Below are positions 1 to 64,000 of a DNA stretch of 64,000 nucleotides, in pieces. Origin of the DNA: Roseobacter weihaiensis (lineage in GTDB: Bacteria > Pseudomonadota > Alphaproteobacteria > Rhodobacterales > Rhodobacteraceae); NCBI RefSeq assembly GCF_020622345.1, contig NZ_JACNMO010000006.1, forward strand, positions 62,001 through 126,000, in the 5' to 3' direction. The notes beneath the pieces are model-generated. The model was given only the letters and a program-made list of their open reading frames with translations. It was not told where the DNA came from and did no database searches. Within the stretch, counting starts at the first letter, position 1; every line of letters starts with the position of its first letter. The position numbers and the translations under genes are program-made.

Positions 1-368
1 ATCAGGGCCGCGCGGATCGGCGAAGGTGCCTCGCGAAAGCGTTCCTGAAAGGCATCCCAGTTCCAAAAGAGGTCATCATCCCCCGCACCGCCCTGCAGCC
101 GGTCGGACAACAGCACGATGGTTGCGGTCATGAAGCTTGCGTGATCCTGATCCGGCATCGAGGCGACCATCATCAGTTCCGCGTGCATGGCCTCGGCGTC
201 TTCGGCGGTCATCTTGCATTCCTGATCAAAGATCAGCCGCCGCAGGATCGGTTTCAGTTCGGGGCTCAGACGCGTCGCAAGGCCTGCAAACCCGGTGGCG
301 GCTGCACTCTGCAGATCAGAGACAACCTGCATGGTCTTGAACGTCATAGGAGGAGAAAAATGTCGCAT
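1..368 (-). CDS. Hypothetical protein, C-terminal part cut off by the window edge
   Basis: A reading frame on the minus strand runs off the left edge of the window, so only about the first 122 residues are visible. I chose the ATG whose complement lies at 366-368 because an AGGA motif (complement at 376-379) sits 7 bases ahead of it. The next in-frame ATG, at 347, has only a pyrimidine-rich stretch upstream. The visible protein is soluble, acidic and mostly helical by composition (many Ala, Leu, Met, Asp and Glu). It has no signal peptide and no motif I recognise. The codon pattern is GC-rich like its neighbours. It is transcribed in the same direction as dapD and starts about 100 bases after the dapD stop, so it may be a distal gene of that unit. 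I cannot assign a function. Confidence 0.6.
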   Translation of the reverse strand, partial: MRHFSPPMTFKTMQVVSDLQSAAATGFAGLATRLSPELKPILRRLIFDQECKMTAEDAEAMHAELMMVASMPDQDHASFMTATIVLLSDRLQGGAGDDDLFWNWDAFQERFREAPSPIRAAL

Positions 369-472
369 GCATTTTTCCTAGCCCGACAAGCAGGCGGGAA
401 TACATCGCCTTCCTGTCGAGAGGCGGGAAATCTTGGGGCAGGGCTGCCCCAAGTCCTAAGATTTCGTTAATC

Positions 473-1300
473 TCAGTCCCGCAGGAGATCGTTGATCGAG
501 GTTTTCGAGCGTGTCTGTGCATCGACCTTTTTCACGATCACCGCACAGTAGAGGTTCACGCCGTTTTTCGACGGCAGGGAACCCGCGACCACGACAGAGC
601 CTGCGGGCACTTCACCATAGGTGAACTCGCCGGTCTCGCGATCGATGATCTTGGTGGATTTTCCGATAAAGACCCCCATGCCTAGCACCGAGCCTTCGCG
701 CACGATGCAGCCCTCGACCACTTCGGACCGCGCGCCGATAAAGCAGTTGTCCTCGATGATCGTGGGCCCGGCCTGCATCGGCTCCAGCACACCACCGATG
801 CCCACCCCGCCCGAGAGGTGCACGTTCTTGCCGATCTGCGCACAGGACCCGACCGTGGCCCAGGTATCGACCATCGTGCCTTCGTCCACATAAGCGCCGA
901 GGTTCACGAAAGACGGCATCAGCACCACACCCGGTGCGATGAAGGCCGATTTGCGCACAACGCAGTTCGGCACCGCGCGAAAGCCTGCGGCCCGCCATTG
1001 ATTGTCACCCCAGCCCGCGAACTTGCTGTCGACCTTGTCCCACCAGCCACCCGCTTGCGGGCCGCCCGTCTGCATTTCCATATCCTTGATCCGAAAACCC
1101 AACAGCACAGCCTTCTTGGCCCATTGGTTCACATGCCAGTCGCCGCCGGCCTGCTTTTCTGCCACGCGCAGCGTGCCCCTGTCGAGCGCGGCCAGCGTGT
1201 CCTCGATGGCTTCGCGGGTTTCCCCCTTGGTCGCGGGCGTGATCGTGTCACGCGCCTCCCAAGCGGCCTCGATAGCGGTTTCAAGCTCTGCGTTGGACAT
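473..1300 (-). CDS. dapD: 2,3,4,5-tetrahydropyridine-2,6-dicarboxylate N-succinyltransferase
   Basis: This enzyme transfers succinyl from succinyl-CoA to tetrahydrodipicolinate in the succinylase branch of lysine and meso-diaminopimelate synthesis. It acts in the cytosol and feeds peptidoglycan. The 275-residue product matches the family's usual length. The C-terminal half shows the left-handed beta-helix hexapeptide pattern (repeats such as [20 protein letters not shown] and [20 protein letters not shown]), and the N-terminal helical part is typical of DapD. I start it at the Met of MSNAELE, which has a GGAG motif 6 bases upstream. A further upstream Met would add only five residues. The next gene on the left is transcribed the same way. 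Assignment is secure. Confidence 0.95.
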
Positions 1301-1549
1301 GATGGCTCCGATCAAAAACAGGTTTTCGCGGTTCTATCCGCGCTCGCGCCAAGCTTCAACGCCCTTACGGCTCTGGAACCCTCCAGAACCACTTCGGATG
1401 GGGAGCGCGGATGGCTCGGGAGCTTGCGCCGCACAAATCCCTCCAGCGAAAATCACAGGGCGCTTTCGTAAAAAAACAACCAATTCATTTGCATCTTGGG
1501 TCGCAACATGGCCCCTTGCCCCCAACCGATCAGCCGGAGATCTCTCAGA

Positions 1550-2386
1550 ATGAACCGACGCCACCCTCTACGCCACGCCCGCGCCGACCGCAAAGCAATC
1601 CGCGATGTGCCGGATACGCCGCAAACCCGCGCGCCCCAGTACCGTCTGGCCTTTGCGGACGATGATTTTCTGTGCCGCGAGGAGTTGCGACCCGTGCGCC
1701 TGCAACTGGAACTGCTGAAGCCGCAGATGCATCTTGATGCGCTTGGGATCGACAGCACGATTGTGCTGTTTGGGGGCGCGCGCATTCCCAGCCCGGCGGA
1801 ACGGGACAAGGCGCGGACCAAGACGCTGGCAGAGCTGTCGCATTTCTATGAAGAAGCCCGCGAATTTTCCCGGCTGATGACGCTCAAAAGCCTGCAAAGC
1901 GATGGGCGCGAGCATGTCATTGTGACCGGCGGTGGGCCCGGCGTGATGGAAGCGGGAAACCGCGGTGCCGTCGACGCGGGCGGGCGTTCCATCGGGTTGA
2001 ATATCGTCCTGCCACACGAGCAGGCCCCCAATGAATACGTCACCCCGGAGCTGTGTTTCAACTTTCACTACTTTGCCATTCGCAAGATGCACTTTCTGAT
2101 GCGCGCCAGCGCGATCTGCGTCTTTCCGGGCGGGTTCGGCACCCTGGACGAGCTCTTTGAATCCCTGACCCTGATCCAGACCGGGCGGATGCAACCGGTG
2201 CCGGTGCTGCTCTTTGGCCGCGCGTTCTGGGACAGCATCCTCAACTGGGAAGCGCTGGCGGAGGCCGGTACCATCTCGGCAGATGATCTGGAACTTTTCA
2301 ACTTTGTCGAAAGTGCCGCCGACGCGGTGCAGGTTATCGAAAGCTGGCAAGACATCCCCGCCCGCGAGGCGATCCCCGGTCGTTAG
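1550..2386 (+). CDS. LOG-family (TIGR00730-like) Rossmann-fold protein, possible nucleoside 5'-monophosphate phosphoribohydrolase
   Basis: The protein has 278 residues from ATG 1550, which is preceded by a GGAG motif 10 bases upstream. It carries the LOG/'lysine decarboxylase-like' signatures: a GGGPGVMEAGNRGA loop in the middle and the FPGGFGTLDELFE motif in the second half (PGGxGTxxE). Members of this family hydrolyse nucleoside monophosphates, for example cytokinin riboside 5'-monophosphates in plants and some bacteria, releasing the base and ribose 5-phosphate. They do not decarboxylate lysine despite older annotations. The bacterial substrate is generally not known. The N-terminal extension of about 60 residues before the Rossmann core is charged and places this protein in the longer subgroup. 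It converges on the DsbA-like gene, and the two coding ends overlap by 4 bases. Confidence 0.8.
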   Translation: MNRRHPLRHARADRKAIRDVPDTPQTRAPQYRLAFADDDFLCREELRPVRLQLELLKPQMHLDALGIDSTIVLFGGARIPSPAERDKARTKTLAELSHFYEEAREFSRLMTLKSLQSDGREHVIVTGGGPGVMEAGNRGAVDAGGRSIGLNIVLPHEQAPNEYVTPELCFNFHYFAIRKMHFLMRASAICVFPGGFGTLDELFESLTLIQTGRMQPVPVLLFGRAFWDSILNWEALAEAGTISADDLELFNFVESAADAVQVIESWQDIPAREAIPGR

Positions 2387-3129
2387 GTGCAGATCGTTTG
2401 GACTTCGCTGCGTTCGACCTCGATCAGTCTTGTCAGGTCCGGCGGGGTGATGGCCCCGATCACAAGGGTACGGCCAATGACCGTGCCCGGTGTGCCGGGA
2501 ATGCCCAGACGGCGCCCCAACGCGAGGCTTTGTCTCAGCAGCTCCGAAACCTCATCGCCATTTGCCGCCGCCACCAGCCGGTCCGGGTCCAGGTCCAGCG
2601 CCTCTCCCATGCGCCGCAAGGCCGCCGGCCCGGGACGCAGATTGCGCGCCGAGAGGTAGTCCCGTGCTGCAGCCTCCGCGCCCATGATGCGGGCTGCCAG
2701 AACCGCCCGCGCGGACCGCACCGACGCAGGCCCCAAAAGCGGCATCTCGTGCCAGATCAGCCGTATCGCGCCATCGGAATCCCGCAGATCGGTCAACCGC
2801 CTTTCCAGGAGCTTGCAATAGGGGCAGTTGAAATCACTGAAAATCGCAACGGGGAGCTGACTGTCGGACCACCCCGCGGGGCCGAACAACTCTAAACAAG
2901 GGGATATCCGCCGCTCATCAGCAGGTGGTTCGGGCGCAATGCTTGTTTGATCCAGACCAAAAAACGGGTCCGCGCCACCTGAAACAGAGCCCCCCTTGAT
3001 CTGCCGAAACCCCTCAAAGCCGTTCAACGGCTCAAACTCAAAATCGGACGGGATGCGCCGCAAAACAGGGGGGATCGCAATGGCCACCGCCATCGCCCCC
3101 CCAATCACAAGCGCATCGCGGCGGCGCAT
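2383..3129 (-). CDS. DsbA-family thiol:disulfide oxidoreductase, exported
   Basis: The protein has 248 residues. The N-terminus ([20 protein letters not shown]) combines an arginine cluster with a hydrophobic stretch, consistent with an export signal or membrane anchor and suggestive of, but not proof for, Tat export. A CPYC active site lies at Cys102-Cys105 inside FSDFNCPYC, and the GIPGTPG segment near the end supplies the cis-proline loop of thioredoxin-fold oxidoreductases. It probably oxidises or isomerises disulfides in the periplasm. The start codon overlaps the rlmN stop (ATGA), so the two are likely co-translated. It is the distal gene of the rlmN unit. The target proteins cannot be read from the sequence. 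Confidence 0.82.
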   Translation of the reverse strand: MRRRDALVIGGAMAVAIAIPPVLRRIPSDFEFEPLNGFEGFRQIKGGSVSGGADPFFGLDQTSIAPEPPADERRISPCLELFGPAGWSDSQLPVAIFSDFNCPYCKLLERRLTDLRDSDGAIRLIWHEMPLLGPASVRSARAVLAARIMGAEAAARDYLSARNLRPGPAALRRMGEALDLDPDRLVAAANGDEVSELLRQSLALGRRLGIPGTPGTVIGRTLVIGAITPPDLTRLIEVERSEVQTICT

Positions 3130-4313
3130 CAGCCGCCTGCCAGACCTGCCTCTGCCGCGATTTCCTTGCGGGATTTGCGCACCCGTTCGGTGGCGGATTT
3201 CAACTGACCGCAGGCGGCCATGATATCTTCGCCCCGTGGGGTGCGGATGGGCGAGGCATAGCCTGCTTTGTAGATGATATCGGCAAAGGCCCGGATACGA
3301 TTGTTCGACGAGCGTTTGTAAGGTGCACCGGGCCACTCGTTGAAGGGAATCAGGTTTATCTTGGCCGGGATGCCCTCGATCAGCCTGACCAGCCGGTGGG
3401 CATCGGCGTCGCTGTCATTGACCCCCTGCAGCATCACGTACTCAAAGGTGATGCGTTCGGAGTTGGAGACTTTGGGATAGGTTTTCAACGCCTCAAGCAG
3501 TGCCTCGATGTTCCAGCGCTTGTTGATCGGCACCAGCTTGTCGCGCACCTCATCCGTGGTCGCATGGAAACTCACCGCCAGCTGGCACCCGATCTCGGAT
3601 GCGGTGCGCGCGATCTCCGGGACCACACCGGAGGTCGAAAGTGTGATTCGCCGCCGCGACAACTGGATGCCCTCGGGATCCATGGCGATCTTCATCGCGT
3701 CGCGCACATTCTCGAAGTTGTAGAGCGGTTCGCCCATCCCCATCAGAACGATGTTGCTCAAAAGCCGGGTTTCGTCTTTCGGCGCGCCGATCTCGGGCCA
3801 TTCACCCAGATCATCGCGGGCCACCATCACCTGTCCGATGATCTCTCCCGCGGTCAGGTTCCGCACCAGTTTCTGGGTGCCCGTGTGACAGAACGAGCAG
3901 GTCAGCGTGCACCCGACCTGAGACGAGACACACAGCGTGCCGCGCCCTTCTTCGGGGATATAGACCACCTCAACCTCATGACCGCCGGCGATCCGCACCA
4001 GGTATTTCCGCGTGCCGTCCTCGCTGAGTTGCCGGGTTATGACCTCGGGCACTTCGATCACAAATTTCTCTTTCAGATCAGCGCGGTACGCCTTTGCCAG
4101 GTTGGTCATCGCGTCAAAATCGCGGACCCCCCACTGATAGATCCATTGCCAGATCTGGCCCGCGCGCATCTTTGCCTGCTTTTCCGGGGTCCCCGCCGCG
4201 ATCAGTGCCTCCCGCAGCGCGCTGCGTGTCAAACCGACAAGGTTCACCGGCCCTTGCGGCAATTTGCGCGGCATGGTGTGGACGTCTTGCGTGATCGGCG
4301 CGGTGGCGGACAT
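3129..4313 (-). CDS. rlmN: Dual-specificity 23S rRNA/tRNA adenine-C2 methyltransferase RlmN
   Basis: This radical-SAM enzyme methylates C2 of A2503 in 23S rRNA and A37 in a subset of tRNAs. The 394-residue protein shows the RlmN cluster motif CxxxCxxC at Cys135, Cys139 and Cys142 ([12 protein letters not shown]). Cys128 corresponds to the catalytic cysteine ahead of the cluster. The second catalytic cysteine lies near the C-terminus in [10 protein letters not shown]. The substrate-recognition segment [12 protein letters not shown] is also present. It has a slightly extended N-terminus, and the downstream Met in HTMPRK is an alternative start. The gene is the first of a pair with the DsbA-like gene. 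A divergent promoter is not obvious because the ialB-type gene upstream is co-oriented. Confidence 0.96.
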
Positions 4314-4371
4314 GATCGGACCCTTCGGTGAGTGGATGCCGCTCTATATAGAGGTTTCCGGCCAGATCAAA

Positions 4372-4401
4372 AGAAAAAGCCCCACCACAAGCGGGGCTTT
4401 G
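4372..4401 (-). terminator. Rho-independent terminator after the IalB-like gene
   Basis: Read on the minus strand, AAAGCCCC and GGGGCTTT arms enclose a short loop and are followed directly by a run of Ts interrupted once by C. The position just past the IalB-like stop codon, before rlmN begins, indicates that the IalB-like gene is transcribed separately. Confidence 0.8.
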
Positions 4402-4419
4402 TCGCAAACAGGCAGCGGT

Positions 4420-4950
4420 TCAGCTTGCGCAGCGGGTTTCGGCATCCTCAACCGCCGCGGTAAAGCCCAGCAGCGAAAACGTGTCCTTGGTGGTTGTGCC
4501 CCGGCTCGACAGACCGGTCACGACCGCATCAGATCCACGCTTCATCGCGGCAACCAGCTTAGCGTCATCAGCAGCGCTCGCAGGCCAGGCCCAATCCCCA
4601 TCGGTGAACAGGGAAAATTCGGAGCCACCGATTTCGACACTCACCTGGCTACCCTCCCGAAACGGGTACCCGCCGGTGAAGGCAACCTGTCCGCTGGCCT
4701 CAGCCGATGGGCGGAAAAAGACCATCAACAGAATTTCGCCGCGATTGGCCGCCACCACACGTCCATCGCGGGTATTGACAGTTTCGGTAGGGACCGAAAC
4801 GCCCCAGCATTCTTTTGGGTTTTCTTCGACAAAAACGCTCCAATCGGTTTTTGCCGCAACACGGTTGTTGCTAACGTTCTGGGCAATAGCGCTTTGACCA
4901 ACCATCGCGATAAGCGCCGCCATCCCAAGGAAACTTTTCGAAATTTGCAT
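4420..4950 (-). CDS. Invasion-associated locus B (IalB)-like periplasmic protein
   Basis: This is a 176-residue exported protein. The N-terminus (MQISKSFLGMAALIAMVGQS, cut likely after AIA-Q at about residue 23) is a classical Sec signal peptide. The mature part resembles the IalB/COG5342 family common in alphaproteobacteria: an opening around DWSVFVEENPKECWG, a hydrophobic LLMVFFRP strand, a GGSEFSLFTDGDWAW segment and a C-terminal cysteine that could pair with the N-terminal one. Family members were named for a role in erythrocyte invasion by Bartonella. In free-living marine bacteria no invasion role should be assumed and the function is unknown. It is divergent from the asparaginase gene, with about 180 bases between them. 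Confidence 0.72.
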   Translation of the reverse strand: MQISKSFLGMAALIAMVGQSAIAQNVSNNRVAAKTDWSVFVEENPKECWGVSVPTETVNTRDGRVVAANRGEILLMVFFRPSAEASGQVAFTGGYPFREGSQVSVEIGGSEFSLFTDGDWAWPASAADDAKLVAAMKRGSDAVVTGLSSRGTTTKDTFSLLGFTAAVEDAETRCAS

Positions 4951-5129
4951 GTTTTACACAGCCTCCAGCTGTCCTTACCTCAACTTGCGCCGGACTTTTA
5001 CGGTGGCGATTATTGTGCCACTCTGATGCAATTCCCTGCTTGTGTCCTGACACATGGCACAGTAGCGCAAACTTCACAGCAGACGAAAGACTGATTGGCA
5101 AAAATTTGCCAAATCCCGAGGAAAAAATC

Positions 5130-6107
5130 ATGAACTCCGTTCCGATGGTTGAAATTTGGCGTGGTCCCTTTTTGGAGAGTGTGCACAACGGGCATGCGGT
5201 GATCTGCGATGATACCGGCCAGATCGTCGACGCCTGGGGAAATCCCGATCAGGTGGTTCTGTCGCGCAGCGCCTCCAAAATGATCCAGGCGCTGCCTTTG
5301 GTGACATCGGGGGCCGCTGAGGCGGCGGGGCTGAAGCCAGAGCATCTGGCGCTTGCCTGTGCGTCACATCGCGGAGCGCCACTGCACACCGAATGGGTCA
5401 CCGCATGGCTCTCAAACCTGGGTTTGACGGATCACGACCTGCGCTGCGGGGCGCATTTCCCCTATGATGCACCGACAGAGCAGGCGATGCGGCGGGCCGG
5501 GGAAACCCCTTGCCAGTATCACAACAACTGTTCCGGCAAACATGCGGGGTTTCTGACGTTGACTCGGCATTTGCGCGCAGGCCCCGAATACATCGAGACA
5601 GACCATCCCGTGCAGAAAGCGGTTTTGGAGGCCTTTGAACGGGTCACCGGCGAGACATCGCCCGGTTTCGGGATCGACGGCTGCTCGGCCCCGAATTTCG
5701 CCGGAAGCCTGCATGCAATGGCGCGGGCGATGGCGCATTTCGCGGCCAGCCCGGAGGGCAGTCCCGAAGCCACGCTGCACCGGGCCATGCGCCTGCACCC
5801 CGAGTTTGTGGCAGGAGAAGGCAGCGCCTGCACCGAGTTAATGCGCGCCACAAAGGACAAGGTTGTCATCAAAACCGGCGCGGAGGGGTTCTACAATGCC
5901 ATCCTTCCCGACCAAAAGCTGGGGATCGCGCTGAAAATCAGCGATGGGGCAACGCGCGCGTCCGAATGCGCGATTGCTGCTATTCTGGTGAAACTGGGCG
6001 TGTTAGAGCCGGATCACCCTGCCGCCGCCAGGCTGATGAACGCGCCCATTCTGAACCGGCGCGAGATCGTCACGGGCTGGATACGCCCCGGCCCGGCCTT
6101 GCTCTGA
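5130..6107 (+). CDS. Asparaginase (asparaginase II superfamily, pfam06089 type)
   Basis: The 325-residue cytosolic protein belongs to the AsnB/Rhizobium-type asparaginases, unrelated to the E. coli AnsA/AnsB fold. The family signature regions are visible: the N-terminal VEIWRGPFLESVHNGHAV, SRSASKMIQALPLV (the SRSxxKxxQ motif with the proposed catalytic Ser-Lys pair), CASHRGAPLHTEWV, NNCSGKHAGFL and GIDGCSAPNFAGS. It should hydrolyse L-asparagine to aspartate and ammonia. I chose the ATG at 5130 because GAGGAAAAAATC precedes it. A longer frame to 5013 lacks a good ribosome-binding site and family similarity. It converges on serB with a gap of only 5 bases. Confidence 0.85.
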   Translation: MNSVPMVEIWRGPFLESVHNGHAVICDDTGQIVDAWGNPDQVVLSRSASKMIQALPLVTSGAAEAAGLKPEHLALACASHRGAPLHTEWVTAWLSNLGLTDHDLRCGAHFPYDAPTEQAMRRAGETPCQYHNNCSGKHAGFLTLTRHLRAGPEYIETDHPVQKAVLEAFERVTGETSPGFGIDGCSAPNFAGSLHAMARAMAHFAASPEGSPEATLHRAMRLHPEFVAGEGSACTELMRATKDKVVIKTGAEGFYNAILPDQKLGIALKISDGATRASECAIAAILVKLGVLEPDHPAAARLMNAPILNRREIVTGWIRPGPALL

Positions 6108-6112
6108 TCCGC

Positions 6113-6994
6113 TCACACAGCGCTGACGAAATCGCTTTCCGCGTAGCCTTGCAGATAGAGCAGTGCCGTCAGATCACCGTGGTTGATGCGGATGTCGCAT
6201 TCAGCGGCAACCACCGGTTTTGCGTGCAGCGCCACACCCGTCCCCGCCCTTCTCAGCATACCGAGGTCATTCGCCCCGTCGCCGACCGCGATCACCTCGC
6301 TTTCTGCCAGCCCCAAACGGTGAGTGATCTCGGTGAGAGCCTCCACTTTGGCCTGCTGCCCCAGGATCGGCAGGCCAACCTCCCCGGTCAGCGCACCATC
6401 CGCGCTCAGCAAGGTGTTTGCCCGGTTCTCGTCAAACCCCAGCGTCGCGGCGACCTTTTGCGTAAAGGCGGTAAAACCGCCAGAGACCAACGCTGCGTAA
6501 GCGCCCTGCGCCTTCATCGTGGCCAGCAGCGCCGGTCCGCCGGGCATCAGCGTGATCCGCTCGCGCAGCGTCTTTTCGATCGTCGCCACCGGCAACCCTT
6601 TCAGCAGGCCGACACGCTCTGTCAACGCCTGGTAAAAATCCAGTTCACCGTTCATGGCACGGGCGGTGATGTCTTTGACCCGCGCCCCGACACCTGCTTC
6701 ATCCGCCAGCTCGTCGATGCATTCCTGCTGGATCATCGTGCTGTCCATATCCGCAAGCAGCATCTTTTTCCGACGCCCTTGCGTCGGCTGGATCACCAGA
6801 TCGACGGCACGCTCCTGCAGGTTCTGCCAGACCTGCCACTGGTTATCGGGCAGGTGGCCAATCTCGAACTCTGCGGCAATATCCGGGGCAAGCCAGATCG
6901 CCTCACCCCCCCCCCAGGCGTTGCGCAGGGCGGCGACCAAAGCAGGATCCAACACAGGGTTTTGGGGGGCACACAACAGGGTCACGGTGAACAT
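6113..6994 (-). CDS. serB: Phosphoserine phosphatase SerB
   Basis: SerB catalyses the last step of serine synthesis by dephosphorylating O-phosphoserine. It is a HAD-family protein of 293 residues. The nucleophile motif DMDST has Asp82 (nucleophile) and Asp84, motif II is VSGGFTAF, and motif IV is [11 protein letters not shown]. The N-terminal region of about 75 residues is the regulatory or domain-extension part found in many SerB proteins. It lies head to head with serC, so the three serine-pathway genes serB, serC and serA are clustered around one divergent control region at 6995-7152. Confidence 0.95.
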
Positions 6995-7099
6995 GGGCGA
7001 AGTTTCCGATCCGCATCAGGGAGGTCGCAAAAATGCGAATTTGCGGCGTTCTAGCGTCATTTTGCCTGTTGCGCCAGCCTGCACAGACCCGTAGACGCG

Positions 7100-7152
7100 T
7101 CGGTGGGACACCCTTCCCCAACGAAGGGCGCTTATCTGGAAGGATAGCATTG
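7100..7152 (+). promoter_or_regulatory. Structured serC leader, candidate serC RNA motif
   Basis: Immediately before serC there are two consecutive hairpins. The first pairs CCCTTC (7112-7117) with GAAGGG (7124-7129) around the loop CCCAAC. The second starts 2 bases later and pairs GCTTATC (7131-7137) with GATAGC (7144-7149), with one bulged T. The likely ribosome-binding site AAGGA (7141-7145) lies in the loop and 3' arm of the second hairpin, 7 bases from the ATG at 7153. A palindrome GACGCGTC lies just upstream. A conserved 'serC motif' has been described upstream of alphaproteobacterial serC genes. I match it by position and architecture, not by a covariance search. The layout suggests control of translation initiation. 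Confidence 0.6.
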
Positions 7153-8292
7153 ATGGCTATAAAGACACCGGCAACGCGGCCGGCTAATCCGCGTTTTTCA
7201 TCGGGCCCCTGTGCCAAACCCCCCACCTTTGATCTGACCAAACTTGCCGGCGCCCCGCTGGGCCGGTCGCACCGCGCGGCTGAGGGCAAGGCAAAACTGC
7301 TCGCAGCAATCGAGATCACCCGCGAGGTTCTGGGGGTGCCCGCCAACTACCGTATCGGTATCGTGCCCGCCTCGGACACCGGGGCCTATGAGATGGCGAT
7401 GTGGTCGCTCCTGGGCGAACGGCCTGTGCAGATGGTCGCCTGGGAAAGCTTTGGCGCGGGCTGGGTCACGGATGTGGTCAAACAGCTCAAGATCGAGCAC
7501 AGCCTTCACACGGCGGACTATGGCGAGATCGTGGATATGGCCACTCTCAATTACGACAACGATGTCTGCTTTACCTGGAACGGCACGACATCGGGTGTGC
7601 GTGTCCCCTCGGGCGATGTGATCCCGGCGGACCGCGCCGGGCTCACGCTCTGTGATGCGACCTCGGCGGCCTTTGCGATGGATCTGCCGTGGGACAAGCT
7701 CGATGTAACGACATTCAGCTGGCAGAAGGTGCTGGGGGGTGAAGCGGCCCACGGCATGCTGATCCTCAGCCCCCGCGCGGTCGACCGGCTGGAAAGCTAC
7801 ACCCCGCCCTGGCCGCTGCCCAAGATTTTCCGCCTGACCAAAGGCGGCAAGCTGATCGACGGGATCTTCACCGGGGCCACGATCAACACGCCGTCGATGC
7901 TCTGTGTCGAAGACTATCTGCTGGCGCTGGACTGGGCCAAATCCGTCGGTGGCCTGCAAGGGATGATCGCCCGCGCCGACGCCAACGCAGGGGCGATTTT
8001 CACCTTTGTAGAGACACATGACTGGATCGATTTTCTGGCGGTTGATCCGGCGACACGCTCCAATACCTCGGTCTGTCTGAAGTTCACCGACCCGCGCATC
8101 ACGGATGGTGCGGCCTTCGCCAAGGCCGTTGCGAAACGGCTGGCGGACGAGGATATCGCATTCGACATCGGGGCCTATCGCGACGCCCCTGCGGGCCTGC
8201 GCATCTGGTGCGGCGGCACGGTTGAGACCGCAGATATCGAAGCGATGCTGCCTTGGCTCGCCTGGGCGTTCGACGCCGAAATCAACAGCTAG
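7153..8292 (+). CDS. serC: Phosphoserine aminotransferase SerC (alphaproteobacterial type)
   Basis: This PLP enzyme converts 3-phosphohydroxypyruvate and glutamate to phosphoserine and 2-oxoglutarate. The 379-residue protein matches the TIGR01365 type, with [13 protein letters not shown] at the start, [14 protein letters not shown] in the substrate region, and the PLP-binding lysine in [16 protein letters not shown]. The family sometimes also serves vitamin B6 synthesis. The start at ATG 7153 is supported by AAGGA 7 bases upstream, which sits inside a leader hairpin. The next gene, serA, follows after 58 bases with its own ribosome-binding site, so serC-serA form an operon. Confidence 0.96.
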
Positions 8293-8350
8293 TTTCAGCG
8301 CGCGCAGCCCCTCTGCGCCGCTTTACCCCTCTCAAAAAAGGACCCCGAAA

Positions 8351-9946
8351 ATGGCTCCCAAAGTACTCATTTCCGACAAGCTTTCTCCTGCCGCAGTACA
8401 GATTTTCAAAGACCGCGGCATCGAGGTCGATTTCCAGCCCGACGTGGGCAAGGACAAAGAGAAACTGGCCCGGATCATCGGTGACTACGATGGTCTCGCG
8501 ATCCGTTCCGCCACCAAGGTCACCGAAAAGATCATCGCAGCGGCGGGCAACCTGAAAGTGATCGGTCGCGCGGGCATCGGGACCGACAACATCGACAAGG
8601 ATGCAGCCTCTAAAAAGGGTATTATCGTCATGAACACACCCTACGGGAACATGATCACGACGGCGGAGCACGCCATTGCGATGATGTTTGCCGTTGCGCG
8701 TCAAATCCCCGAAGCCTCTGCCTCCACCCACGCGGGCAAATGGGAGAAATCGAAGTTCATGGGTGTGGAGCTGACCGGCAAGACGCTGGGGGTCATCGGC
8801 GCCGGCAATATCGGCGGCATCGTCTGCGACCGCGCCCTTGGCCTCAAGATGAAGGTTGTGGCCTATGACCCCTTTCTTGGGGCAGAAAAGGCCGAGAAGA
8901 TGGGTGTGCAGAAAGTCGAACTTGACGAATTGCTCACACGCGCCGATTTCATCACGCTGCATGTGCCTTTTACCGATCAAACCGCGAATATCCTCAGCAC
9001 CGATGCCATCGCCAGAATGAAACCTGGGGTAAGGATCATCAACTGTGCCCGCGGCGGGCTGGTGGATGAGGAAGCGCTGGCTGCAGCGCTGACATCAGGC
9101 CATGTGGCGGGGGCTGCCTTTGACGTCTTTGCGCAGGAACCGGCGACGGAAAACGTGCTGTTCAACCTGCCAAATGTCGTCTGTACCCCGCATCTTGGGG
9201 CCGCCACCACCGAAGCGCAGGAAAATGTCGCCCTGCAGGTGGCAGAGCAGATGTCGGATTACCTGCTGACCGGCGCGGTGGCCAATGCGCTCAACATGCC
9301 CTCTGTTACCGCCGAAGAGGCCAAGGTCATGGGCCCGTGGCTCAAGCTGTCGGGCCACCTTGGGGCCTTTATCGGGCAGATGACCGATGAGCCGATCAAG
9401 GCGATCAATATCCTCTACGACGGGTCGGTGGCGGAGATGAACCTCTCTGCGCTGAACTGCGGCGCTGTGGCGGGCATCATGAAAAAGGCCAACCCGGATG
9501 TGAACATGGTCTCTGCCCCGGTGATCGCACAGGAGCGCGGGATCAAGATCTCGACCACCAACCAGAGCAAATCCGGCGTCTTTGACGGCTACATCAAGGT
9601 GACCGTGGTCACGGACAAACGCGAGCGGTCGATTGCGGGCACCGTCTTCTCGGATGGCAAGCCGCGCTTTATCCAGATCAAGGGCATCCAGATCGACGCC
9701 GAAGTGGGCGCACATATGCTCTACACCACAAACGAGGACGTGCCCGGCATCATCGGCACGCTGGGTCAGACGATGGGAGCCAATGGCGTCAACATTGCGA
9801 ACTTTACACTGGGCCGGGCCGCTGCGAAGGGCGAGGCCATCGCACTTCTCTACGTGGACGAGCAGGTGCCCGGACCGGTGATCGAAAAGCTGCAGGAGAC
9901 CGGGCTCTTTACCCAGGTGAAGCCGCTGATGTTCGACGTGGCCTAA
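8351..9946 (+). CDS. serA: D-3-phosphoglycerate dehydrogenase SerA
   Basis: SerA catalyses the first committed step of serine synthesis, oxidising 3-phosphoglycerate to 3-phosphohydroxypyruvate with NAD+. The 531-residue protein is the long type I form. It has an N-terminal substrate/NAD domain with the dinucleotide loop GVIGAGNIGG, catalytic Arg in NCARGGLVDEEAL, Glu in FDVFAQEP and His in CTPHLGAATTEAQ. An intervening ASB-type domain follows, then a C-terminal ACT domain (VPGIIGTLGQTMGANGVNIA) that in this family mediates serine feedback. A strong AAAAAGGA ribosome-binding site precedes the ATG. A terminator follows about 25 bases past the stop. Confidence 0.97.
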   Translation: MAPKVLISDKLSPAAVQIFKDRGIEVDFQPDVGKDKEKLARIIGDYDGLAIRSATKVTEKIIAAAGNLKVIGRAGIGTDNIDKDAASKKGIIVMNTPYGNMITTAEHAIAMMFAVARQIPEASASTHAGKWEKSKFMGVELTGKTLGVIGAGNIGGIVCDRALGLKMKVVAYDPFLGAEKAEKMGVQKVELDELLTRADFITLHVPFTDQTANILSTDAIARMKPGVRIINCARGGLVDEEALAAALTSGHVAGAAFDVFAQEPATENVLFNLPNVVCTPHLGAATTEAQENVALQVAEQMSDYLLTGAVANALNMPSVTAEEAKVMGPWLKLSGHLGAFIGQMTDEPIKAINILYDGSVAEMNLSALNCGAVAGIMKKANPDVNMVSAPVIAQERGIKISTTNQSKSGVFDGYIKVTVVTDKRERSIAGTVFSDGKPRFIQIKGIQIDAEVGAHMLYTTNEDVPGIIGTLGQTMGANGVNIANFTLGRAAAKGEAIALLYVDEQVPGPVIEKLQETGLFTQVKPLMFDVA

Positions 9947-9970
9947 GCCACTCCTCACCCAAACCAAGGG

Positions 9971-9997
9971 AAGGCGCCACAGGGCGCTTTTTCTTTC
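9971..9997 (+). terminator. Rho-independent terminator of serC-serA
   Basis: Arms AAGGCGCC (9971-9978) and GGCGCTTT (9983-9990) pair over 8 positions with one G-T wobble, enclose a 4-base loop and run into TTTTT-C-TTT. The location just after the serA stop fits an intrinsic terminator. Confidence 0.85.
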
Positions 9998-10069
9998 TCC
10001 ACCGGCCGGTTCAGGGTCTTTCCACCGCGGGCTGGATACGGCATCACTATTCAAAACAGGAACGCCGCC

Positions 10070-10798
10070 ATGCCAGACCCGATTTACGCGATTGGAGACA
10101 TCCACGGACAGCTCGAAGAGCTTCACCGTGTGCTGGAGCTGATCGAGAAAGAAGGTGGCCCAGAGGCCAAGGTGGTTTTTGTCGGCGACTATGTCGATCG
10201 CGGCCTGAACAGCAAGGCCGTTGTGCAGACACTGATCGACGGGCAAGCGCGAGGCCGCAACTGGATGTGCCTCAAAGGCAATCACGACCGTTATCTGACC
10301 CGGTTTGTGGATGATATGATCATACAGGACCCCTGCACAGCCACGGGTCTTTTCTGGCTTCATCCGCGTTTGGGGGGCGACAAAACACTGCTGTCCTATG
10401 GCGTGCTGGCAGAAGACGGCTGGCCCATTCCCCCGATCCATGCGGAGGCCCGGCAGGCCGTGCCCGAGGCCCATCTCGACTTTCTGCGAAACTTGCCGCT
10501 GATACATGAAACCGACGACTTGATCTTTGTGCATGCCGGTCTGCGCCCCGGTGTGCCGCTTGCGCAACAGGAGGAGGATGATCTGGTCTGGATCAGAGAC
10601 CCGTTTCTGACCCACAAGGGCTCTTTCGGCAAACTGGTGGTGCATGGCCATACCGCGCTGGAGCATCCCCAGCACGCAGGCAACCGGGTCAACCTTGATG
10701 GGGGTGCTGGCTATTTCAGACCGCTGAATGCCGCGGTTTTCGAAGGCCGCGACTGCTGGCTGTTGTCCGATGCCGGCCGGGTTCCGCTGATCCCCTGA
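10070..10798 (+). CDS. Metallophosphoesterase of the serine/threonine protein phosphatase family
   Basis: The 242-residue protein has the full set of PPP-type metal motifs: GDIHGQ near residue 8, GDYVDRG near residue 43, KGNHDRYL, HAGLRPG and VHGHTALEHP. These bind two metals and hydrolyse phosphomonoesters, and the family includes lambda-type protein phosphatases and dinucleoside tetraphosphatases (ApaH-like). At this length it most resembles the compact bacterial Ser/Thr phosphatases. The true substrate could be a phosphoprotein or a small phosphoester. It stands alone after the serA terminator and converges with tdh, with a 9-base gap. Confidence 0.85.
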   Translation: MPDPIYAIGDIHGQLEELHRVLELIEKEGGPEAKVVFVGDYVDRGLNSKAVVQTLIDGQARGRNWMCLKGNHDRYLTRFVDDMIIQDPCTATGLFWLHPRLGGDKTLLSYGVLAEDGWPIPPIHAEARQAVPEAHLDFLRNLPLIHETDDLIFVHAGLRPGVPLAQQEEDDLVWIRDPFLTHKGSFGKLVVHGHTALEHPQHAGNRVNLDGGAGYFRPLNAAVFEGRDCWLLSDAGRVPLIP

Positions 10799-10807
10799 TC
10801 CTGCCGT

Positions 10808-11848
10808 CTAGATGGTCCAATCCAGCACGACCTTGCCCGATTTACCCGACCTCATCACCGCGAACCCCGCCTCGAACGCATCCACCGGGAATGTGTGGGT
10901 GATGACCCGGCTGACGTCCAGACCGTTCTGCAACATGGCGATCATCTTGTACCAGGTCTCGAAAATCTCGCGCCCGTAAACACCCTTGATCGTGATCGCC
11001 TTAAAGACGATCCGGCTCCAATCAACCGGCGATTTTCCAGGCGGAATCCCCAGCATCGCGATCCGGCCGCCCATGGTCATCGCCTCCACCATCTGATCCA
11101 GAGCCTGCTGGTTGCCCGACATCTCAAGACCCACGTCAAAGCCCTGTTTCATCCCCAGATCAGAGACCGTTTCGGCCAAATCGGCCTCTGTAACATTGAC
11201 GGGGACCACATCCGCAACCTTGGTGGCGAGCGCCAACCGGTCCGCATTCACGTCCGTGATGACCACATGCCGTGCGCCCGCATGACGCGCCACGGCGGCG
11301 GCCATGATCCCGATGGGACCCGCGCCGGTGATCAGCACGTCTTCTCCGATCAGATCGAAGCTCAATGCGGTGTGCACCGCATTGCCCAGAGGATCGAGGA
11401 TCGCGCCGATCTCATCGGGAATATCATCCGGCAACGGCACGACATTGAAGGCCGGCAAGCGCAGATATTGCGCAAAGGCTCCCTGCTCGTTCACGCCGAT
11501 GCCGCGCGTGCCGGGATCGAGGTGAAACTTGCCCGCGCGGCTCTGGCGCGAGGTCTTGCCAATCAGGTGCCCCTCGCCCGAACAGCGCTGACCGATGGTC
11601 AGATCGGTGACATTGCGCCCAAGCTCCACGATCTCGCCCGCAAACTCATGGCCGGTGATCATCGGCACCGGCACCGTCTCGGCGGCCCAGTCATCCCAGT
11701 TCCAGATGTGGATATCCGTGCCGCAGATGCCGGTCTTGTTGATCTTTATCAGCACGTCCTCCGGCCCGATCTCCGGCACCGGCGCCTGGGTCATCCACAA
11801 CCCTTCGCGCGGGTACAGTTTCGACAGTGCCTTCATCTCGTTGCTCAT
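10808..11848 (-). CDS. tdh: L-threonine 3-dehydrogenase lacking structural-zinc cysteines
   Basis: Tdh oxidises L-threonine to 2-amino-3-ketobutyrate with NAD+. Kbl then cleaves the product to glycine and acetyl-CoA. The 346-residue MDR protein keeps the catalytic zinc residues (Cys42 in GICGTDIH, His67-Glu68 in TGHEFAG) and the Rossmann loop GAGPIG. The structural-zinc lobe, which in E. coli-type enzymes carries four cysteines, reads [19 protein letters not shown] here. The expected positions are Gly97, Ser100, Ser103 and Asp111, so that zinc site is absent. The surrounding sequence (GEGHL, GIGVN-QGAF) is otherwise a clear Tdh. The start overlaps the kbl stop (ATGA). Confidence 0.95.
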
Positions 11849-13032
11849 GCGATCACCCCCACGGCTTTACCGGCAACTTTGAAGGCCGCCAACGCCTTGT
11901 CCAGATCCTCCCGGCTCAGGGCCGCGCTCATCTGCGTGCGGATACGCGCCTGTCCGCGCGGCACCACCGGGTAGAAAAACCCCGAAACAAAGACCCCCTC
12001 CTCAAAAAGCCGCGCCGCCATATCCTGTGCCACCTGTGCGTCCCCCAGCATCACCGGCACAATCGGATGGCTGCCGGGCAACAGGTCAAACCCCGCCGCA
12101 GTCAGGCCGTCCCGCCAGTACCGCGTATTGGCAAAGAGCTTTTCGCGCAGGTCATCGCCTGCTTCAACAAGGTCGAGCGCCTTGAGCCCCGCCGCGACAA
12201 TGGATGGCGGAAGGGAGTTGGAAAAGAGATAAGGCCGCGCACGCTGCCTGAGCAGATCGATCACCGGCTGCGGCCCCGCGATATAGCCGCCGATGGCCCC
12301 GCCCAGCGCTTTGCCCAAGGTACCGGTCAGAATGTCGACCGACACGCCCGCCTCTGCCGGGGTGCCGCGACCTTGCGGGCCCATGAACCCGGTGGCGTGG
12401 CAGTCATCGACCATCACCATCGCCTCGTATTTCTCCGCCAGGGCCTTGATCTCGGGTAGTTTCGCGAGATAGCCGTCCATGCTGAAAACACCATCCGTCG
12501 CGATCATTGTAAAACGTGCCCCTTCGTCACGGGCGAGTTTCAACTGACCCTCCAGATCGGCCATGTCGGAATTGGCATAGCGGTAGCGCCGCGCCTTGCA
12601 GAGCCGGATGCCATCAATGATCGACGCATGATTGAGCGCGTCAGACACCACCGCGTCCTCGGGCCCCAGAAGCGGCTCGAAAAGACCGCCATTGGCATCA
12701 AAGCACGCCGCGAAAAGGATCGAATCCTCCATGCCAAGAAATTCAGCAAGACGCGCTTCCAAGGCCCGGTGCAGGTCCTGCGTACCGCAGATAAACCGAA
12801 CCGATGCCATGCCAAAGCCGCGCGGGGCCATCGCGTCACGGGCCGCCGCAATCAGATCAGGATGATCGGCAAGACCCAGATAATTGTTCGCACAGAGGTT
12901 GATGACGCTGCGGTCCCCGACGGAGATTGTGCCCGACTGCGGCGATGTAATCGCCCGTTCACGCTTCATCATACCGTCGGCCGCAATCTGGTCGAGCGTG
13001 TCGGTGATATGCGCGAGATAGGCCTGGGTCAT
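11845..13032 (-). CDS. kbl: Glycine C-acetyltransferase (2-amino-3-ketobutyrate CoA ligase)
   Basis: Kbl is a PLP enzyme that cleaves 2-amino-3-ketobutyrate with CoA to glycine and acetyl-CoA, completing threonine catabolism started by Tdh. The 395-residue protein belongs to the alpha-oxoamine synthase family. Motifs include [34 protein letters not shown] and the PLP lysine in [11 protein letters not shown] start it at the Met of MTQAYLAH, which has a GGAG motif about 9 bases upstream. It is the first gene of the kbl-tdh operon, and the 94 bases between it and the XRE-cupin regulator gene contain three palindromes that overlap the probable promoter. Confidence 0.96.
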
Positions 13033-13066
13033 GTCAAAACTCTCCTTTGCGGGCACCTTTACCATG

Positions 13067-13115
13067 TCGGATATGATTCCGAAATATATATTTCTGTTAT
13101 TTTGGAATTATTCCA
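13067..13115 (-). promoter_or_regulatory. Three stacked palindromes in the kbl-tdh promoter region
   Basis: Three dyads lie in a row. TCGGA-N6-TCCGA is at 13067-13082, the perfect palindrome GAAATATATATTTC is at 13081-13094, and TGGAAT-T-ATTCCA is at 13103-13115. They occupy nearly all of the AT-rich gap ahead of kbl, where its promoter must lie. The gene directly upstream encodes an XRE-cupin regulator, which makes it the natural candidate to bind here. A related half-pattern, TCGGATAATTCG, lies over the regulator's own start at 13692-13703. Confidence 0.55.
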
Positions 13116-13126
13116 GTATCACGTCA

Positions 13127-13690
13127 TTAGCCGGTTTGGACAACCAGAAACGCGCGGGCGGTACCAACAGCTTTGATCCGGTGGGGGACATCGGCGCTAT
13201 AGCGCGCCGTATCGCCGGCTTGCAGACGGCTGACGTTCTCACCGCTTGTCACATCGACGACACCTTCGATCACGGTCAGATGCTCGCGCGCGCCCCTGGC
13301 ATGAGGCTGGCTGTCCAGCTCCCCATCGAGGGCAAACACCAGCTCATAGACCTCGTGCCGCCCGGCCTCCTCCGGGGGGGACAGAATGCGAATACGAACG
13401 CTTTTTCCTTTATTATTGATGGTTGGCACGTCTGAACTGCGCAAGGTCTCGATCTCTGCGGTCTTCGCCGCCATGTCCAGCAACCCGGCAAAATCGACCT
13501 GCAAGGCGCGGGTCAGATTCCACAGGGTGGCAATTGTCGGGCTGCTCTCGCCCCGCTCGATCTGGCTGACCATCGACCGGGATACCCCGGACAGTTTCGC
13601 CACCGCATCCAGTGACAGCCCAAGCCCCTGCCGTGCTTCTTTCAGACGTGCGGGCAATTGGCCGAGGATCGGGTCAGTGGTATCCGCCAT
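13127..13690 (-). CDS. XRE-family transcriptional regulator with C-terminal cupin sensor domain
   Basis: The 187-residue protein has an N-terminal helix-turn-helix of the XRE/Cro type (about residues 14-68, with LSLDAVAKLSGVSRSMVSQI and ERGESSPTIATLW). A C-terminal cupin barrel (about 115-185) is recognisable from the EVYELVFALDGELDSQPH and GVVDVTSG segments. Such regulators often sense small metabolites such as amino acids. It lies upstream of kbl-tdh in the same orientation, 94 bases away, and is the best candidate to control threonine catabolism. No ribosome-binding site precedes the ATG at 13690. A TTGACA element at 13720-13725 and an AT-rich -10 place the transcript start close to the ATG, so the mRNA may be leaderless. 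Confidence 0.85.
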   Translation of the reverse strand: MADTTDPILGQLPARLKEARQGLGLSLDAVAKLSGVSRSMVSQIERGESSPTIATLWNLTRALQVDFAGLLDMAAKTAEIETLRSSDVPTINNKGKSVRIRILSPPEEAGRHEVYELVFALDGELDSQPHARGAREHLTVIEGVVDVTSGENVSRLQAGDTARYSADVPHRIKAVGTARAFLVVQTG

Positions 13691-13691
13691 A

Positions 13692-13725
13692 TCGGATAAT
13701 TCGCGTATATAAAGGAGACTGTCAA
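13692..13725 (-). promoter_or_regulatory. Probable promoter and autoregulatory site of the XRE-cupin gene
   Basis: On the minus strand TTGACA (complement 13720-13725) is followed 17-18 bases later by AATTAT/GAATTA, which lies inside the sequence TCGGATAATTCG (13692-13703 on the plus strand). That sequence shares GGAT-AATTC with the palindromes before kbl. Overlap of the -10 with an operator-like site would suit autorepression. The spacing puts the transcription start at or very near the ATG. The thiolase gene diverges from here. Confidence 0.35.
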
Positions 13726-13811
13726 TATCGCATCCCGCTTGACGGCACGTTGCCACTGACAATGCTGCCCCTCAAAGGCATAGTGCCCAAAACATGCAAG
13801 CGGAGGATACC

Positions 13812-14990
13812 ATGACCCACGACATCGTAATTCTGGACGGCGCACGCACGGCCATCGGAACCTTTGGCGGCGCACTGGCTGCAACGCCTCCCATCGAGCT
13901 TGCGACAACCGCAAGCAAAGCAGCCTTGGAGAAATCCGGCGTCGCGGGCGATCAGATCGGGCATGTGGCCTTTGGGCATGTGATAAACACCGAACCGCGC
14001 GACATGTACCTCAGCCGTGTCGCCGCGATGCAGGCCGGTGTCCCGGACAGCGTGCCGGCGATGAATGTGAACCGCCTTTGCGGGTCGGGCGCGCAGGCCA
14101 TCGTGTCCGTCATTCAGTCCCTGATGCTGGGCGATGCCGGATTTGGCCTTGCGGGTGGGGCGGAGAACATGTCGCGCTCCCCCTTCATCATCCCGCAACA
14201 ACGGTGGGGTGCAAAGATGGGCGATGTCAAATCACTCGACATGATGCTGGGGGCGTTGAACTGCCCGTTTGGCACCGGGCACATGGGCGTCACGGCAGAG
14301 AATGTCGCGTCCGAGCATGACATCAGCCGCGCCGAGCAGGACAGCTTTGCCCTGCAAAGCCAGCAACGCGCGGCCGCAGCCCTGGAGGCAGGGCATTTTG
14401 CCTCGCAGATCGCACCCGTGGAGGTGCGCGTTAAACGCGACATGGTCAGCTTCGAGGTGGACGAGCACCCCAAGGCAACCACGGCAGAGGCGCTCGCCGG
14501 GCTGCGCACGGTGTTCCAGAAAGACGGCACGGTGACGGCGGGCAATGCCAGCGGTATCAATGACGGCGCCGCAGCACTGGTGCTGGCGACGGCCGAGGCC
14601 GCAGAAGCGGCGGGGCTCTCACCCAAGGCGCGGGTTTTGGGTTATGCGCATGCCGGTGTGCGCCCCGAAGTCATGGGCATCGGGCCTGTCCCGGCGGTGC
14701 AAAACCTGATGCACCGCACCGGCCTGACCGTTGGTGACTTCGACGTGATTGAAAGCAACGAAGCCTTTGCGGCGCAAGCGCTGGCCGTCAGCAAGGAGCT
14801 GGGGCTCGACGGGGACAAGGTCAATCCGAACGGCGGCGCGATTGCGCTGGGGCATCCAGTCGGGGCGACGGGGGCGATCATCACGCTCAAGGCGCTCTAT
14901 GAGCTGGAGCGCATCCAGGGCAAGCGGGCGCTCATCACCATGTGTATCGGTGGCGGGCAGGGCATTGCGCTGGCGATCGAGAGCCTCTGA
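13812..14990 (+). CDS. Acetyl-CoA C-acyltransferase (beta-ketothiolase)
   Basis: This 392-residue biosynthetic or degradative thiolase has all catalytic elements: nucleophilic cysteine in NRLCGSGAQA, His in GGAIALGHPVGATGA, and the second cysteine in MCIGGGQG. It interconverts two acetyl-CoA with acetoacetyl-CoA, or cleaves longer 3-ketoacyl-CoAs. The ordinary choice between PhaA/AtoB and BktB types cannot be settled by eye. The ATG at 13812 has GGAGG 5 bases upstream. It diverges from the XRE-cupin regulator, and acetyl-CoA is a product of the kbl reaction, but a regulatory link is only a guess. It converges on ubiB. Confidence 0.92.
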   Translation: MTHDIVILDGARTAIGTFGGALAATPPIELATTASKAALEKSGVAGDQIGHVAFGHVINTEPRDMYLSRVAAMQAGVPDSVPAMNVNRLCGSGAQAIVSVIQSLMLGDAGFGLAGGAENMSRSPFIIPQQRWGAKMGDVKSLDMMLGALNCPFGTGHMGVTAENVASEHDISRAEQDSFALQSQQRAAAALEAGHFASQIAPVEVRVKRDMVSFEVDEHPKATTAEALAGLRTVFQKDGTVTAGNASGINDGAAALVLATAEAAEAAGLSPKARVLGYAHAGVRPEVMGIGPVPAVQNLMHRTGLTVGDFDVIESNEAFAAQALAVSKELGLDGDKVNPNGGAIALGHPVGATGAIITLKALYELERIQGKRALITMCIGGGQGIALAIESL

Positions 14991-14995
14991 AAAGG

Positions 14996-15018
14996 GCGGG
15001 TGACGCTTCGGCACCCGC
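14996..15018. terminator. Hairpin between convergent thiolase and ubiB genes
   Basis: GCGGGTG (14996-15002) pairs with CACCCGC (15012-15018) around a 9-base loop, exactly in the 29-base gap between two convergent stop codons. There is no T-run on either side, so it may act only weakly as a bidirectional terminator or protect 3' ends. Confidence 0.4.
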
Positions 15019-15019
15019 G

Positions 15020-16567
15020 TCAGAACAGGATCATATCCACCGCGATCAACGTCAGAGACCCCGATATCCCGATGGTCAGACCCAGGATGACCGCCCCCAA
15101 AACCCACCGGAAAAGGCCGCTTTCCCTGCGCGCCGGTGGGGGGTTCGCCTGACGGATCAGGGCCTCTTCGACCAGCGCGGGCAGCCGCGGGCCGAATCGG
15201 GACACGACGCGCGCGGTCTTGGCCAGATCGCTCAGCGTCGCCCGCGGCCCGATGGATTTCGAGATATAATTGGTCACGATGGGGCTCGCGACCTGCCAGA
15301 TGTTGATCTGCGGGTTGAGCGACCGCGCGACCCCTTCCACCACCACCATCGTGCGCTGCAAGAGGATCAGCTCGGTCCGCGTTTCCATGCCGAACCGCTC
15401 GGTCACCTCGAACAGGTAATTCAGCAACCGCCCCATGGAGATCTTATTGGCGTCCATGCCAAAAATCGGCTCGCCCACGGCACGCAGGGCGCGGGCAAAT
15501 TCATCCACATCCTTGTCAGCGGGCACATAGCCTGCCTCAAAATGCACCTCGGCCACCCGTTTGTAATCCTTACGAATAAAGCCAAAGAGGATTTCGGCGT
15601 AAACGCGGCGGGTGTATTCGTCGATGTGCCCCATGATGCCGAAATCATAGGCGATGATATCACCATTGGGCGCGACCTTGAGGTTGCCCTGGTGCATATC
15701 AGCGTGAAAGAACCCGTCCCGCAACGCGTGACTGAGAAAGAGCTGCAGTACCCGGTTGCCCAGGTCGATCCGGTTGTGCCCGGCCGCGTCAATCGCGGCA
15801 TTATCCCCCATCGGGACGCCATCCGCCCAGCCAAGGGTCATCACCCGGCGGGCCGAGAGTTCCCATTTGATCTCGGGCAGTTGAAAGCCTTCGTCGGTCT
15901 TGGTGTTGGCGGCAAATTCGGACGCGGCGGAGGATTCAAGCCGCAGGTCCAACTCACCCTGCACAACCCCGTCAAAGTGCTCGATCACCTCCATCGGGCG
16001 CAAACGCCGCGCGCCGGGGGCAAAAATTTCGACCATGCGGGCCGCGAGGTAAAACGCATCCACATCCTTGGCAAAGGCGCGTTCGATCCCCGGACGCAGG
16101 ACCTTGACCGCGACCTTTTCACCGGTTTCAGAGATGGTCGCCTGATGCACCTGCGCGATGGAGGCGGCCGCCACCGGTGCGCTGAACTCGGAGAACACCG
16201 CATCAACCGAAACACCCAATTCCTTTTGGACCTCCGCCTTGGCCTCGGCCACCGAAAAGGGGGGCAGCTTGTCTTGCAACACGCGCAGTTGCACGGCCAA
16301 TTCGTCGCCCACCACATCCGGGCGGGTCGACAGGATTTGCCCGAACTTGATGTAGGCCGGGCCCAAAGCGGTCAGCGCACGGGTGGCCGGCGGCATGGTC
16401 GGATCGCCCTTGTAGCCCAGAAACTTGAACGGCAGCCCAAGCGCCCGCGCGACGAACCGCAAGGCCGGCGGCGCCTCAAAGGCGTCCAGCACCACATTCA
16501 TGGCGCCGGTGCGTTCCAGCGTGGCGCCTGTTCGGATCAAGCGCCAGATGTTGTGAGGTCCGCGCAT
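15020..16567 (-). CDS. ubiB: UbiB atypical protein kinase-like ubiquinone biosynthesis factor
   Basis: UbiB is an ABC1/ADCK-family ATPase needed for ubiquinone synthesis, probably helping to extract or organise lipid intermediates at the membrane. The 515-residue protein shows the family KxGQ segment (IKFGQILSTRPDVV), the alanine-rich loop APVAAASIAQVHQA that replaces a normal glycine loop, a GELDLRLESSAA helix, the HADMHQGN catalytic loop and AYDFGIMG as the metal-binding DFG. Two C-terminal hydrophobic segments (VLGAVILGLTIGISGSLTLI) anchor it. The ATG follows the ubiE stop with no gap (TGAATG), so ubiE-ubiB are co-translated. Confidence 0.95.
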   Translation of the reverse strand: MRGPHNIWRLIRTGATLERTGAMNVVLDAFEAPPALRFVARALGLPFKFLGYKGDPTMPPATRALTALGPAYIKFGQILSTRPDVVGDELAVQLRVLQDKLPPFSVAEAKAEVQKELGVSVDAVFSEFSAPVAAASIAQVHQATISETGEKVAVKVLRPGIERAFAKDVDAFYLAARMVEIFAPGARRLRPMEVIEHFDGVVQGELDLRLESSAASEFAANTKTDEGFQLPEIKWELSARRVMTLGWADGVPMGDNAAIDAAGHNRIDLGNRVLQLFLSHALRDGFFHADMHQGNLKVAPNGDIIAYDFGIMGHIDEYTRRVYAEILFGFIRKDYKRVAEVHFEAGYVPADKDVDEFARALRAVGEPIFGMDANKISMGRLLNYLFEVTERFGMETRTELILLQRTMVVVEGVARSLNPQINIWQVASPIVTNYISKSIGPRATLSDLAKTARVVSRFGPRLPALVEEALIRQANPPPARRESGLFRWVLGAVILGLTIGISGSLTLIAVDMILF

Positions 16568-17320
16568 TCAGAGCTTCCAGCCGGAATGCAGACAGGCGAC
16601 GCCCATCGTCAGGTTTCGGTATTTGGCATTCTCGAACCCTGCCGTGCGCACCATCTGCAAAAAAGTCTCCTGATCGGGGAAGTTGCGGATGGATTCCACA
16701 AGATACTGATAGCTGTCGCGGTCGCCCGCAATCATCTGACCCATCCGCGGAATGACGTTAAAGCTATAGAGATCATAGGCTTTTTGCATCGCCGGGTTAG
16801 GCAATTGGCTGAATTCAAGCACCATCAGCCGCCCGCCGGGACGCAGCACGCGGAAGGCTTCGGCCAGCGCCTCCTGGGGCCGGGTCACATTTCTGATCCC
16901 GAAAGAGATCGTGTAGACGTCAAAGCTGTTGTCAGCAAAGGGCAGCGCCATGGCATCCCCGGTGACCCAATCGAGCTGGTCGCTCATGGCTTCGGCTTCA
17001 GCGCGTTTGCGGCCCTCCACCAGCATGGATTCAGTCAGATCCAGCACCGTCGCATGGCCCGTGCCCGCGCGTTTGAGAAACCGAAAGGAGATGTCACCGG
17101 TGCCACCCGCCACATCGAGCAGCCGTTGACCGGCGCGCGGGGCCAGCCAATCCATCATGGCGTCTTTCCACAGCCGGTGGATACCGCCTGACATCACATC
17201 ATTCATGATGTCATATCTGCTCGCCACTGAAGAAAAGACCCCCTGCACCCGCCCGGCCTTTTCGCCTTCGGGCACGGTTTCAAATCCGAAATGGGTGGTT
17301 TTGTCGCTTTCGTCGCTCAT
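16568..17320 (-). CDS. ubiE: Demethylmenaquinone/demethoxyubiquinol C-methyltransferase UbiE
   Basis: UbiE adds the C-methyl group to the quinone ring in ubiquinone (and menaquinone) synthesis using SAM. The 250-residue class I methyltransferase has the family opening [20 protein letters not shown], the SAM-binding motif [12 protein letters not shown] and the family motif [21 protein letters not shown] start it at [12 protein letters not shown] longer frame upstream lacks support. It leads the ubiE-ubiB unit and diverges from mutM across a gap of only 87 bases. The mutM/ubiE/ubiB neighbourhood near dnaA is frequent in alphaproteobacteria. Confidence 0.96.
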
Positions 17321-17407
17321 AAGCTCTTGTGGTCCTTGCACTTCGTCCTTTGTTATAGAGTGCGAGAGGGCAGGCACAATGCGTCCCTTTGGTCACAGGG
17401 AAATGAA

Positions 17408-18286
17408 ATGCCCGAGCTTCCTGAAGTTGAAACCGTCCGTCGCGGCCTGGCCCCCGCGATGGAGGGCGTGGTCATCGCGCAGGCGGATGTGAACCGGCCC
17501 GATCTGCGCTGGCCTTTTCCGGCGAACATGGCCGCCCGGCTGACGGGCAAAAAGGTGGAACGGCTGCGCAGGCGGTCGAAATACATCCTCGCTGATCTGG
17601 ACAGCGACGAGACGTTGCTCATCCATCTGGGCATGTCAGGGCGGATGCTGATCTCGGGCGATCCGTCCAACCCAAGGCTGGCCGAACACATGCCGGGCCA
17701 GTTCGTGCACGACCACCCTCCGGCGCAAAAACACGATCATGTGGTCTTTCACATGGCCAATGGCGCGCGGATCACTTTCAATGACCCGCGCCGCTTTGGC
17801 GCGATGGACCTGATGGCGACGGCAACAGCCGCCAATCACAAGCTGCTGACGGTGCTGGGCCCTGAACCTCTGGGCAATGATTTCCACGAAAAACATCTGA
17901 TTCACGCCTTCAAAAACAAGAATTCCCCGGTCAAATCCGTTCTGCTTGACCAGCGGATTGTCTCCGGATTGGGGAATATCTACGTTTGTGAGGCACTTTT
18001 TCGCGCAAAAATTCACCCTGCACGCAAGGCGGGAAAGGTAAGTGCGCCGCGTGTGGCCCGACTTGTTCCGATCATCCGTGATGTGCTGTCAGATGCGATT
18101 GAAGCGGGCGGATCCTCCCTGCGGGACTTCCGCCAAGCTGATGGAGAACTTGGATATTTCCAACACAGCTTTGACGTCTACGGGCGCGAAGGCGACCCCT
18201 GCCGCACGCCCGACTGCCCCGGCGTCATCAGGCGAATCGTGCAATCGGGACGCTCATCTTTCTACTGTGCGCAATGTCAAAGATAG
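17408..18286 (+). CDS. mutM: Formamidopyrimidine-DNA glycosylase MutM (Fpg)
   Basis: MutM excises 8-oxoguanine and formamidopyrimidines and nicks the abasic site by beta,delta-elimination. The 292-residue protein begins with [13 protein letters not shown]. Pro2 becomes the catalytic N-terminal amine after Met removal, followed by the conserved Glu. The middle helix-two-turn-helix includes [19 protein letters not shown]. The C-terminal zinc finger is intact, with CRTPDC and CAQC pairs in the last 30 residues. It is slightly longer than the usual 270 because of an insert around [18 protein letters not shown]. It lies at the head of a possible unit with the enoyl-CoA hydratase gene 63 bases downstream. 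Confidence 0.96.
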
Positions 18287-18349
18287 CTTGAACCAACCGG
18301 GTGTCATGATATTGACTGCCACCTCAAGACAACAACGAGAGCTTACTTC

Positions 18350-19126
18350 ATGGCCTATGAAACGATCATCTTGGACGTGGAAAACCATGTGGCACAGATC
18401 ACACTGAACCGTCCGGATGCGCTGAATGCGCTCAACGATGAGCTGATGGGAGAATTGGCCGACGCGCTGAGCGCCGCTCAGGACAATGACAAAGTCCGCT
18501 GCATTATCGTCACCGGGTCCGAAAAGGCCTTCGCGGCTGGCGCGGATATCGCGATGATGAAAGACAAGAGCTTCGTCGATGTCTTCTCGGGCGATCTCTT
18601 TACGGCCGAAACCGATCAGATCCTGCGGGTCCGCAAGCCGATCATTGCTGCTGTTTCGGGCTACGCGCTTGGCGGTGGTTGCGAGCTTGCGATGATGTGC
18701 GATTTCATCATTTGTTCTGATACCGCCAAATTCGGCCAACCGGAGATCAACCTCGGCGTGGTCGCCGGTATGGGGGGCACGCAGCGTCTGACACGCGTGG
18801 TGGGCAAGTCAAAGGCCATGGACATGAACCTCACCGGTCGCTTTATGGATGCCGAAGAAGCAGAACGCGCAGGTCTCGTCAGCCGGGTGGTGCCCTGCAA
18901 AAAGCTGTTGGAAGAGGCACATGGAGCTGCGCAGAAAATTGCCGAGAAATCGATGATTTCAGTCATGGTCGTCAAAGAGGCGGTGAACCGCGCATATGAG
19001 ACGACGCTGAGCGAAGGGCTCCTGTTCGAGCGCCGCGTGTTCCATTCACTCTTCGCGACCGAAGATCAGTCCGAAGGAATGGCCGCCTTTGTGGAGAAGC
19101 GCGAGGCACAATTCCGGGATAAATGA
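18350..19126 (+). CDS. Enoyl-CoA hydratase (crotonase)
   Basis: This 258-residue crotonase hydrates trans-2-enoyl-CoAs in fatty-acid or related beta-oxidation. Both catalytic glutamates are present: Glu112 in [13 protein letters not shown] and Glu132 in [19 protein letters not shown]. The oxyanion-hole segment [11 protein letters not shown] is normal, as is the C-terminal [20 protein letters not shown] helix. Length and sequence fit the general short-chain type (PaaF/Ech). The native substrate cannot be set from sequence. It is contrasted in this window by a second crotonase-fold gene at 29820-30626 that has lost these glutamates. Confidence 0.92.
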
Positions 19127-19790
19127 CGGGTGTTATATCATCGGACGCGCAGCAGTAATTTCGCATTGCTGAGCCCAGCGAATTGCCCGGAGCCGGCCAA
19201 AAATCCAAGCGCCGCCTTTGCCACCGTCACGCTGCACTGCGGCGTTCCTGGCCGCGCATGGGCTGACGGGCTTGCGCATTGGTTCAGCAGACCCGCACCC
19301 GCTCCGGAGATTGCCCGGATCGGGCAGGGGCGCATGCCATCCTCAGGGACCTTCTGCACTCAATTGGGCATGGATCCGTTTATCTCATTAATAATAATAG
19401 TCCAAAGGGTTAAAGGACCGTATCCGGCGGGAGGATATGATAGAGACCATCATGTGGCCGGTCTGGCGCATGCGTCCCCGCAGGGTCAGACCGGATCTGC
19501 CAGCCAGAGATGTCCATCGGGGCGTGGTGGCTATTTCTGACAGAACCAAAGCCACCTTCCCGGGTCGCGGTGCCATCCCGGCCAGTCTCAATTTCGACCT
19601 GGCCATTTGATGCGCCGCTGTTGTCACCGCTAATCTGGCCAAACCGAAGGCACGGGAGATTTGTTGTTATCATGGACGCCTTTATGAGCGTCGAAGGTGA
19701 AACATATGCTGGGACGCTCGCTGCTCTCCAACTGCGGCTTCATGTAGCGTAACCACATGCCAAACCATGCACTTTCGTCTTTTTTGTGCT
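19127..19790. other. Long stretch without a convincing gene
   Basis: About 660 bases between the hydratase and the rpsT promoter lack a gene I can defend. The frames present on both strands do not resemble known proteins. One 57-codon frame on the plus strand (19437-19610) has GGGAGG just before its ATG, but its codon use is unlike the neighbours and I do not call it. The AT-rich patch around 19385-19405 contains repeated TAA triplets. The region may hold decayed coding sequence or an untranslated RNA. I see no strong terminator pair in it. Confidence 0.5.
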
Positions 19791-19818
19791 TTGCATTGGC
19801 CGCGAACCTGCGTATAGA
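19791..19818 (+). promoter_or_regulatory. Probable rpsT promoter
   Basis: TTGCAT at 19791-19796 and TATAGA at 19813-19818 are separated by 16 bases. They lie about 120 bases upstream of the rpsT start, leaving a long leader. Ribosomal protein genes often have such strong promoters. Confidence 0.5.
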
Positions 19819-19941
19819 GCGCGCCAGACATGCGCGTGCAGCCCGCTCAGGCTAGAATCACCGAAGGGCCAAAGGCTCCGTTCCGGGTTGGCGTCACGCG
19901 TTCGAAATAAGACAACAAACCCAAGAAAAGGTTTTTCACGC

Positions 19942-20205
19942 ATGGCAAATACGCCCCAAGCCAAAAAACGTGCTCGTCAGAACGAGACCCGTTTCCAGAT
20001 CAACAAAGCGCGTCGCTCGCGCATCCGGACATTTCTGCGCCGCGTCGAAGAGGCCATTGCCTCCGGCGATAAGGACGCGGCAACCACCGCTCTGCGCGCT
20101 GCTCAACCAGAGCTGATGCGCGGTGTGACAAAAGGCGTCTTTCACAAGAATACGGCTGCTCGGAAAATGTCTCGCCTCGCCTCCCGCGTCAAAGCACTGG
20201 CCTAA
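19942..20205 (+). CDS. rpsT: 30S ribosomal protein S20
   Basis: S20 binds 16S rRNA in the body of the small subunit. The 87-residue basic protein starts [15 protein letters not shown] and shows the family's helical pattern through [17 protein letters not shown] to the C-terminal [20 protein letters not shown]. An AAAAGG motif lies 12 bases ahead of the ATG. rpsT immediately upstream of dnaA is a common alphaproteobacterial arrangement, and a strong terminator separates the two. Confidence 0.97.
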
Positions 20206-20226
20206 ACGCTTAACGATTATTAACGG

Positions 20227-20252
20227 AAACGCCGCTCAGCGGCGTTTTTTTT
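20227..20252 (+). terminator. Rho-independent terminator after rpsT
   Basis: AAACGCCGC (20227-20235) pairs with GCGGCGTTT (20239-20247) around TCA and continues into an uninterrupted T-run to 20252. It is a textbook intrinsic terminator 21 bases past the rpsT stop. Confidence 0.93.
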
Positions 20253-20728
20253 ATGCCGTTTTTGAGACTCTTCCGGGGGCCGAGAGATTCTTTTTCGAAA
20301 TACTCAGAGTCAAGAATGAAGTTAGGTTGCCCCGTCGCTGGCGAAGTTGCTACCAACATAGTGCGATTCATCTCGCATGGGGGGACAGGCCTCGAATCTC
20401 GTCGTTTTGCAGCGACACAAGGGATGTCGGGGGCTGGGTAATTTGGAAACACTTTGCCTTCAGTCTGCAAGCGCTGCACGGTCAACGTTTTGCCCTGTCA
20501 AATAAGAGTACGGTTGGGGCAACCCGATCTGATCTGAAGAAGGCTCAGGTGTGCAGGGCTTTCAAAGATCGGTCGATGCCCTTCTGTAAAATGTCCGACG
20601 GACGACGCCTTTTTCCTCCTAAGGAAAGAGCATGGCGGAGCCTTGTCGGGCAAAGTGGGTGGCGGTGTGGCCTTCGAATGGTGGGGTCGGACGTTAATTT
20701 GGAATGCTATAAGGAATGCAGGTCAAAA
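20253..20728. other. Gap upstream of dnaA
   Basis: This is a stretch of about 475 bases before the dnaA start. The dnaA frame stays open through it, but the encoded residues do not look like a DnaA N-terminus, and no good ribosome-binding site supports an earlier start. I found no perfect TTATCCACA box here, so this is unlikely to be the replication origin. A TATAAG element at 20708-20713 could belong to a dnaA promoter, but no convincing -35 element was seen. Confidence 0.5.
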
Positions 20729-22093
20729 ATGACAAAAGAGCAATGGGGACAGCTAAGACAACGGTTACGCAAAACGGTGGGGCAGAACAACTACAAGAAC
20801 TGGATAGAGCCAATAGAATTCAGCAATTCGCATGACGGGATTGCGACCTTTGAGGTGCCCACGAATTTCCTGGGGAATTACGTGAGCCAGAATTTTGCTG
20901 ACCTTATCCTGCACGAGCTGCGCTGCGAGGATCCGGAGGTCCGCCGCTTGCGCTTTGCCGTCCCGTCGCATGTGAACTCGGGTGCCAAGCCATCACAGGC
21001 CGCCGCCGAACCCGCGCGGGCCCCTGCCGCCAAAAACCGCGCGACAGGCCATCTCTCCGCGGCCCCGCTCGATGCGCGCTTTACCTTTGAGAACTTCATC
21101 GTCGGCAAACCCAACGAGCTGGCCTATGCCGCGGCCAAGCGCGTCGCCGAAGGCGGGCCCGTGACCTTCAATCCGCTGTTCCTTTATGGGGGCGTTGGCC
21201 TCGGCAAGACTCACCTGATGCACGCGATTGCCCATGAGCTGCGCCAACGCCGCCCGGACCTGAATGTGCTTTATCTCTCGGCGGAGCAGTTCATGTACCG
21301 CTTCGTGCAAGCCTTGCGTGATCGGAAAATGATGGATTTTAAGGAAATTTTCCGGTCCGTCGATGTGCTTATGGTTGACGATGTGCAATTCATTGCGGGC
21401 AAGGACAGCACGCAGGAGGAATTCTTTCACACCTTCAACGCGCTTGTTGACCAGAACAAGCAGATCATCATCTCGGGCGACCGCGCGCCGGGTGAGATCA
21501 AGGATATGGAAGAACGCGTGAAATCCCGCCTGCAGTGTGGCCTTGTCGTCGACCTGCATCCGACAGACTATGAACTCCGGCTCGGGATTCTGCAAAGCAA
21601 GATGGATCAGCAACGCCAGAATTATCCGGGACTGGAGATCGAAGAAGGCGTTCTGGAATTCCTGGCGCATCGCATCTCGACCAACGTGCGGGTGCTCGAA
21701 GGCGCGCTGACCCGGCTTTGTGCTTTTGGCTCGCTGGTCGGGCGCGAGATCAACATGGATCTGACCCAGGACTGTCTGTCGGATGTGCTGCGGGCTTCCG
21801 AGCGCAAGATCACCGTCGAGGAAATTCAGCGCAAGGTCTCGGATCACTACAACATCCGCCTGAGCGATATGATCGGCCCCAAGCGCCTGCGCTCTTACGC
21901 GCGTCCGCGTCAGGTGGCGATGTATCTGTGCAAGAAGATGACCTCGCGGTCCTTGCCCGAGATCGGCCGCCGGTTCGGCGGTCGCGACCACACCACTGTC
22001 ATGCATGGTGTCAAACGCATCGAGGAACTCAAGGTGCAGGACGGCCAGATCGCCGAAGATCTGGAATTGCTGCGCCGCGCCCTTGAAGAGTGA
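20729..22093 (+). CDS. dnaA: Chromosomal replication initiator protein DnaA
   Basis: DnaA binds DnaA boxes at oriC and opens the duplex in an ATP-dependent way. The 454-residue protein has domain I (MTKEQWGQLRQRLRKTVGQN, helicase-loading contacts), a short variable linker of about 30 residues rich in Ala and Pro, and the AAA+ domain with Walker A GGVGLGKTHLMHAI, Walker B VLMVDDVQFIAG and sensor I IISGDRAPGEIKDMEERVKS. The C-terminal DNA-binding domain carries the signature GGRDHTTVMHGVKRI. I start at ATG 20729, where homology begins. The gene heads a dnaA-dnaN-recF-gyrB block. Confidence 0.97.
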   Translation: MTKEQWGQLRQRLRKTVGQNNYKNWIEPIEFSNSHDGIATFEVPTNFLGNYVSQNFADLILHELRCEDPEVRRLRFAVPSHVNSGAKPSQAAAEPARAPAAKNRATGHLSAAPLDARFTFENFIVGKPNELAYAAAKRVAEGGPVTFNPLFLYGGVGLGKTHLMHAIAHELRQRRPDLNVLYLSAEQFMYRFVQALRDRKMMDFKEIFRSVDVLMVDDVQFIAGKDSTQEEFFHTFNALVDQNKQIIISGDRAPGEIKDMEERVKSRLQCGLVVDLHPTDYELRLGILQSKMDQQRQNYPGLEIEEGVLEFLAHRISTNVRVLEGALTRLCAFGSLVGREINMDLTQDCLSDVLRASERKITVEEIQRKVSDHYNIRLSDMIGPKRLRSYARPRQVAMYLCKKMTSRSLPEIGRRFGGRDHTTVMHGVKRIEELKVQDGQIAEDLELLRRALEE

Positions 22094-22102
22094 GGAAAAC
22101 AG

Positions 22103-22133
22103 GGTCTGTGGGTGCGGAACGCCTCCACAGACC
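22103..22133 (+). repeat. Long hairpin between dnaA and dnaN
   Basis: GGTCTGTGG (22103-22111) pairs perfectly with CCACAGACC (22125-22133). Inside, GCG (22114-22116) pairs with CGC (22120-22122) over a GAA loop. No T-run follows, so it is not a classic terminator. It begins 10 bases after the dnaA stop and could be an attenuating or mRNA-processing element, or a protein-binding dyad. Confidence 0.6.
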
Positions 22134-22235
22134 TTGACGCCTTGCCCATTCCACACGACAAATCCATAAAACTCTTGTGAAGTCGGTCAAACAGGGTAAT
22201 TTGCCCCTCCCGACAGTGGATTAGGAAGTGGCTCA

Positions 22236-23354
22236 ATGAAGATCAGCATCGAACGCGCGGCCCTGCTGAAGGCCGTGTCTCAGGCACAGTCTGTTGTGGA
22301 GCGGCGCAACACCATCCCGATCCTGGCCAATGTGCTGATCGAAGCGGAAGGCAGCGATGTCACGTTCCGGGCCACCGACCTTGATATCGAAATTGTCGAT
22401 AAGGCCCCGGCTCAGGTCGAACGCGCCGGGGCGACGACGGTTTCCGCCACCACCCTGCACGAGATTGTGCGCAAACTGCCGGACGGGGCGCTTGTCACGC
22501 TGACGGCAGACAGCGCGACAGGCCGGCTGACGGTCGATGCGGGCCGGTCGAACTTCTCTCTGGCGACCCTGCCGAAAGAAGATTTCCCGATCATGGCATC
22601 ATCCGAATACGACACGAATTTTTCTGCCAACGCGCCGGTCTTGCGGCGGCTGTTCGATAAGTCGAAATTCGCGATTTCCACAGAAGAAACAAGGTATTAT
22701 CTGAACGGCGTCTATATGCATGTCGCCGAGGCAGACGGGGGTCGTGTCCTGCGCTGCGTGGCAACAGATGGCCACAGGCTCGCGCGGATCGATGCGGACC
22801 TGCCCGACGGGGCGGCCGAGATGCCGGGCGTGATCGTCCCGCGCAAAACAGTTGGTGAGCTGCGCAAACTGCTGGAGGATGACGAGATGAAGATTGCGGT
22901 CTCCGTCTCCGAGACCAAGGTCCGCTTTGCCACGCCCGATATCACCCTGACCTCGAAAGTGATCGACGGCACCTTCCCCGATTACACCCGGGTCATCCCG
23001 CAGGGCAACACCCGCAAGCTGGAGGTAGACGCCGCCGATTTCGCCCAGGCCGTGGACCGCGTGGCCACCGTCAGCTCGGAACGCTCGCGGGCGGTGAAAC
23101 TGCAACTGGATGAAGACCGCCTCATCCTGTCGGTCAACGCGCCCGACAGCGGTGCCGCCGAAGAGGAACTGGCCGTCGCCTACGCAGATGAACGGCTTGA
23201 GATCGGCTTTAATGCGAAATACCTGCTGGAGATTGCCAGTCAGGTCGACCGGGAGAATGCGGTTTTCCTCTTCAACTCCTCCGGTGATCCGACCCTGATG
23301 CGGGAAGGCAATGATCAGTCCGCGGTCTATGTTGTCATGCCGATGCGCGTTTGA
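22236..23354 (+). CDS. dnaN: DNA polymerase III beta subunit (sliding clamp)
   Basis: The beta clamp encircles DNA and tethers polymerase III and repair partners. The 372-residue protein has three repeated clamp domains. It opens MKISIERAALLKAVSQAQSVV, the middle domain begins around ANAPVLRRLFDKSKFAIS, and it ends with the canonical QSAVYVVMPMRV tail that forms part of the partner-binding pocket. Length and ends match the family. It follows dnaA after 142 bases and precedes recF by 73 bases, the order found in many bacteria. Confidence 0.97.
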   Translation: MKISIERAALLKAVSQAQSVVERRNTIPILANVLIEAEGSDVTFRATDLDIEIVDKAPAQVERAGATTVSATTLHEIVRKLPDGALVTLTADSATGRLTVDAGRSNFSLATLPKEDFPIMASSEYDTNFSANAPVLRRLFDKSKFAISTEETRYYLNGVYMHVAEADGGRVLRCVATDGHRLARIDADLPDGAAEMPGVIVPRKTVGELRKLLEDDEMKIAVSVSETKVRFATPDITLTSKVIDGTFPDYTRVIPQGNTRKLEVDAADFAQAVDRVATVSSERSRAVKLQLDEDRLILSVNAPDSGAAEEELAVAYADERLEIGFNAKYLLEIASQVDRENAVFLFNSSGDPTLMREGNDQSAVYVVMPMRV

Positions 23355-23427
23355 TCCCTGCGGGCCGGACGACACCCTTTTTCAGACGTCGCCCCAAGGC
23401 GGCCGCTAGGCAGAGAGAGCCCGCACC

Positions 23428-24524
23428 GTGGTCTTGCGCCTGAACACCCTGACGCTATCGCATTTCCGGTCGCATCGGTTGGCCCGCCTTGCGCTGGACG
23501 GCAGGCCCGTGGCGCTCTTCGGATCCAATGGCGCGGGCAAGACCAACGTTCTTGAGGCGGTTTCCATGTTCTCCCCCGGTCGCGGGTTGCGACGCGCCAG
23601 CGCCCTGGATATGGCCCGCCGACCCGAGGCTCTGGGCTGGAAACTCACAACCGAGCTGTCGTCGCTGGGCCAGCTCCACGAGATCGAAACATGGTCCGAG
23701 GACGGGGCGGCGCGGCAGGTGCGCATCGACGGCAAGGCAGCACCGCAGATCGCCCTGGGCCGTGTTGCCCGCGTGCTCTGGCTGATCCCGGCGATGGACC
23801 GGCTCTGGATCGAAGGGGCCGACGGGCGGCGGCGCTTTCTCGACCGCATGACGCTCAGTTTTGAGCCCGATCACGCCGAGGCCACGCTGGCCTATGAGAA
23901 AGCCATGCGCGAACGCAACCGTCTGCTCAAGGATATGGTGCGCGAGCCTTCGTGGTATCTCGCCCTGGAAGCGCAGATGGCCGAGGCCGGGATCACCATC
24001 GACCGCAACCGCCGCAGGGCGCTGGCCCAACTGGCGGAGGCGCAGAGCGGTGCGCAAACGGCCTTTCCCACCGCCGACCTCGATCTGATCCACAACGAGG
24101 CGGCGCTGCCCACGTCGGAGGACGACCTGCGCACCGCTCTGGCCGAGAGCCGCAACCGCGATCTGACCGCCGGGCGCACGCTGATCGGGCCGCACCGCGC
24201 CGATCTGATTGGCACCTATGCGGACAAGCAGGTGCTTGCCAAGGATTGCTCCACCGGGGAGCAAAAGGCGCTTCTGGTCTCTCTTATTCTGGCCAATGCG
24301 CGGGCGCTGGCGGCGGCATTCGGGGCGGCCCCGCTGTTGCTGCTGGACGAGGTGGCGGCGCACCTCGATCCCGACCGACGCGCCGCGCTTTACGATGAGA
24401 TTGCAGCGCTCGGCGCGCAGGCCTGGATGACCGGCACCGAAAAGCAACTCTTTTCCGCCCTGGGCGACCGGGCCCAGTATTTCGAGGTAGACGAGGCAGA
24501 CGGGGCCTCTGACGTTTTGGCCTC

Positions 24525-24528
<4 letters not shown>
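23428..24528 (+). CDS. recF: DNA replication and repair protein RecF
   Basis: RecF is an SMC-like ABC ATPase that helps load RecA at gaps. The 366-residue protein has Walker A FGSNGAGKTNVLEAVSMFSP and the usual N-terminal LTLSHFRSHR. Near the C-terminus are the ABC signature region DCSTGEQKALLVSLILANA and the Walker B LLLLDEVAAHLD. The start is GTG at 23428, and a TTG two codons later is the alternative. It is intact and of normal length. Its stop overlaps an ATG of the degenerate frame that follows. Confidence 0.95.
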
Positions 24529-27238
<2,710 letters not shown>

Positions 27239-27297
27239 ACTGCAGGCGATCCGCGGAGCATCAATGATCCGCTCACAACAGAGATGCTAGGCGTGGG

Positions 27298-28383
27298 TCA
27301 GTGCCTGACAACCCGCAGGGCCGAGGGCACCGGTCTTTTTGGCGCAAGCGGGCTGCCGACAGATGCCTTGAGCCGCATTGCGGCCGCAAGCGCCCTGGCT
27401 TGCGTCACGCTCAGCATCGGGCGGGCAGGCGGATAAACCACCGACACGTCATGGCTCAGCAGATCCGGCAAAAGCGACGTCACGGCCGAACGCCCGATGG
27501 CACCGAGACGTTTCAGCGCTTCGGGGCCGGGATAGAGCGTTTCGACCCGTAAACCGTTGGCAAAGATCACCTCATGGCGATCTGTCAGAAGCGTAAAGTA
27601 CTGGATCCTCTTACGCCCCGCCATTTGCCTGATCCGTGCAAGACCCGAGAGCGCCTTTGCCGGGGCCAGCGCTTCTCTGAGCCCAAACAGGAATTCAACA
27701 GCGCTGTGGCGGATCAGGATGCGATGATCCGGCGAAACGATGGTGTCGCGGGACGGCGCACCCTGCCCAAAACACCCCGCCTTCAGCAGAACGGGTCTTG
27801 CGGTCCCAGGCGCACCATCAAGATCAATTGTCCGCTGCCCGATCCAGCGGACCGGCACGCTGCCATGGTCCTGGGCCGCAATCGGGTCACCGATGGCCAG
27901 CTGAGCCACATCCTTTGGACCTATGGGCGTGTCGATCAACGTGCCTGGCGCAAAACAGGGAAAGTTATTGAAATCCAGGTTGCCGTCATCGTCCCCGGTT
28001 GCATCTCCAACTTCGTCCGCCTGCGTATAGGTGACAGTCTGAGGGCCCGCTGGAACGCCCCCCAAGTCAATCAGAAACCGCCGACCGGGCAGGATCAGAT
28101 GCTCGTCACCGCCTCCGAGGCCCTGTTCGATATCAGGTTGGACACCTGTTCTCGGGACCACGACATTGCCATTCGAATCGGAAATGCTGATGAACTGGCC
28201 ATTCCGAAATTCCGTGGCGTTGTTGTTCACCTGTTCCAGCAGGACGGTAAACTGCTCGTTCGGCTGGCCTAGAGCCTCGACGCCATTGACCGTCACAACG
28301 CGATCGGGTCCATTTCCCTGCCCGGAGAAACTGGTATAGCGTCCGAGTTGGTCGCCCCGCAGGAATAGGGTCACATTGGCCAT
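27298..28383 (-). CDS. Hint-domain (Hint_2 type) protein, possible self-processing surface or secreted factor
   Basis: The 361-residue protein has two parts. Residues 1 to about 140 are acidic and Gly/Asn/Asp-rich (DGNLDFNNFP near the end) with no signal peptide. From about residue 144 it has the Hint fold: CFAPGTLIDTPIGPKDVAQL (block A with the reactive cysteine), then SPDHRILI (the block B His context) and LYPGPEAL. Hint domains can catalyse N-S acyl shifts as in inteins and hedgehog proteins. The Hint_2 form is abundant in roseobacters, often at the end of secreted proteins with unknown targets. The ATG at 28383 has GGAG 8 bases upstream. The gene stands alone, convergent with gyrB. Confidence 0.8.
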   Translation of the reverse strand: MANVTLFLRGDQLGRYTSFSGQGNGPDRVVTVNGVEALGQPNEQFTVLLEQVNNNATEFRNGQFISISDSNGNVVVPRTGVQPDIEQGLGGGDEHLILPGRRFLIDLGGVPAGPQTVTYTQADEVGDATGDDDGNLDFNNFPCFAPGTLIDTPIGPKDVAQLAIGDPIAAQDHGSVPVRWIGQRTIDLDGAPGTARPVLLKAGCFGQGAPSRDTIVSPDHRILIRHSAVEFLFGLREALAPAKALSGLARIRQMAGRKRIQYFTLLTDRHEVIFANGLRVETLYPGPEALKRLGAIGRSAVTSLLPDLLSHDVSVVYPPARPMLSVTQARALAAAMRLKASVGSPLAPKRPVPSALRVVRH

Positions 28384-28704
28384 CAAGATCGCTCCGTTTC
28401 ATGGGGCTGAATGACCCGTCACCTGCCCAAAACACAAAGCCTTGCAGTGCCGCGATACATAGTCATCACGTCCGCATACTGTTAACGAGCTATTTACGGC
28501 CTTGAACAAGATCAAGACCGCGCTCTCAAATGCATGTCACCCATCACCCGCATCCGTCAGTCCTGCGCAAGATTATGCCCAGAGGCGCGCGCAGGCGGTT
28601 TTTGTGTCTTAACGAAAGGATAACTGCCGGGGCGCTGCCCTAAGCCGGTTGCAAGGCTTTTGCCGAAAAATGCCCTCGATCAAACATTTCTCGTGGGAAT
28701 TCAC
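28384..28704. other. Divergent control region between the Hint and DUF2793 genes
   Basis: This stretch of about 320 bases separates two genes that read away from each other. It has moderate AT content around 28480-28500 and a TTAACGAAAGGATAA segment near 28607. These resemble CtrA-like half-sites only loosely. I see no gene or terminator here. The true translation start of the DUF2793 gene is taken as 28705, so its leader lies in this stretch. Confidence 0.5.
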
Positions 28705-29781
28705 ATGGCCGATACCTCCAGCAGTCTGTCTTTACCTTTCATCCAGCCGAGCCAGGCGCAGAAACACGTCACGCATAACGAAGCCCTGCGCATTCTGGAC
28801 GTCGTGACGCAATTGAGTGTTGCGACCGACGACCAAACAGTCCCCCCCGCGTCGCCAGCAGAGGGTGCACGCTATATCGTGGAGGAGAACGGCAGCGACG
28901 ACTGGACCGGGCACGACGGTGAAATCGCCCTTTTCGAGGAGGGTACCTGGCGCTTTTTCGTCCCCCGTGCGGGCTGGCGGGCGTTTGTTGTCAGCCGCGA
29001 AGCGCTTGTTGCCTATGACGGGTCAGAGTGGCTTGATCTGGACAGCTCGGAACTTGAAGAGATCGAGACATTCGGCCTCGGCATGACCTCTTTGCCGGAT
29101 GCACCGTTTTCGGCCAAGGTGAATGCCGCCCTCTGGACAGCGCTCTATCAGGCCGATGGCGGGACCGGCGATATGATGAGCACGCTGAACAAGGAAGCCA
29201 CCGGCAACGATGCCGGGCTGATCTTTCAGCAGGATTTTCAGACGCGGGCGCTCTTTGGCCTGTTTGGGACAGATAACCTGCGGCTGGCCACGTCGGATGA
29301 TGGCACGACCTTCCATGATGGTTTGATCGTCAACAGCGGGTCGGGCATTGTCGATCAGCCTCGTCTGCCCCGGTTCAAGGGCCAGACCAACTTTGACAAT
29401 TACTGTGCGGCGGACGTCTGGACCCGGATCGCTATCAACGACATGGCCTATAACGAACAGGTCGCTTTTGATGCCGGATCAAACGAATTCACGGCAGAGG
29501 TTTCGGGCACCTACATGATGGGTGCCGTGCTGACCTTCAAGGCGGACGCCAGCACGGCTTCCCGCATCGGCGCGCGGCTTGTGGTCAACGGCAGTGACCC
29601 GGTTGTGGGGTCACAGGTCGAAAGCACCGGCGCGCATGTGTCGGAGCGCACGACAGCTTCGATCCAGACGATGGTTGTGCTGGCGGCCGGCGATACGGTG
29701 GAATTGCAGGGTATCCTGCGAAACCAGCCCGGGTACTTCATGGCGGACCGGACCGATTTCTGGGGCTATAAGGTCGGCTGA
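28705..29781 (+). CDS. DUF2793-domain protein with C1q-like C-terminal domain
   Basis: The 358-residue protein opens with the DUF2793 signature (LPFIQPSQAQKHVTHNEALR, then ILDVVTQLSV and GARYIVEEN), a domain seen in phage and gene-transfer-agent tail or fibre proteins of alphaproteobacteria. From about residue 225 it has a jelly-roll pattern like C1q/TNF domains (VAFDAGSNEFTAEVSGTYMM, then VVLAAGDTVELQGILR and a final FWGYKVG), typical of trimeric receptor-binding tips. There is no signal peptide. It is most likely an adhesion or fibre-tip protein. No other virion genes surround it, so it may be a stand-alone or decayed prophage or GTA component. Confidence 0.75.
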   Translation: MADTSSSLSLPFIQPSQAQKHVTHNEALRILDVVTQLSVATDDQTVPPASPAEGARYIVEENGSDDWTGHDGEIALFEEGTWRFFVPRAGWRAFVVSREALVAYDGSEWLDLDSSELEEIETFGLGMTSLPDAPFSAKVNAALWTALYQADGGTGDMMSTLNKEATGNDAGLIFQQDFQTRALFGLFGTDNLRLATSDDGTTFHDGLIVNSGSGIVDQPRLPRFKGQTNFDNYCAADVWTRIAINDMAYNEQVAFDAGSNEFTAEVSGTYMMGAVLTFKADASTASRIGARLVVNGSDPVVGSQVESTGAHVSERTTASIQTMVVLAAGDTVELQGILRNQPGYFMADRTDFWGYKVG

Positions 29782-29819
29782 TGCAGGCCGCAAACAGCTT
29801 GAAATTCCCAAGTTAGGGT

Positions 29820-30626
29820 CTAATCTCCGGTCCAATCCGGCATACGTTTTTTATCAATGAAGGCGTTGATGCCCTCTGTGGCATCGCGCGCCATCATATT
29901 TTCCGCCATGGCCGCCCCGGCGTAGGCATAGGCCTCTTCCAGCCCCATTTCCGCTTGCCGGTAAAAGGCTTCCTTGCCGATCCTGATGGCCACCGGGGAT
30001 TTGTCCACGATGCGGCGCGCCATGGCCTGCGTGGTCTGTGCCAGGGTATCCGCGGGAACGGCCCGGTTTATCAACCCGATGTCGACCGCCTTTTTGGCGG
30101 GAATGAAGTCTCCCAAGAGCAACATCTCCATCGCCTGTTTGTGGGCGACATTGCGCGACAGCGCCACCATCGGGGTGGAACAGAAAAGCCCGATGTTCAC
30201 ACCTGACGTTGCGAACCGGGCGTCCTCGGCGGCGACGGCCAGGTCACATGTCGCCACCAATTGGCAGCCGGCAGCGGTGGCAATTCCCTGCACTTCGGCA
30301 ATCACAGGCTGGGGCAAATGCACAACCGACATCATCATCCTGGAACAGCGTGCAAAGAGCGTGTTGAAATACCCGGCCCCGCCATCCGCATCCGCGCGCC
30401 GCGCGGTCATTTCCTTGAGGTTGTGACCGGCACAGAAATGCGCACCGGCACCGCGCAGAATAACCGCCTTGATCCTGCGGTCCTGCCCGATCGTCTCCCA
30501 GGTGTGTTGCAACGCGTCCAGCATATCCTCGGACAAGGCGTTCAGCGTTTGCGGCCGGTTGAGCGTGACAACCGCCACCCCCGCGTCCACCTCCAACAAA
30601 ACCGGCGTGTCTGCAGTATCCTTCAT
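29820..30626 (-). CDS. Crotonase-fold protein of the ECHDC3 type lacking both catalytic glutamates
   Basis: The 268-residue protein has the crotonase fold, with the oxyanion-hole segment HFCAGHNLKEM and the helix ATAAGCQLVATCDLAVAAED. The two positions that carry glutamate in true enoyl-CoA hydratases are Gln122 (in AGCQLV) and Gly142 (in ATSGVNIGLFCSTP). The pattern matches the ECHDC3-like subgroup, whose activity is poorly defined. It probably binds acyl-CoA but should not be annotated as a working hydratase. It is downstream of and co-oriented with the desaturase gene, 91 bases away, suggesting a lipid-related unit. It converges on the DUF2793 gene. Confidence 0.85.
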   Translation of the reverse strand: MKDTADTPVLLEVDAGVAVVTLNRPQTLNALSEDMLDALQHTWETIGQDRRIKAVILRGAGAHFCAGHNLKEMTARRADADGGAGYFNTLFARCSRMMMSVVHLPQPVIAEVQGIATAAGCQLVATCDLAVAAEDARFATSGVNIGLFCSTPMVALSRNVAHKQAMEMLLLGDFIPAKKAVDIGLINRAVPADTLAQTTQAMARRIVDKSPVAIRIGKEAFYRQAEMGLEEAYAYAGAAMAENMMARDATEGINAFIDKKRMPDWTGD

Positions 30627-30717
30627 CTCGGCCTCCCAGCTTGATGCTGCCTATCAAAGCGGATCACGCATCCGACTTGCAAGCAAAGACAGACGCGGGT
30701 GCCAATCTTTGTGGGAT

Positions 30718-31647
30718 TCAGGCTCTGAAACGCCCCCCAACCTTGGGGGTCTGCCGAAGGAGATGAGGCACCGGATCCTTCGCCGTGAAGAGAAATAACC
30801 GGGCAATTTCAAGGTAGGACCGAAAGGCATATCCGCCATTTCGTACGAGGATCGCGTCGCGTCTGGCGGCATAGGCATCCGGCAGCGCGTACCACGGCAG
30901 GTTGGGGCTGGCGTGGTGAACCGCGTGCAGATTGTTCTTGAGGAAAAGATAGGACAACAGGCCGCGATCTTCGATGATGACTGTCCGGCAGCGGGCTTTG
31001 TCATGGGCGCGGTGCTCCAGAAAGGTCCTGATCTTGAGGATCGAATGACTGCCATAGACCGCCACCGCATAGAGCCAGAACGGTATGTCGCTGATCCAGA
31101 CAAGCCACAAGATCACCGGGACAAGACCCGCCAGATGAAACAGGTACGCCGCGACAATCCTGCGATCGCCGGTCCGCAAGGCCCGCGCATCGGCGCAATA
31201 AAACGTGCCCAGACCGATCACCGGACCGATCATCATACGGCCCAGTAAGGTGTTGTTCCAATTGTAGATACCTTGCCGCAGGCGGGACCAGCGCACCCAT
31301 ACCGCAGGGTCGATGTAGTTGCTCTCCGGGTCATCATAGGGATCGGTCAATGACGGATCATGATGGTGCGCCAGATGCGTATCGCGGAACCGGTGATAGG
31401 GTACCAGAAGACCAAGGGCAGGGAAGACCAGCGCGGTGTTGGCCGCCTCGTTCCTGAACGGATGGCCATGCAGCACCTCGTGGCTGAACGAGGAATAGAG
31501 GGTCAGCGTCACTGTCAGGATCACCGCGGACAGCAACAGCCCCAGATCATCAGCAAACGCCGTCGACAGGATGAACCCGCCGTAGCATAGCGCACAGATC
31601 AACAGGGTCGGCCATTCGATGGCAGAGGAGGTCGTGGTATGGGTCAT
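30718..31647 (-). CDS. Membrane fatty-acid desaturase/hydroxylase-superfamily protein
   Basis: The 309-residue integral membrane protein has at least four hydrophobic segments and the three histidine boxes of the di-iron desaturase superfamily: HEVLHG, HLAHHHD and HAVHH (in NNLHAVHHASPN). Such enzymes introduce double bonds or hydroxyl or keto groups into lipid chains using O2 and an electron donor. The superfamily also includes carotenoid ketolases, so the substrate (fatty acyl chain or carotenoid) is open. It lies upstream of the ECHDC3-like gene and divergent from an XRE-like regulator with about 150 bases between them. Together they look like one regulated lipid-modification locus. Confidence 0.85.
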   Translation of the reverse strand: MTHTTTSSAIEWPTLLICALCYGGFILSTAFADDLGLLLSAVILTVTLTLYSSFSHEVLHGHPFRNEAANTALVFPALGLLVPYHRFRDTHLAHHHDPSLTDPYDDPESNYIDPAVWVRWSRLRQGIYNWNNTLLGRMMIGPVIGLGTFYCADARALRTGDRRIVAAYLFHLAGLVPVILWLVWISDIPFWLYAVAVYGSHSILKIRTFLEHRAHDKARCRTVIIEDRGLLSYLFLKNNLHAVHHASPNLPWYALPDAYAARRDAILVRNGGYAFRSYLEIARLFLFTAKDPVPHLLRQTPKVGGRFRA

Positions 31648-31797
31648 GGTCTAAATCAGCTCCGACGCGGTCTTGGTGAGTTTCAAGATCCGCCCCGCCA
31701 TCTTTCGAAAATGAGCCCTACGGAACAAGCGCGTGAATCTGGTAGTTTAGCAAAACATATGCAGCAGTATTGATTAGATGTTGTGGTTTCGCTTCAG

Positions 31798-32643
31798 ATG
31801 ATGTGTTTTAGCGACATGGACAAAAGACATCTCTCCCGTTTGTTCAAGGATCGATTGCGGCGGGTCGTCTCTTCGCATCCCGACGGGCGCGGACATTTTA
31901 TGCGGGCCACGGGCATTGATCGCTCGGCCCTCAGCCAGTTCCTGAGCCCGGACACCGACCGCATGCCGCGCGCGGAAACCCTGCGGCGGATCGCTGCTGT
32001 CAGCGGCGTTTCAGTTGACTGGCTGCTTTGTCTGGAAAACGCCCCCGAGGGACGGCAGGAAGTCACCCAAAGCGTTCAGATCGAAAAGGAGGTGCAGGCC
32101 GACGGCTCTACGCCACTGGACCAATGGCGCCATGAGGCCGCCGGGTTCAAGCTCAGGACAGTCCCGTCGACCCTACCGGATATCGTCAGTCTTGCGCCGG
32201 AAACAAAGCAGCGGGATGCGCATGAGGACGCCCGCGGGGGTGGCGTTGAAAATGTGCTGGAGCGTATCTCGCTGAACGACATGGATGTCGAGGTCGCCAT
32301 GCCGCTGCAAACCCTGCAAGACCTTTCGGCCCGCAGCGGATTATGGCGAGAGGCCTCTCGCGACAGCTGTCGCCGGCAGCTCTTCCACATGGCGCGCATC
32401 TGCGGCGAAAACTACCCCGCCCTCAGGTTGCATCTCTATGACGGGACGCGGGTCTTTTCCGCGCCCTTTACGGTCTTTGGCAATCAGCGCGTCGCGCTTT
32501 ACATCGGGGATGCATATCTCGTGGTCAGCGGTCCCGACCAGGTGCGTGGATTTGCCCGCCAGTTCGACAGGTTGGTGCGTCAGGCCGTGATCGGATCAGA
32601 CCGGGTGCACGACACCTTAATCGGGTTGGCAGAGGCCGTTTAG
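31798..32643 (+). CDS. XRE-type helix-turn-helix regulator with unidentified C-terminal domain
   Basis: The 281-residue protein has an N-terminal helix-turn-helix of about 60 residues (residues 15-75: GHFMRATGIDRSALSQFLS, then ETLRRIAAVSGVSVDWLLCL) of the XRE/Cro type. The remaining roughly 190 residues contain a poorly conserved linker and a mixed alpha/beta C-terminal part (YPALRLHLYDGTRVFSAPFT, then GDAYLVVSGPDQVRGFARQF) that I do not recognise. It probably senses a ligand and controls the divergent desaturase and ECHDC3-like genes. The start is uncertain: consecutive ATGs at 31798 and 31801 and an in-frame GTG at 31783 all lack a strong ribosome-binding site. Confidence 0.72.
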   Translation: MMCFSDMDKRHLSRLFKDRLRRVVSSHPDGRGHFMRATGIDRSALSQFLSPDTDRMPRAETLRRIAAVSGVSVDWLLCLENAPEGRQEVTQSVQIEKEVQADGSTPLDQWRHEAAGFKLRTVPSTLPDIVSLAPETKQRDAHEDARGGGVENVLERISLNDMDVEVAMPLQTLQDLSARSGLWREASRDSCRRQLFHMARICGENYPALRLHLYDGTRVFSAPFTVFGNQRVALYIGDAYLVVSGPDQVRGFARQFDRLVRQAVIGSDRVHDTLIGLAEAV

Positions 32644-32661
32644 CCCCTGTTAGGCACAGAG

Positions 32662-34911
<2,250 letters not shown>

Positions 34912-34936
34912 CCGGTTCCCTTGAATGATGGTATAT

Positions 34937-34967
34937 CATATAAGGGGTTGTCGGACATAAAGGTCAA
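34937..34967 (-). promoter_or_regulatory. copA promoter with 19-base spacer
   Basis: On the minus strand TTGACC (complement 34962-34967) and TATATG (complement 34937-34942) are separated by 19 bases, 2 more than optimal. Such long spacers are the hallmark of promoters that CueR and other MerR-family proteins untwist on metal binding. A clear CueR inverted repeat is not evident by eye. Confidence 0.45.
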
Positions 34968-34977
34968 GAACGGTGCC

Positions 34978-36510
34978 CTAACCGGCCTTTGTCGTCTCCG
35001 GAGAGGTATCGCTGCCGCCGTTGACCGTCCGCGCGGCATCCGCAGCTTCGTCGTCATCAGGCAACAGTTCCGCATCTTCAATCTCTGGTTCATCTGCCAG
35101 GTCTTCTTGGGTGGGATCGTCGGCTTTGTCTTCCAGCGCCCCCACAATGAGCGGCAGCATCTGCACCCCGCCCGGCATCGCCATCTCGGTCATCGGGGGG
35201 GTCTTCCAGGCCAGGGTGTCAAAGCTCTCGCAGTTTTCGCAGAACGGCGCCCATTCCGCATGGATATGCTGACAGTTGTCACAGATCCACTGCGGCCCGC
35301 GCGAGACGGTAAGGGCCTTGGCAAGCCAGCCGCGCACCACCGCATCAGAGGCGCCCTCACCGCGCTCAATCGCGGCCATCAAGGTGACGGACCGTGCTGT
35401 CGGATCCGCCTCGGGCAGATCACCCAGCGCGCGCCGCGCTTCGGGGAAATCCTCGTTGGCAATGTGCAGCTCCGCCAGCAACATCCTGGTTTCGGGATCC
35501 TCCGGCTTGGCGCGGGTCAGCACCGCAAAACGCTTGATCCGTTCAGAGGGGGTTTCGTCGGGCTCGATCGATGCAAAAGCAGCAGCCAGATCGGGATGCG
35601 GCTGCACCTCCCAGGCCTTTTTCAACAGCCGCACCGCAAGCCGTTTACGGTCCTGCCGGATGTAGCTCGTGGCCGCCATCACCGCGGCAGGGATCAGATC
35701 CGGTGAGAGCTTGTTCGCCTCAATCGCCTTTTCCTGCACCTCTATGGAGCTTTCGTCGGCCAGGATATCCCTGGCCTCCGACAGCGCCAGCACCGCGTCC
35801 CGGCGTTTGTGCACATCGCGCGGCAGGCTGCTGTACTTCAGTTTGGCACTCAGCGTCTTGCGTGCGCCGGACCAGTCTTCGACCTTGGCCTGCAGGCGCA
35901 ACAGAACATCCTGCGTTTCCTCATGCTTTGGCTTGATATCAAAAGCCTTCTCCGCCAGCTTGAGGGCTGTTTCAGTATCGCCGTCCGCCAGCTTTTGCTT
36001 CAGGATACCGCGCACCCCGACAAAACGCGTCGCATCCTGCGTGACCAGCTTTTTATAGGTCTCCTCGGCCTTGCGCCGGTCCCCGGCCATTTCTGCGGCC
36101 TGCGCCACCAGCAGGTTGGTCAACTCCGGTTTCCTGAGGTATTTCTCCGCCTTCGCCGCCTTGGTCATGGCCACACGGCCTTCACCGCTGGCCAGAGCCA
36201 TGAGACCTTCAGACAGGGCATTGAAGCCCTTGCGTTCCCGGCTCCGGTCGAAATAGCGCGAGATCGCCGTTTCATCCCCGTTGAGAAAACGCCAGACCGC
36301 GGCCAGCAAAGACAACAGCTTGAGCAAGAGCCACACCACCAGCACCAGGACAATGATCGCAATGACCGATTGCAGGGCTCCAAAGGTGTATTCACTGCCC
36401 ATCACGGTGACCTGAACGCCGCCTTCGCTTTCCAGCAGATAGCCCGCGCCCAGGGCCGCTGCAGCGACAGCGACAACGAAGAGAACGATCTTTATCAGGG
36501 ACCAAAGCAT
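34978..36510 (-). CDS. hemY: HemY-type tetratricopeptide membrane protein
   Basis: This 510-residue protein belongs to the proteobacterial HemY family (Pfam HemY_N plus TPR-like repeats), which is not the Bacillus HemY oxidase. Two N-terminal transmembrane helices (KIVLFVVAVAAAALGAGYLL, then SVIAIIVLVLVVWLLLKLLS) precede a periplasmic or cytoplasmic helical repeat region of about 350 residues (EKYLRKPELTNLLVAQAAEM and similar). A C-terminal CDNC...CENC zinc-ribbon-like segment near PQWICDNCQHIHAEWAPFCE is followed by an acidic tail. The gene order with hemD and COG4223 is conserved. Its exact role in haem or membrane-protein assembly is not settled. Confidence 0.9.
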   Translation of the reverse strand: MLWSLIKIVLFVVAVAAAALGAGYLLESEGGVQVTVMGSEYTFGALQSVIAIIVLVLVVWLLLKLLSLLAAVWRFLNGDETAISRYFDRSRERKGFNALSEGLMALASGEGRVAMTKAAKAEKYLRKPELTNLLVAQAAEMAGDRRKAEETYKKLVTQDATRFVGVRGILKQKLADGDTETALKLAEKAFDIKPKHEETQDVLLRLQAKVEDWSGARKTLSAKLKYSSLPRDVHKRRDAVLALSEARDILADESSIEVQEKAIEANKLSPDLIPAAVMAATSYIRQDRKRLAVRLLKKAWEVQPHPDLAAAFASIEPDETPSERIKRFAVLTRAKPEDPETRMLLAELHIANEDFPEARRALGDLPEADPTARSVTLMAAIERGEGASDAVVRGWLAKALTVSRGPQWICDNCQHIHAEWAPFCENCESFDTLAWKTPPMTEMAMPGGVQMLPLIVGALEDKADDPTQEDLADEPEIEDAELLPDDDEAADAARTVNGGSDTSPETTKAG

Positions 36511-36521
36511 AGATGTCTTCC

Positions 36522-38003
36522 TTAGTTGCTGTTCAGGCGGTCAGCCAGATCTTGCGCCGCATCCTGTGCGGCCTTGCGGGCTGAGGCTGCCTGCAGCCAA
36601 TCGCTCATCGCGGACTGCGCTGCCTCCGGCAGTGCTTCCATCTCTGTCAGGGCCGTCTCCAGATCAGCCGCTCTGACAGCCGCCTGCGCGCGTGACAGGA
36701 TTGCGTCCGCATCCGTCCCCTCGCGCGGCGTTACCGACCGCGCGTTGAGCTGTCGTCTGAGAAATCCGGTAATGCCATCGACCTCGGCCTCGGGCACCTC
36801 GGCGCGGGCAGCGGCGAGACCGGCGCGGGCGGCATCCGGAAAGCTGTCCTGCAGGGACGCCATGGTGGGCACACCGGTTTCAGCGGCCTCGCGCAGCGCC
36901 ACGGGCACCTCAACGGGTGCTGACTGCTCAAGATCACCCAGGGCCGGGCCAAAGCTCTCTCCACTGTCCACGGCGGTGACCACCCGCGTCAGCGCCGCCC
37001 GCGCCAGAAGCCGCGCCGCTTCTCCCGCCGCCTCGGCCTCGGCGGCTTCCACCCGCTCGGCAAGGGCCGCGATCTGTGCATTTTGGGCGTCGATTTCAGC
37101 TTGCAGCGCTTCAACCGCTTCAGACGACGCACCGCTGTTTTCAACAACAGAAGCAGGGGCCTCGGGTCGGGCCTCTATCTCGGCGACGCGGTCGACCAGC
37201 GCCGCAACGCTGCTTTCCAGATCGCCAATCGACGCGGTAAGAGTGCTAACGTCCGCCGTCACATCTGACGGGCTGACGGCTTCCAGTGCGGTCAGCCGTT
37301 CCGCCTGCGCATCGGATTGCGCTGCAAGACGCGCCGCCGCCTCTTCGATCGCCGTGAGATCGACCGTCGGGCGCTGCATTGAAGCGGGCAGATAGGTGTC
37401 AAACACATCTGCCCGACCTGCGATAAAGCCGATCATCGCGGCAATCACCCCGCCAAAGACCGCGGGCCAGATGCTCCCCCTTACGATTTGAGGTTCAGGC
37501 GGCGGTGCCGCTGCGGCGGCTGGTTCCGGCGGGAAAACAGACCCTTCCCGGGGGTCCTTGCGCTTCCCCCACGGGGCCGCGTCCTTGTCGTCAGATGTCG
37601 GCGTGTCTTCTGTCTGTGCGCGCTCGTCACTGTCGTCGCGGGCCCGATCCGGGTCCAGGCCCGGCTTCTCCCCGGTTTCGGGCTCGTCTTTTGCCGCCAA
37701 GGGATCTGTCGTCTCATCGGCGTCTTTACCGGACGCATCAACGGCATCCCCTGAGGCACCACCTTGTTCTGGCTCTGCTCTTTCGGCAGCTTTTTCATCG
37801 GTTTCGAGGTCTTTGACCGCCTCGCTCTCCTTACCATCCTCGGATGGGCTCTTGGCAGAAATCGGTGCGTCTTCCGCTTCGATGTCACTTTCCGGTATCT
37901 CGGAAGGCTTCGTGGAAGTCGAAATATTCTTCGCGTCCTGGGGGACCTCAATCTTTGCGTCAGCTTTATCGGCTGTCTCATTGGGCTTGCGTGATTTGGC
38001 CAA
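36522..38003 (-). CDS. COG4223-type inner-membrane protein (mitofilin-like)
   Basis: The 493-residue protein has a long acidic Lys/Glu/Asp-rich N-terminal half of low complexity with no signal peptide. One transmembrane helix follows near residue 180 (GSIWPAVFGGVIAAMIGFIA). A periplasmic coiled-coil (AIEEAAARLAAQSDAQAERL and similar) leads to a C-terminal domain (GITGFLRRQLNARSVTP) resembling the mitofilin/Mic60 C-terminus. Alphaproteobacterial members shape the inner membrane. I choose the TTG start giving MAKSRKPNET, because AGGTGG lies 5 bases upstream. A GTG three codons earlier is the alternative. It sits between hemD and hemY, the usual location of alphaproteobacterial Mic60. Confidence 0.82.
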   Translation of the reverse strand: MAKSRKPNETADKADAKIEVPQDAKNISTSTKPSEIPESDIEAEDAPISAKSPSEDGKESEAVKDLETDEKAAERAEPEQGGASGDAVDASGKDADETTDPLAAKDEPETGEKPGLDPDRARDDSDERAQTEDTPTSDDKDAAPWGKRKDPREGSVFPPEPAAAAAPPPEPQIVRGSIWPAVFGGVIAAMIGFIAGRADVFDTYLPASMQRPTVDLTAIEEAAARLAAQSDAQAERLTALEAVSPSDVTADVSTLTASIGDLESSVAALVDRVAEIEARPEAPASVVENSGASSEAVEALQAEIDAQNAQIAALAERVEAAEAEAAGEAARLLARAALTRVVTAVDSGESFGPALGDLEQSAPVEVPVALREAAETGVPTMASLQDSFPDAARAGLAAARAEVPEAEVDGITGFLRRQLNARSVTPREGTDADAILSRAQAAVRAADLETALTEMEALPEAAQSAMSDWLQAASARKAAQDAAQDLADRLNSN

Positions 38004-38070
38004 AATTTCCACCTTTTCGAATCTTCACAGGCGCACTGCTAAACAACCTTACTCCTGCGGGTCAGGCCTC

Positions 38071-38754
38071 TCAACCCAAGGCGACAGCGCGCGCCAGCTT
38101 TTCAATGCACTTGGCAATTGCCTGAGACGTCGGCGATGTCGCCGTCATCACCTCGCCAAACGGTGCTTTTCCCAAGGATTCGCTGACCGCAGCACTCAAC
38201 GTTGCAATGCGAACTGCCGGATTGGCTGGTACTGATGCGGCGAAATGCGCTGCCGCGCGGGGCGAGAAAAGCGGCACTAAGACGTGCGAATTGCCTGCCA
38301 AAGCGTCCTTTGCCCGGGCGTTGAGCGGCAAAAGAGGCTGGTCATAGATCACCGCGCGCCGGGCCTTTAGACCTGCGGCGACCAGATCCGCCACCACGTC
38401 CCCCCTGACATGGACACCGCAGAGGTGATGCAGGTTGCCCGCTGGATGGGCTGCGGTGATAAACCGTACAAGCTCTGCCGCTGTCTGCCCTGCAAAAGTG
38501 GCCCGCCATCCGGCGGCCTCTGCCGTCTGTGTGGTCCTGCGGCCAAGGCAATACGCGGCGCGCCCCGCCCCCTGGGGCGCAAACCTGACACCATTGGAGG
38601 AGGTGAAAATCGCAACAGCCCCAGCGCTGAGTTCGATCGGTGTCCCCAAAGGTTCAATCCCGATCAGCGGGCTTTCGATGACGTCGAGCCGCGCCATGAC
38701 ATCCGCTGCGATCTGATCGACAAACGATGCGTTAGACCCCTCGGGCCGCGTCAT
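38071..38754 (-). CDS. hemD: Uroporphyrinogen-III synthase
   Basis: HemD closes and inverts ring D of hydroxymethylbilane to give uroporphyrinogen III. The family is poorly conserved. This 227-residue protein shows the typical start ([15 protein letters not shown]), the segment [19 protein letters not shown] and the C-terminal [16 protein letters not shown] motif of the second lobe. Position before the COG4223 and hemY genes, and head to head with tsaD, is the classic hemD context in alphaproteobacteria. It starts at the Met of MTRPEG. The gap to the COG4223 gene is 67 bases. Confidence 0.88.
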
Positions 38755-38856
38755 GATGAGCGGAATTCGTTGCACCGACCTTGCACACCCCCGGCATTGT
38801 TTGCGCCTGCCTTCGGTGTTACCTGCCAAGTCAGACGCGTGCAACGGGAGCGAACG

Positions 38857-39954
38857 GTGAGCCGCACTCAGACAGTCCTTGCGCTGGAAAGCAGTTGTGA
38901 CGATACGGCAGCAGCCGTCCTGCGCAGACAGGCAGATGGCAGCACCGATATCCTGGCGTCAATTGTGCGCGGTCAGGACAGCCTGCATGCCGCATTCGGC
39001 GGCGTCGTGCCCGAGATTGCCGCACGGGCCCATGCCGAAGTGATCGATCTGTGTGTCGAGCAAGCGCTGGAGCAGGCCGCGACACCGCTTGGCGAGATCG
39101 ACGCCATTGCGGTCACCGCCGGACCCGGCCTCATTGGTGGCGTCGTCTCGGGCGTGATGTGTGCCAAGGGGCTGGCGATGGCCATCGGCAAGCCGCTTTA
39201 CGGGATCAATCACCTTGCCGGCCACGCCCTGACACCGCGGCTGACCGATGATGTCAGCTACCCCTACCTGATGCTGCTGGTCTCCGGCGGGCATTGCCAG
39301 TTTCTTCTGGTGCTGGGACCGGACAGCTTTAAGCGGCTTGGCGGCACCATTGATGATGCACCGGGGGAGGCCTTTGACAAAGTCGCGCGCCTGCTGGCCC
39401 TGCCGCAACCCAGTGGCCCTTCGGTGGAACGGGCGGCACAGGCGGGCGATCCGGCCCGCTTTGGCCTGCCGCGCCCGCTGTTGGACAGACCCGGATGCGA
39501 CCTGTCGTTTTCCGGTCTCAAAACTGCCGTGCTGCGGGCAAGGGAGGCGCTGATCGCAGCGCAAGGGGGTCTCTACCCACAGGATCAAGCAGACCTGAGT
39601 GCGGGGTTTCAAGCTGCTGTCGCTGATGTGCTGGCTGAAAAAACCCGCCGCGCGATGACGCTTTACCTCGAGGTCTCTCCGGCGCGGCCCGCGCTCTGCG
39701 TTGCGGGAGGCGTAGCGGCAAACATGACGATTCGATCCGTGTTAGAGACGATTGCAGCAGAATATGACACCGCCTTTGTTGCCCCGCCGCTGGCGCTTTG
39801 CACCGATAACGCCGCGATGATCGGTTTTGCCGCGTTGGAGCGGATGGCGCGCTATCCGCCCGATGACATGACCCTCTCCGCCCGGCCCCGCTGGCCGCTG
39901 GACACCACCAGCCCGGCCCTGACCGGCAGCGGCAAGAAAGGCGCGAAATCATGA
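38857..39954 (+). CDS. tsaD: tRNA N6-adenosine threonylcarbamoyltransferase TsaD
   Basis: TsaD transfers threonylcarbamoyl to A37 of ANN-reading tRNAs, working with TsaB and TsaE. The 365-residue ASKHA protein starts at GTG 38857 with GGGAG 6 bases upstream. Motifs include [15 protein letters not shown], the metal-binding pair His-x3-His in [27 protein letters not shown] and the C-terminal [15 protein letters not shown]. The window also contains its partner tsaE at 49.7 kb. The stop overlaps the gpsA start, so both genes are probably co-translated. Confidence 0.96.
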
Positions 39955-40913
39955 GCCTCGGTGTTCTGGGGGCAGGCGCGTTCGGGACGGCACTGGCCAT
40001 CACTCTGAGCCAGAAGGGGCCGATGACCCTCTGGGCCAGAGACCCGGCGCAGGCCCACCAGATGGCCCGGGACCGCACAAACGCGGCGCGGCTGCCGGGT
40101 GTGGCCCTGCCGGATAGGCTGACAGTGACCTCTGATCTGACGGATTTAGACGCCCTCGATACCGTTCTCGTGGCGGTGCCTCTGCAAAAGCTCCGCGCTT
40201 TTCTGGAGGAAGCCCGCCGCCCTCTGACGGGCAAGACCCTGGTGGCCTGTTGCAAGGGGATGGAGCTTAGAACCGGGCTTGGCCCGCTGGAGATCATGGC
40301 GGAGGTCTGCCCCGAGAGCCCGCGTGCGCTGCTGACCGGGCCGAGTTTTGCACGCGACATCGCACAGGGTCTGCCCACCGCCCTGACGCTCGCCTGCACC
40401 GATGAGGACCAGTGCATCGCGCTGCAACAGGCGCTGTCGAACAACACGTTGCGACTGTACCGGACAGGGGATGTAATCGGGGCGGCGCTGGGCGGTGCGC
40501 TCAAGAATGTCATCGCGATTGCCTGCGGGGCGGCCATTGGGGCAGGTCTGGGTGAAAGCGCGCGGGCGGCGCTGATGACCCGCGGTCACGCCGAAATGCA
40601 GCGTCTGGCGGCGCATAAGGGGGCAGACCCCACAACGCTCTTTGGCCTGTCGGGCTTTGGGGATCTGGTGCTGACGGCCACCTCTGCACAATCGCGCAAT
40701 TACCGCTTTGGTCTGTCGATCGGAACCGGCGCGGCTTTTGACCCCGCCGCAACGGTCGAAGGCGCCGCCACTGCCCAAGCGGTTGCGGCCTATGCCAAGG
40801 CGCAGGGGATCGATCTGCCCATTTCCAGCGCTGTTGCAGCGCTGGTCGAAAAGCGGTTGGATGTGGAGGACGCCATGACGGCGCTATTGTCTCGCTCTTT
40901 GAAGGAAGAATAA
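39951..40913 (+). CDS. gpsA: Glycerol-3-phosphate dehydrogenase [NAD(P)+]
   Basis: GpsA reduces dihydroxyacetone phosphate to sn-glycerol 3-phosphate for phospholipid synthesis. The 320-residue protein has the dinucleotide loop [12 protein letters not shown] at the N-terminus, the [14 protein letters not shown] and [13 protein letters not shown] segments and the catalytic lysine in [13 protein letters not shown]. The protein is normal in length. It overlaps tsaD by 4 bases (ATGA) and is followed by the YciI gene after one base, so tsaD-gpsA-yciI-EVE form one operon. Confidence 0.96.
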
Positions 40914-40914
40914 C

Positions 40915-41187
40915 ATGCTCGTCGCCTTGATTGCCCATGACAAACCCGGTGCATTGCCGATCCGGCAGGAAAACCGCCCGGCCCATGTCGACTACCTGAA
41001 GTCGGGATCGGCGGTGCGTCAGGCGGGTCCCTTGCTCGATGCGGAGGGGGAGATGTGCGGATCGTTGATTATTCTGGAAGTGGCAAACATGGCCGAAGCC
41101 GAAGCCTGGGCGGCACAGGACCCTTACGGAAAGGCCGGGCTTTTTGAAAAGCTGGACCTGATCGCCTGGAACCGGGTGATCGGGTGA
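40915..41187 (+). CDS. YciI-family small protein
   Basis: The 90-residue protein is a YCII-related ferredoxin-like fold protein. The family's His-Asp pair is visible in LIAHDKPGAL and RPAHVDYLKSG, followed by GEMCGSLIILEVANMAEAEA. Related proteins include dehalogenases and dimeric small enzymes, but the YciI group itself has no general function. It sits between gpsA and the EVE gene in a tight operon, its stop overlapping the EVE ATG by one base. Confidence 0.88.
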   Translation: MLVALIAHDKPGALPIRQENRPAHVDYLKSGSAVRQAGPLLDAEGEMCGSLIILEVANMAEAEAWAAQDPYGKAGLFEKLDLIAWNRVIG

Positions 41188-41609
41188 TGCGCTATTGGCT
41201 GTTTAAATCCGAACCCTCGACATGGAGCTGGGACGATCAGCTTGCCAAGGGCGATGTTGGCGAAGAATGGGACGGCGTGCGGAACTATCAGGCCCGCAAT
41301 TTCATGCGCGAGATGAAGGTTGGTGATCGCGGGTTCTTTTATCATTCGCAGAAAGAGAAATCCGTTGTTGGCCTTGTCGAGGTGATTGCGGAGGCGCATC
41401 CCGACAGCACAACCGACGATGACAGGTGGGAGTGCGTCGATATCAAGGCCCTCCGTTCGGTAAAGACGCCGGTGAGCCTCGAGATGGTCAAGCAGGACCC
41501 AAAGCTGGCAGAGATGGCGCTGCTGCGCAATTCGCGCCTGTCCGTGCAACCTGTCACAGCGGAAGAATGGCAGATTGTCTGCGCGATGGCAGGCGTGCCC
41601 CCGGAGTAG
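41187..41609 (+). CDS. EVE-domain protein
   Basis: The 140-residue protein is a stand-alone EVE (PUA-like) domain, with MRYWLFKSEPSTWSWDDQLA, VRNYQARNFMREMKVGDRGF and FYHSQKEKSVVGLVEVI. This fold binds modified bases in DNA or RNA. Solo EVE proteins (YtfJ/thymocyte nuclear protein 1-like) are common in proteobacteria and their ligand is unknown. It is the last gene of the tsaD-gpsA-yciI unit, and tsaD makes a tRNA modification, which is suggestive but not evidence. A TGTCAGC/GCTGACA hairpin lies just past the stop. Confidence 0.92.
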   Translation: MRYWLFKSEPSTWSWDDQLAKGDVGEEWDGVRNYQARNFMREMKVGDRGFFYHSQKEKSVVGLVEVIAEAHPDSTTDDDRWECVDIKALRSVKTPVSLEMVKQDPKLAEMALLRNSRLSVQPVTAEEWQIVCAMAGVPPE

Positions 41610-41682
41610 GGTCTGTCAGCCCTGCGTATCGCTGACATCGCGGAACATGAAACTGTTCTCACGGCTGTTGTGGATACATCTG

Positions 41683-41788
41683 AAACAGAAAAAGGGTTCT
41701 GAGCCATCGCCAGAACCCTTCTTCGCCCCACGTGCTCCCATACCCACCGCACGTGTTTGAAACTGGTCCTGGCCATACTGGCCGGGTG
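41683..41788 (-). ncRNA. Candidate structured small RNA (three hairpins, own promoter and terminator)
   Basis: Read on the minus strand, the 294-base gap between the EVE gene and the DUF2853 gene has a promoter-like pair (TTGCAG, TATAGA, 16-base spacer) followed by three hairpins in a row. They are GGCCA/TGGCC (41771-41783), CACGTGC/GCACGTG with a 13-base G-rich loop (41729-41755) and AAGGGTTCTG/CAGAACCCTT (41692-41720). The last one runs into TTTTTCTGTTT, making it an intrinsic terminator. The predicted RNA is about 105 bases. No ORF fits. I do not recognise it as 6S, SRP RNA or another standard family. Confidence 0.55.
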
Positions 41789-41793
41789 AAATA

Positions 41794-41821
41794 TCTATAT
41801 CAGTCTACAGAAAAACTGCAA
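41794..41821 (-). promoter_or_regulatory. Promoter of the candidate small RNA
   Basis: On the minus strand TTGCAG (complement 41816-41821) and TATAGA (complement 41794-41799) are 16 bases apart. The -10 is followed by T and preceded by TGA, giving an extended -10 feel. Initiation would be near 41787, at the start of the first hairpin region. Confidence 0.5.
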
Positions 41822-41851
41822 TTTTTCAGTCGTTTAAAAGCAATCTAAAAT

Positions 41852-41878
41852 AGAAACGCCTCTTTAAGAAAAGAGGCG
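41852..41878 (-). terminator. Rho-independent terminator after the DUF2853 gene
   Basis: On the minus strand, CGCCTCTTT and AAAGAGGCG arms (plus-strand 41857-41865 and 41870-41878) enclose a 4-base loop and are followed by TTTCTATTTT. It separates the DUF2853 transcript from the small-RNA candidate downstream. Confidence 0.85.
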
Positions 41879-41903
41879 CCCCAAAATCCGCAGTTGCGTG
41901 AGA

Positions 41904-42245
41904 TTATCCGTAGACGGATTCTTTCCCGAAGTGCTTGGTCAGCATGTAGTAGACCACGGCGCGGTATTTGTTGCGCTCGGACTTGCCATAGGTCTCGATC
42001 ACCTTGTCGATCGCTTCCATCAGGGCCGGGCTATCCGCAAGGCCTAGTTTTTTCATCAGAAAATTCTCTTTCACCGTTTCCAGCTCAGCGGGCTGGCTGC
42101 TGGCGACGGTCGACGCATCCGCATCGTAGATTGACGGCCCGCACCCAATGGTGACCTTGGTCAACAGATCCATGTCCGGTGTCATACCGCATTTGTTTTT
42201 CAAATCGTCCGCATAATGCGCGATCAAATCGTCCCGCTTACCCAT
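41904..42245 (-). CDS. DUF2853-family protein
   Basis: The 113-residue all-helical soluble protein matches the DUF2853 family: MGKRDDLIAHYADDLKNKCG, then MDLLTKVTIGCGPSIYDADA and a C-terminal YYMLTKHFGKESVYG. The family has no known function. It has an intrinsic terminator immediately downstream and about 340 bases of apparent non-coding sequence upstream, so it is a single-gene unit. Confidence 0.85.
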   Translation of the reverse strand: MGKRDDLIAHYADDLKNKCGMTPDMDLLTKVTIGCGPSIYDADASTVASSQPAELETVKENFLMKKLGLADSPALMEAIDKVIETYGKSERNKYRAVVYYMLTKHFGKESVYG

Positions 42246-42512
42246 ATAAAAGAGTCTCCCTCGTTGGTTTCTAGCCGATAATTTCCCGACCTGCCTGAAA
42301 CACTAGAATCGAATTGGGTTTCACAAAAGGGATTTCTGACCGGGAATTCCCCCATCAACGGCCCCTGACGGCAAATGCCGCCGGGACAGGACGCGGCCGT
42401 CATGGGAGATAAGCGGGCTGTTGCTTGAAAAAACATATTCATCTCTGGAGCAGGTTGAGCCAGCTGCTCTTTGAAATACGGCCAAAGAGAACGCGTCCAG
42501 ACAGAGGTTCCA
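42246..42512. other. Gap between the DUF2853 and ahcY genes
   Basis: About 270 bases between the DUF2853 start and the ahcY terminator show no convincing gene. The region should hold the DUF2853 promoter on the minus strand. No conspicuous repeat was found. Confidence 0.5.
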
Positions 42513-42547
42513 TAAAAAACGCCGCCCGGCGACTTCGGGCAGCGTTT
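42513..42547 (-). terminator. Rho-independent terminator of ahcY
   Basis: Minus-strand arms AACGCTGCCCG and CGGGCGGCGTT pair around an AAGTCGC loop, with one mismatch or wobble, and end in TTTTTTAT. It lies about 40 bases past the ahcY stop. Confidence 0.88.
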
Positions 42548-42583
42548 TGAAAAAGCCTGCTGTCGTTGACCTGCGGCGTTCAA

Positions 42584-43972
42584 TCAGTAGCGGTAATGCT
42601 CCGGCTTGAAGGGACCTTCGGGGGCAACGCCGATGTAAGACGCCTGGTCAGCATCAAGCTGGGTCAGCTTCACCCCGATCCGGTCCAGATGCAGGCGTGC
42701 GACCTTTTCATCCAGATGTTTGGGCAGGATATAGACATCGTTTTTGTAATTTTCGCCCTTGGTCCAGAGCTCGATCTGCGCCAACACCTGGTTGGTGAAG
42801 GATGCCGACATCACGAACGACGGGTGCCCCGTGGCGTTGCCGAGGTTCAGCAGACGCCCCTCGGACAGCAAGATCAGACGGTTGCCGTTTGGCATCTCGA
42901 TCATGTCGACCTGCTCTTTGATGTTGGTCCACTTGTGGTTCTTCAGCGCCGCGACCTGAATTTCGTTGTCAAAGTGGCCGATATTGCCGACAATCGCCAT
43001 GTCCTTCATCTCGCGCATGTGCTCGATGCGAATCACGTCCTTGTTGCCCGTGGTGGTGATGAAGATATCCGCTGATCCGACGACATCCTCCAGCAGGACA
43101 ACCTCAAACCCGTCCATGGCGGCCTGCAAGGCGCAGATCGGGTCAACTTCGGTGACTTTCACGCGGGCACCGGCACCGCGCAGCGAGGCGGCGGAGCCTT
43201 TTCCGACATCGCCGTAGCCCATGACCACCGCGACCTTACCGGCCATCATGGTGTCGGTAGCGCGGCGAATGCCGTCCACCAGCGATTCCTTGCAGCCGTA
43301 TTTGTTGTCAAATTTCGACTTGGTGACAGAATCGTTCACGTTGATGGCAGGGAAGGGCAGTTGCCCCTGTTTCACCAGCTCATAAAGACGGTGCACACCG
43401 GTTGTGGTTTCTTCCGACACACCGACGATCTGGTCGCGGGTCTTGGTGAACCAGCCCGGCGATGCTTCCAGCCGTTTCTTGATCTGCGCCTTGATGACCG
43501 TTTCCTCCTCGGACGTGGGCACCGGGATGATCTCTTCGCCGGCCTCGGCCCGCGCGCCCAGCAACACGTAAAGCGTGGCGTCACCGCCATCATCAAGGAT
43601 CAGGTTCGGTCCCTCCGGGAACATGAAGGATTTGTCGACGTAGTCCCAATGCTCTTCAAGCGATTGACCCTTAATGGCAAAAACCGGTGTGCCGCCTGCT
43701 GCAATCGCGGCGGCGGCGTGATCCTGGGTCGAAAAGATGTTGCAGGACGCCCAGCGCACATCGGCCCCCAGCGCCACGAGCGTCTCGATCAGCACCGCTG
43801 TCTGGATCGTCATGTGCAGCGACCCGACGATGCGCGCGCCCGCCAGCGGCTTGCTCTCGCCATACTCATCCCGCAGCGCCATCAGGCCGGGCATTTCAGT
43901 TTCGGCAATGTCGAGCTCTTTGCGGCCGTAATCCGCAAGTGCGATGTCTTTCACAACATAATCGTTGGTCAT
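42584..43972 (-). CDS. ahcY: Adenosylhomocysteinase (S-adenosylhomocysteine hydrolase)
   Basis: AhcY cleaves S-adenosylhomocysteine, the by-product of methylation, to adenosine and homocysteine using tightly bound NAD+. The 462-residue protein has the NAD-binding loop [20 protein letters not shown], the substrate motif [16 protein letters not shown], the [16 protein letters not shown] segment and the C-terminal KPEHYRY end that is nearly invariant in the family. It carries the bacterial insert of about 40 residues. The window's methyl-transfer enzymes (RlmN, UbiE) would generate its substrate. No SAH-riboswitch consensus was seen upstream. In Rhodobacter, ahcY likewise lies near the reg cluster, as here. 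Confidence 0.97.
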
Positions 43973-44163
43973 CTATATCATGTCCTGTTTATCCGGGTTG
44001 TGGCGCAGATAGCACTGACCACCCTGTTAGACAATGCGGCTTTGCGTTCACGCTGAACCAAGGGTTACCAATGGTGCCAACAGCCCGGCGCTTATCCGGC
44101 TTGCACCCTGTGGCGCGCCGGGGCAAAGCTGACGTTCAGACGGATCATGGGAAGGAGCAACCG

Positions 44164-44760
44164 ATGGCACCTCAGGCACGGGCGTGGCAGCGCATGTTGT
44201 CGGGACGGCGGCTCGACCTGCTGGATCCGACGCCCGTTGATATCGAGATCGAAGATATCGCCCGAGGGTTGGCCTTTGTGGCGCGCTGGAATGGCCAGAC
44301 ACGCGGTGCCCATGCCTATTCCGTGGCAGAACATTCGCTTTTGGTCGAGACGCTTTTTGCCCGCATCGCCCCCAAGGCACCGGTGAAATGGCGGCTGGCC
44401 GCACTTTTGCATGATGCCCCGGAATACGTGATTGGCGATATGATCTCGCCAGTGAAAGCGGCGGTGGGGCCGGGGTATGAGGCGCTGGACGTGCGACTGA
44501 CGGCCGCCATTCATCTGCGGTTTGGCCTGCCGGCGGCCCTGCCGGTTCAGATCAAGCGGCAGATCAAAAAGGCCGATAAGATCAGCGCCTGGATGGAAGC
44601 AACCCAGATCGCGGGTTTCTCCGAAACGGAGGCCAGCAAGTTCTTTGGCAAACCGGATACCGCCGTGATCGCGGATCTGACCCTCACACTCCGCCCCCCG
44701 GCAGAGACACGCGATGCCTTTACCGCACGCCATAACAGCCTGTTGGAGAGCATGGGATGA
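44164..44760 (+). CDS. HD-domain phosphohydrolase (YfbR-like)
   Basis: The 198-residue protein has the HD metal-binding set: His in RGAHAYSVAEHSLLV, the His-Asp pair in AALLHDAPEYVIGD and a distant Asp in KKADKISAWME. This pattern matches YfbR-like 5'-nucleotidases and related hydrolases acting on nucleotides. The ATG at 44164 follows GAAGGAG at a good distance. It diverges from ahcY, and its stop overlaps the GNAT start (ATGA), so the two are co-translated. Confidence 0.85.
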   Translation: MAPQARAWQRMLSGRRLDLLDPTPVDIEIEDIARGLAFVARWNGQTRGAHAYSVAEHSLLVETLFARIAPKAPVKWRLAALLHDAPEYVIGDMISPVKAAVGPGYEALDVRLTAAIHLRFGLPAALPVQIKRQIKKADKISAWMEATQIAGFSETEASKFFGKPDTAVIADLTLTLRPPAETRDAFTARHNSLLESMG

Positions 44761-45242
44761 GGACCGTGCGCCGCGCCATGGCGCTGGATTGCCGGTCGAT
44801 GGCAAACCTGCTCAACGCCATCATCGAAAAAGGCGGCACAACCGCTCTGACCCGTCCCGTGACCGCGGACGATCTGGCCGACTGGATGGCCACCGACGCG
44901 CAGCGATCCGCCTGGCATGTGGCGCTGGACGAGGCGGAGCAGGTTGTCGGGTTTCAATGGATCAGCCCCCACCCGAAGCTTCCTGCGGAGGCGGCGGATA
45001 TCGCGACATTTGTCCAGATCGGACGCACCGGGCTTGGCATTGGCTCGGCCCTCTTCAGCGCAACCGCAAAGGCCGCCAAAGACCTTGGGTATTCCTGGAT
45101 CAACGCCACAATTCGCGCGGACAACACCGGCGGGCTGACCTATTACCAAAGCCGGGGGTTTCGGGATTGGGCCGTTGACGAAGCGGTCTTGCTGGAAAGC
45201 GGCACCATCGTCGACAAGATCAGCAAGCGCTATGACGTTTAA
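44757..45242 (+). CDS. GNAT-family N-acetyltransferase
   Basis: The 161-residue protein has the GNAT core: strands around WHVALDEAEQVVGFQWISPH, the acetyl-CoA loop QIGRTGLGIGSALFSATAKA (Q/RxxGxG/A form) and NTGGLTYYQSRGFRDW in the C-terminal part. It acetylates an unknown small molecule or protein N-terminus. It is translationally coupled to the HD hydrolase gene and converges on regA with a 15-base gap. Confidence 0.87.
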   Translation: MRTVRRAMALDCRSMANLLNAIIEKGGTTALTRPVTADDLADWMATDAQRSAWHVALDEAEQVVGFQWISPHPKLPAEAADIATFVQIGRTGLGIGSALFSATAKAAKDLGYSWINATIRADNTGGLTYYQSRGFRDWAVDEAVLLESGTIVDKISKRYDV

Positions 45243-45257
45243 GCCTTGGCGCGACTG

Positions 45258-45812
45258 TCAGCGCGGCGACCGCTTTGCCAGGATCCGTTGCAAGGTGCGG
45301 CGATGCATGTTCAGCCGCCGCGCCGTTTCGCTCACATTACGGTCGCAAAGCTCGTAGACACGCTGAATATGTTCCCAACGCACGCGATCCGCGCTCATCG
45401 GGTTTTCGGGCGGGGGTGGCAGATCATCGCCGCGCGCCAGCAGGGCGTTCACAATGTCTGCCGCATCGGCCGGTTTCGACAGGTAATCAACCGCGCCGAT
45501 CTTGACCGCAGCGACGGCTGTCGCGATGGCGCCATACCCTGTCAGCACCACGACCCGTGCGTCGGGACGTTTGCTGCGCAGGACCTCAACCACATCCAGA
45601 CCATTGCCATCGTCAAGGCGCAGGTCCACCACGGCGTAAGCGGGCGGCCGCGCCGTCGCGATGGCGCGGCCTGCGGTCACGGACCCTGCCGTCTCCACGT
45701 CAAATCCCCGCTTTTCCATCGCCTTGGCGAGGCGACGCAAAAACGGCTCATCATCGTCCAAAAGCAAAAGGGTTTTATCCTCACCAAGATCAGGATGTAA
45801 TGTATCGGGCAT
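45258..45812 (-). CDS. regA: Redox response regulator RegA/PrrA (ActR)
   Basis: RegA is the response regulator of the RegB/RegA global redox system, which activates or represses photosynthesis, respiration and carbon- and nitrogen-fixation genes. The 184-residue protein has the receiver domain with Asp63 (VVDLRLDDGNG) as phosphoacceptor, a Thr and Lys at the usual places (VVLTGYG, LSKPA), a proline-rich linker (DDLPPPPEN) and the C-terminal Fis-type helix-turn-helix NVSETARRLNMHRRTLQRIL, which is nearly invariant in the family. It follows senC in the same direction. No hvrA gene lies downstream, unlike in Rhodobacter. Confidence 0.96.
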   Translation of the reverse strand: MPDTLHPDLGEDKTLLLLDDDEPFLRRLAKAMEKRGFDVETAGSVTAGRAIATARPPAYAVVDLRLDDGNGLDVVEVLRSKRPDARVVVLTGYGAIATAVAAVKIGAVDYLSKPADAADIVNALLARGDDLPPPPENPMSADRVRWEHIQRVYELCDRNVSETARRLNMHRRTLQRILAKRSPR

Positions 45813-45902
45813 CTTTGCTCTCTCCCTAGGCAGGCCTTGCGGTATATATGTGTCGCGAGACCCGACAGGTCAAATGGGAACGCCCGTTTCCCTCATGTCA
45901 GG

Positions 45903-46526
45903 TCACGCATTCTCGACAAAGCACGCGACCGTATCCGCCATCTGCTCGGGAGAGATTTCGCGGCGGAAGAACTCCACAAACCCGTGCTCCGGCAGGACCA
46001 GATAGCTGAAGGTGGAGTGATCCACGAGATAGTAATCCTCATCGCCTTCCTGCGCACGGTAGTAAGTACGATAGGCGGTGCTGGCCTCTTTGACCTGTTC
46101 AGGTGACCCGGTCAGGCCAATCATGCGCTGGTGCATATTTGCCGCAAAGTCGCCCACAACCTCGGGCGTGTCCCGCTGGGGGTCGATAGAGATGAAAACC
46201 GGGGTCACGCTCATGCCACGCTCATCCAGCACGTCGACCGCGACCGCATTGCGCGCCACATCGAGCGGGCACACGTCCGGGCAGAAGGTATACCCGAAAT
46301 ACAGCAATGAAGGCTCGGTGATCACGTCCTGATCCGTCACGGTATTGCCATCGGCGTTGACCAGCTCGAACGGCCCGCCGATAGCGCCTGCCCCACCGGC
46401 AACGGTGCTGGCCCGGCATTGGGCGAACTGATCCGCGTCGTCGGAGCTCTGCGTGGCGATCCAGACCCCTCCCAGAAGGCCGACAACGGCGGCAACGGCA
46501 AACAAGGCAATCAGACGCGTGTTCAT
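45903..46526 (-). CDS. senC: SCO1/SenC/PrrC-family copper chaperone
   Basis: This thioredoxin-fold membrane-anchored protein delivers copper for cytochrome c oxidase assembly and, in purple bacteria, is part of the prrBCA/reg locus. The 207-residue protein has one N-terminal transmembrane helix (LIALFAVAAVVGLLGGVWI), a periplasmic domain with the copper-binding Cys82 and Cys86 in TFCPDVCPLD, and the conserved His in LVDHSTFSYLV. The ATG at 46526 has GAGGAG 7 bases upstream. It diverges from regB and precedes regA by 90 bases, forming a regB < > senC-regA layout. Confidence 0.95.
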   Translation of the reverse strand: MNTRLIALFAVAAVVGLLGGVWIATQSSDDADQFAQCRASTVAGGAGAIGGPFELVNADGNTVTDQDVITEPSLLYFGYTFCPDVCPLDVARNAVAVDVLDERGMSVTPVFISIDPQRDTPEVVGDFAANMHQRMIGLTGSPEQVKEASTAYRTYYRAQEGDEDYYLVDHSTFSYLVLPEHGFVEFFRREISPEQMADTVACFVENA

Positions 46527-46617
46527 GGCAAACTCCTCGAAAAAGCTTAGCTTGATGGTATCATGGCGCAGTCCTAACGTCCTGCGACAAACTATCAACT
46601 CAACAAGCGGTGATAAC

Positions 46618-48006
46618 GTGGCGGATACAAATCTCAAGCCCCTTTCGGGCGGCACGCGGGCCAATTGGATCCGGCTGCGGTCAATGATCCTGCTGCGCTG
46701 GTTTGCCATCGCCGGACAGCTGACCGCGATCACCGTGGCGCAGCAGATGTACGGGCTGCAACTGGAGCTTGGGCTTTGCTATCTGGCCATTGGTGCCTCG
46801 GTCATCGCGAACCTGGTTGCGATTTTCGTCTTTCCCGAAAACAAGCGCCTGACCGACACGCAAAACATGTTGATGGTGCTCTTTGACCTGCTGCAACTGA
46901 GTTTTCTGCTGTTCCTCACCGGCGGGCTGCACAACCCCTTTGCGCTTTTGATGCTGGGGCCCGTGACCATTTCCGCCGCGGTGCTCACACTGCGCTCCAC
47001 GGTGTTTCTGGGGGCCACGGCGATCATGCTGGTGTCACTGCTGGCGCAGTTCAACTACCCGTTGCGGACGGAACAGGGGCTCATTCTGGCGATTCCGGAT
47101 ATCTTTGTTTTCGGCAATTGGATCGCGCTTATCATCGCGATCATCTTCATCAGTGCCTACTCCGTGCGGGTCACCTCCGAAATTCACACCATGTCAGATG
47201 CGCTATCGGCCACGCAGATGGCGCTGGCGCGCGAACAAAAACTGACCGACCTCGGCGGGGTGGTTGCCGCGGCTGCCCATGAGCTGGGTACACCGCTGGC
47301 GACGATAAAGCTTGCCAGCGGTGAGCTTTATGAAGAGCTCGCAGACAAGCCGGACCTGCAGGAAGACGCGTCCCTGATCCGCGAACAGGCAGACCGCTGC
47401 CGTGACATTCTGCGCGACATGGGCCGCGCCGGCAAAGATGATCTGCATCTCAAGAAAGCCCCCCTGCGCACGGTGCTCGAAGAAGCCGCAGAGCCGCATC
47501 GGGACCGCGGCAAGGAGATCGCGTTTCAACTCGTCGGGCGGGAAGTGGATCAGCCTCTCATCCTGCGCAAACCGGAGATCATCCACGGTATTCGAAATCT
47601 CATCCAGAACGCGGTGGATTTTGCCGAACAGCAGATCTGGATCGAGGCACGGTGGAGCGAAAAGACCATCGGGTTGAGAATCATGGATGACGGGCGCGGC
47701 TTTCCACCCCAGATGATTGGCAGAATCGGGGACCCATTCATGAAACACCGCAGGTCGGTTTCGGAAAAGGGCGCCCGACCGGGATACGAGGGTATGGGTC
47801 TGGGGCTCTTCATCGCCAAAACGCTGCTTGAGCGGTCAGGTGCGGAGTTGAGTTTTGCCAACGGTCGCGAAGAATCGCCGCTTGATCAAGGTGTTGCGCG
47901 CGGTATCGGCGCGGTTGTCGAAGTAACCTGGCGCCGGCGCGACATCGACGCGGTCACCGGGGACAGCCCTGTGCCGCAGGGCGCCAACCAACGTATTCCG
48001 ATTTAG
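46618..48006 (+). CDS. regB: Redox sensor histidine kinase RegB/PrrB
   Basis: RegB senses respiratory redox state and phosphorylates RegA. The 462-residue protein starts at GTG. It has six predicted transmembrane helices, the quinone-contacting motif GGLHNPF (residues 102-108), the H-box with His221 (AAAHELGTPLATIK), the redox-active Cys261 in DRCRDILRDMGRAGKDD and the ATP-binding N and G boxes (GIRNLIQNAVDFA, GYEGMGLGLFIAKTL). These positions equal Rhodobacter His225 and Cys265 with an offset of four. All key residues are intact, so disulfide-based redox control is expected. Confidence 0.96.
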   Translation: MADTNLKPLSGGTRANWIRLRSMILLRWFAIAGQLTAITVAQQMYGLQLELGLCYLAIGASVIANLVAIFVFPENKRLTDTQNMLMVLFDLLQLSFLLFLTGGLHNPFALLMLGPVTISAAVLTLRSTVFLGATAIMLVSLLAQFNYPLRTEQGLILAIPDIFVFGNWIALIIAIIFISAYSVRVTSEIHTMSDALSATQMALAREQKLTDLGGVVAAAAHELGTPLATIKLASGELYEELADKPDLQEDASLIREQADRCRDILRDMGRAGKDDLHLKKAPLRTVLEEAAEPHRDRGKEIAFQLVGREVDQPLILRKPEIIHGIRNLIQNAVDFAEQQIWIEARWSEKTIGLRIMDDGRGFPPQMIGRIGDPFMKHRRSVSEKGARPGYEGMGLGLFIAKTLLERSGAELSFANGREESPLDQGVARGIGAVVEVTWRRRDIDAVTGDSPVPQGANQRIPI

Positions 48007-48030
48007 GAAACAGGGGCAGCGACCGAAAAA

Positions 48031-48045
48031 TTAACCCTGCGTTAA
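48031..48045 (+). promoter_or_regulatory. CtrA-type binding box upstream of the DivL-like gene
   Basis: TTAA (48031-48034), seven bases, then TTAA (48042-48045) exactly matches the alphaproteobacterial CtrA consensus TTAA-N7-TTAA. It lies 50 bases before the ATG, in the 88-base gap after regB, a position compatible with overlap of the promoter. This suggests control of divL by CtrA. Confidence 0.65.
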
Positions 48046-48094
48046 CCAACCCATGGGACTGCTACCTGACTGCGTCGCATAGGGTTCGAGCTAC

Positions 48095-49642
48095 ATGGAG
48101 ATTTTTGACGTCGCTGCCATTGTCGGTGCCGCAGGCACCAGTACCCTTGCGGCAATTTTCTGGATCAAACGGCAACAGGCACAGACTGTGCCCGAAAAGC
48201 CGCAGGTCAGGGATGAGGCGGCTCATGGTATTTCGTTTCTTTTCGAGGATGAAAGCCTGCATCACGCGTCTGACACGGCAGCAAAGCTGTATCAACTGAT
48301 CCCGGGTCGGGATGACTGGGGCGGAATGCGCGAACGGTTGTTGAACCGGTTTCCCAACCTGCCCGAAAATCCACGCGACGCCACCCCCGGCCAAACCACG
48401 GTCCCGGCCCGCGATTTCGAAGATGGTGCCACGCTCTACGTAACCCGCAAAGGTCCCTTCACCCGCATCAGCATGCAAGAAGGCCGGGCCCAGAGCTCGA
48501 TTCAGTCGCAAAGACTCAAGAGCCTTCAGCGCGAGTTGGAAGACCTCCGCCGCGCGAGCGACACCACACCCCATGCCATTTGGCAGGTTGGGTCCGACGG
48601 ATTGGTCACCTGGTGCAATGCCGCCTACACCGATCTTTACCGCAGGTTGCATCAATCCGATCCGGTGGCAGATAAGCCGGTGTTCAATATCACGATGGAG
48701 TTTGACGAAAACACAGGGCATCAACGGGTCTCGACCAAACTGCCCAATGATACGCATAAAGACTGGTATGACGTCAGCGCCGTCAGTGTGGGTGACATCA
48801 CCATTTTCCATGCAATCGATGTCAACGCGGTTGTGAAGTCAGAAATTGCCCAGCGCAATTTTGTCCAGACGCTGGCCAAGACCTTTGCACAACTGTCCAT
48901 CGGTCTGGCCATATTTGATCGCAACGGCCAGCTTGCGCTGTTCAACCCTGCCCTGATCGACCTCACGGAGCTGCCTGCAGATTTCCTCAGCGGGCGACCG
49001 ACACTGTTGTCGTTCTTTGACCGTATCCGGGAAAACCGACGCATGCCGGAGCCAAAGAACTACCATTCATGGCGTCAGCAGATTGCCGAGGTGATCGCCG
49101 CCGCGACCGACGGGCGCTACCAGGAGACCTGGACGCTTGAAACCGGGCAGACCTACCGCGTTCGGGGCCGGCCGCACCCGGATGGCGCGATTGCCTTTCT
49201 GATCGAAGACATCAGTGCCGAGATTTCCCTGACCCGCAATTTCCGGGCGGAACTGGAACTGGGCCAGTCCCTGATGGACACTTTTGACGAAGCTTTGGTG
49301 GTCTTTTCGTCCTCGGGTGTGCTGACCTTCTGCAACCTGGCCTACCGCGAGATGTGGGGGCTGGACCCTGACAACTCCTTTGCCGACGTCACGATCAACG
49401 ATTCTGTTCAGGAATGGAAAAAACTCTGCGCGCCCGGCGCGCGCTGGGCAGCCCTGACGGATTTTGTGCTGGACTATGGCGAGAAGTCATCGTGGGAAAT
49501 GCCCGCCTTTCTGGCCTGTGGCACACAGTTGAAATGCACCGTGTCCCGCATCGCCTCCGGGGCGACGATTGTGCGGTTCCTGAAAACGTCACATCCCGCG
49601 CAAGACACGCCAGGCCCACGCTCAGATTCACGTTCCGGCTGA
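48095..49642 (+). CDS. divL: DivL-like PAS-domain protein lacking kinase domains
   Basis: The 515-residue protein has an N-terminal membrane helix (AAIVGAAGTSTLAAIFWI), a divergent region to about residue 140 and then three PAS-like modules (about 160-270, 275-375 and 390-490; examples HAIWQVGSDGLVTWCNAAY, IGLAIFDRNGQLALFNPAL and EALVVFSSSGVLTFCNLAY). It ends soon after the third PAS with no HisKA or HATPase motifs. In Rhodobacter capsulatus, DivL is a PAS protein that acts upstream of CckA-ChpT-CtrA and affects gene-transfer-agent production. Location beside tsaE-amgK-murU-addBA is the alphaproteobacterial divL context. I infer orthology from context and architecture. Confidence 0.75.
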   Translation: MEIFDVAAIVGAAGTSTLAAIFWIKRQQAQTVPEKPQVRDEAAHGISFLFEDESLHHASDTAAKLYQLIPGRDDWGGMRERLLNRFPNLPENPRDATPGQTTVPARDFEDGATLYVTRKGPFTRISMQEGRAQSSIQSQRLKSLQRELEDLRRASDTTPHAIWQVGSDGLVTWCNAAYTDLYRRLHQSDPVADKPVFNITMEFDENTGHQRVSTKLPNDTHKDWYDVSAVSVGDITIFHAIDVNAVVKSEIAQRNFVQTLAKTFAQLSIGLAIFDRNGQLALFNPALIDLTELPADFLSGRPTLLSFFDRIRENRRMPEPKNYHSWRQQIAEVIAAATDGRYQETWTLETGQTYRVRGRPHPDGAIAFLIEDISAEISLTRNFRAELELGQSLMDTFDEALVVFSSSGVLTFCNLAYREMWGLDPDNSFADVTINDSVQEWKKLCAPGARWAALTDFVLDYGEKSSWEMPAFLACGTQLKCTVSRIASGATIVRFLKTSHPAQDTPGPRSDSRSG

Positions 49643-49705
49643 TACCAAGGCAAACCGGCGCGCTTATCCTCTTGCAGCCCGCTCTTTGCACGGTAAGCAT
49701 GGCGC

Positions 49706-50182
49706 ATGGCCTGCCAAACGTTCTCCCTCCTGCTCGGCTCCGCTGACGAAACCGCCCGCTACGCGCAAACCCTTGGTGCCACCCTGCGACCTGCGGATGT
49801 TGTGCTGCTTGAAGGGCCTGTCGGGGCCGGCAAGACCCATTTTGCACGTCAGCTCATCCAGTCGATCCTGACCGACCCCGAAGACGTCCCCTCGCCCACC
49901 TTCACACTGGTGCAAAGCTACGAGACAACGCGCGGAACCCTGTGGCATGCGGACCTCTACCGCCTGTCCTCTGTCTTCGAGGTCGAAGAACTTGGTCTCA
50001 GCGAAGCTTTCGAGACGGCGATCTGTCTGGTGGAATGGCCGGACCGGTTGGGCGCTCTGGCCCCGCCCGATGCGCTGACCCTGTCGTTCAGCCCGGCGGA
50101 TAAGGAGGAGGCGCGCCATCTCACAGCGACCTGGACGGCACAACGCTGGTCCGACCCGATCCAGAGCTGGGCCGCGGCATGA
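49706..50182 (+). CDS. tsaE: tRNA threonylcarbamoyladenosine biosynthesis ATPase TsaE
   Basis: TsaE is the small P-loop ATPase that activates the TsaB-TsaD complex for t6A37 formation. The 158-residue protein has a Walker A LEGPVGAGKTHFARQLI and the conserved SPTFTLVQSYE, HADLYRLSSVFEVEELGL and CLVEWPDRLG motifs. The first in-frame ATG is at 49706. It overlaps amgK by 4 bases and begins a chain of overlapping genes to trxA. Confidence 0.95.
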   Translation: MACQTFSLLLGSADETARYAQTLGATLRPADVVLLEGPVGAGKTHFARQLIQSILTDPEDVPSPTFTLVQSYETTRGTLWHADLYRLSSVFEVEELGLSEAFETAICLVEWPDRLGALAPPDALTLSFSPADKEEARHLTATWTAQRWSDPIQSWAAA

Positions 50183-51198
50183 GCCGGGCACGGGACGCAA
50201 ACCGTTTCATTGCGGCAGCCGGATGGGCAGAGGCGCAGGTCTCTCATCTGGCGGGGGATGCCTCGAACCGAACGTATAAAAGACTGCGCCACCCCGGCGG
50301 CACAAGAGCCGTGCTGATGGATGCCCCGCCGGAGAAAGGCGAAGATGTCAGACCCTTCGTGCAGATTGCAAAGCATCTCACGGCGTTGGGGCTCAGCGCC
50401 CCGGAAATCTATCACTGTGACCCGGTGCAGGGGTTTTTACTGATCGAAGACCTGGGGGACAGCCTCTTTACACGTGAAATTGCCGCCGATCCGGCACGGG
50501 AAAACCCGCTTTACGAGGCGGCGGTGGATGTGCTGACCACGCTGCATCGCGCCCCTCCGCCGGATGTGCCCGCCTATGACGCCGCCACGACCGCACCCCT
50601 CGCAGCCCTGGCCTATGACTGGTACCAGTTCGGTGCCACAGGCACTGTGGATGACACCGCCAAAGCGCAGTTCTGCGCCCTCTTTCACGATCTTATCGCA
50701 CCTTATGATGGCGCGTTGGACGTCCTGATCCAGCGCGACTACCACGCTGAAAACCTGCTGTGGTTGCCGAACCGCACCGGGGCAGCCCGCGTGGGTTTGC
50801 TGGATTTTCAGGACGCGATGCGGGGCCACCGCGCCTATGATCTGGTCTCGGTGCTGCAAGACGCCCGCCGCGATGTTCCCACCGCGACGGAACAGGAGAT
50901 GAAGACCCGCTTCATCGCGCAGAACCAACTTGACGCGGAGACGTTTGACGCGGCCTATGCGCTCTTTGGGCTGCAACGGAACCTGCGGATTCTGGGTGTT
51001 TTTGCCCGCCTGTGTCTGCGGGATCGCAAACCGCATTATGTGGACCTGCTGCCGCGCGTCTGGGGGCATGTTCAAACCAACCTGAAACACCCGAAACTGG
51101 CAGAGATGGCAGTGGCTCTGAAAGCTGATCTGCCCGCACCCACCCCCGACCTGCTTGCGCGGCTCAAGACCCAAGGTGGCGCATGGGCTGGTCGGTAA
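50179..51198 (+). CDS. amgK: Cell-wall sugar kinase AmgK (aminoglycoside phosphotransferase family)
   Basis: AmgK phosphorylates N-acetylmuramic acid (and GlcNAc) at the anomeric position in the MurNAc recycling route that bypasses de novo UDP-MurNAc synthesis and gives intrinsic fosfomycin resistance. The 339-residue protein has the APH kinase fold with the catalytic QRDYHAENLLW (Asp and Asn) and the GLLDFQDAMRGH metal motif. Adjacency to murU, whose product uses AmgK's product, supports AmgK over a generic aminoglycoside kinase. tsaE upstream overlaps by 4 bases. Confidence 0.92.
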   Translation: MSRARDANRFIAAAGWAEAQVSHLAGDASNRTYKRLRHPGGTRAVLMDAPPEKGEDVRPFVQIAKHLTALGLSAPEIYHCDPVQGFLLIEDLGDSLFTREIAADPARENPLYEAAVDVLTTLHRAPPPDVPAYDAATTAPLAALAYDWYQFGATGTVDDTAKAQFCALFHDLIAPYDGALDVLIQRDYHAENLLWLPNRTGAARVGLLDFQDAMRGHRAYDLVSVLQDARRDVPTATEQEMKTRFIAQNQLDAETFDAAYALFGLQRNLRILGVFARLCLRDRKPHYVDLLPRVWGHVQTNLKHPKLAEMAVALKADLPAPTPDLLARLKTQGGAWAGR

Positions 51199-51866
51199 TG
51201 ATATTTGCCGCAGGTTTCGGCACCCGGATGAAACATCTGACCCAGGACAGGCCCAAACCGATGGTCGAGGTCGCAGGCCGGCCGCTGATCGACCACGCGC
51301 TGGATCTGACGACGGACCTGCCAGCCACAACGACCGTCGCCAACCTGCACTATAAGCCAGCGCTCTTGCAAGAACACCTTGCCGGGCGGAACGTCCAGAC
51401 CGTGCTGGAGGCCCCGCAAATCCTCGATACCGGCGGCGGCCTGCGCCATGCCCTGCCGCTGCTTGGCGGTGATCCGGTCATGACCCTGAATGCCGATGCT
51501 ATCTGGTCCGGCGACAACCCTCTTCGACAGCTGCAAGCGGCCTGGGATCCGACGCGGATGGACGGGCTGTTGATGTGCATCCCGATGGCAAACGCGGTGG
51601 GGTACACCGGTTCGGGAAACTTTGTGCTGGACCCGTCAAACCGCGTGGCACGGGGACCGGGCCTCATCTACGGCGGCGCGCAGATCATCAAGACCGAGAG
51701 GTTGGCCGAAATCACCGAGACGGCCTTTTCACTCAACACATTGTGGGATCTGTTGATCGCGGAGAATAGTCTCTACGCGGTCGAATACGGCGGAAAATGG
51801 TGTGATGTCGGCCACCCCGAAGGGATCCCGCTTGCAGAACATCTGTTGAGGGTTCGGGATGTTTGA
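51183..51866 (+). CDS. murU: N-acetylmuramate 1-phosphate uridylyltransferase MurU
   Basis: MurU converts MurNAc-1-phosphate and UTP to UDP-MurNAc, the step after AmgK in cell-wall recycling. The 227-residue nucleotidyltransferase has the signature loop IFAAGFGTRMKHLTQDRPKP, with the GxGTRM turn and KPM lysine, followed by MVEVAGRPLIDHAL. The GGGLRHALPLL and TLNADAIW segments are also present, the latter giving the metal-binding Asp. The start at 51183 is chosen because AGGTGG lies 4 bases before it. The gene overlaps amgK by 16 bases and addB by 8. Confidence 0.93.
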   Translation: MGWSVMIFAAGFGTRMKHLTQDRPKPMVEVAGRPLIDHALDLTTDLPATTTVANLHYKPALLQEHLAGRNVQTVLEAPQILDTGGGLRHALPLLGGDPVMTLNADAIWSGDNPLRQLQAAWDPTRMDGLLMCIPMANAVGYTGSGNFVLDPSNRVARGPGLIYGGAQIIKTERLAEITETAFSLNTLWDLLIAENSLYAVEYGGKWCDVGHPEGIPLAEHLLRVRDV

Positions 51867-54816
51867 GCCCACTGGAAAGCCACGCCTCTTTGGACTTGCA
51901 CCGGGGGTCGATTTTCCCAAAGGGCTGATGGCTGGCCTGATCGCCCGCGCCGCAAGCTCCCCGCCGGAAAGCCTCGGGCGGGTCCAGCTCATCGTCAATA
52001 CCGCCCGGATGGAACGCCGCTTGCAGCAGCTTTTCGACGCAGGACCACCCCGCATTCTGCCCCGGATCAGCCTGCTGACCCACCTTGATCTGCTTGATCC
52101 TGCGGTGGTTGTGCCCCCTGCGGTGAGCCCTCTGAGACGCCGGTTGGAACTGATCTCGCTCGTGGCGCGGCTCATTGATCAGCAACAGGAACTTGCACCG
52201 CGCAGCTCGCTTTACGATCTGACCGACAGCCTGGCCGCCCTGATGGATGAGATGCAGGGTGAAGGCGTCTCGGCCGAAGAGATCACCGCGCTCGATGTGT
52301 CCGACGAATCCGGCCACTGGCAGCGGGCGCAGACCTTCATCACGATTGCACAGAGCTACCTGCGGCAGACCACCACGATACCGGACAAGGAGGCGCGACA
52401 ACGCCAGCTTGTCCGCGCGCTGGCAGAACGGTGGACGATTGCCCCCCCCGAGCACCCGGTGATCCTTGCCGGGTCCACCGGGTCGCGCGGCACAACCATG
52501 CTGCTGATGGAGGCGATTGCACAGCTGCCACAGGGCGCATTGGTGTTGCCCGGTTTCGATTTTGATCTGCCCACCGCACAATGGGTGCATCTGGGCGATG
52601 CGATGGTCTCGGAGGATCATCCCCAATTCCGGTTTTACAAGCTGATGCAAAGACTTGGCGTCGGGCGGGGCGACATTCAGCCCTGGCATGACAGGCCGCC
52701 ACCCTCGCCTGCGCGCAATGCGCTGGTGTCGCTGTCGTTGCGCCCGGCACCCGTCACTGACGCCTGGCTCAGCGAAGGCCCCAGGCTGCAAGACCTGGAG
52801 GCCGCAACAGAAAACATCACCCTCGTCGAAGCGCCAAACCCGCGCAGCGAGGCCCTGACCATCGCGCTGCGTCTGCGCAAAGCCGTGGCGGAGGGGCAAA
52901 AGGCAGCTGTCATCACGCCCGACCGGATGCTGACGCGGCAGATCACCGCCGCATTGGATCAATGGGATATCCTGCCCGACGATTCCGCGGGCACGCCATT
53001 GCATCTCAGCCCGCCGGGGCGTTTTCTGCGCCATCTTGCGGCGCTGTTTCACCGGCGCCTTGACGCGGAAGCGCTGCTGACCCTGCTCAAGCATCCGCTG
53101 ACCCACAGCAGCAGCGACCGTGGCACCCATGTGCTGAACACGCAGCGGCTCGAATTGCGGATCAGGCGGGATGGGCTGCCCTATCCGGATGCCCAGGGCA
53201 TTCTGGCACGGCTGCGTGCTGTGCTGCAAACGGCAGAGCAACAGGCAGAGGTCGATACATGGGCCGCCTGGATCGGGGCCACCTTCACCGGTCAGGATTC
53301 AAAGGGTGAACGGCCCTTGCTTGATTGGGTGACGCGTCACATGGCGTTGGCGGAGGCCGTCTCTTCAGGGCCGAACGGCGCTGACACAGGGGAGGTTTGG
53401 CAGAAAAACGCGGGCCAGGAGGCGCTCAAGGTCATGACAAACCTGCGCGATCAGGCGGCCTACGGGGGTCTGATGACCGCCTCGGACTATGCCAATCTGG
53501 TCGGCGCGCTGCTGGCGGATGGCGAGATCCGGGACCGCGACGCCCCCCATCCCGATATCATGATCTGGGGCACGCTTGAGGCCCGCGTGCAGGGGGCCGA
53601 TCTGGTCATCCTCGCCGGGCTCAACGACGGCACCTGGCCCGAAGCTCCCAACCCTGATCCCTGGCTGAACCGGTCACTGCGCAACAAGGCCGGTTTGCTC
53701 TTGCCGGAACGGCGCATCGGGCTGGCAGCACACGACTATCAGCAGGCCATTGCTGCGCCGGAGGTCTGGCTGACACGCTCGATCAGGTCCGATGATGCCG
53801 AAACCGTTGCATCCCGCTGGATCAACCGTCTTGGCAACCTTCTTGAAGGTCTCAAGGCGCAGGACGGGCCGGGGCTGCTCCAGGCGATGCGCCAACGCGG
53901 GGCGGCGTGGCTGGCCCGGGCCGCGCTCTTTGAAGATGCCGATCCTGTGCCGCCGGCCGCCCGCCCGTCGCCGCGCCCCCCGCTGAGCGCACGGCCCAAC
54001 CGGCTGGCCGTGACGGATATCAAACATCTGATCCGCGATCCTTATGCGATCTATGCCAAGCATGTGCTGCGCCTGCGCAAGCTCGGCCCGCTGGTGCAAA
54101 ACCCCGATGCCCTGTCCCGCGGTACGGTATCCCACGATGTGATGGAGGCGTTTGTTCGGCAAACCCTCAAGTATCCCACCGCCCTGTCGGCGGAGACCTT
54201 GATGGCCACGGCGTGCGATATTCTGGCGGCCGAGGTTCCCTGGCCGGCGGCGCGGGCGCTCTGGATGGCGCGGTTGCAGCGTATCGCAGACTGGTTCGTC
54301 AGCAATGAAATCCAACGACAGGCCATCGCGACACCTGTGGCCTTTGAGGAGGACGCAAAGGGGAGGCTGCACTGGTCCGACATCAATTTCACCCTGACGG
54401 CCCGCGCGGATCGTATCGACAGGACAGAAACGGGCGACGTGCTGGTCTACGATTACAAGACCGGTAGCGTCCCAAGCCTGAAAGAGCAGGCCACCTTCGA
54501 CAAACAATTGCTGATCGAAGCGGCGATGATCGAAGAAGGCGGCTTTGAACGCATTGGCCCGGCCCCCGTGGTACAGGCGATTTTCATCGGGTTAGGGTCG
54601 AAAAACGCCGAAGTCGCAGCCCCTTTGGACAAGGAACCGCCAGCGCAGGTCCTGGCGGAGTTGCGCGCTTTGATTCTGGCCTACCGCGACGCAGGCCAAG
54701 GCTTCACCGCGCGCCGGATGATGCAGAAAGACACCTATGGCAGCGACTATGATCTGCTGGCGCGCTATGGCGAGTGGGATGTCACCCATGATCCGGTGCC
54801 GGAGGATCTGTCATGA
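51859..54816 (+). CDS. addB: Double-strand break repair protein AddB (alphaproteobacterial type)
   Basis: AddB pairs with AddA as the helicase-nuclease that resects double-strand breaks and loads RecA, replacing RecBCD. The 985-residue protein begins LFGLAPGVDFPKGLMAGLIA, carries a degenerate Walker-type segment (VILAGSTGSRGTTMLLMEAI) and ends with a RecB-type nuclease domain containing VLVYDYKTGSVPSL. The length matches the TIGR02786 form. It lacks the four-cysteine iron-sulfur cluster of the Bacillus form, as far as I can see. It overlaps addA by 4 bases (ATGA). Confidence 0.94.
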   Translation: MFEPTGKPRLFGLAPGVDFPKGLMAGLIARAASSPPESLGRVQLIVNTARMERRLQQLFDAGPPRILPRISLLTHLDLLDPAVVVPPAVSPLRRRLELISLVARLIDQQQELAPRSSLYDLTDSLAALMDEMQGEGVSAEEITALDVSDESGHWQRAQTFITIAQSYLRQTTTIPDKEARQRQLVRALAERWTIAPPEHPVILAGSTGSRGTTMLLMEAIAQLPQGALVLPGFDFDLPTAQWVHLGDAMVSEDHPQFRFYKLMQRLGVGRGDIQPWHDRPPPSPARNALVSLSLRPAPVTDAWLSEGPRLQDLEAATENITLVEAPNPRSEALTIALRLRKAVAEGQKAAVITPDRMLTRQITAALDQWDILPDDSAGTPLHLSPPGRFLRHLAALFHRRLDAEALLTLLKHPLTHSSSDRGTHVLNTQRLELRIRRDGLPYPDAQGILARLRAVLQTAEQQAEVDTWAAWIGATFTGQDSKGERPLLDWVTRHMALAEAVSSGPNGADTGEVWQKNAGQEALKVMTNLRDQAAYGGLMTASDYANLVGALLADGEIRDRDAPHPDIMIWGTLEARVQGADLVILAGLNDGTWPEAPNPDPWLNRSLRNKAGLLLPERRIGLAAHDYQQAIAAPEVWLTRSIRSDDAETVASRWINRLGNLLEGLKAQDGPGLLQAMRQRGAAWLARAALFEDADPVPPAARPSPRPPLSARPNRLAVTDIKHLIRDPYAIYAKHVLRLRKLGPLVQNPDALSRGTVSHDVMEAFVRQTLKYPTALSAETLMATACDILAAEVPWPAARALWMARLQRIADWFVSNEIQRQAIATPVAFEEDAKGRLHWSDINFTLTARADRIDRTETGDVLVYDYKTGSVPSLKEQATFDKQLLIEAAMIEEGGFERIGPAPVVQAIFIGLGSKNAEVAAPLDKEPPAQVLAELRALILAYRDAGQGFTARRMMQKDTYGSDYDLLARYGEWDVTHDPVPEDLS

Positions 54817-57800
54817 CCCTTCGGCATGATGCGACCGAAGCGCAGGTGCAGGCGGCCCGCCCCGATGCTTCCACCTGGCTGGCGGCCAATGCCGGCTCCG
54901 GCAAGACACGGGTTCTGACCGACAGGGTGGCGCGGCTTCTGCTGGACGGGGTGGAACCGCAGCACGTACTCTGCCTGACCTACACCAAAGCGGCGGCCTC
55001 CGAGATGCAGAACCGGCTGTTCCGACGGTTGGGGGCCTGGGCGATGCTGGAGGATGAGGCGTTGACGACCGCCCTGCGGGAGCTGGGAACCCGCACGCCG
55101 ATCACCGCCGAGACCCTGCGTCAGGCCCGCACGCTCTTTGCCCGTGCGATCGAGACGCCGGGCGGGCTCAAGATCCAGACGATCCATTCCTTTTGTGCCT
55201 CGCTGTTGCGCCGCTTTCCGCTGGAAGCCGGTGTCAGCCCGCAATTCAAGGAAATCGAGGATCGCGCGGCGGAGCTGCTGCGGGCCGAGATTGTCGATGC
55301 GATGGCCGACGGGTCGAAAGCGGCGCTGATTGCCGGTCTGGCGCAACACTACACTGGCGATGATTTCAACAAACTCACGCAGGCCATCGTGAAACACCGG
55401 GACGGGTTTGCGACACCCCTCGATTGGGCGGGGGCGCTGGCCACCTTCGATCTGCCACCCGATCTGACCGACGCGCATATCGAGGCGGAGGTCTTTCTGG
55501 GTGACGAACAAAGCCTCATCGATCAGATCATCCCGCCGATGATTGAGAAGGGGAAAACCGACGAAAAAACGGCTCTAAAGCTGGGAAATCTGCCTGATTT
55601 GGGCTTTGAGGCCTTGCCCGCGCTGGAGGGTGTTTTCCTGACCGGTGCGCAGGCGGCCACTCCGTTTTCTGCCAAGATCGGTGCCGTGCCGACCAAACCG
55701 ACGCAAGAGCGGCTGAGCCATCTCATGCCCGCGCTCGACGATTTCATGACGCGGATCGAAACGGCGCGTCAAAAGCGTCTGGGGTTGATGGCCGCCCGCA
55801 AAATCCTTGCGTTGCACCAGTTCGCCGCTGCGTTCCTGCCGCTTTATGAAGCACAGAAAACGCAACGCGGATGGCTTGATTTTGACGATCTGATTGACCG
55901 CGCGCGCGCCCTGCTGAACGACGAAAAAGTCGCCGCCTGGGTGCTGTTCCGCATTGACGGCGGCATAGACCATATTCTGGTGGATGAGGCGCAGGACACC
56001 AGCCCGGCGCAATGGGACGTGATCCGCAAGCTGGCCGCTGAGTTCACCAGCGGGCAGGGCGCCCGCGAGGGCATCGAGCGCACGATCTTTGTCGTCGGGG
56101 ACAAGAAACAGTCGATCTATTCGTTTCAGGGAGCCGATCCGCGCGAATTCGACCGCATGCAGGCGGAGTTCAAAGAGAAGTTTGACGCCGTGGATCAGCT
56201 TTTCCAGAACCGCACGCTGAAATACTCCTTTCGCTCGTCCAGCGCGGTGCTGGAGGTGGTGGACCGTAGCTTTCAGGATCAGGCGGAGGCCGGATTTGGC
56301 GATGACGCGACGCATATCGCCTTTAAATCGCGCCTTCCCGGACGGGTGGATCTCTGGCCCCTGATCGAGCCGCAACCGGAAGAAGAAGACCGCGCGTGGT
56401 ACGACCCGCTGGACCGCAAGGGAGCGCACCATCACAATGTCGTCCTCGCCAACCGGATCGCCGAGCAGATCAAACAGATGATCGCGGGCGGCCAGATGAT
56501 CCCGGTGGATGACGCCGCCAGCGACGCCCATTTTCAGCGACCGGTCAGGGCAGGGGATTTCCTGATCCTCGTGCAGCGCCGCTCCACCCTGTTTTCCGAA
56601 ATCATCCGGGCCTGCAAGACCCACGGGCTCGCCATCGCCGGCGCGGACCGGCTGAAGGTCGGCGGCGAGCTTGCGGTGCGTGATCTGGCAGCTCTGCTGT
56701 CGTTTCTGGCCGTGCCGGAGGACAGCCTGTCGCTTGCCTCCGCCCTCAGATCCCCGCTGCTGGGATGGGATGAACAAGCGCTTTTCGACCTCGCACATCG
56801 TCGGACCCAGGACCATCTGTGGCAGGCCCTGCGCGACCGGTCAGATCAGTTCCCCAAGACAATGGCGGTGCTCAACGATCTGCGGTCAAACATCGACTTT
56901 CTGCGCCCCTATGACCTGATCGAACGTATCCTCACCCGTCATCAGGGGCGCCGTAACCTGCTTGCCCGGCTGGGACATGAGGCCGAAGACGGCATCAACG
57001 CCCTGCTCTCGCAGGCCCAGGCCTATGAGCGCAACGCGGTGCCCAGCCTCACCGGGTTTCTGGTCTGGATGGAGACGGACGATCTGGAAATCAAACGCCA
57101 GATCGACAGTGCCTCCGATCAGATCAGGGTCATGACCGTGCATGGCGCCAAGGGTCTGGAGGCACCGATTGTCATCCTGCCGGACAGCGGCAAGCGCGAT
57201 ATCCAGATCAAGGACGATATCGTCAGAATTGGGGACACACCGGTCTGGAAGACCGCCGCTGCCGACATGCCCGAAGCCATGAGAACGACGCTCGACGCGA
57301 TGAAAAAGGCGCAGGCCGAGGAACGGTTGCGGTTGCTTTATGTGGCTCTAACGCGGGCGGAAAAGTGGCTGATCGTTGCGGCTGCCGGGGATCTGCCGAA
57401 GCAGAACGACAGCTGGTACCAGCGCGTGGAAACTGCCTTGGAGGCCGCAGGTGCCGCGCTGGTCGATTTCAATGGTCTTGCGGTCAAACGACTGTCGTAT
57501 GAAGACTGGGACGGCCTGCCCCGCGCCCCGGTGGAGCAGCGCGCCTCAGCCGATATCGCGCCCGATCCCTGTTTTGCTGAGCCAGCGCCGGAGCCGACCC
57601 CAGGGGTGCCCGTGCTCTCCCCCTCCGATCTTGGCGGCGCAAAGGCGCTGCCCGGCGATACAGGGCGCGACGAGACCGCAGCAAAAGCCTATGGAACGCT
57701 GGTGCATCGCTATCTTGAACATCTCTCATCAACGCCACCCGAAGACTGGCCCGGGGTGATCGCAGCCCTCAGCGCCAGTGAAGACCCCGAGACGGCCGAG

Positions 57801-58193
57801 GCCGCAGCGGAAGCGCAGGCCGTGCTGCGCGCGCCGAAGCTCGCGGCGCTCTTTGCGCCGGGCACATTGTCGGAGGTTGCTGTCACGGCAAATGTCGGCG
57901 CGCGGCGCCTGCACGGCGTCATTGATCGGCTCATCATTTCGGAGACCCATGTTCTGGCGGTGGATTTCAAGACCAATCAGACCGTGCCGCAAACCCCTGC
58001 GCACTGTCCGGACGGCCTCTTGCGGCAGATGGCGGCCTATGCCCATGCGCTGGGTCAGATTTACCCCGACCGCCGCATCGATACCGCCATCCTCTGGACC
58101 AAGACGCGCCAATTGATGCATCTGCCGCACGATATCGTGACAAGGGCACTGCAGGACACTCTATATCTTGACGCCGGACCCATGGGTTCTTAG
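54813..58193 (+). CDS. addA: Double-strand break repair helicase AddA (alphaproteobacterial type)
   Basis: AddA is the UvrD-like helicase plus nuclease of the AddAB complex. The 1126-residue protein has Walker A ANAGSGKTRVLTDRVARLLL near residue 30, the family segment IQTIHSFCASLLRRFP, Walker B HILVDEAQDTSPAQWD, VVGDKKQSIYSFQGA, VMTVHGAKGLEAPIVILP, LLYVALTRAEKWLIVAAAG and a C-terminal nuclease domain with AVDFKTNQ. All motifs are intact. It lies downstream of addB and upstream of trxA (37 bases), the last members of the tsaE-led chain. Confidence 0.95.
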   Translation: MTLRHDATEAQVQAARPDASTWLAANAGSGKTRVLTDRVARLLLDGVEPQHVLCLTYTKAAASEMQNRLFRRLGAWAMLEDEALTTALRELGTRTPITAETLRQARTLFARAIETPGGLKIQTIHSFCASLLRRFPLEAGVSPQFKEIEDRAAELLRAEIVDAMADGSKAALIAGLAQHYTGDDFNKLTQAIVKHRDGFATPLDWAGALATFDLPPDLTDAHIEAEVFLGDEQSLIDQIIPPMIEKGKTDEKTALKLGNLPDLGFEALPALEGVFLTGAQAATPFSAKIGAVPTKPTQERLSHLMPALDDFMTRIETARQKRLGLMAARKILALHQFAAAFLPLYEAQKTQRGWLDFDDLIDRARALLNDEKVAAWVLFRIDGGIDHILVDEAQDTSPAQWDVIRKLAAEFTSGQGAREGIERTIFVVGDKKQSIYSFQGADPREFDRMQAEFKEKFDAVDQLFQNRTLKYSFRSSSAVLEVVDRSFQDQAEAGFGDDATHIAFKSRLPGRVDLWPLIEPQPEEEDRAWYDPLDRKGAHHHNVVLANRIAEQIKQMIAGGQMIPVDDAASDAHFQRPVRAGDFLILVQRRSTLFSEIIRACKTHGLAIAGADRLKVGGELAVRDLAALLSFLAVPEDSLSLASALRSPLLGWDEQALFDLAHRRTQDHLWQALRDRSDQFPKTMAVLNDLRSNIDFLRPYDLIERILTRHQGRRNLLARLGHEAEDGINALLSQAQAYERNAVPSLTGFLVWMETDDLEIKRQIDSASDQIRVMTVHGAKGLEAPIVILPDSGKRDIQIKDDIVRIGDTPVWKTAAADMPEAMRTTLDAMKKAQAEERLRLLYVALTRAEKWLIVAAAGDLPKQNDSWYQRVETALEAAGAALVDFNGLAVKRLSYEDWDGLPRAPVEQRASADIAPDPCFAEPAPEPTPGVPVLSPSDLGGAKALPGDTGRDETAAKAYGTLVHRYLEHLSSTPPEDWPGVIAALSASEDPETAEAAAEAQAVLRAPKLAALFAPGTLSEVAVTANVGARRLHGVIDRLIISETHVLAVDFKTNQTVPQTPAHCPDGLLRQMAAYAHALGQIYPDRRIDTAILWTKTRQLMHLPHDIVTRALQDTLYLDAGPMGS

Positions 58194-58229
58194 GTTCAAC
58201 GCCTCAGACTTAGCCTCTAGGAGAACACG

Positions 58230-58550
58230 ATGGCCACTCTTGCTGTAACGGACGCCACGTTCGACGCCGAAGTGAAAAAATCCGATATCCCCGTTGTGGT
58301 GGATTTCTGGGCTGAATGGTGTGGCCCGTGTAAACAGATCGGCCCCTCGCTGGAAGAACTGTCGGCTGAAATGGACGGCAAGGTGAAGATCGTCAAAGTG
58401 AACGTGGACGAGAACCCGAATTCGCCGGCTCAGATGGGGGTCCGCGGCATACCGGCACTCTTTATCTTCAAGGACGGGCAGGTCGTGTCCAACATGGCCG
58501 GGGCCAAACCCAAAGCCGCATTGCAAAGCTGGATCGAAGACTCCATCTAA
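58230..58550 (+). CDS. trxA: Thioredoxin
   Basis: The 106-residue protein is a standard thioredoxin with the WCGPC active site (Cys31, Cys34) in [14 protein letters not shown] and the cis-Pro loop in [13 protein letters not shown]. It reduces disulfides in cytosolic targets such as ribonucleotide reductase. A GGAG ribosome-binding site precedes the ATG. A terminator follows within 25 bases of the stop. Association of trxA with addA is common in alphaproteobacteria. Confidence 0.97.
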
Positions 58551-58573
58551 GCGACAGGCGCAGAAATCGGTTC

Positions 58574-58599
58574 AGGGCGTCCTTGGTGGCGCCCTTTTT
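58574..58599 (+). terminator. Rho-independent terminator after trxA
   Basis: AGGGCG (58574-58579) pairs with CGCCCT (58590-58595), the loop side being extendable by TCC/TGG-type contacts, and a T-run follows. It ends the tsaE-to-trxA chain. Confidence 0.85.
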
Positions 58600-58606
58600 C
58601 GTGGGT

Positions 58607-58635
58607 CTTGTACCCGCAGAGCCTGCACGCCATAA
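58607..58635 (+). promoter_or_regulatory. Heat-shock (RpoH-like) promoter of hslV
   Basis: CTTGTAC (58607-58613), 14 bases, then CGCCATAA (58628-58635) resembles the RpoH pattern CTTGAA-N13/14-CCCCATnT. Initiation near 58642 leaves a leader of about 23 bases with AAGGAG before the hslV ATG. Heat-shock control of HslUV is well known in other bacteria, which fits. Confidence 0.5.
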
Positions 58636-58664
58636 CGCAACGCAGGCACAAGAAGGAGACCCGA

Positions 58665-59222
58665 ATGGCACGTGAAGACTTTCCCGGCTGGCACGGCACA
58701 ACGATCATCGGGGTCAAAAAGGACGGCGAAGTGGTGATCGCGGGCGACGGTCAGGTCTCACTGGGTCAGACGGTCATCAAGGGCACCGCCCGCAAGGTCC
58801 GCAGACTCAGCCCCGGCGGCTTTGACGTGGTGGCGGGCTTCGCGGGCTCGACAGCGGATGCCTTCACATTGCTGGAGCGGCTGGAGGCCAAGCTGGAGGC
58901 GACACCTGGCCAATTGGCCCGCGCCAGCGTGGAACTGGCCAAGGACTGGCGCACCGACAAATATCTGCAAAAGCTCGAAGCAATGCTGATCGTCTCGGAC
59001 GGCAAGGACATCCTTGTCATCACCGGCGCCGGCGACGTGCTGGAGCCCGAACATGACGTGGCCGCCATCGGGTCGGGTGGAAACTATGCGCTCGCCGCCG
59101 CCCGTGGCCTGATGGATACCGGTCGCAACGCCGAAGCGGTGGCGCGGGATGCGATGGCCATTGCCGCTGACATCTGTGTCTATACCAATGGCAATCTGAC
59201 GGTTGAAAAGATCACAGAATGA
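58665..59222 (+). CDS. hslV: ATP-dependent protease peptidase subunit HslV
   Basis: HslV is the proteasome-like peptidase of the HslUV (ClpQY) protease. The 185-residue protein has an 11-residue propeptide. The catalytic threonine is Thr12 in [13 protein letters not shown], so processing before HG-TT is needed, as in other alphaproteobacterial and mitochondrial forms, whereas E. coli needs only Met removal. [20 protein letters not shown] and the glycine-rich [18 protein letters not shown] follow. The start at 58665 has AAGGAG 8 bases upstream. It overlaps the membrane-protein gene by 4 bases (ATGA). Confidence 0.96.
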
Positions 59223-60304
59223 TCGACCGGGATGATCTCCGGGCTTCGGTCAGCGCAGGCATCGTGACCGAAGCGCAGGCCGCAGCCCTGATGAGCCTTG
59301 CGCACAGTCGCACCGGCGCACGGGAAAACCTTGCCCCCGGCGATGAGCCCTTCGAGCTTTTTCGCGGATTCAACGAGATCTTCATTGTCGTGGGCATGGT
59401 CATTCTGGCGATGGGCTGGGTCGGGATCGTCGCGTTCTGGATCAGCCTTGACCCGTTGAACACACGCAACACGCTGGTGATCTCCGCCCTGGGGGGCGCG
59501 GTGGTTTTGTGGGGCCTGTCGGAATACTTCATCCGCAAAAGGCGCATGGTCGCCCCGGCAATCGCGCTCTCGGTGCTTTTTGCCGGAAATGCCGCCTACG
59601 GTGCGGCCGGCGCGTTTTCAGAGCTGCTGATGCTGGCGCAGGGAGACAACAGCAGCCTGCCGCTGCCGCTGGCTTTTGCAACCGCAATGCTGACGATCTA
59701 TTGGCTGCGGTTCCGGGTGCCTTTTGCGCTGGCGCTGATTGCCTTGGCAGCCTTTGGCATCGCGATCCTGATCGCGGGCAACAGCAGCGGCTCGCCACAA
59801 TCCACGCAAGAGCTTTTCCTGCTCTCCGCCGGGGGGCCCTTTGCGTGGATCACGCTGGTGCTGGGCCTCGTGGTCTTTGTCCTGGCGATGGGTTTTGACA
59901 TGTCTGATCCGCACCGGGTCACGCGACGATCCGCCAACGGGTTCTGGTTGCACGTGGTCGCAGCCCCCGCGCTGGTCAATACCCTCGCCCTGACCCTTCT
60001 GGACCGCGATGAAGGCTGGTCCAACGGTCTGCTGGTCACCGTGCTGGTGCTTTTTGCGCTGGTGGCCATCGTTATCGACCGCCGGTCGTTCCTGATCGCG
60101 GCTATTGGCTATACCGTGATCCTCACCGCCACGATCTTCGAAGGCGATGGCGCCGTGTTCACCGTCTTTTTCCTCGGTGTTGTTCTGCTGTTCCTCGGTG
60201 CCCGCTGGGAGGCGATCCGGGCGCGTCTTCTGGCCGTCTTACCCGGTTTTCTCCCGCTGCACCGGCTGCCGCCATCTCACACATCACAAAGGCCTAACGC
60301 ATGA
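59219..60304 (+). CDS. Polytopic membrane protein (DUF2157-like) between hslV and hslU
   Basis: The 361-residue protein has a soluble N-terminus of about 50 residues ([20 protein letters not shown], then [10 protein letters not shown]) and eight to ten hydrophobic segments ([40 protein letters not shown] and others). The N-terminal helix plus membrane block resembles the DUF2157 family, whose function is unknown. It overlaps both hslV and hslU by 4 bases (ATGA at each junction), so it is firmly part of the hsl operon. Whether it acts with the protease cannot be judged. Confidence 0.72.
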
Positions 60305-61608
60305 CAGACCTGACCCCCCGCGAGATTGTCTCTGAACTCGACCGTTTCATCATCGGGCAGAAAGACGCCAAACGCGCCGTCGCCGTCGCGCTGCGCAACC
60401 GCTGGCGCCGCAAGCAGTTGGCCGATGATCTGCGCGACGAGGTCTACCCAAAGAACATCCTGATGATCGGCCCCACCGGCGTCGGCAAGACAGAGATCAG
60501 CCGCCGCCTCGCCAAACTGGCGCGCGCGCCTTTCCTGAAGGTCGAGGCCACGAAATTCACCGAAGTGGGCTATGTCGGGCGCGACGTGGAACAGATCATC
60601 CGCGATCTGGTCGACAGCGCCATCACCATGACCCGCGATCTCATGCGCGACGATGTGAAAGCAGGTGCCCATCAGGCCGCCGAAGAACGCGTCATCAGTG
60701 CCATCGCCGGGGAAGACGCCCGCGAAAGCACCCGCGAGATGTTTCGTAAAAAGCTCAAATCCGGCGAATTGGACGACACCGTGATCGAGCTTGATATCGC
60801 CGATACCTCCAACCCCTTTCCGATGATGGACATCCCCGGCCAGCCCGGCGGCAACATGGGGATGATGAACCTCGGGGATCTATTCGGCAAAGCCCTGGGC
60901 GGGCGCACCACACGCAAGAAACTGACCGTGGCACAAAGCTACGAGGTTCTGATCGGGGAAGAGGCCGACAAGCTCTTGGACGACGAAACCGTCACCCGCA
61001 CCGCCATCGAGGCGGTGGAGCAGAACGGGATCGTCTTTCTCGATGAGATCGACAAGGTCTGCGCCCGCTCGGACGCGCGCGGGGCCGATGTCAGCCGCGA
61101 AGGGGTCCAGCGCGACCTGCTGCCGCTGATCGAAGGCACCGTCGTCAGCACCAAACACGGGCCGATCAAGACCGATCATATCCTCTTTATCGCCTCGGGC
61201 GCGTTTCACATCGCCAAACCCTCGGACCTCTTGCCCGAACTTCAGGGCCGTCTGCCGATCCGGGTGGAATTGCGCGCGCTCACCGAAGAGGACTTTGTCC
61301 GCATCCTGACCGAGACCGACAATGCGCTGACCCTGCAATACACCGCCCTCATGGGAACGGAGCAGGTAACAGTGACATTTACCGAAGACGGCATCGCAGC
61401 GCTGGCCAAGATCGCCGCCGACGTGAACCAGTCGGTTGAAAACATCGGCGCACGCAGGCTCTACACCGTGATGGAACGGGTGTTTGAAGAGCTGTCCTTT
61501 GCCGCCCCCGACCGCGCGGGCGAAGAGGTCACGGTCGATGCGGCCTTTGTCGACAAAAACCTCGGTGAACTGACAAAATCCACGGATATCAGCCGCTACG
61601 TGCTTTGA
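60301..61608 (+). CDS. hslU: ATP-dependent protease ATPase subunit HslU
   Basis: HslU is the AAA+ unfoldase ring that feeds substrates to HslV. The 435-residue protein starts [20 protein letters not shown] and has Walker [21 protein letters not shown], the pore loop [20 protein letters not shown] (GYVG), the inserted I domain of about 110 residues (through [13 protein letters not shown]), Walker [13 protein letters not shown] and the C-terminal docking tail ending SRYVL that plugs into HslV. It is complete and normal in length. Confidence 0.97.
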
Positions 61609-61646
61609 GGCTTTTCAAACGCCCAAACGCCTGCGACAGGTGGCCC

Positions 61647-62873
61647 ATGGGCTATCTGCGCTTTCTCATTGAAAACAGGCTTTTCCTGCTGGGCGGCTTT
61701 ATTCTGTCTTTCTCGTCGTCCTACGGGCAAACGTTTTTCATTGCGCTCTTTGCGGGCGAAATCATGCGGGAGTTCGACCTGACGGATGGGCAGTGGGGCG
61801 GGCTTTATACGCTGGGAACGACAATCTCCGCCGCTACGATGATCTGGGCGGGCGTTCTTACCGACACCTACCGGGTCAGGTTGCTGTCGTTCTGGGTGAT
61901 GTTGCTGCTGGCCTTTGCCTGCCTTGCGATGGCGGTTGTGACCAACTGGATCCTGCTCATCGTGGTCATCTATTCGCTGCGGCTTTTCGGGCAGGGCATG
62001 ATGTCTGAAATTGCCTATGTCGCGATGGCCCGCTGGTTTGTCGCGGCGCGCGGGCGCGCGATTTCAATTGCCTCCATGGGGTTTGCCGCAGGACAGGCCG
62101 TGCTGCCAATCATCTTCGTGGCCTTGCTGGTGCTGTTTGACTGGCGGACGCTCTGGGTCATTGCAGCGCTTTGTGTGCTGGTGACGATCCCGGTGATCCA
62201 ACGCCTGCTGCGGCAGGAAAGAACACCGCAATCACTGGCCGAAAGTGATGCGAGCCTTGGCATGGGAGCAAAGCACTGGTCGCGGGCAGAGATGCTGCGC
62301 CATCCGCTTTTTTATCTGCTGGTGCCGCTAATGCTTGGCCCACCTGCCTGGGGCACAGCACTGTTCTTCCAGCAGGTACATCTGACCGAGACAAAGGGCT
62401 GGAGCCTTGTTTCCTATGTGTCGCTGATGCCAATTTTCACCCTGTCCATGATCGTCACCACCTTTGTGGCAGGCTGGGCCATTGATCGTTTCGGGGTGAA
62501 GTGGGTTGTCCCGTTCCAACTGATCCCCTTCGCTATTTCTTTCGTGCTGCTTTCTCATGCCGAGACGATTTTTGCCGCTGGGATCGCCCTGACCATCTTT
62601 GGGATCGGGCAGGGCATGCATGGGACAGCGATCACCGCCTTCTGGGCAGTCTTCTACGGGACGCGGCATCTGGGCGCGATCAAGGCAGGGGCGGCAGCGC
62701 TTATGGTCTTTGGCTCTGCCATCGGGCCGGGGATCACCGGGGTTTTTATTGACTACGGCATTGATTTTTCACAGCAAATGATACCGATTGCCGCATTTTA
62801 TCTTGTCGGTGCTGCGCTCGCTGGCCTGGGTGTGCTGCGCTACCAGCGCGATCTGGTCACCGCCGCCGTCTGA
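61647..62873 (+). CDS. Major facilitator superfamily transporter
   Basis: The 408-residue protein has about 12 hydrophobic segments and the MFS layout: cytoplasmic motif VLTDTYRVRLLSFWVMLL after helix 2, an AYVAMARWFVAARGRAISIA loop and the second half starting around LLVPLMLGPPAWGTALFF. The substrate cannot be predicted. I start at ATG 61647 with AGGTGG 3 bases upstream. A TTG at 61605, overlapping the hslU stop, is the longer alternative. It may be the last gene of the hsl unit. Its end overlaps the convergent Smr gene by 17 bases. Confidence 0.85.
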   Translation: MGYLRFLIENRLFLLGGFILSFSSSYGQTFFIALFAGEIMREFDLTDGQWGGLYTLGTTISAATMIWAGVLTDTYRVRLLSFWVMLLLAFACLAMAVVTNWILLIVVIYSLRLFGQGMMSEIAYVAMARWFVAARGRAISIASMGFAAGQAVLPIIFVALLVLFDWRTLWVIAALCVLVTIPVIQRLLRQERTPQSLAESDASLGMGAKHWSRAEMLRHPLFYLLVPLMLGPPAWGTALFFQQVHLTETKGWSLVSYVSLMPIFTLSMIVTTFVAGWAIDRFGVKWVVPFQLIPFAISFVLLSHAETIFAAGIALTIFGIGQGMHGTAITAFWAVFYGTRHLGAIKAGAAALMVFGSAIGPGITGVFIDYGIDFSQQMIPIAAFYLVGAALAGLGVLRYQRDLVTAAV

Positions 62874-63447
62874 GATAGACGTAATAGGCCCCGCTGCCGC
62901 CATGGCTGAGATGCGCTTGGCTGACCTGCATCACCGCAGAAGCCAGCGGCGGAGCCGCAAGCCATTGCGGGACCTGGTGGCGCAAGACGCCAAATCGGGT
63001 AGGGATCGGCCCGCCGTCGTCGCGATCTTTGCCTTTGCCGGTGATGACCAGCACCAGCCGCTTGCCCGCCCCATGGGACGAGAGGATGAACCGCGTCAGC
63101 GCCCCATGTGCCCGGTCCAGCGTCATGCCATGCAGATCAATGCGCGCCTCGGGCCGCACCTTTCCCCGGCTCATCCGCCCAAAGGTCTTGCGGTCCATCT
63201 GAACCGGCGCTTTCTGCAACCGATCCGGCAAAGAAGGCGCAAGATCAAAACTGACCCGACGCGGGCTGGGTTTGGGCGGGTTCTTCCCGTCAAGCTGGAC
63301 CGGGGCCTGACGATCCGGTGCGCGTTTGACCGGGTGCGGCGCGTAGACCTCCGGATCAAAGGTCTGCGTCCGGTGCAACGCATCGGTTTTATCCGTTACC
63401 TGTCGCCACAACTCGATCTCTTCGGGCTTCAGCCGCCGCCGTGTCAT
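62857..63447 (-). CDS. Smr-domain protein
   Basis: The 196-residue protein has a basic N-terminal half and a C-terminal Smr (small MutS-related) domain of about 80 residues: the DLHGMTLDRAH opening, then LVLVITGKGKD in place of the usual TGxGxH/R loop and a final GSGAYYVYLRRRR strand. Smr domains are nucleases or nucleic-acid binders, and in E. coli SmrA and SmrB one cleaves mRNA in collided ribosomes. Which role applies here is not determined. It is translationally coupled to mltA (ATGA overlap) and overlaps the MFS gene's end on the opposite strand. Confidence 0.88.
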   Translation of the reverse strand: MTRRRLKPEEIELWRQVTDKTDALHRTQTFDPEVYAPHPVKRAPDRQAPVQLDGKNPPKPSPRRVSFDLAPSLPDRLQKAPVQMDRKTFGRMSRGKVRPEARIDLHGMTLDRAHGALTRFILSSHGAGKRLVLVITGKGKDRDDGGPIPTRFGVLRHQVPQWLAAPPLASAVMQVSQAHLSHGGSGAYYVYLRRRR

Positions 63448-64000
63448 TCCACGCCTTCCGGCAACATCGCATAGGCGCGTTGAATCGGCAGCAGGACGAT
63501 CATCCGGCCGGGATCTTTCAATCGGCCCGCCGCACGGCCTGCCTGATCGCCGGTGCCGAAAAAGATATCCGCGCGCTGCGCCCCCTTGATGGCAGAGCCT
63601 GTGTCCTGCGCCATCATCAACCGGCGCATCGGGTTTTTGCCGTCCTTTTCGATCCAGACCGGGGCACCAAGCGGCACAAAGGCAGGATCAACCGCAATCG
63701 TGCGCAGGGTGGTCACCGATCTGTTCATCGCCCCCAAGGGTCCCAGATGGGCGGGCACTTCGCTCACCTCGCGGAAAAACACGTAAGAGGGATTGTGGTA
63801 GAGCAGCTCCGTGCCTGCCACCGGATTGCGGCGCACCCAGTTCTTGATGACCTGCGCGCTGACCTGATGGGCCTCGAAAGTCCCGCGACGCACAAGCTCC
63901 TGACCGATGGAACGATATTCATGGCCGTTCTTGCCGCCATACCCCACCCGCAACTTGGAGCCATCCGGCAGATGGACCCGACCCGAGCCCTGGATCTGGA
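63444..64000 (-). CDS. mltA: Membrane-bound lytic transglycosylase MltA, N-terminal part outside the window
   Basis: The visible C-terminal part (about 185 residues) has the MltA and 3D-domain motifs: QIQGSGRVHLPDGSKLRVGY with the GYGGKNGHEYRSIG continuation, then PLGAPVWIEKDG and the 3D motif MAQDTGSAIKGAQRADIFFG with GTGDQAGRAAGRL. The aspartate in the QDTGSAIKG or RADIFFG segments is the expected catalytic acid. MltA cleaves peptidoglycan to 1,6-anhydro-MurNAc products, which link to MurNAc recycling enzymes (AmgK/MurU) elsewhere in this window. The beginning lies past the right edge. Confidence 0.93.
   Translation of the reverse strand, partial: QIQGSGRVHLPDGSKLRVGYGGKNGHEYRSIGQELVRRGTFEAHQVSAQVIKNWVRRNPVAGTELLYHNPSYVFFREVSEVPAHLGPLGAMNRSVTTLRTIAVDPAFVPLGAPVWIEKDGKNPMRRLMMAQDTGSAIKGAQRADIFFGTGDQAGRAAGRLKDPGRMIVLLPIQRAYAMLPEGVE

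Follow-up and report, generated by a model that had tools for sequence, protein, structure and literature searches.

A candidate small RNA gene of the Rhodobacteraceae, predicted to carry a helix that competes with its own terminator

A short stretch on the minus strand of a Roseobacter weihaiensis contig very likely encodes a real small RNA that is absent from the RNA family library searched. Comparison with relatives points to a stand-alone small RNA gene that was confined, in our searches, to the Rhodobacteraceae, a family of abundant marine and phototrophic bacteria. The RNA is predicted to have two folds that exclude each other, and in one of them the terminator of the RNA itself would be blocked. 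Our main reading, to which we assign a probability of about one-half, is that of an autonomous sRNA whose release is governed by the choice between terminator and antiterminator. An initial annotation of the window (the whole 64,000-nucleotide stretch analyzed, positions 62,001 to 126,000 of contig NZ_JACNMO010000006.1; positions below count from the first letter of the window) had proposed a free-standing small RNA of no recognized standard family, with a G-rich loop that could pair with pyrimidine-rich mRNA segments or bind a CsrA-like or Hfq-like protein. Taken as a whole, that interpretation is partly supported; the fixed gene neighborhood and the alternative helix described below go beyond it.

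RESULTS

Elements of the locus

The promoter-like site, three hairpins, and terminator of the initial annotation can all be read from the minus-strand sequence where it had placed them (Table 1). The RNA is likely about 100 nt long, running roughly from 41785 to 41684; the match of covariance model R1 in the organism's own genome (G000:C68:103685-103789, minus strand) corresponds to 41685-41789 of the window. TATAGA had been given as the -10 element, and the TA conserved in relatives is offset from it by 2, at TAGATA, with a spacer of 18. An intrinsic terminator with a U-rich tail, one criterion for Hfq-dependent sRNAs, is found both in the sequence and in the compensatory changes of its stem; in the window the T-tail is broken up by C and G.

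Table 1. Features of the small RNA locus in the window
Feature	Position	Strand	Basis or remark
Small RNA, ~102 nt	41684..41785	-	Putative ends; model R1 match; kept in relatives
-35 element TTGCAG	41816..41821	-	Sequence; TTG anchored in 124/125 rows
-10 element TAGATA	41792..41797	-	TA in 119/124 anchored rows; overlaps TATAGA
TATAGA, -10 element of the initial annotation	41794..41799	-	16-base spacer to TTGCAG
T-tracts before -35, ~10-base steps	41827..41850	-	T-frequency in anchored rows
Hairpin 1, GGCCA-GTA-TGGCC	41771..41783	-	Sequence, compensatory changes; one significant pair
Alternative helix, 5' strand CCAGGACC	41765..41772	-	Pairing, folding, and arm-swap tests
Hairpin 2, CACGTGC/GCACGTG, G-rich 13-base loop GGTGGGTATGGGA	41729..41755	-	One significant pair
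Alternative helix, 3' strand GGTTCTGG	41710..41717	-	Within and next to terminator 5' arm
Hairpin 3, intrinsic terminator, arms AAGGGTTCTG/CAGAACCCTT	41692..41720	-	Five significant pairs
T-rich terminator tail	41683..41693	-	Sequence
DUF2853 terminator-like site, between DUF2853 and the RNA	41853..41882	-	Simple scan
DUF2853 gene	41904..42245	-	Pfam PF11015; upstream of the RNA, same strand
EVE-domain gene	41184..41609	+	Pfam PF01878; downstream of the RNA, convergent

The predicted fold of the RNA from 41794 to 41686 has an energy of -47.5 kcal/mol (z = -3.52), which none of 200 shuffles equaled. A small protein gene was rejected as an explanation: among the 100 of 125 aligned rows that had the core motif serving as an anchor, in-frame stops occurred in 57, 48, and 50 rows in the three frames.

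A simple consensus scan, in which the sole promoter-like site lay elsewhere (0.9 expected) and the terminator rule permitted loops of at most 8 only, listed neither the promoter of the RNA nor its own terminator. Each of the two is weak by simple consensus alone, and the support for both comes from conservation in relatives, not from a consensus score. The same scan did list a terminator-like site between DUF2853 and the RNA, in agreement with the claim that a terminator of the DUF2853 gene isolates the RNA.

The TTG of the -35 element could be anchored in 124 of the 125 rows; in 120 of these, it precedes the first base of the RNA row by 29 to 36 bases. The spacer is 17 or 18 in 121 anchored rows and TA is present in 119 of 124. 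All of these counts, that of TTG included, are inflated because the scan sought TTG and favored TA and these spacers. The T-tracts further upstream played no part in the anchoring; across the 124 anchored rows, T has a frequency of 0.90 at -27, 0.90 at -17, and 0.69 at -7 relative to TTG. They may be the site of an activator or a form of UP element.

Distribution among genomes

Matches were found by blastn in 50 of 198 family genomes, and the covariance model found the RNA in 252 of 394 Rhodobacteraceae genomes at E ≤ 0.01 (own genome included in both), which argues that the locus is not a chance occurrence. All eight congeners (8/8) carry it. Among the matches listed, there were two per genome in G061, G114, and G131, one of them at or near a contig start, and otherwise one. 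A search of contigs returned at least 117 stretches; among the 80 matches listed, 78 were titled as Rhodobacterales taxa, the other 2 bore titles giving class or phylum only, and none was titled R. sphaeroides, P. denitrificans, or R. pomeroyi. Searches covering more than 40 genomes ran stricter filters that miss weak matches.

In the loci examined, the RNA occupies one fixed place, between ahcY/DUF2853 and a convergent EVE/YciI/gpsA operon. Eight of 385 genomes of the class matched at E ≤ 0.1, 5 of them family members, own included. The nonfamily matches (L064, L065, and L066) had none of the five neighbor genes at E ≤ 1e-3, and L064 looks like a plain terminator; all three are taken as spurious. 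Thus, no convincing homologue was found outside the Rhodobacteraceae among the 385 class genomes searched.

Within the family, the RNA seems to be truly absent from a part of the genomes. In 20 family genomes without an RNA match, DUF2853 was matched in only 6 (loci L169-L174). The DUF2853 and EVE matches lie only 54 to 65 bases apart in L170, L171, and L173, so that the RNA cannot fit; in L169 the space suffices, yet the sole model match scores 5.0 bits. The best score among these six loci, 17.1 bits in L172, overlaps the end of DUF2853. We also noted that DUF2853 is present in those 6 of 20 genomes lacking the RNA, compared with 56 of 64 loci in which it lies upstream of the RNA, and the two may have been lost together.

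Conservation of the three stems

Relatives align with a conserved core and variable flanks. Alignment A2 comprises 29 rows, among them that of the window; of its 30 candidate loci, L013 was omitted because a contig end truncates it. Alignment A3 draws on loci that are not in A2. Its 96 sources were fitted to a three-stem model that lacks the alternative helix described below, and the 11 weakest fetched matches (L158-L168) were omitted. The structure predicted from A2 has 23 pairs, 15 of which show double changes. For the named three-stem structure, 95.8% of A2 cells are paired and double changes occur in 15 of 24 pairs (2 in hairpin 1, 3 in hairpin 2, and 10 in hairpin 3), with none of 500 shuffles reaching these values.

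A phylogeny-aware, R-scape-like test was applied to the 96 rows. Its tree was derived from the same RNA columns, and redistributing the substitutions over this tree gave 40 null alignments. Seven of the 24 canonical pairs reached E ≤ 0.05, one in hairpin 1, one in hairpin 2, and five in hairpin 3. E was 0 for pairs 9-17 (hairpin 1), 38-61 (hairpin 2), and 69-101, 70-100, 71-99, and 72-98 (hairpin 3) and 0.05 for pair 73-97 (hairpin 3). Pairs 79-91, 76-94, and 77-93 had E values between 0.1 and 0.6, and the remaining 14 of 24, many of them almost invariant, were not significant. The initial annotation had named covarying substitutions in relatives as a check on its stems, and compensatory changes were found in all three. 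Together with a conserved promoter of its own, these changes support the free-standing small RNA that it had proposed.

Because the locus sits between convergent transcription units, one could read it as no RNA gene at all, but as a bidirectional terminator between convergent genes accompanied by chance hairpins or as an inverted-repeat site in DNA. The window shows a separate terminator-like site for DUF2853, the promoter and hairpins 1 and 2 are conserved, and the compensatory changes in hairpins 1 and 2 suit an RNA better than a fixed DNA site; we regard this reading as hardly credible.

The arms of hairpin 2 and the GGGTG that follows are the best conserved parts of the RNA, with hairpin 1 and the G-rich loop next. 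The hairpin 2 loop plus GGGTG would likely form the contact surface. A G-quadruplex and pairing with CU-rich sRNAs are also conceivable.

A predicted alternative helix in competition with hairpin 1 and the terminator

In the window, CCAGGACC (41772-41765) is complementary to GGTTCTGG (41717-41710), and pairing of the two would compete with hairpin 1 as well as with the terminator. The RNA thus has, as predictions, a terminator helix and an antiterminator helix that exclude each other, a criterion for transcriptional riboswitches and attenuators. In all 29 A2 rows, the two regions can form an ungapped duplex of 6 to 15 pairs, G-U pairs included, in a register that varies among rows.

In A2, 89.9% of the alternative helix cells are paired (0/500 shuffles) and 3 of 8 pairs show double changes (1/500); the pair types are unremarkable, being equaled or exceeded in 499 of 500 shuffles. 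Of the cells in the 96 other rows, 83.2% are paired and 57 have double changes (0/500 shuffles each), the less telling measures being pairs with double changes (242/500) and pair types (27/500). For paired cells, double-change cells, and covariation score, no shuffle of 500 reached the observed value in either set. When the helix is shifted by one column, 72.0% (29 rows) and 71.2% (96 rows) of cells still pair because of G and C runs in that region.

An arm-swap test compared the 5' segment paired with its own terminator arm (-16.9 kcal/mol) and with the arms of the six nearest relatives (-14.4 kcal/mol), the relatives being picked by identity in the hairpin 2 region and not from a species tree. 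The own arm was better in 75 of 96 rows (P = 4.3e-10). The positive control, with the true terminator partner, gave P = 1.8e-17, and the negative control, with a linker/hairpin 2 segment, gave P = 0.35; all of these P values overstate the evidence, since the rows are not independent. In an all-pairs phylogenetic test, the best alternative pair, 22-77, was not significant alone (E = 36). Thirteen canonical pairs and one that adjoins the terminator stem outscored it, placing it fifteenth, and the remaining seven pairs of the alternative helix scored lower still. We conclude that co-adaptation of the alternative pairing is well supported overall and less so by the strictest single-pair test.

The growing window RNA was folded in steps of 3, and the alternative helix was predicted at 84 to 96 nt and the terminator from 99 nt. 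With the RNA cut before the terminator 3' arm, 99 of 125 rows (the window among the 125) had at least one alternative pair above 0.5 probability and 26 had none. In 97 of 125 rows, the predicted pairs were more numerous with the own arm than with arms swapped at random, in a folding test that likewise treats relatives as independent. At full length, an alternative pair exceeded 0.5 in only 0.04 of rows. This strong preference for the terminator suggests that the alternative helix may be a mere passing intermediate. When the window row carried extra 3' bases (117 to 118 nt), the minimum-energy fold lacked the usual hairpin 2.

Gene neighborhood

The neighbor survey covered 64 of 77 loci, with protein matches below 40% identity dropped. 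Upstream and on the strand of the RNA, DUF2853 (56/56) and ahcY (31/31) were so placed wherever found. Downstream, EVE (53/53), YciI (40/40), and gpsA (44/44) were on the opposite strand wherever found. A re-search of 30 weaker matches (E values of 8.6e-8 to 0.005) turned up at least one such neighbor for 29 and none for L163. EVE lies more than 250 bases away in 28 loci. In 23 of these loci, the gap has its longest frame on the strand opposite the RNA, and in the other 5 (L012, L042, L055, L148, and L149) on the strand of the RNA; these are longest frames, not gene calls. In L030, a weak gpsA-like frame (33% identity, under the 40% cut of the survey) lies on the strand of the RNA, 556 bases downstream.

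These data bear on whether the RNA could act in cis on a gene downstream of it, as an attenuator or riboswitch. The terminator/antiterminator layout with its highly conserved central hairpin is reminiscent of such an element, and the five same-strand frames and the gpsA-like frame of L030 also count in favor of it. The uniformly opposite orientation of EVE, YciI, and gpsA speaks against it, as does the window, where no sense gene follows the RNA. An ordinary riboswitch is therefore unlikely, and we judge this explanation very improbable.

Two further observations concern the neighbors. Many relatives have a small membrane-protein-like frame between the RNA and EVE, convergent to the RNA (L004, L005, L007, L019, L026, L033, L062, L063, L142, L143, and L146, among others), which we take to resemble DUF1761. 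The DUF2853 protein is 68 to 90% identical to that of the window in relatives carrying it beside the RNA; its Pfam name gives no function.

Hfq and CsrA

Fourteen genomes, 8 of the same genus (including Roseobacter weihaiensis) and 6 from other families of the class, were searched for RNA-binding proteins. An Hfq gene is present in all 14, and Hfq is a putative binding partner of the RNA. CsrA (PF02599) was found in none of the 14, own genome included, so the proposal that a CsrA-like protein binds the G-rich loop fails, and a CsrB-type CsrA sponge was rejected on the same count. More broadly, an RNA that sequesters protein might be suspected from the conserved GGGA in the exposed loop. With no CsrA in these genomes and just one such loop in the RNA, we consider this improbable, with sequestering of another RNA-binding protein a possible form of it.

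The RNA could also be an ordinary Hfq-type base-pairing sRNA in which the complementarity between CCAGGACC and GGTTCTGG helps folding, makes contact in a dimer, or is simply a by-product, without acting as a regulated switch. The rarity of alternative pairs in full-length rows, the Hfq genes, and a linker past hairpin 1 that is U-rich in the 96-row consensus all suit this view. The alternative helix nevertheless fits the RNA's own terminator arm better than the arms of its nearest relatives, and it also pairs in rows outside the set in which it was discovered; on these two grounds, some pairing by the helix appears to be under selection. We regard an ordinary sRNA as a serious contender of somewhat lower probability than our main reading.

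Known RNA families

No match above a gathering score was found over the stretch in the Rfam model search that had been suggested as a check, in keeping with the initial annotation, which had recognized no standard family. Twenty relatives searched against Rfam 15 gave 2 matches, both below the gathering score. With the RNA present in 252 of 394 family genomes, this constitutes an annotation gap. The only match at the gathering threshold within the window is a serC leader (RF00517) at 7101-7152 on the plus strand (72.5 bits, full model length).

DISCUSSION

Conservation of the gene and its promoter, three stems, a co-adapted helix, and a convergent context are what we computed. The mechanism that we favor, an autonomous sRNA released according to the choice between terminator and antiterminator, would add transcription, Hfq binding, a base-pairing function, and actual use of the switch. 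Transcription would start about 7 bases past the -10 element, and the transcript would fold hairpins 1, 2, and 3, with termination by hairpin 3. During synthesis, CCAGGACC behind hairpin 1 would pair first with GGTTCTGG of the terminator 5' arm, opening hairpin 1 and enclosing hairpin 2, and the terminator 3' arm would then have to displace this helix. The helix choice would set the frequency with which complete sRNA, its U-tail free, is released. The released sRNA would likely be bound by Hfq, and the G-rich loop of hairpin 2 could contact a target RNA or protein. The alternative outcome would be read-through, giving a longer RNA that is antisense to the convergent genes. Given that the genes known to lie downstream are convergent, one would expect the product to be either the RNA itself or this read-through antisense.

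Read-through at sRNA genes has precedent in Escherichia coli. The sgrS and ryhB terminators are described as showing frequent read-through, with termination enhanced under stress, and the 3'-extended SgrS and RyhB products as losing Hfq binding (PMC4509938). An antiterminator built into the gene would offer one means of setting such a ratio.

In a more elaborate and rather doubtful version, the gene would sense a signal through hairpin 2 (a ligand, protein, or partner RNA) and gate its own release. In the bound state, the antiterminator would hold and polymerase would continue, producing antisense RNA over EVE/YciI/gpsA; in the unbound state, the short sRNA would be released. If true, the gene would resemble a riboswitch that controls the sRNA itself as its output and not a downstream gene.

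Several known RNAs invite comparison. BjrC68 (RF02353) gave a weak model match spanning hairpin 2 and the terminator and was rejected: at 19.5 bits (E = 0.0077), the match is far under the gathering score of 39, weak matches in the 20 relatives numbered just 2, with one lying outside the RNA, and 0 of 142 class genomes exceeded the cutoff. StsR (RSs0827) of Rhodobacter sphaeroides, from the same bacterial family, is called an orphan sRNA (PMC8625941) and has a length of 72 nt (PMC8307010); it was rejected because the target of its published probe (PMC11354728) mismatches the RNA at 11 of 20 positions at best. The HRC-8-4 motif (Brewer et al. 2021) is likewise a Rhodobacterales-only structured RNA with a conserved terminator-like stem, and it is set apart by its reported location, mainly between cco operons (PMC8632094). 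The sRNAs listed for Ruegeria pomeroyi and Paracoccus denitrificans may be linked to this RNA, although the text consulted does not place them beside these genes (PMC4809877, PMC5107571). The literature searched yielded no printed description of the RNA, which RNA-seq lists or supplements may already hold.

The closest parallels are in architecture. SgrS and RyhB of E. coli share with this RNA a promoter of their own, stem-loops, and a terminator with a U-tail, and a short hairpin before the SgrS terminator has been suggested to limit terminator formation (PMC4509938). They differ in that the RNA described here has an upstream segment co-adapted with the terminator arm across many genomes, an element that the text consulted (PMC4509938) describes for neither SgrS nor RyhB. 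Control of read-through at sRNA genes is known in E. coli, with its regulation left open in that study (PMC4509938), and the co-adapted helix offers a testable case for an sRNA gene with its own terminator/antiterminator switch. With attenuators and transcriptional riboswitches, the RNA shares two mutually exclusive helices that use the same terminator 5' arm; it differs from them in that the known downstream genes are convergent.
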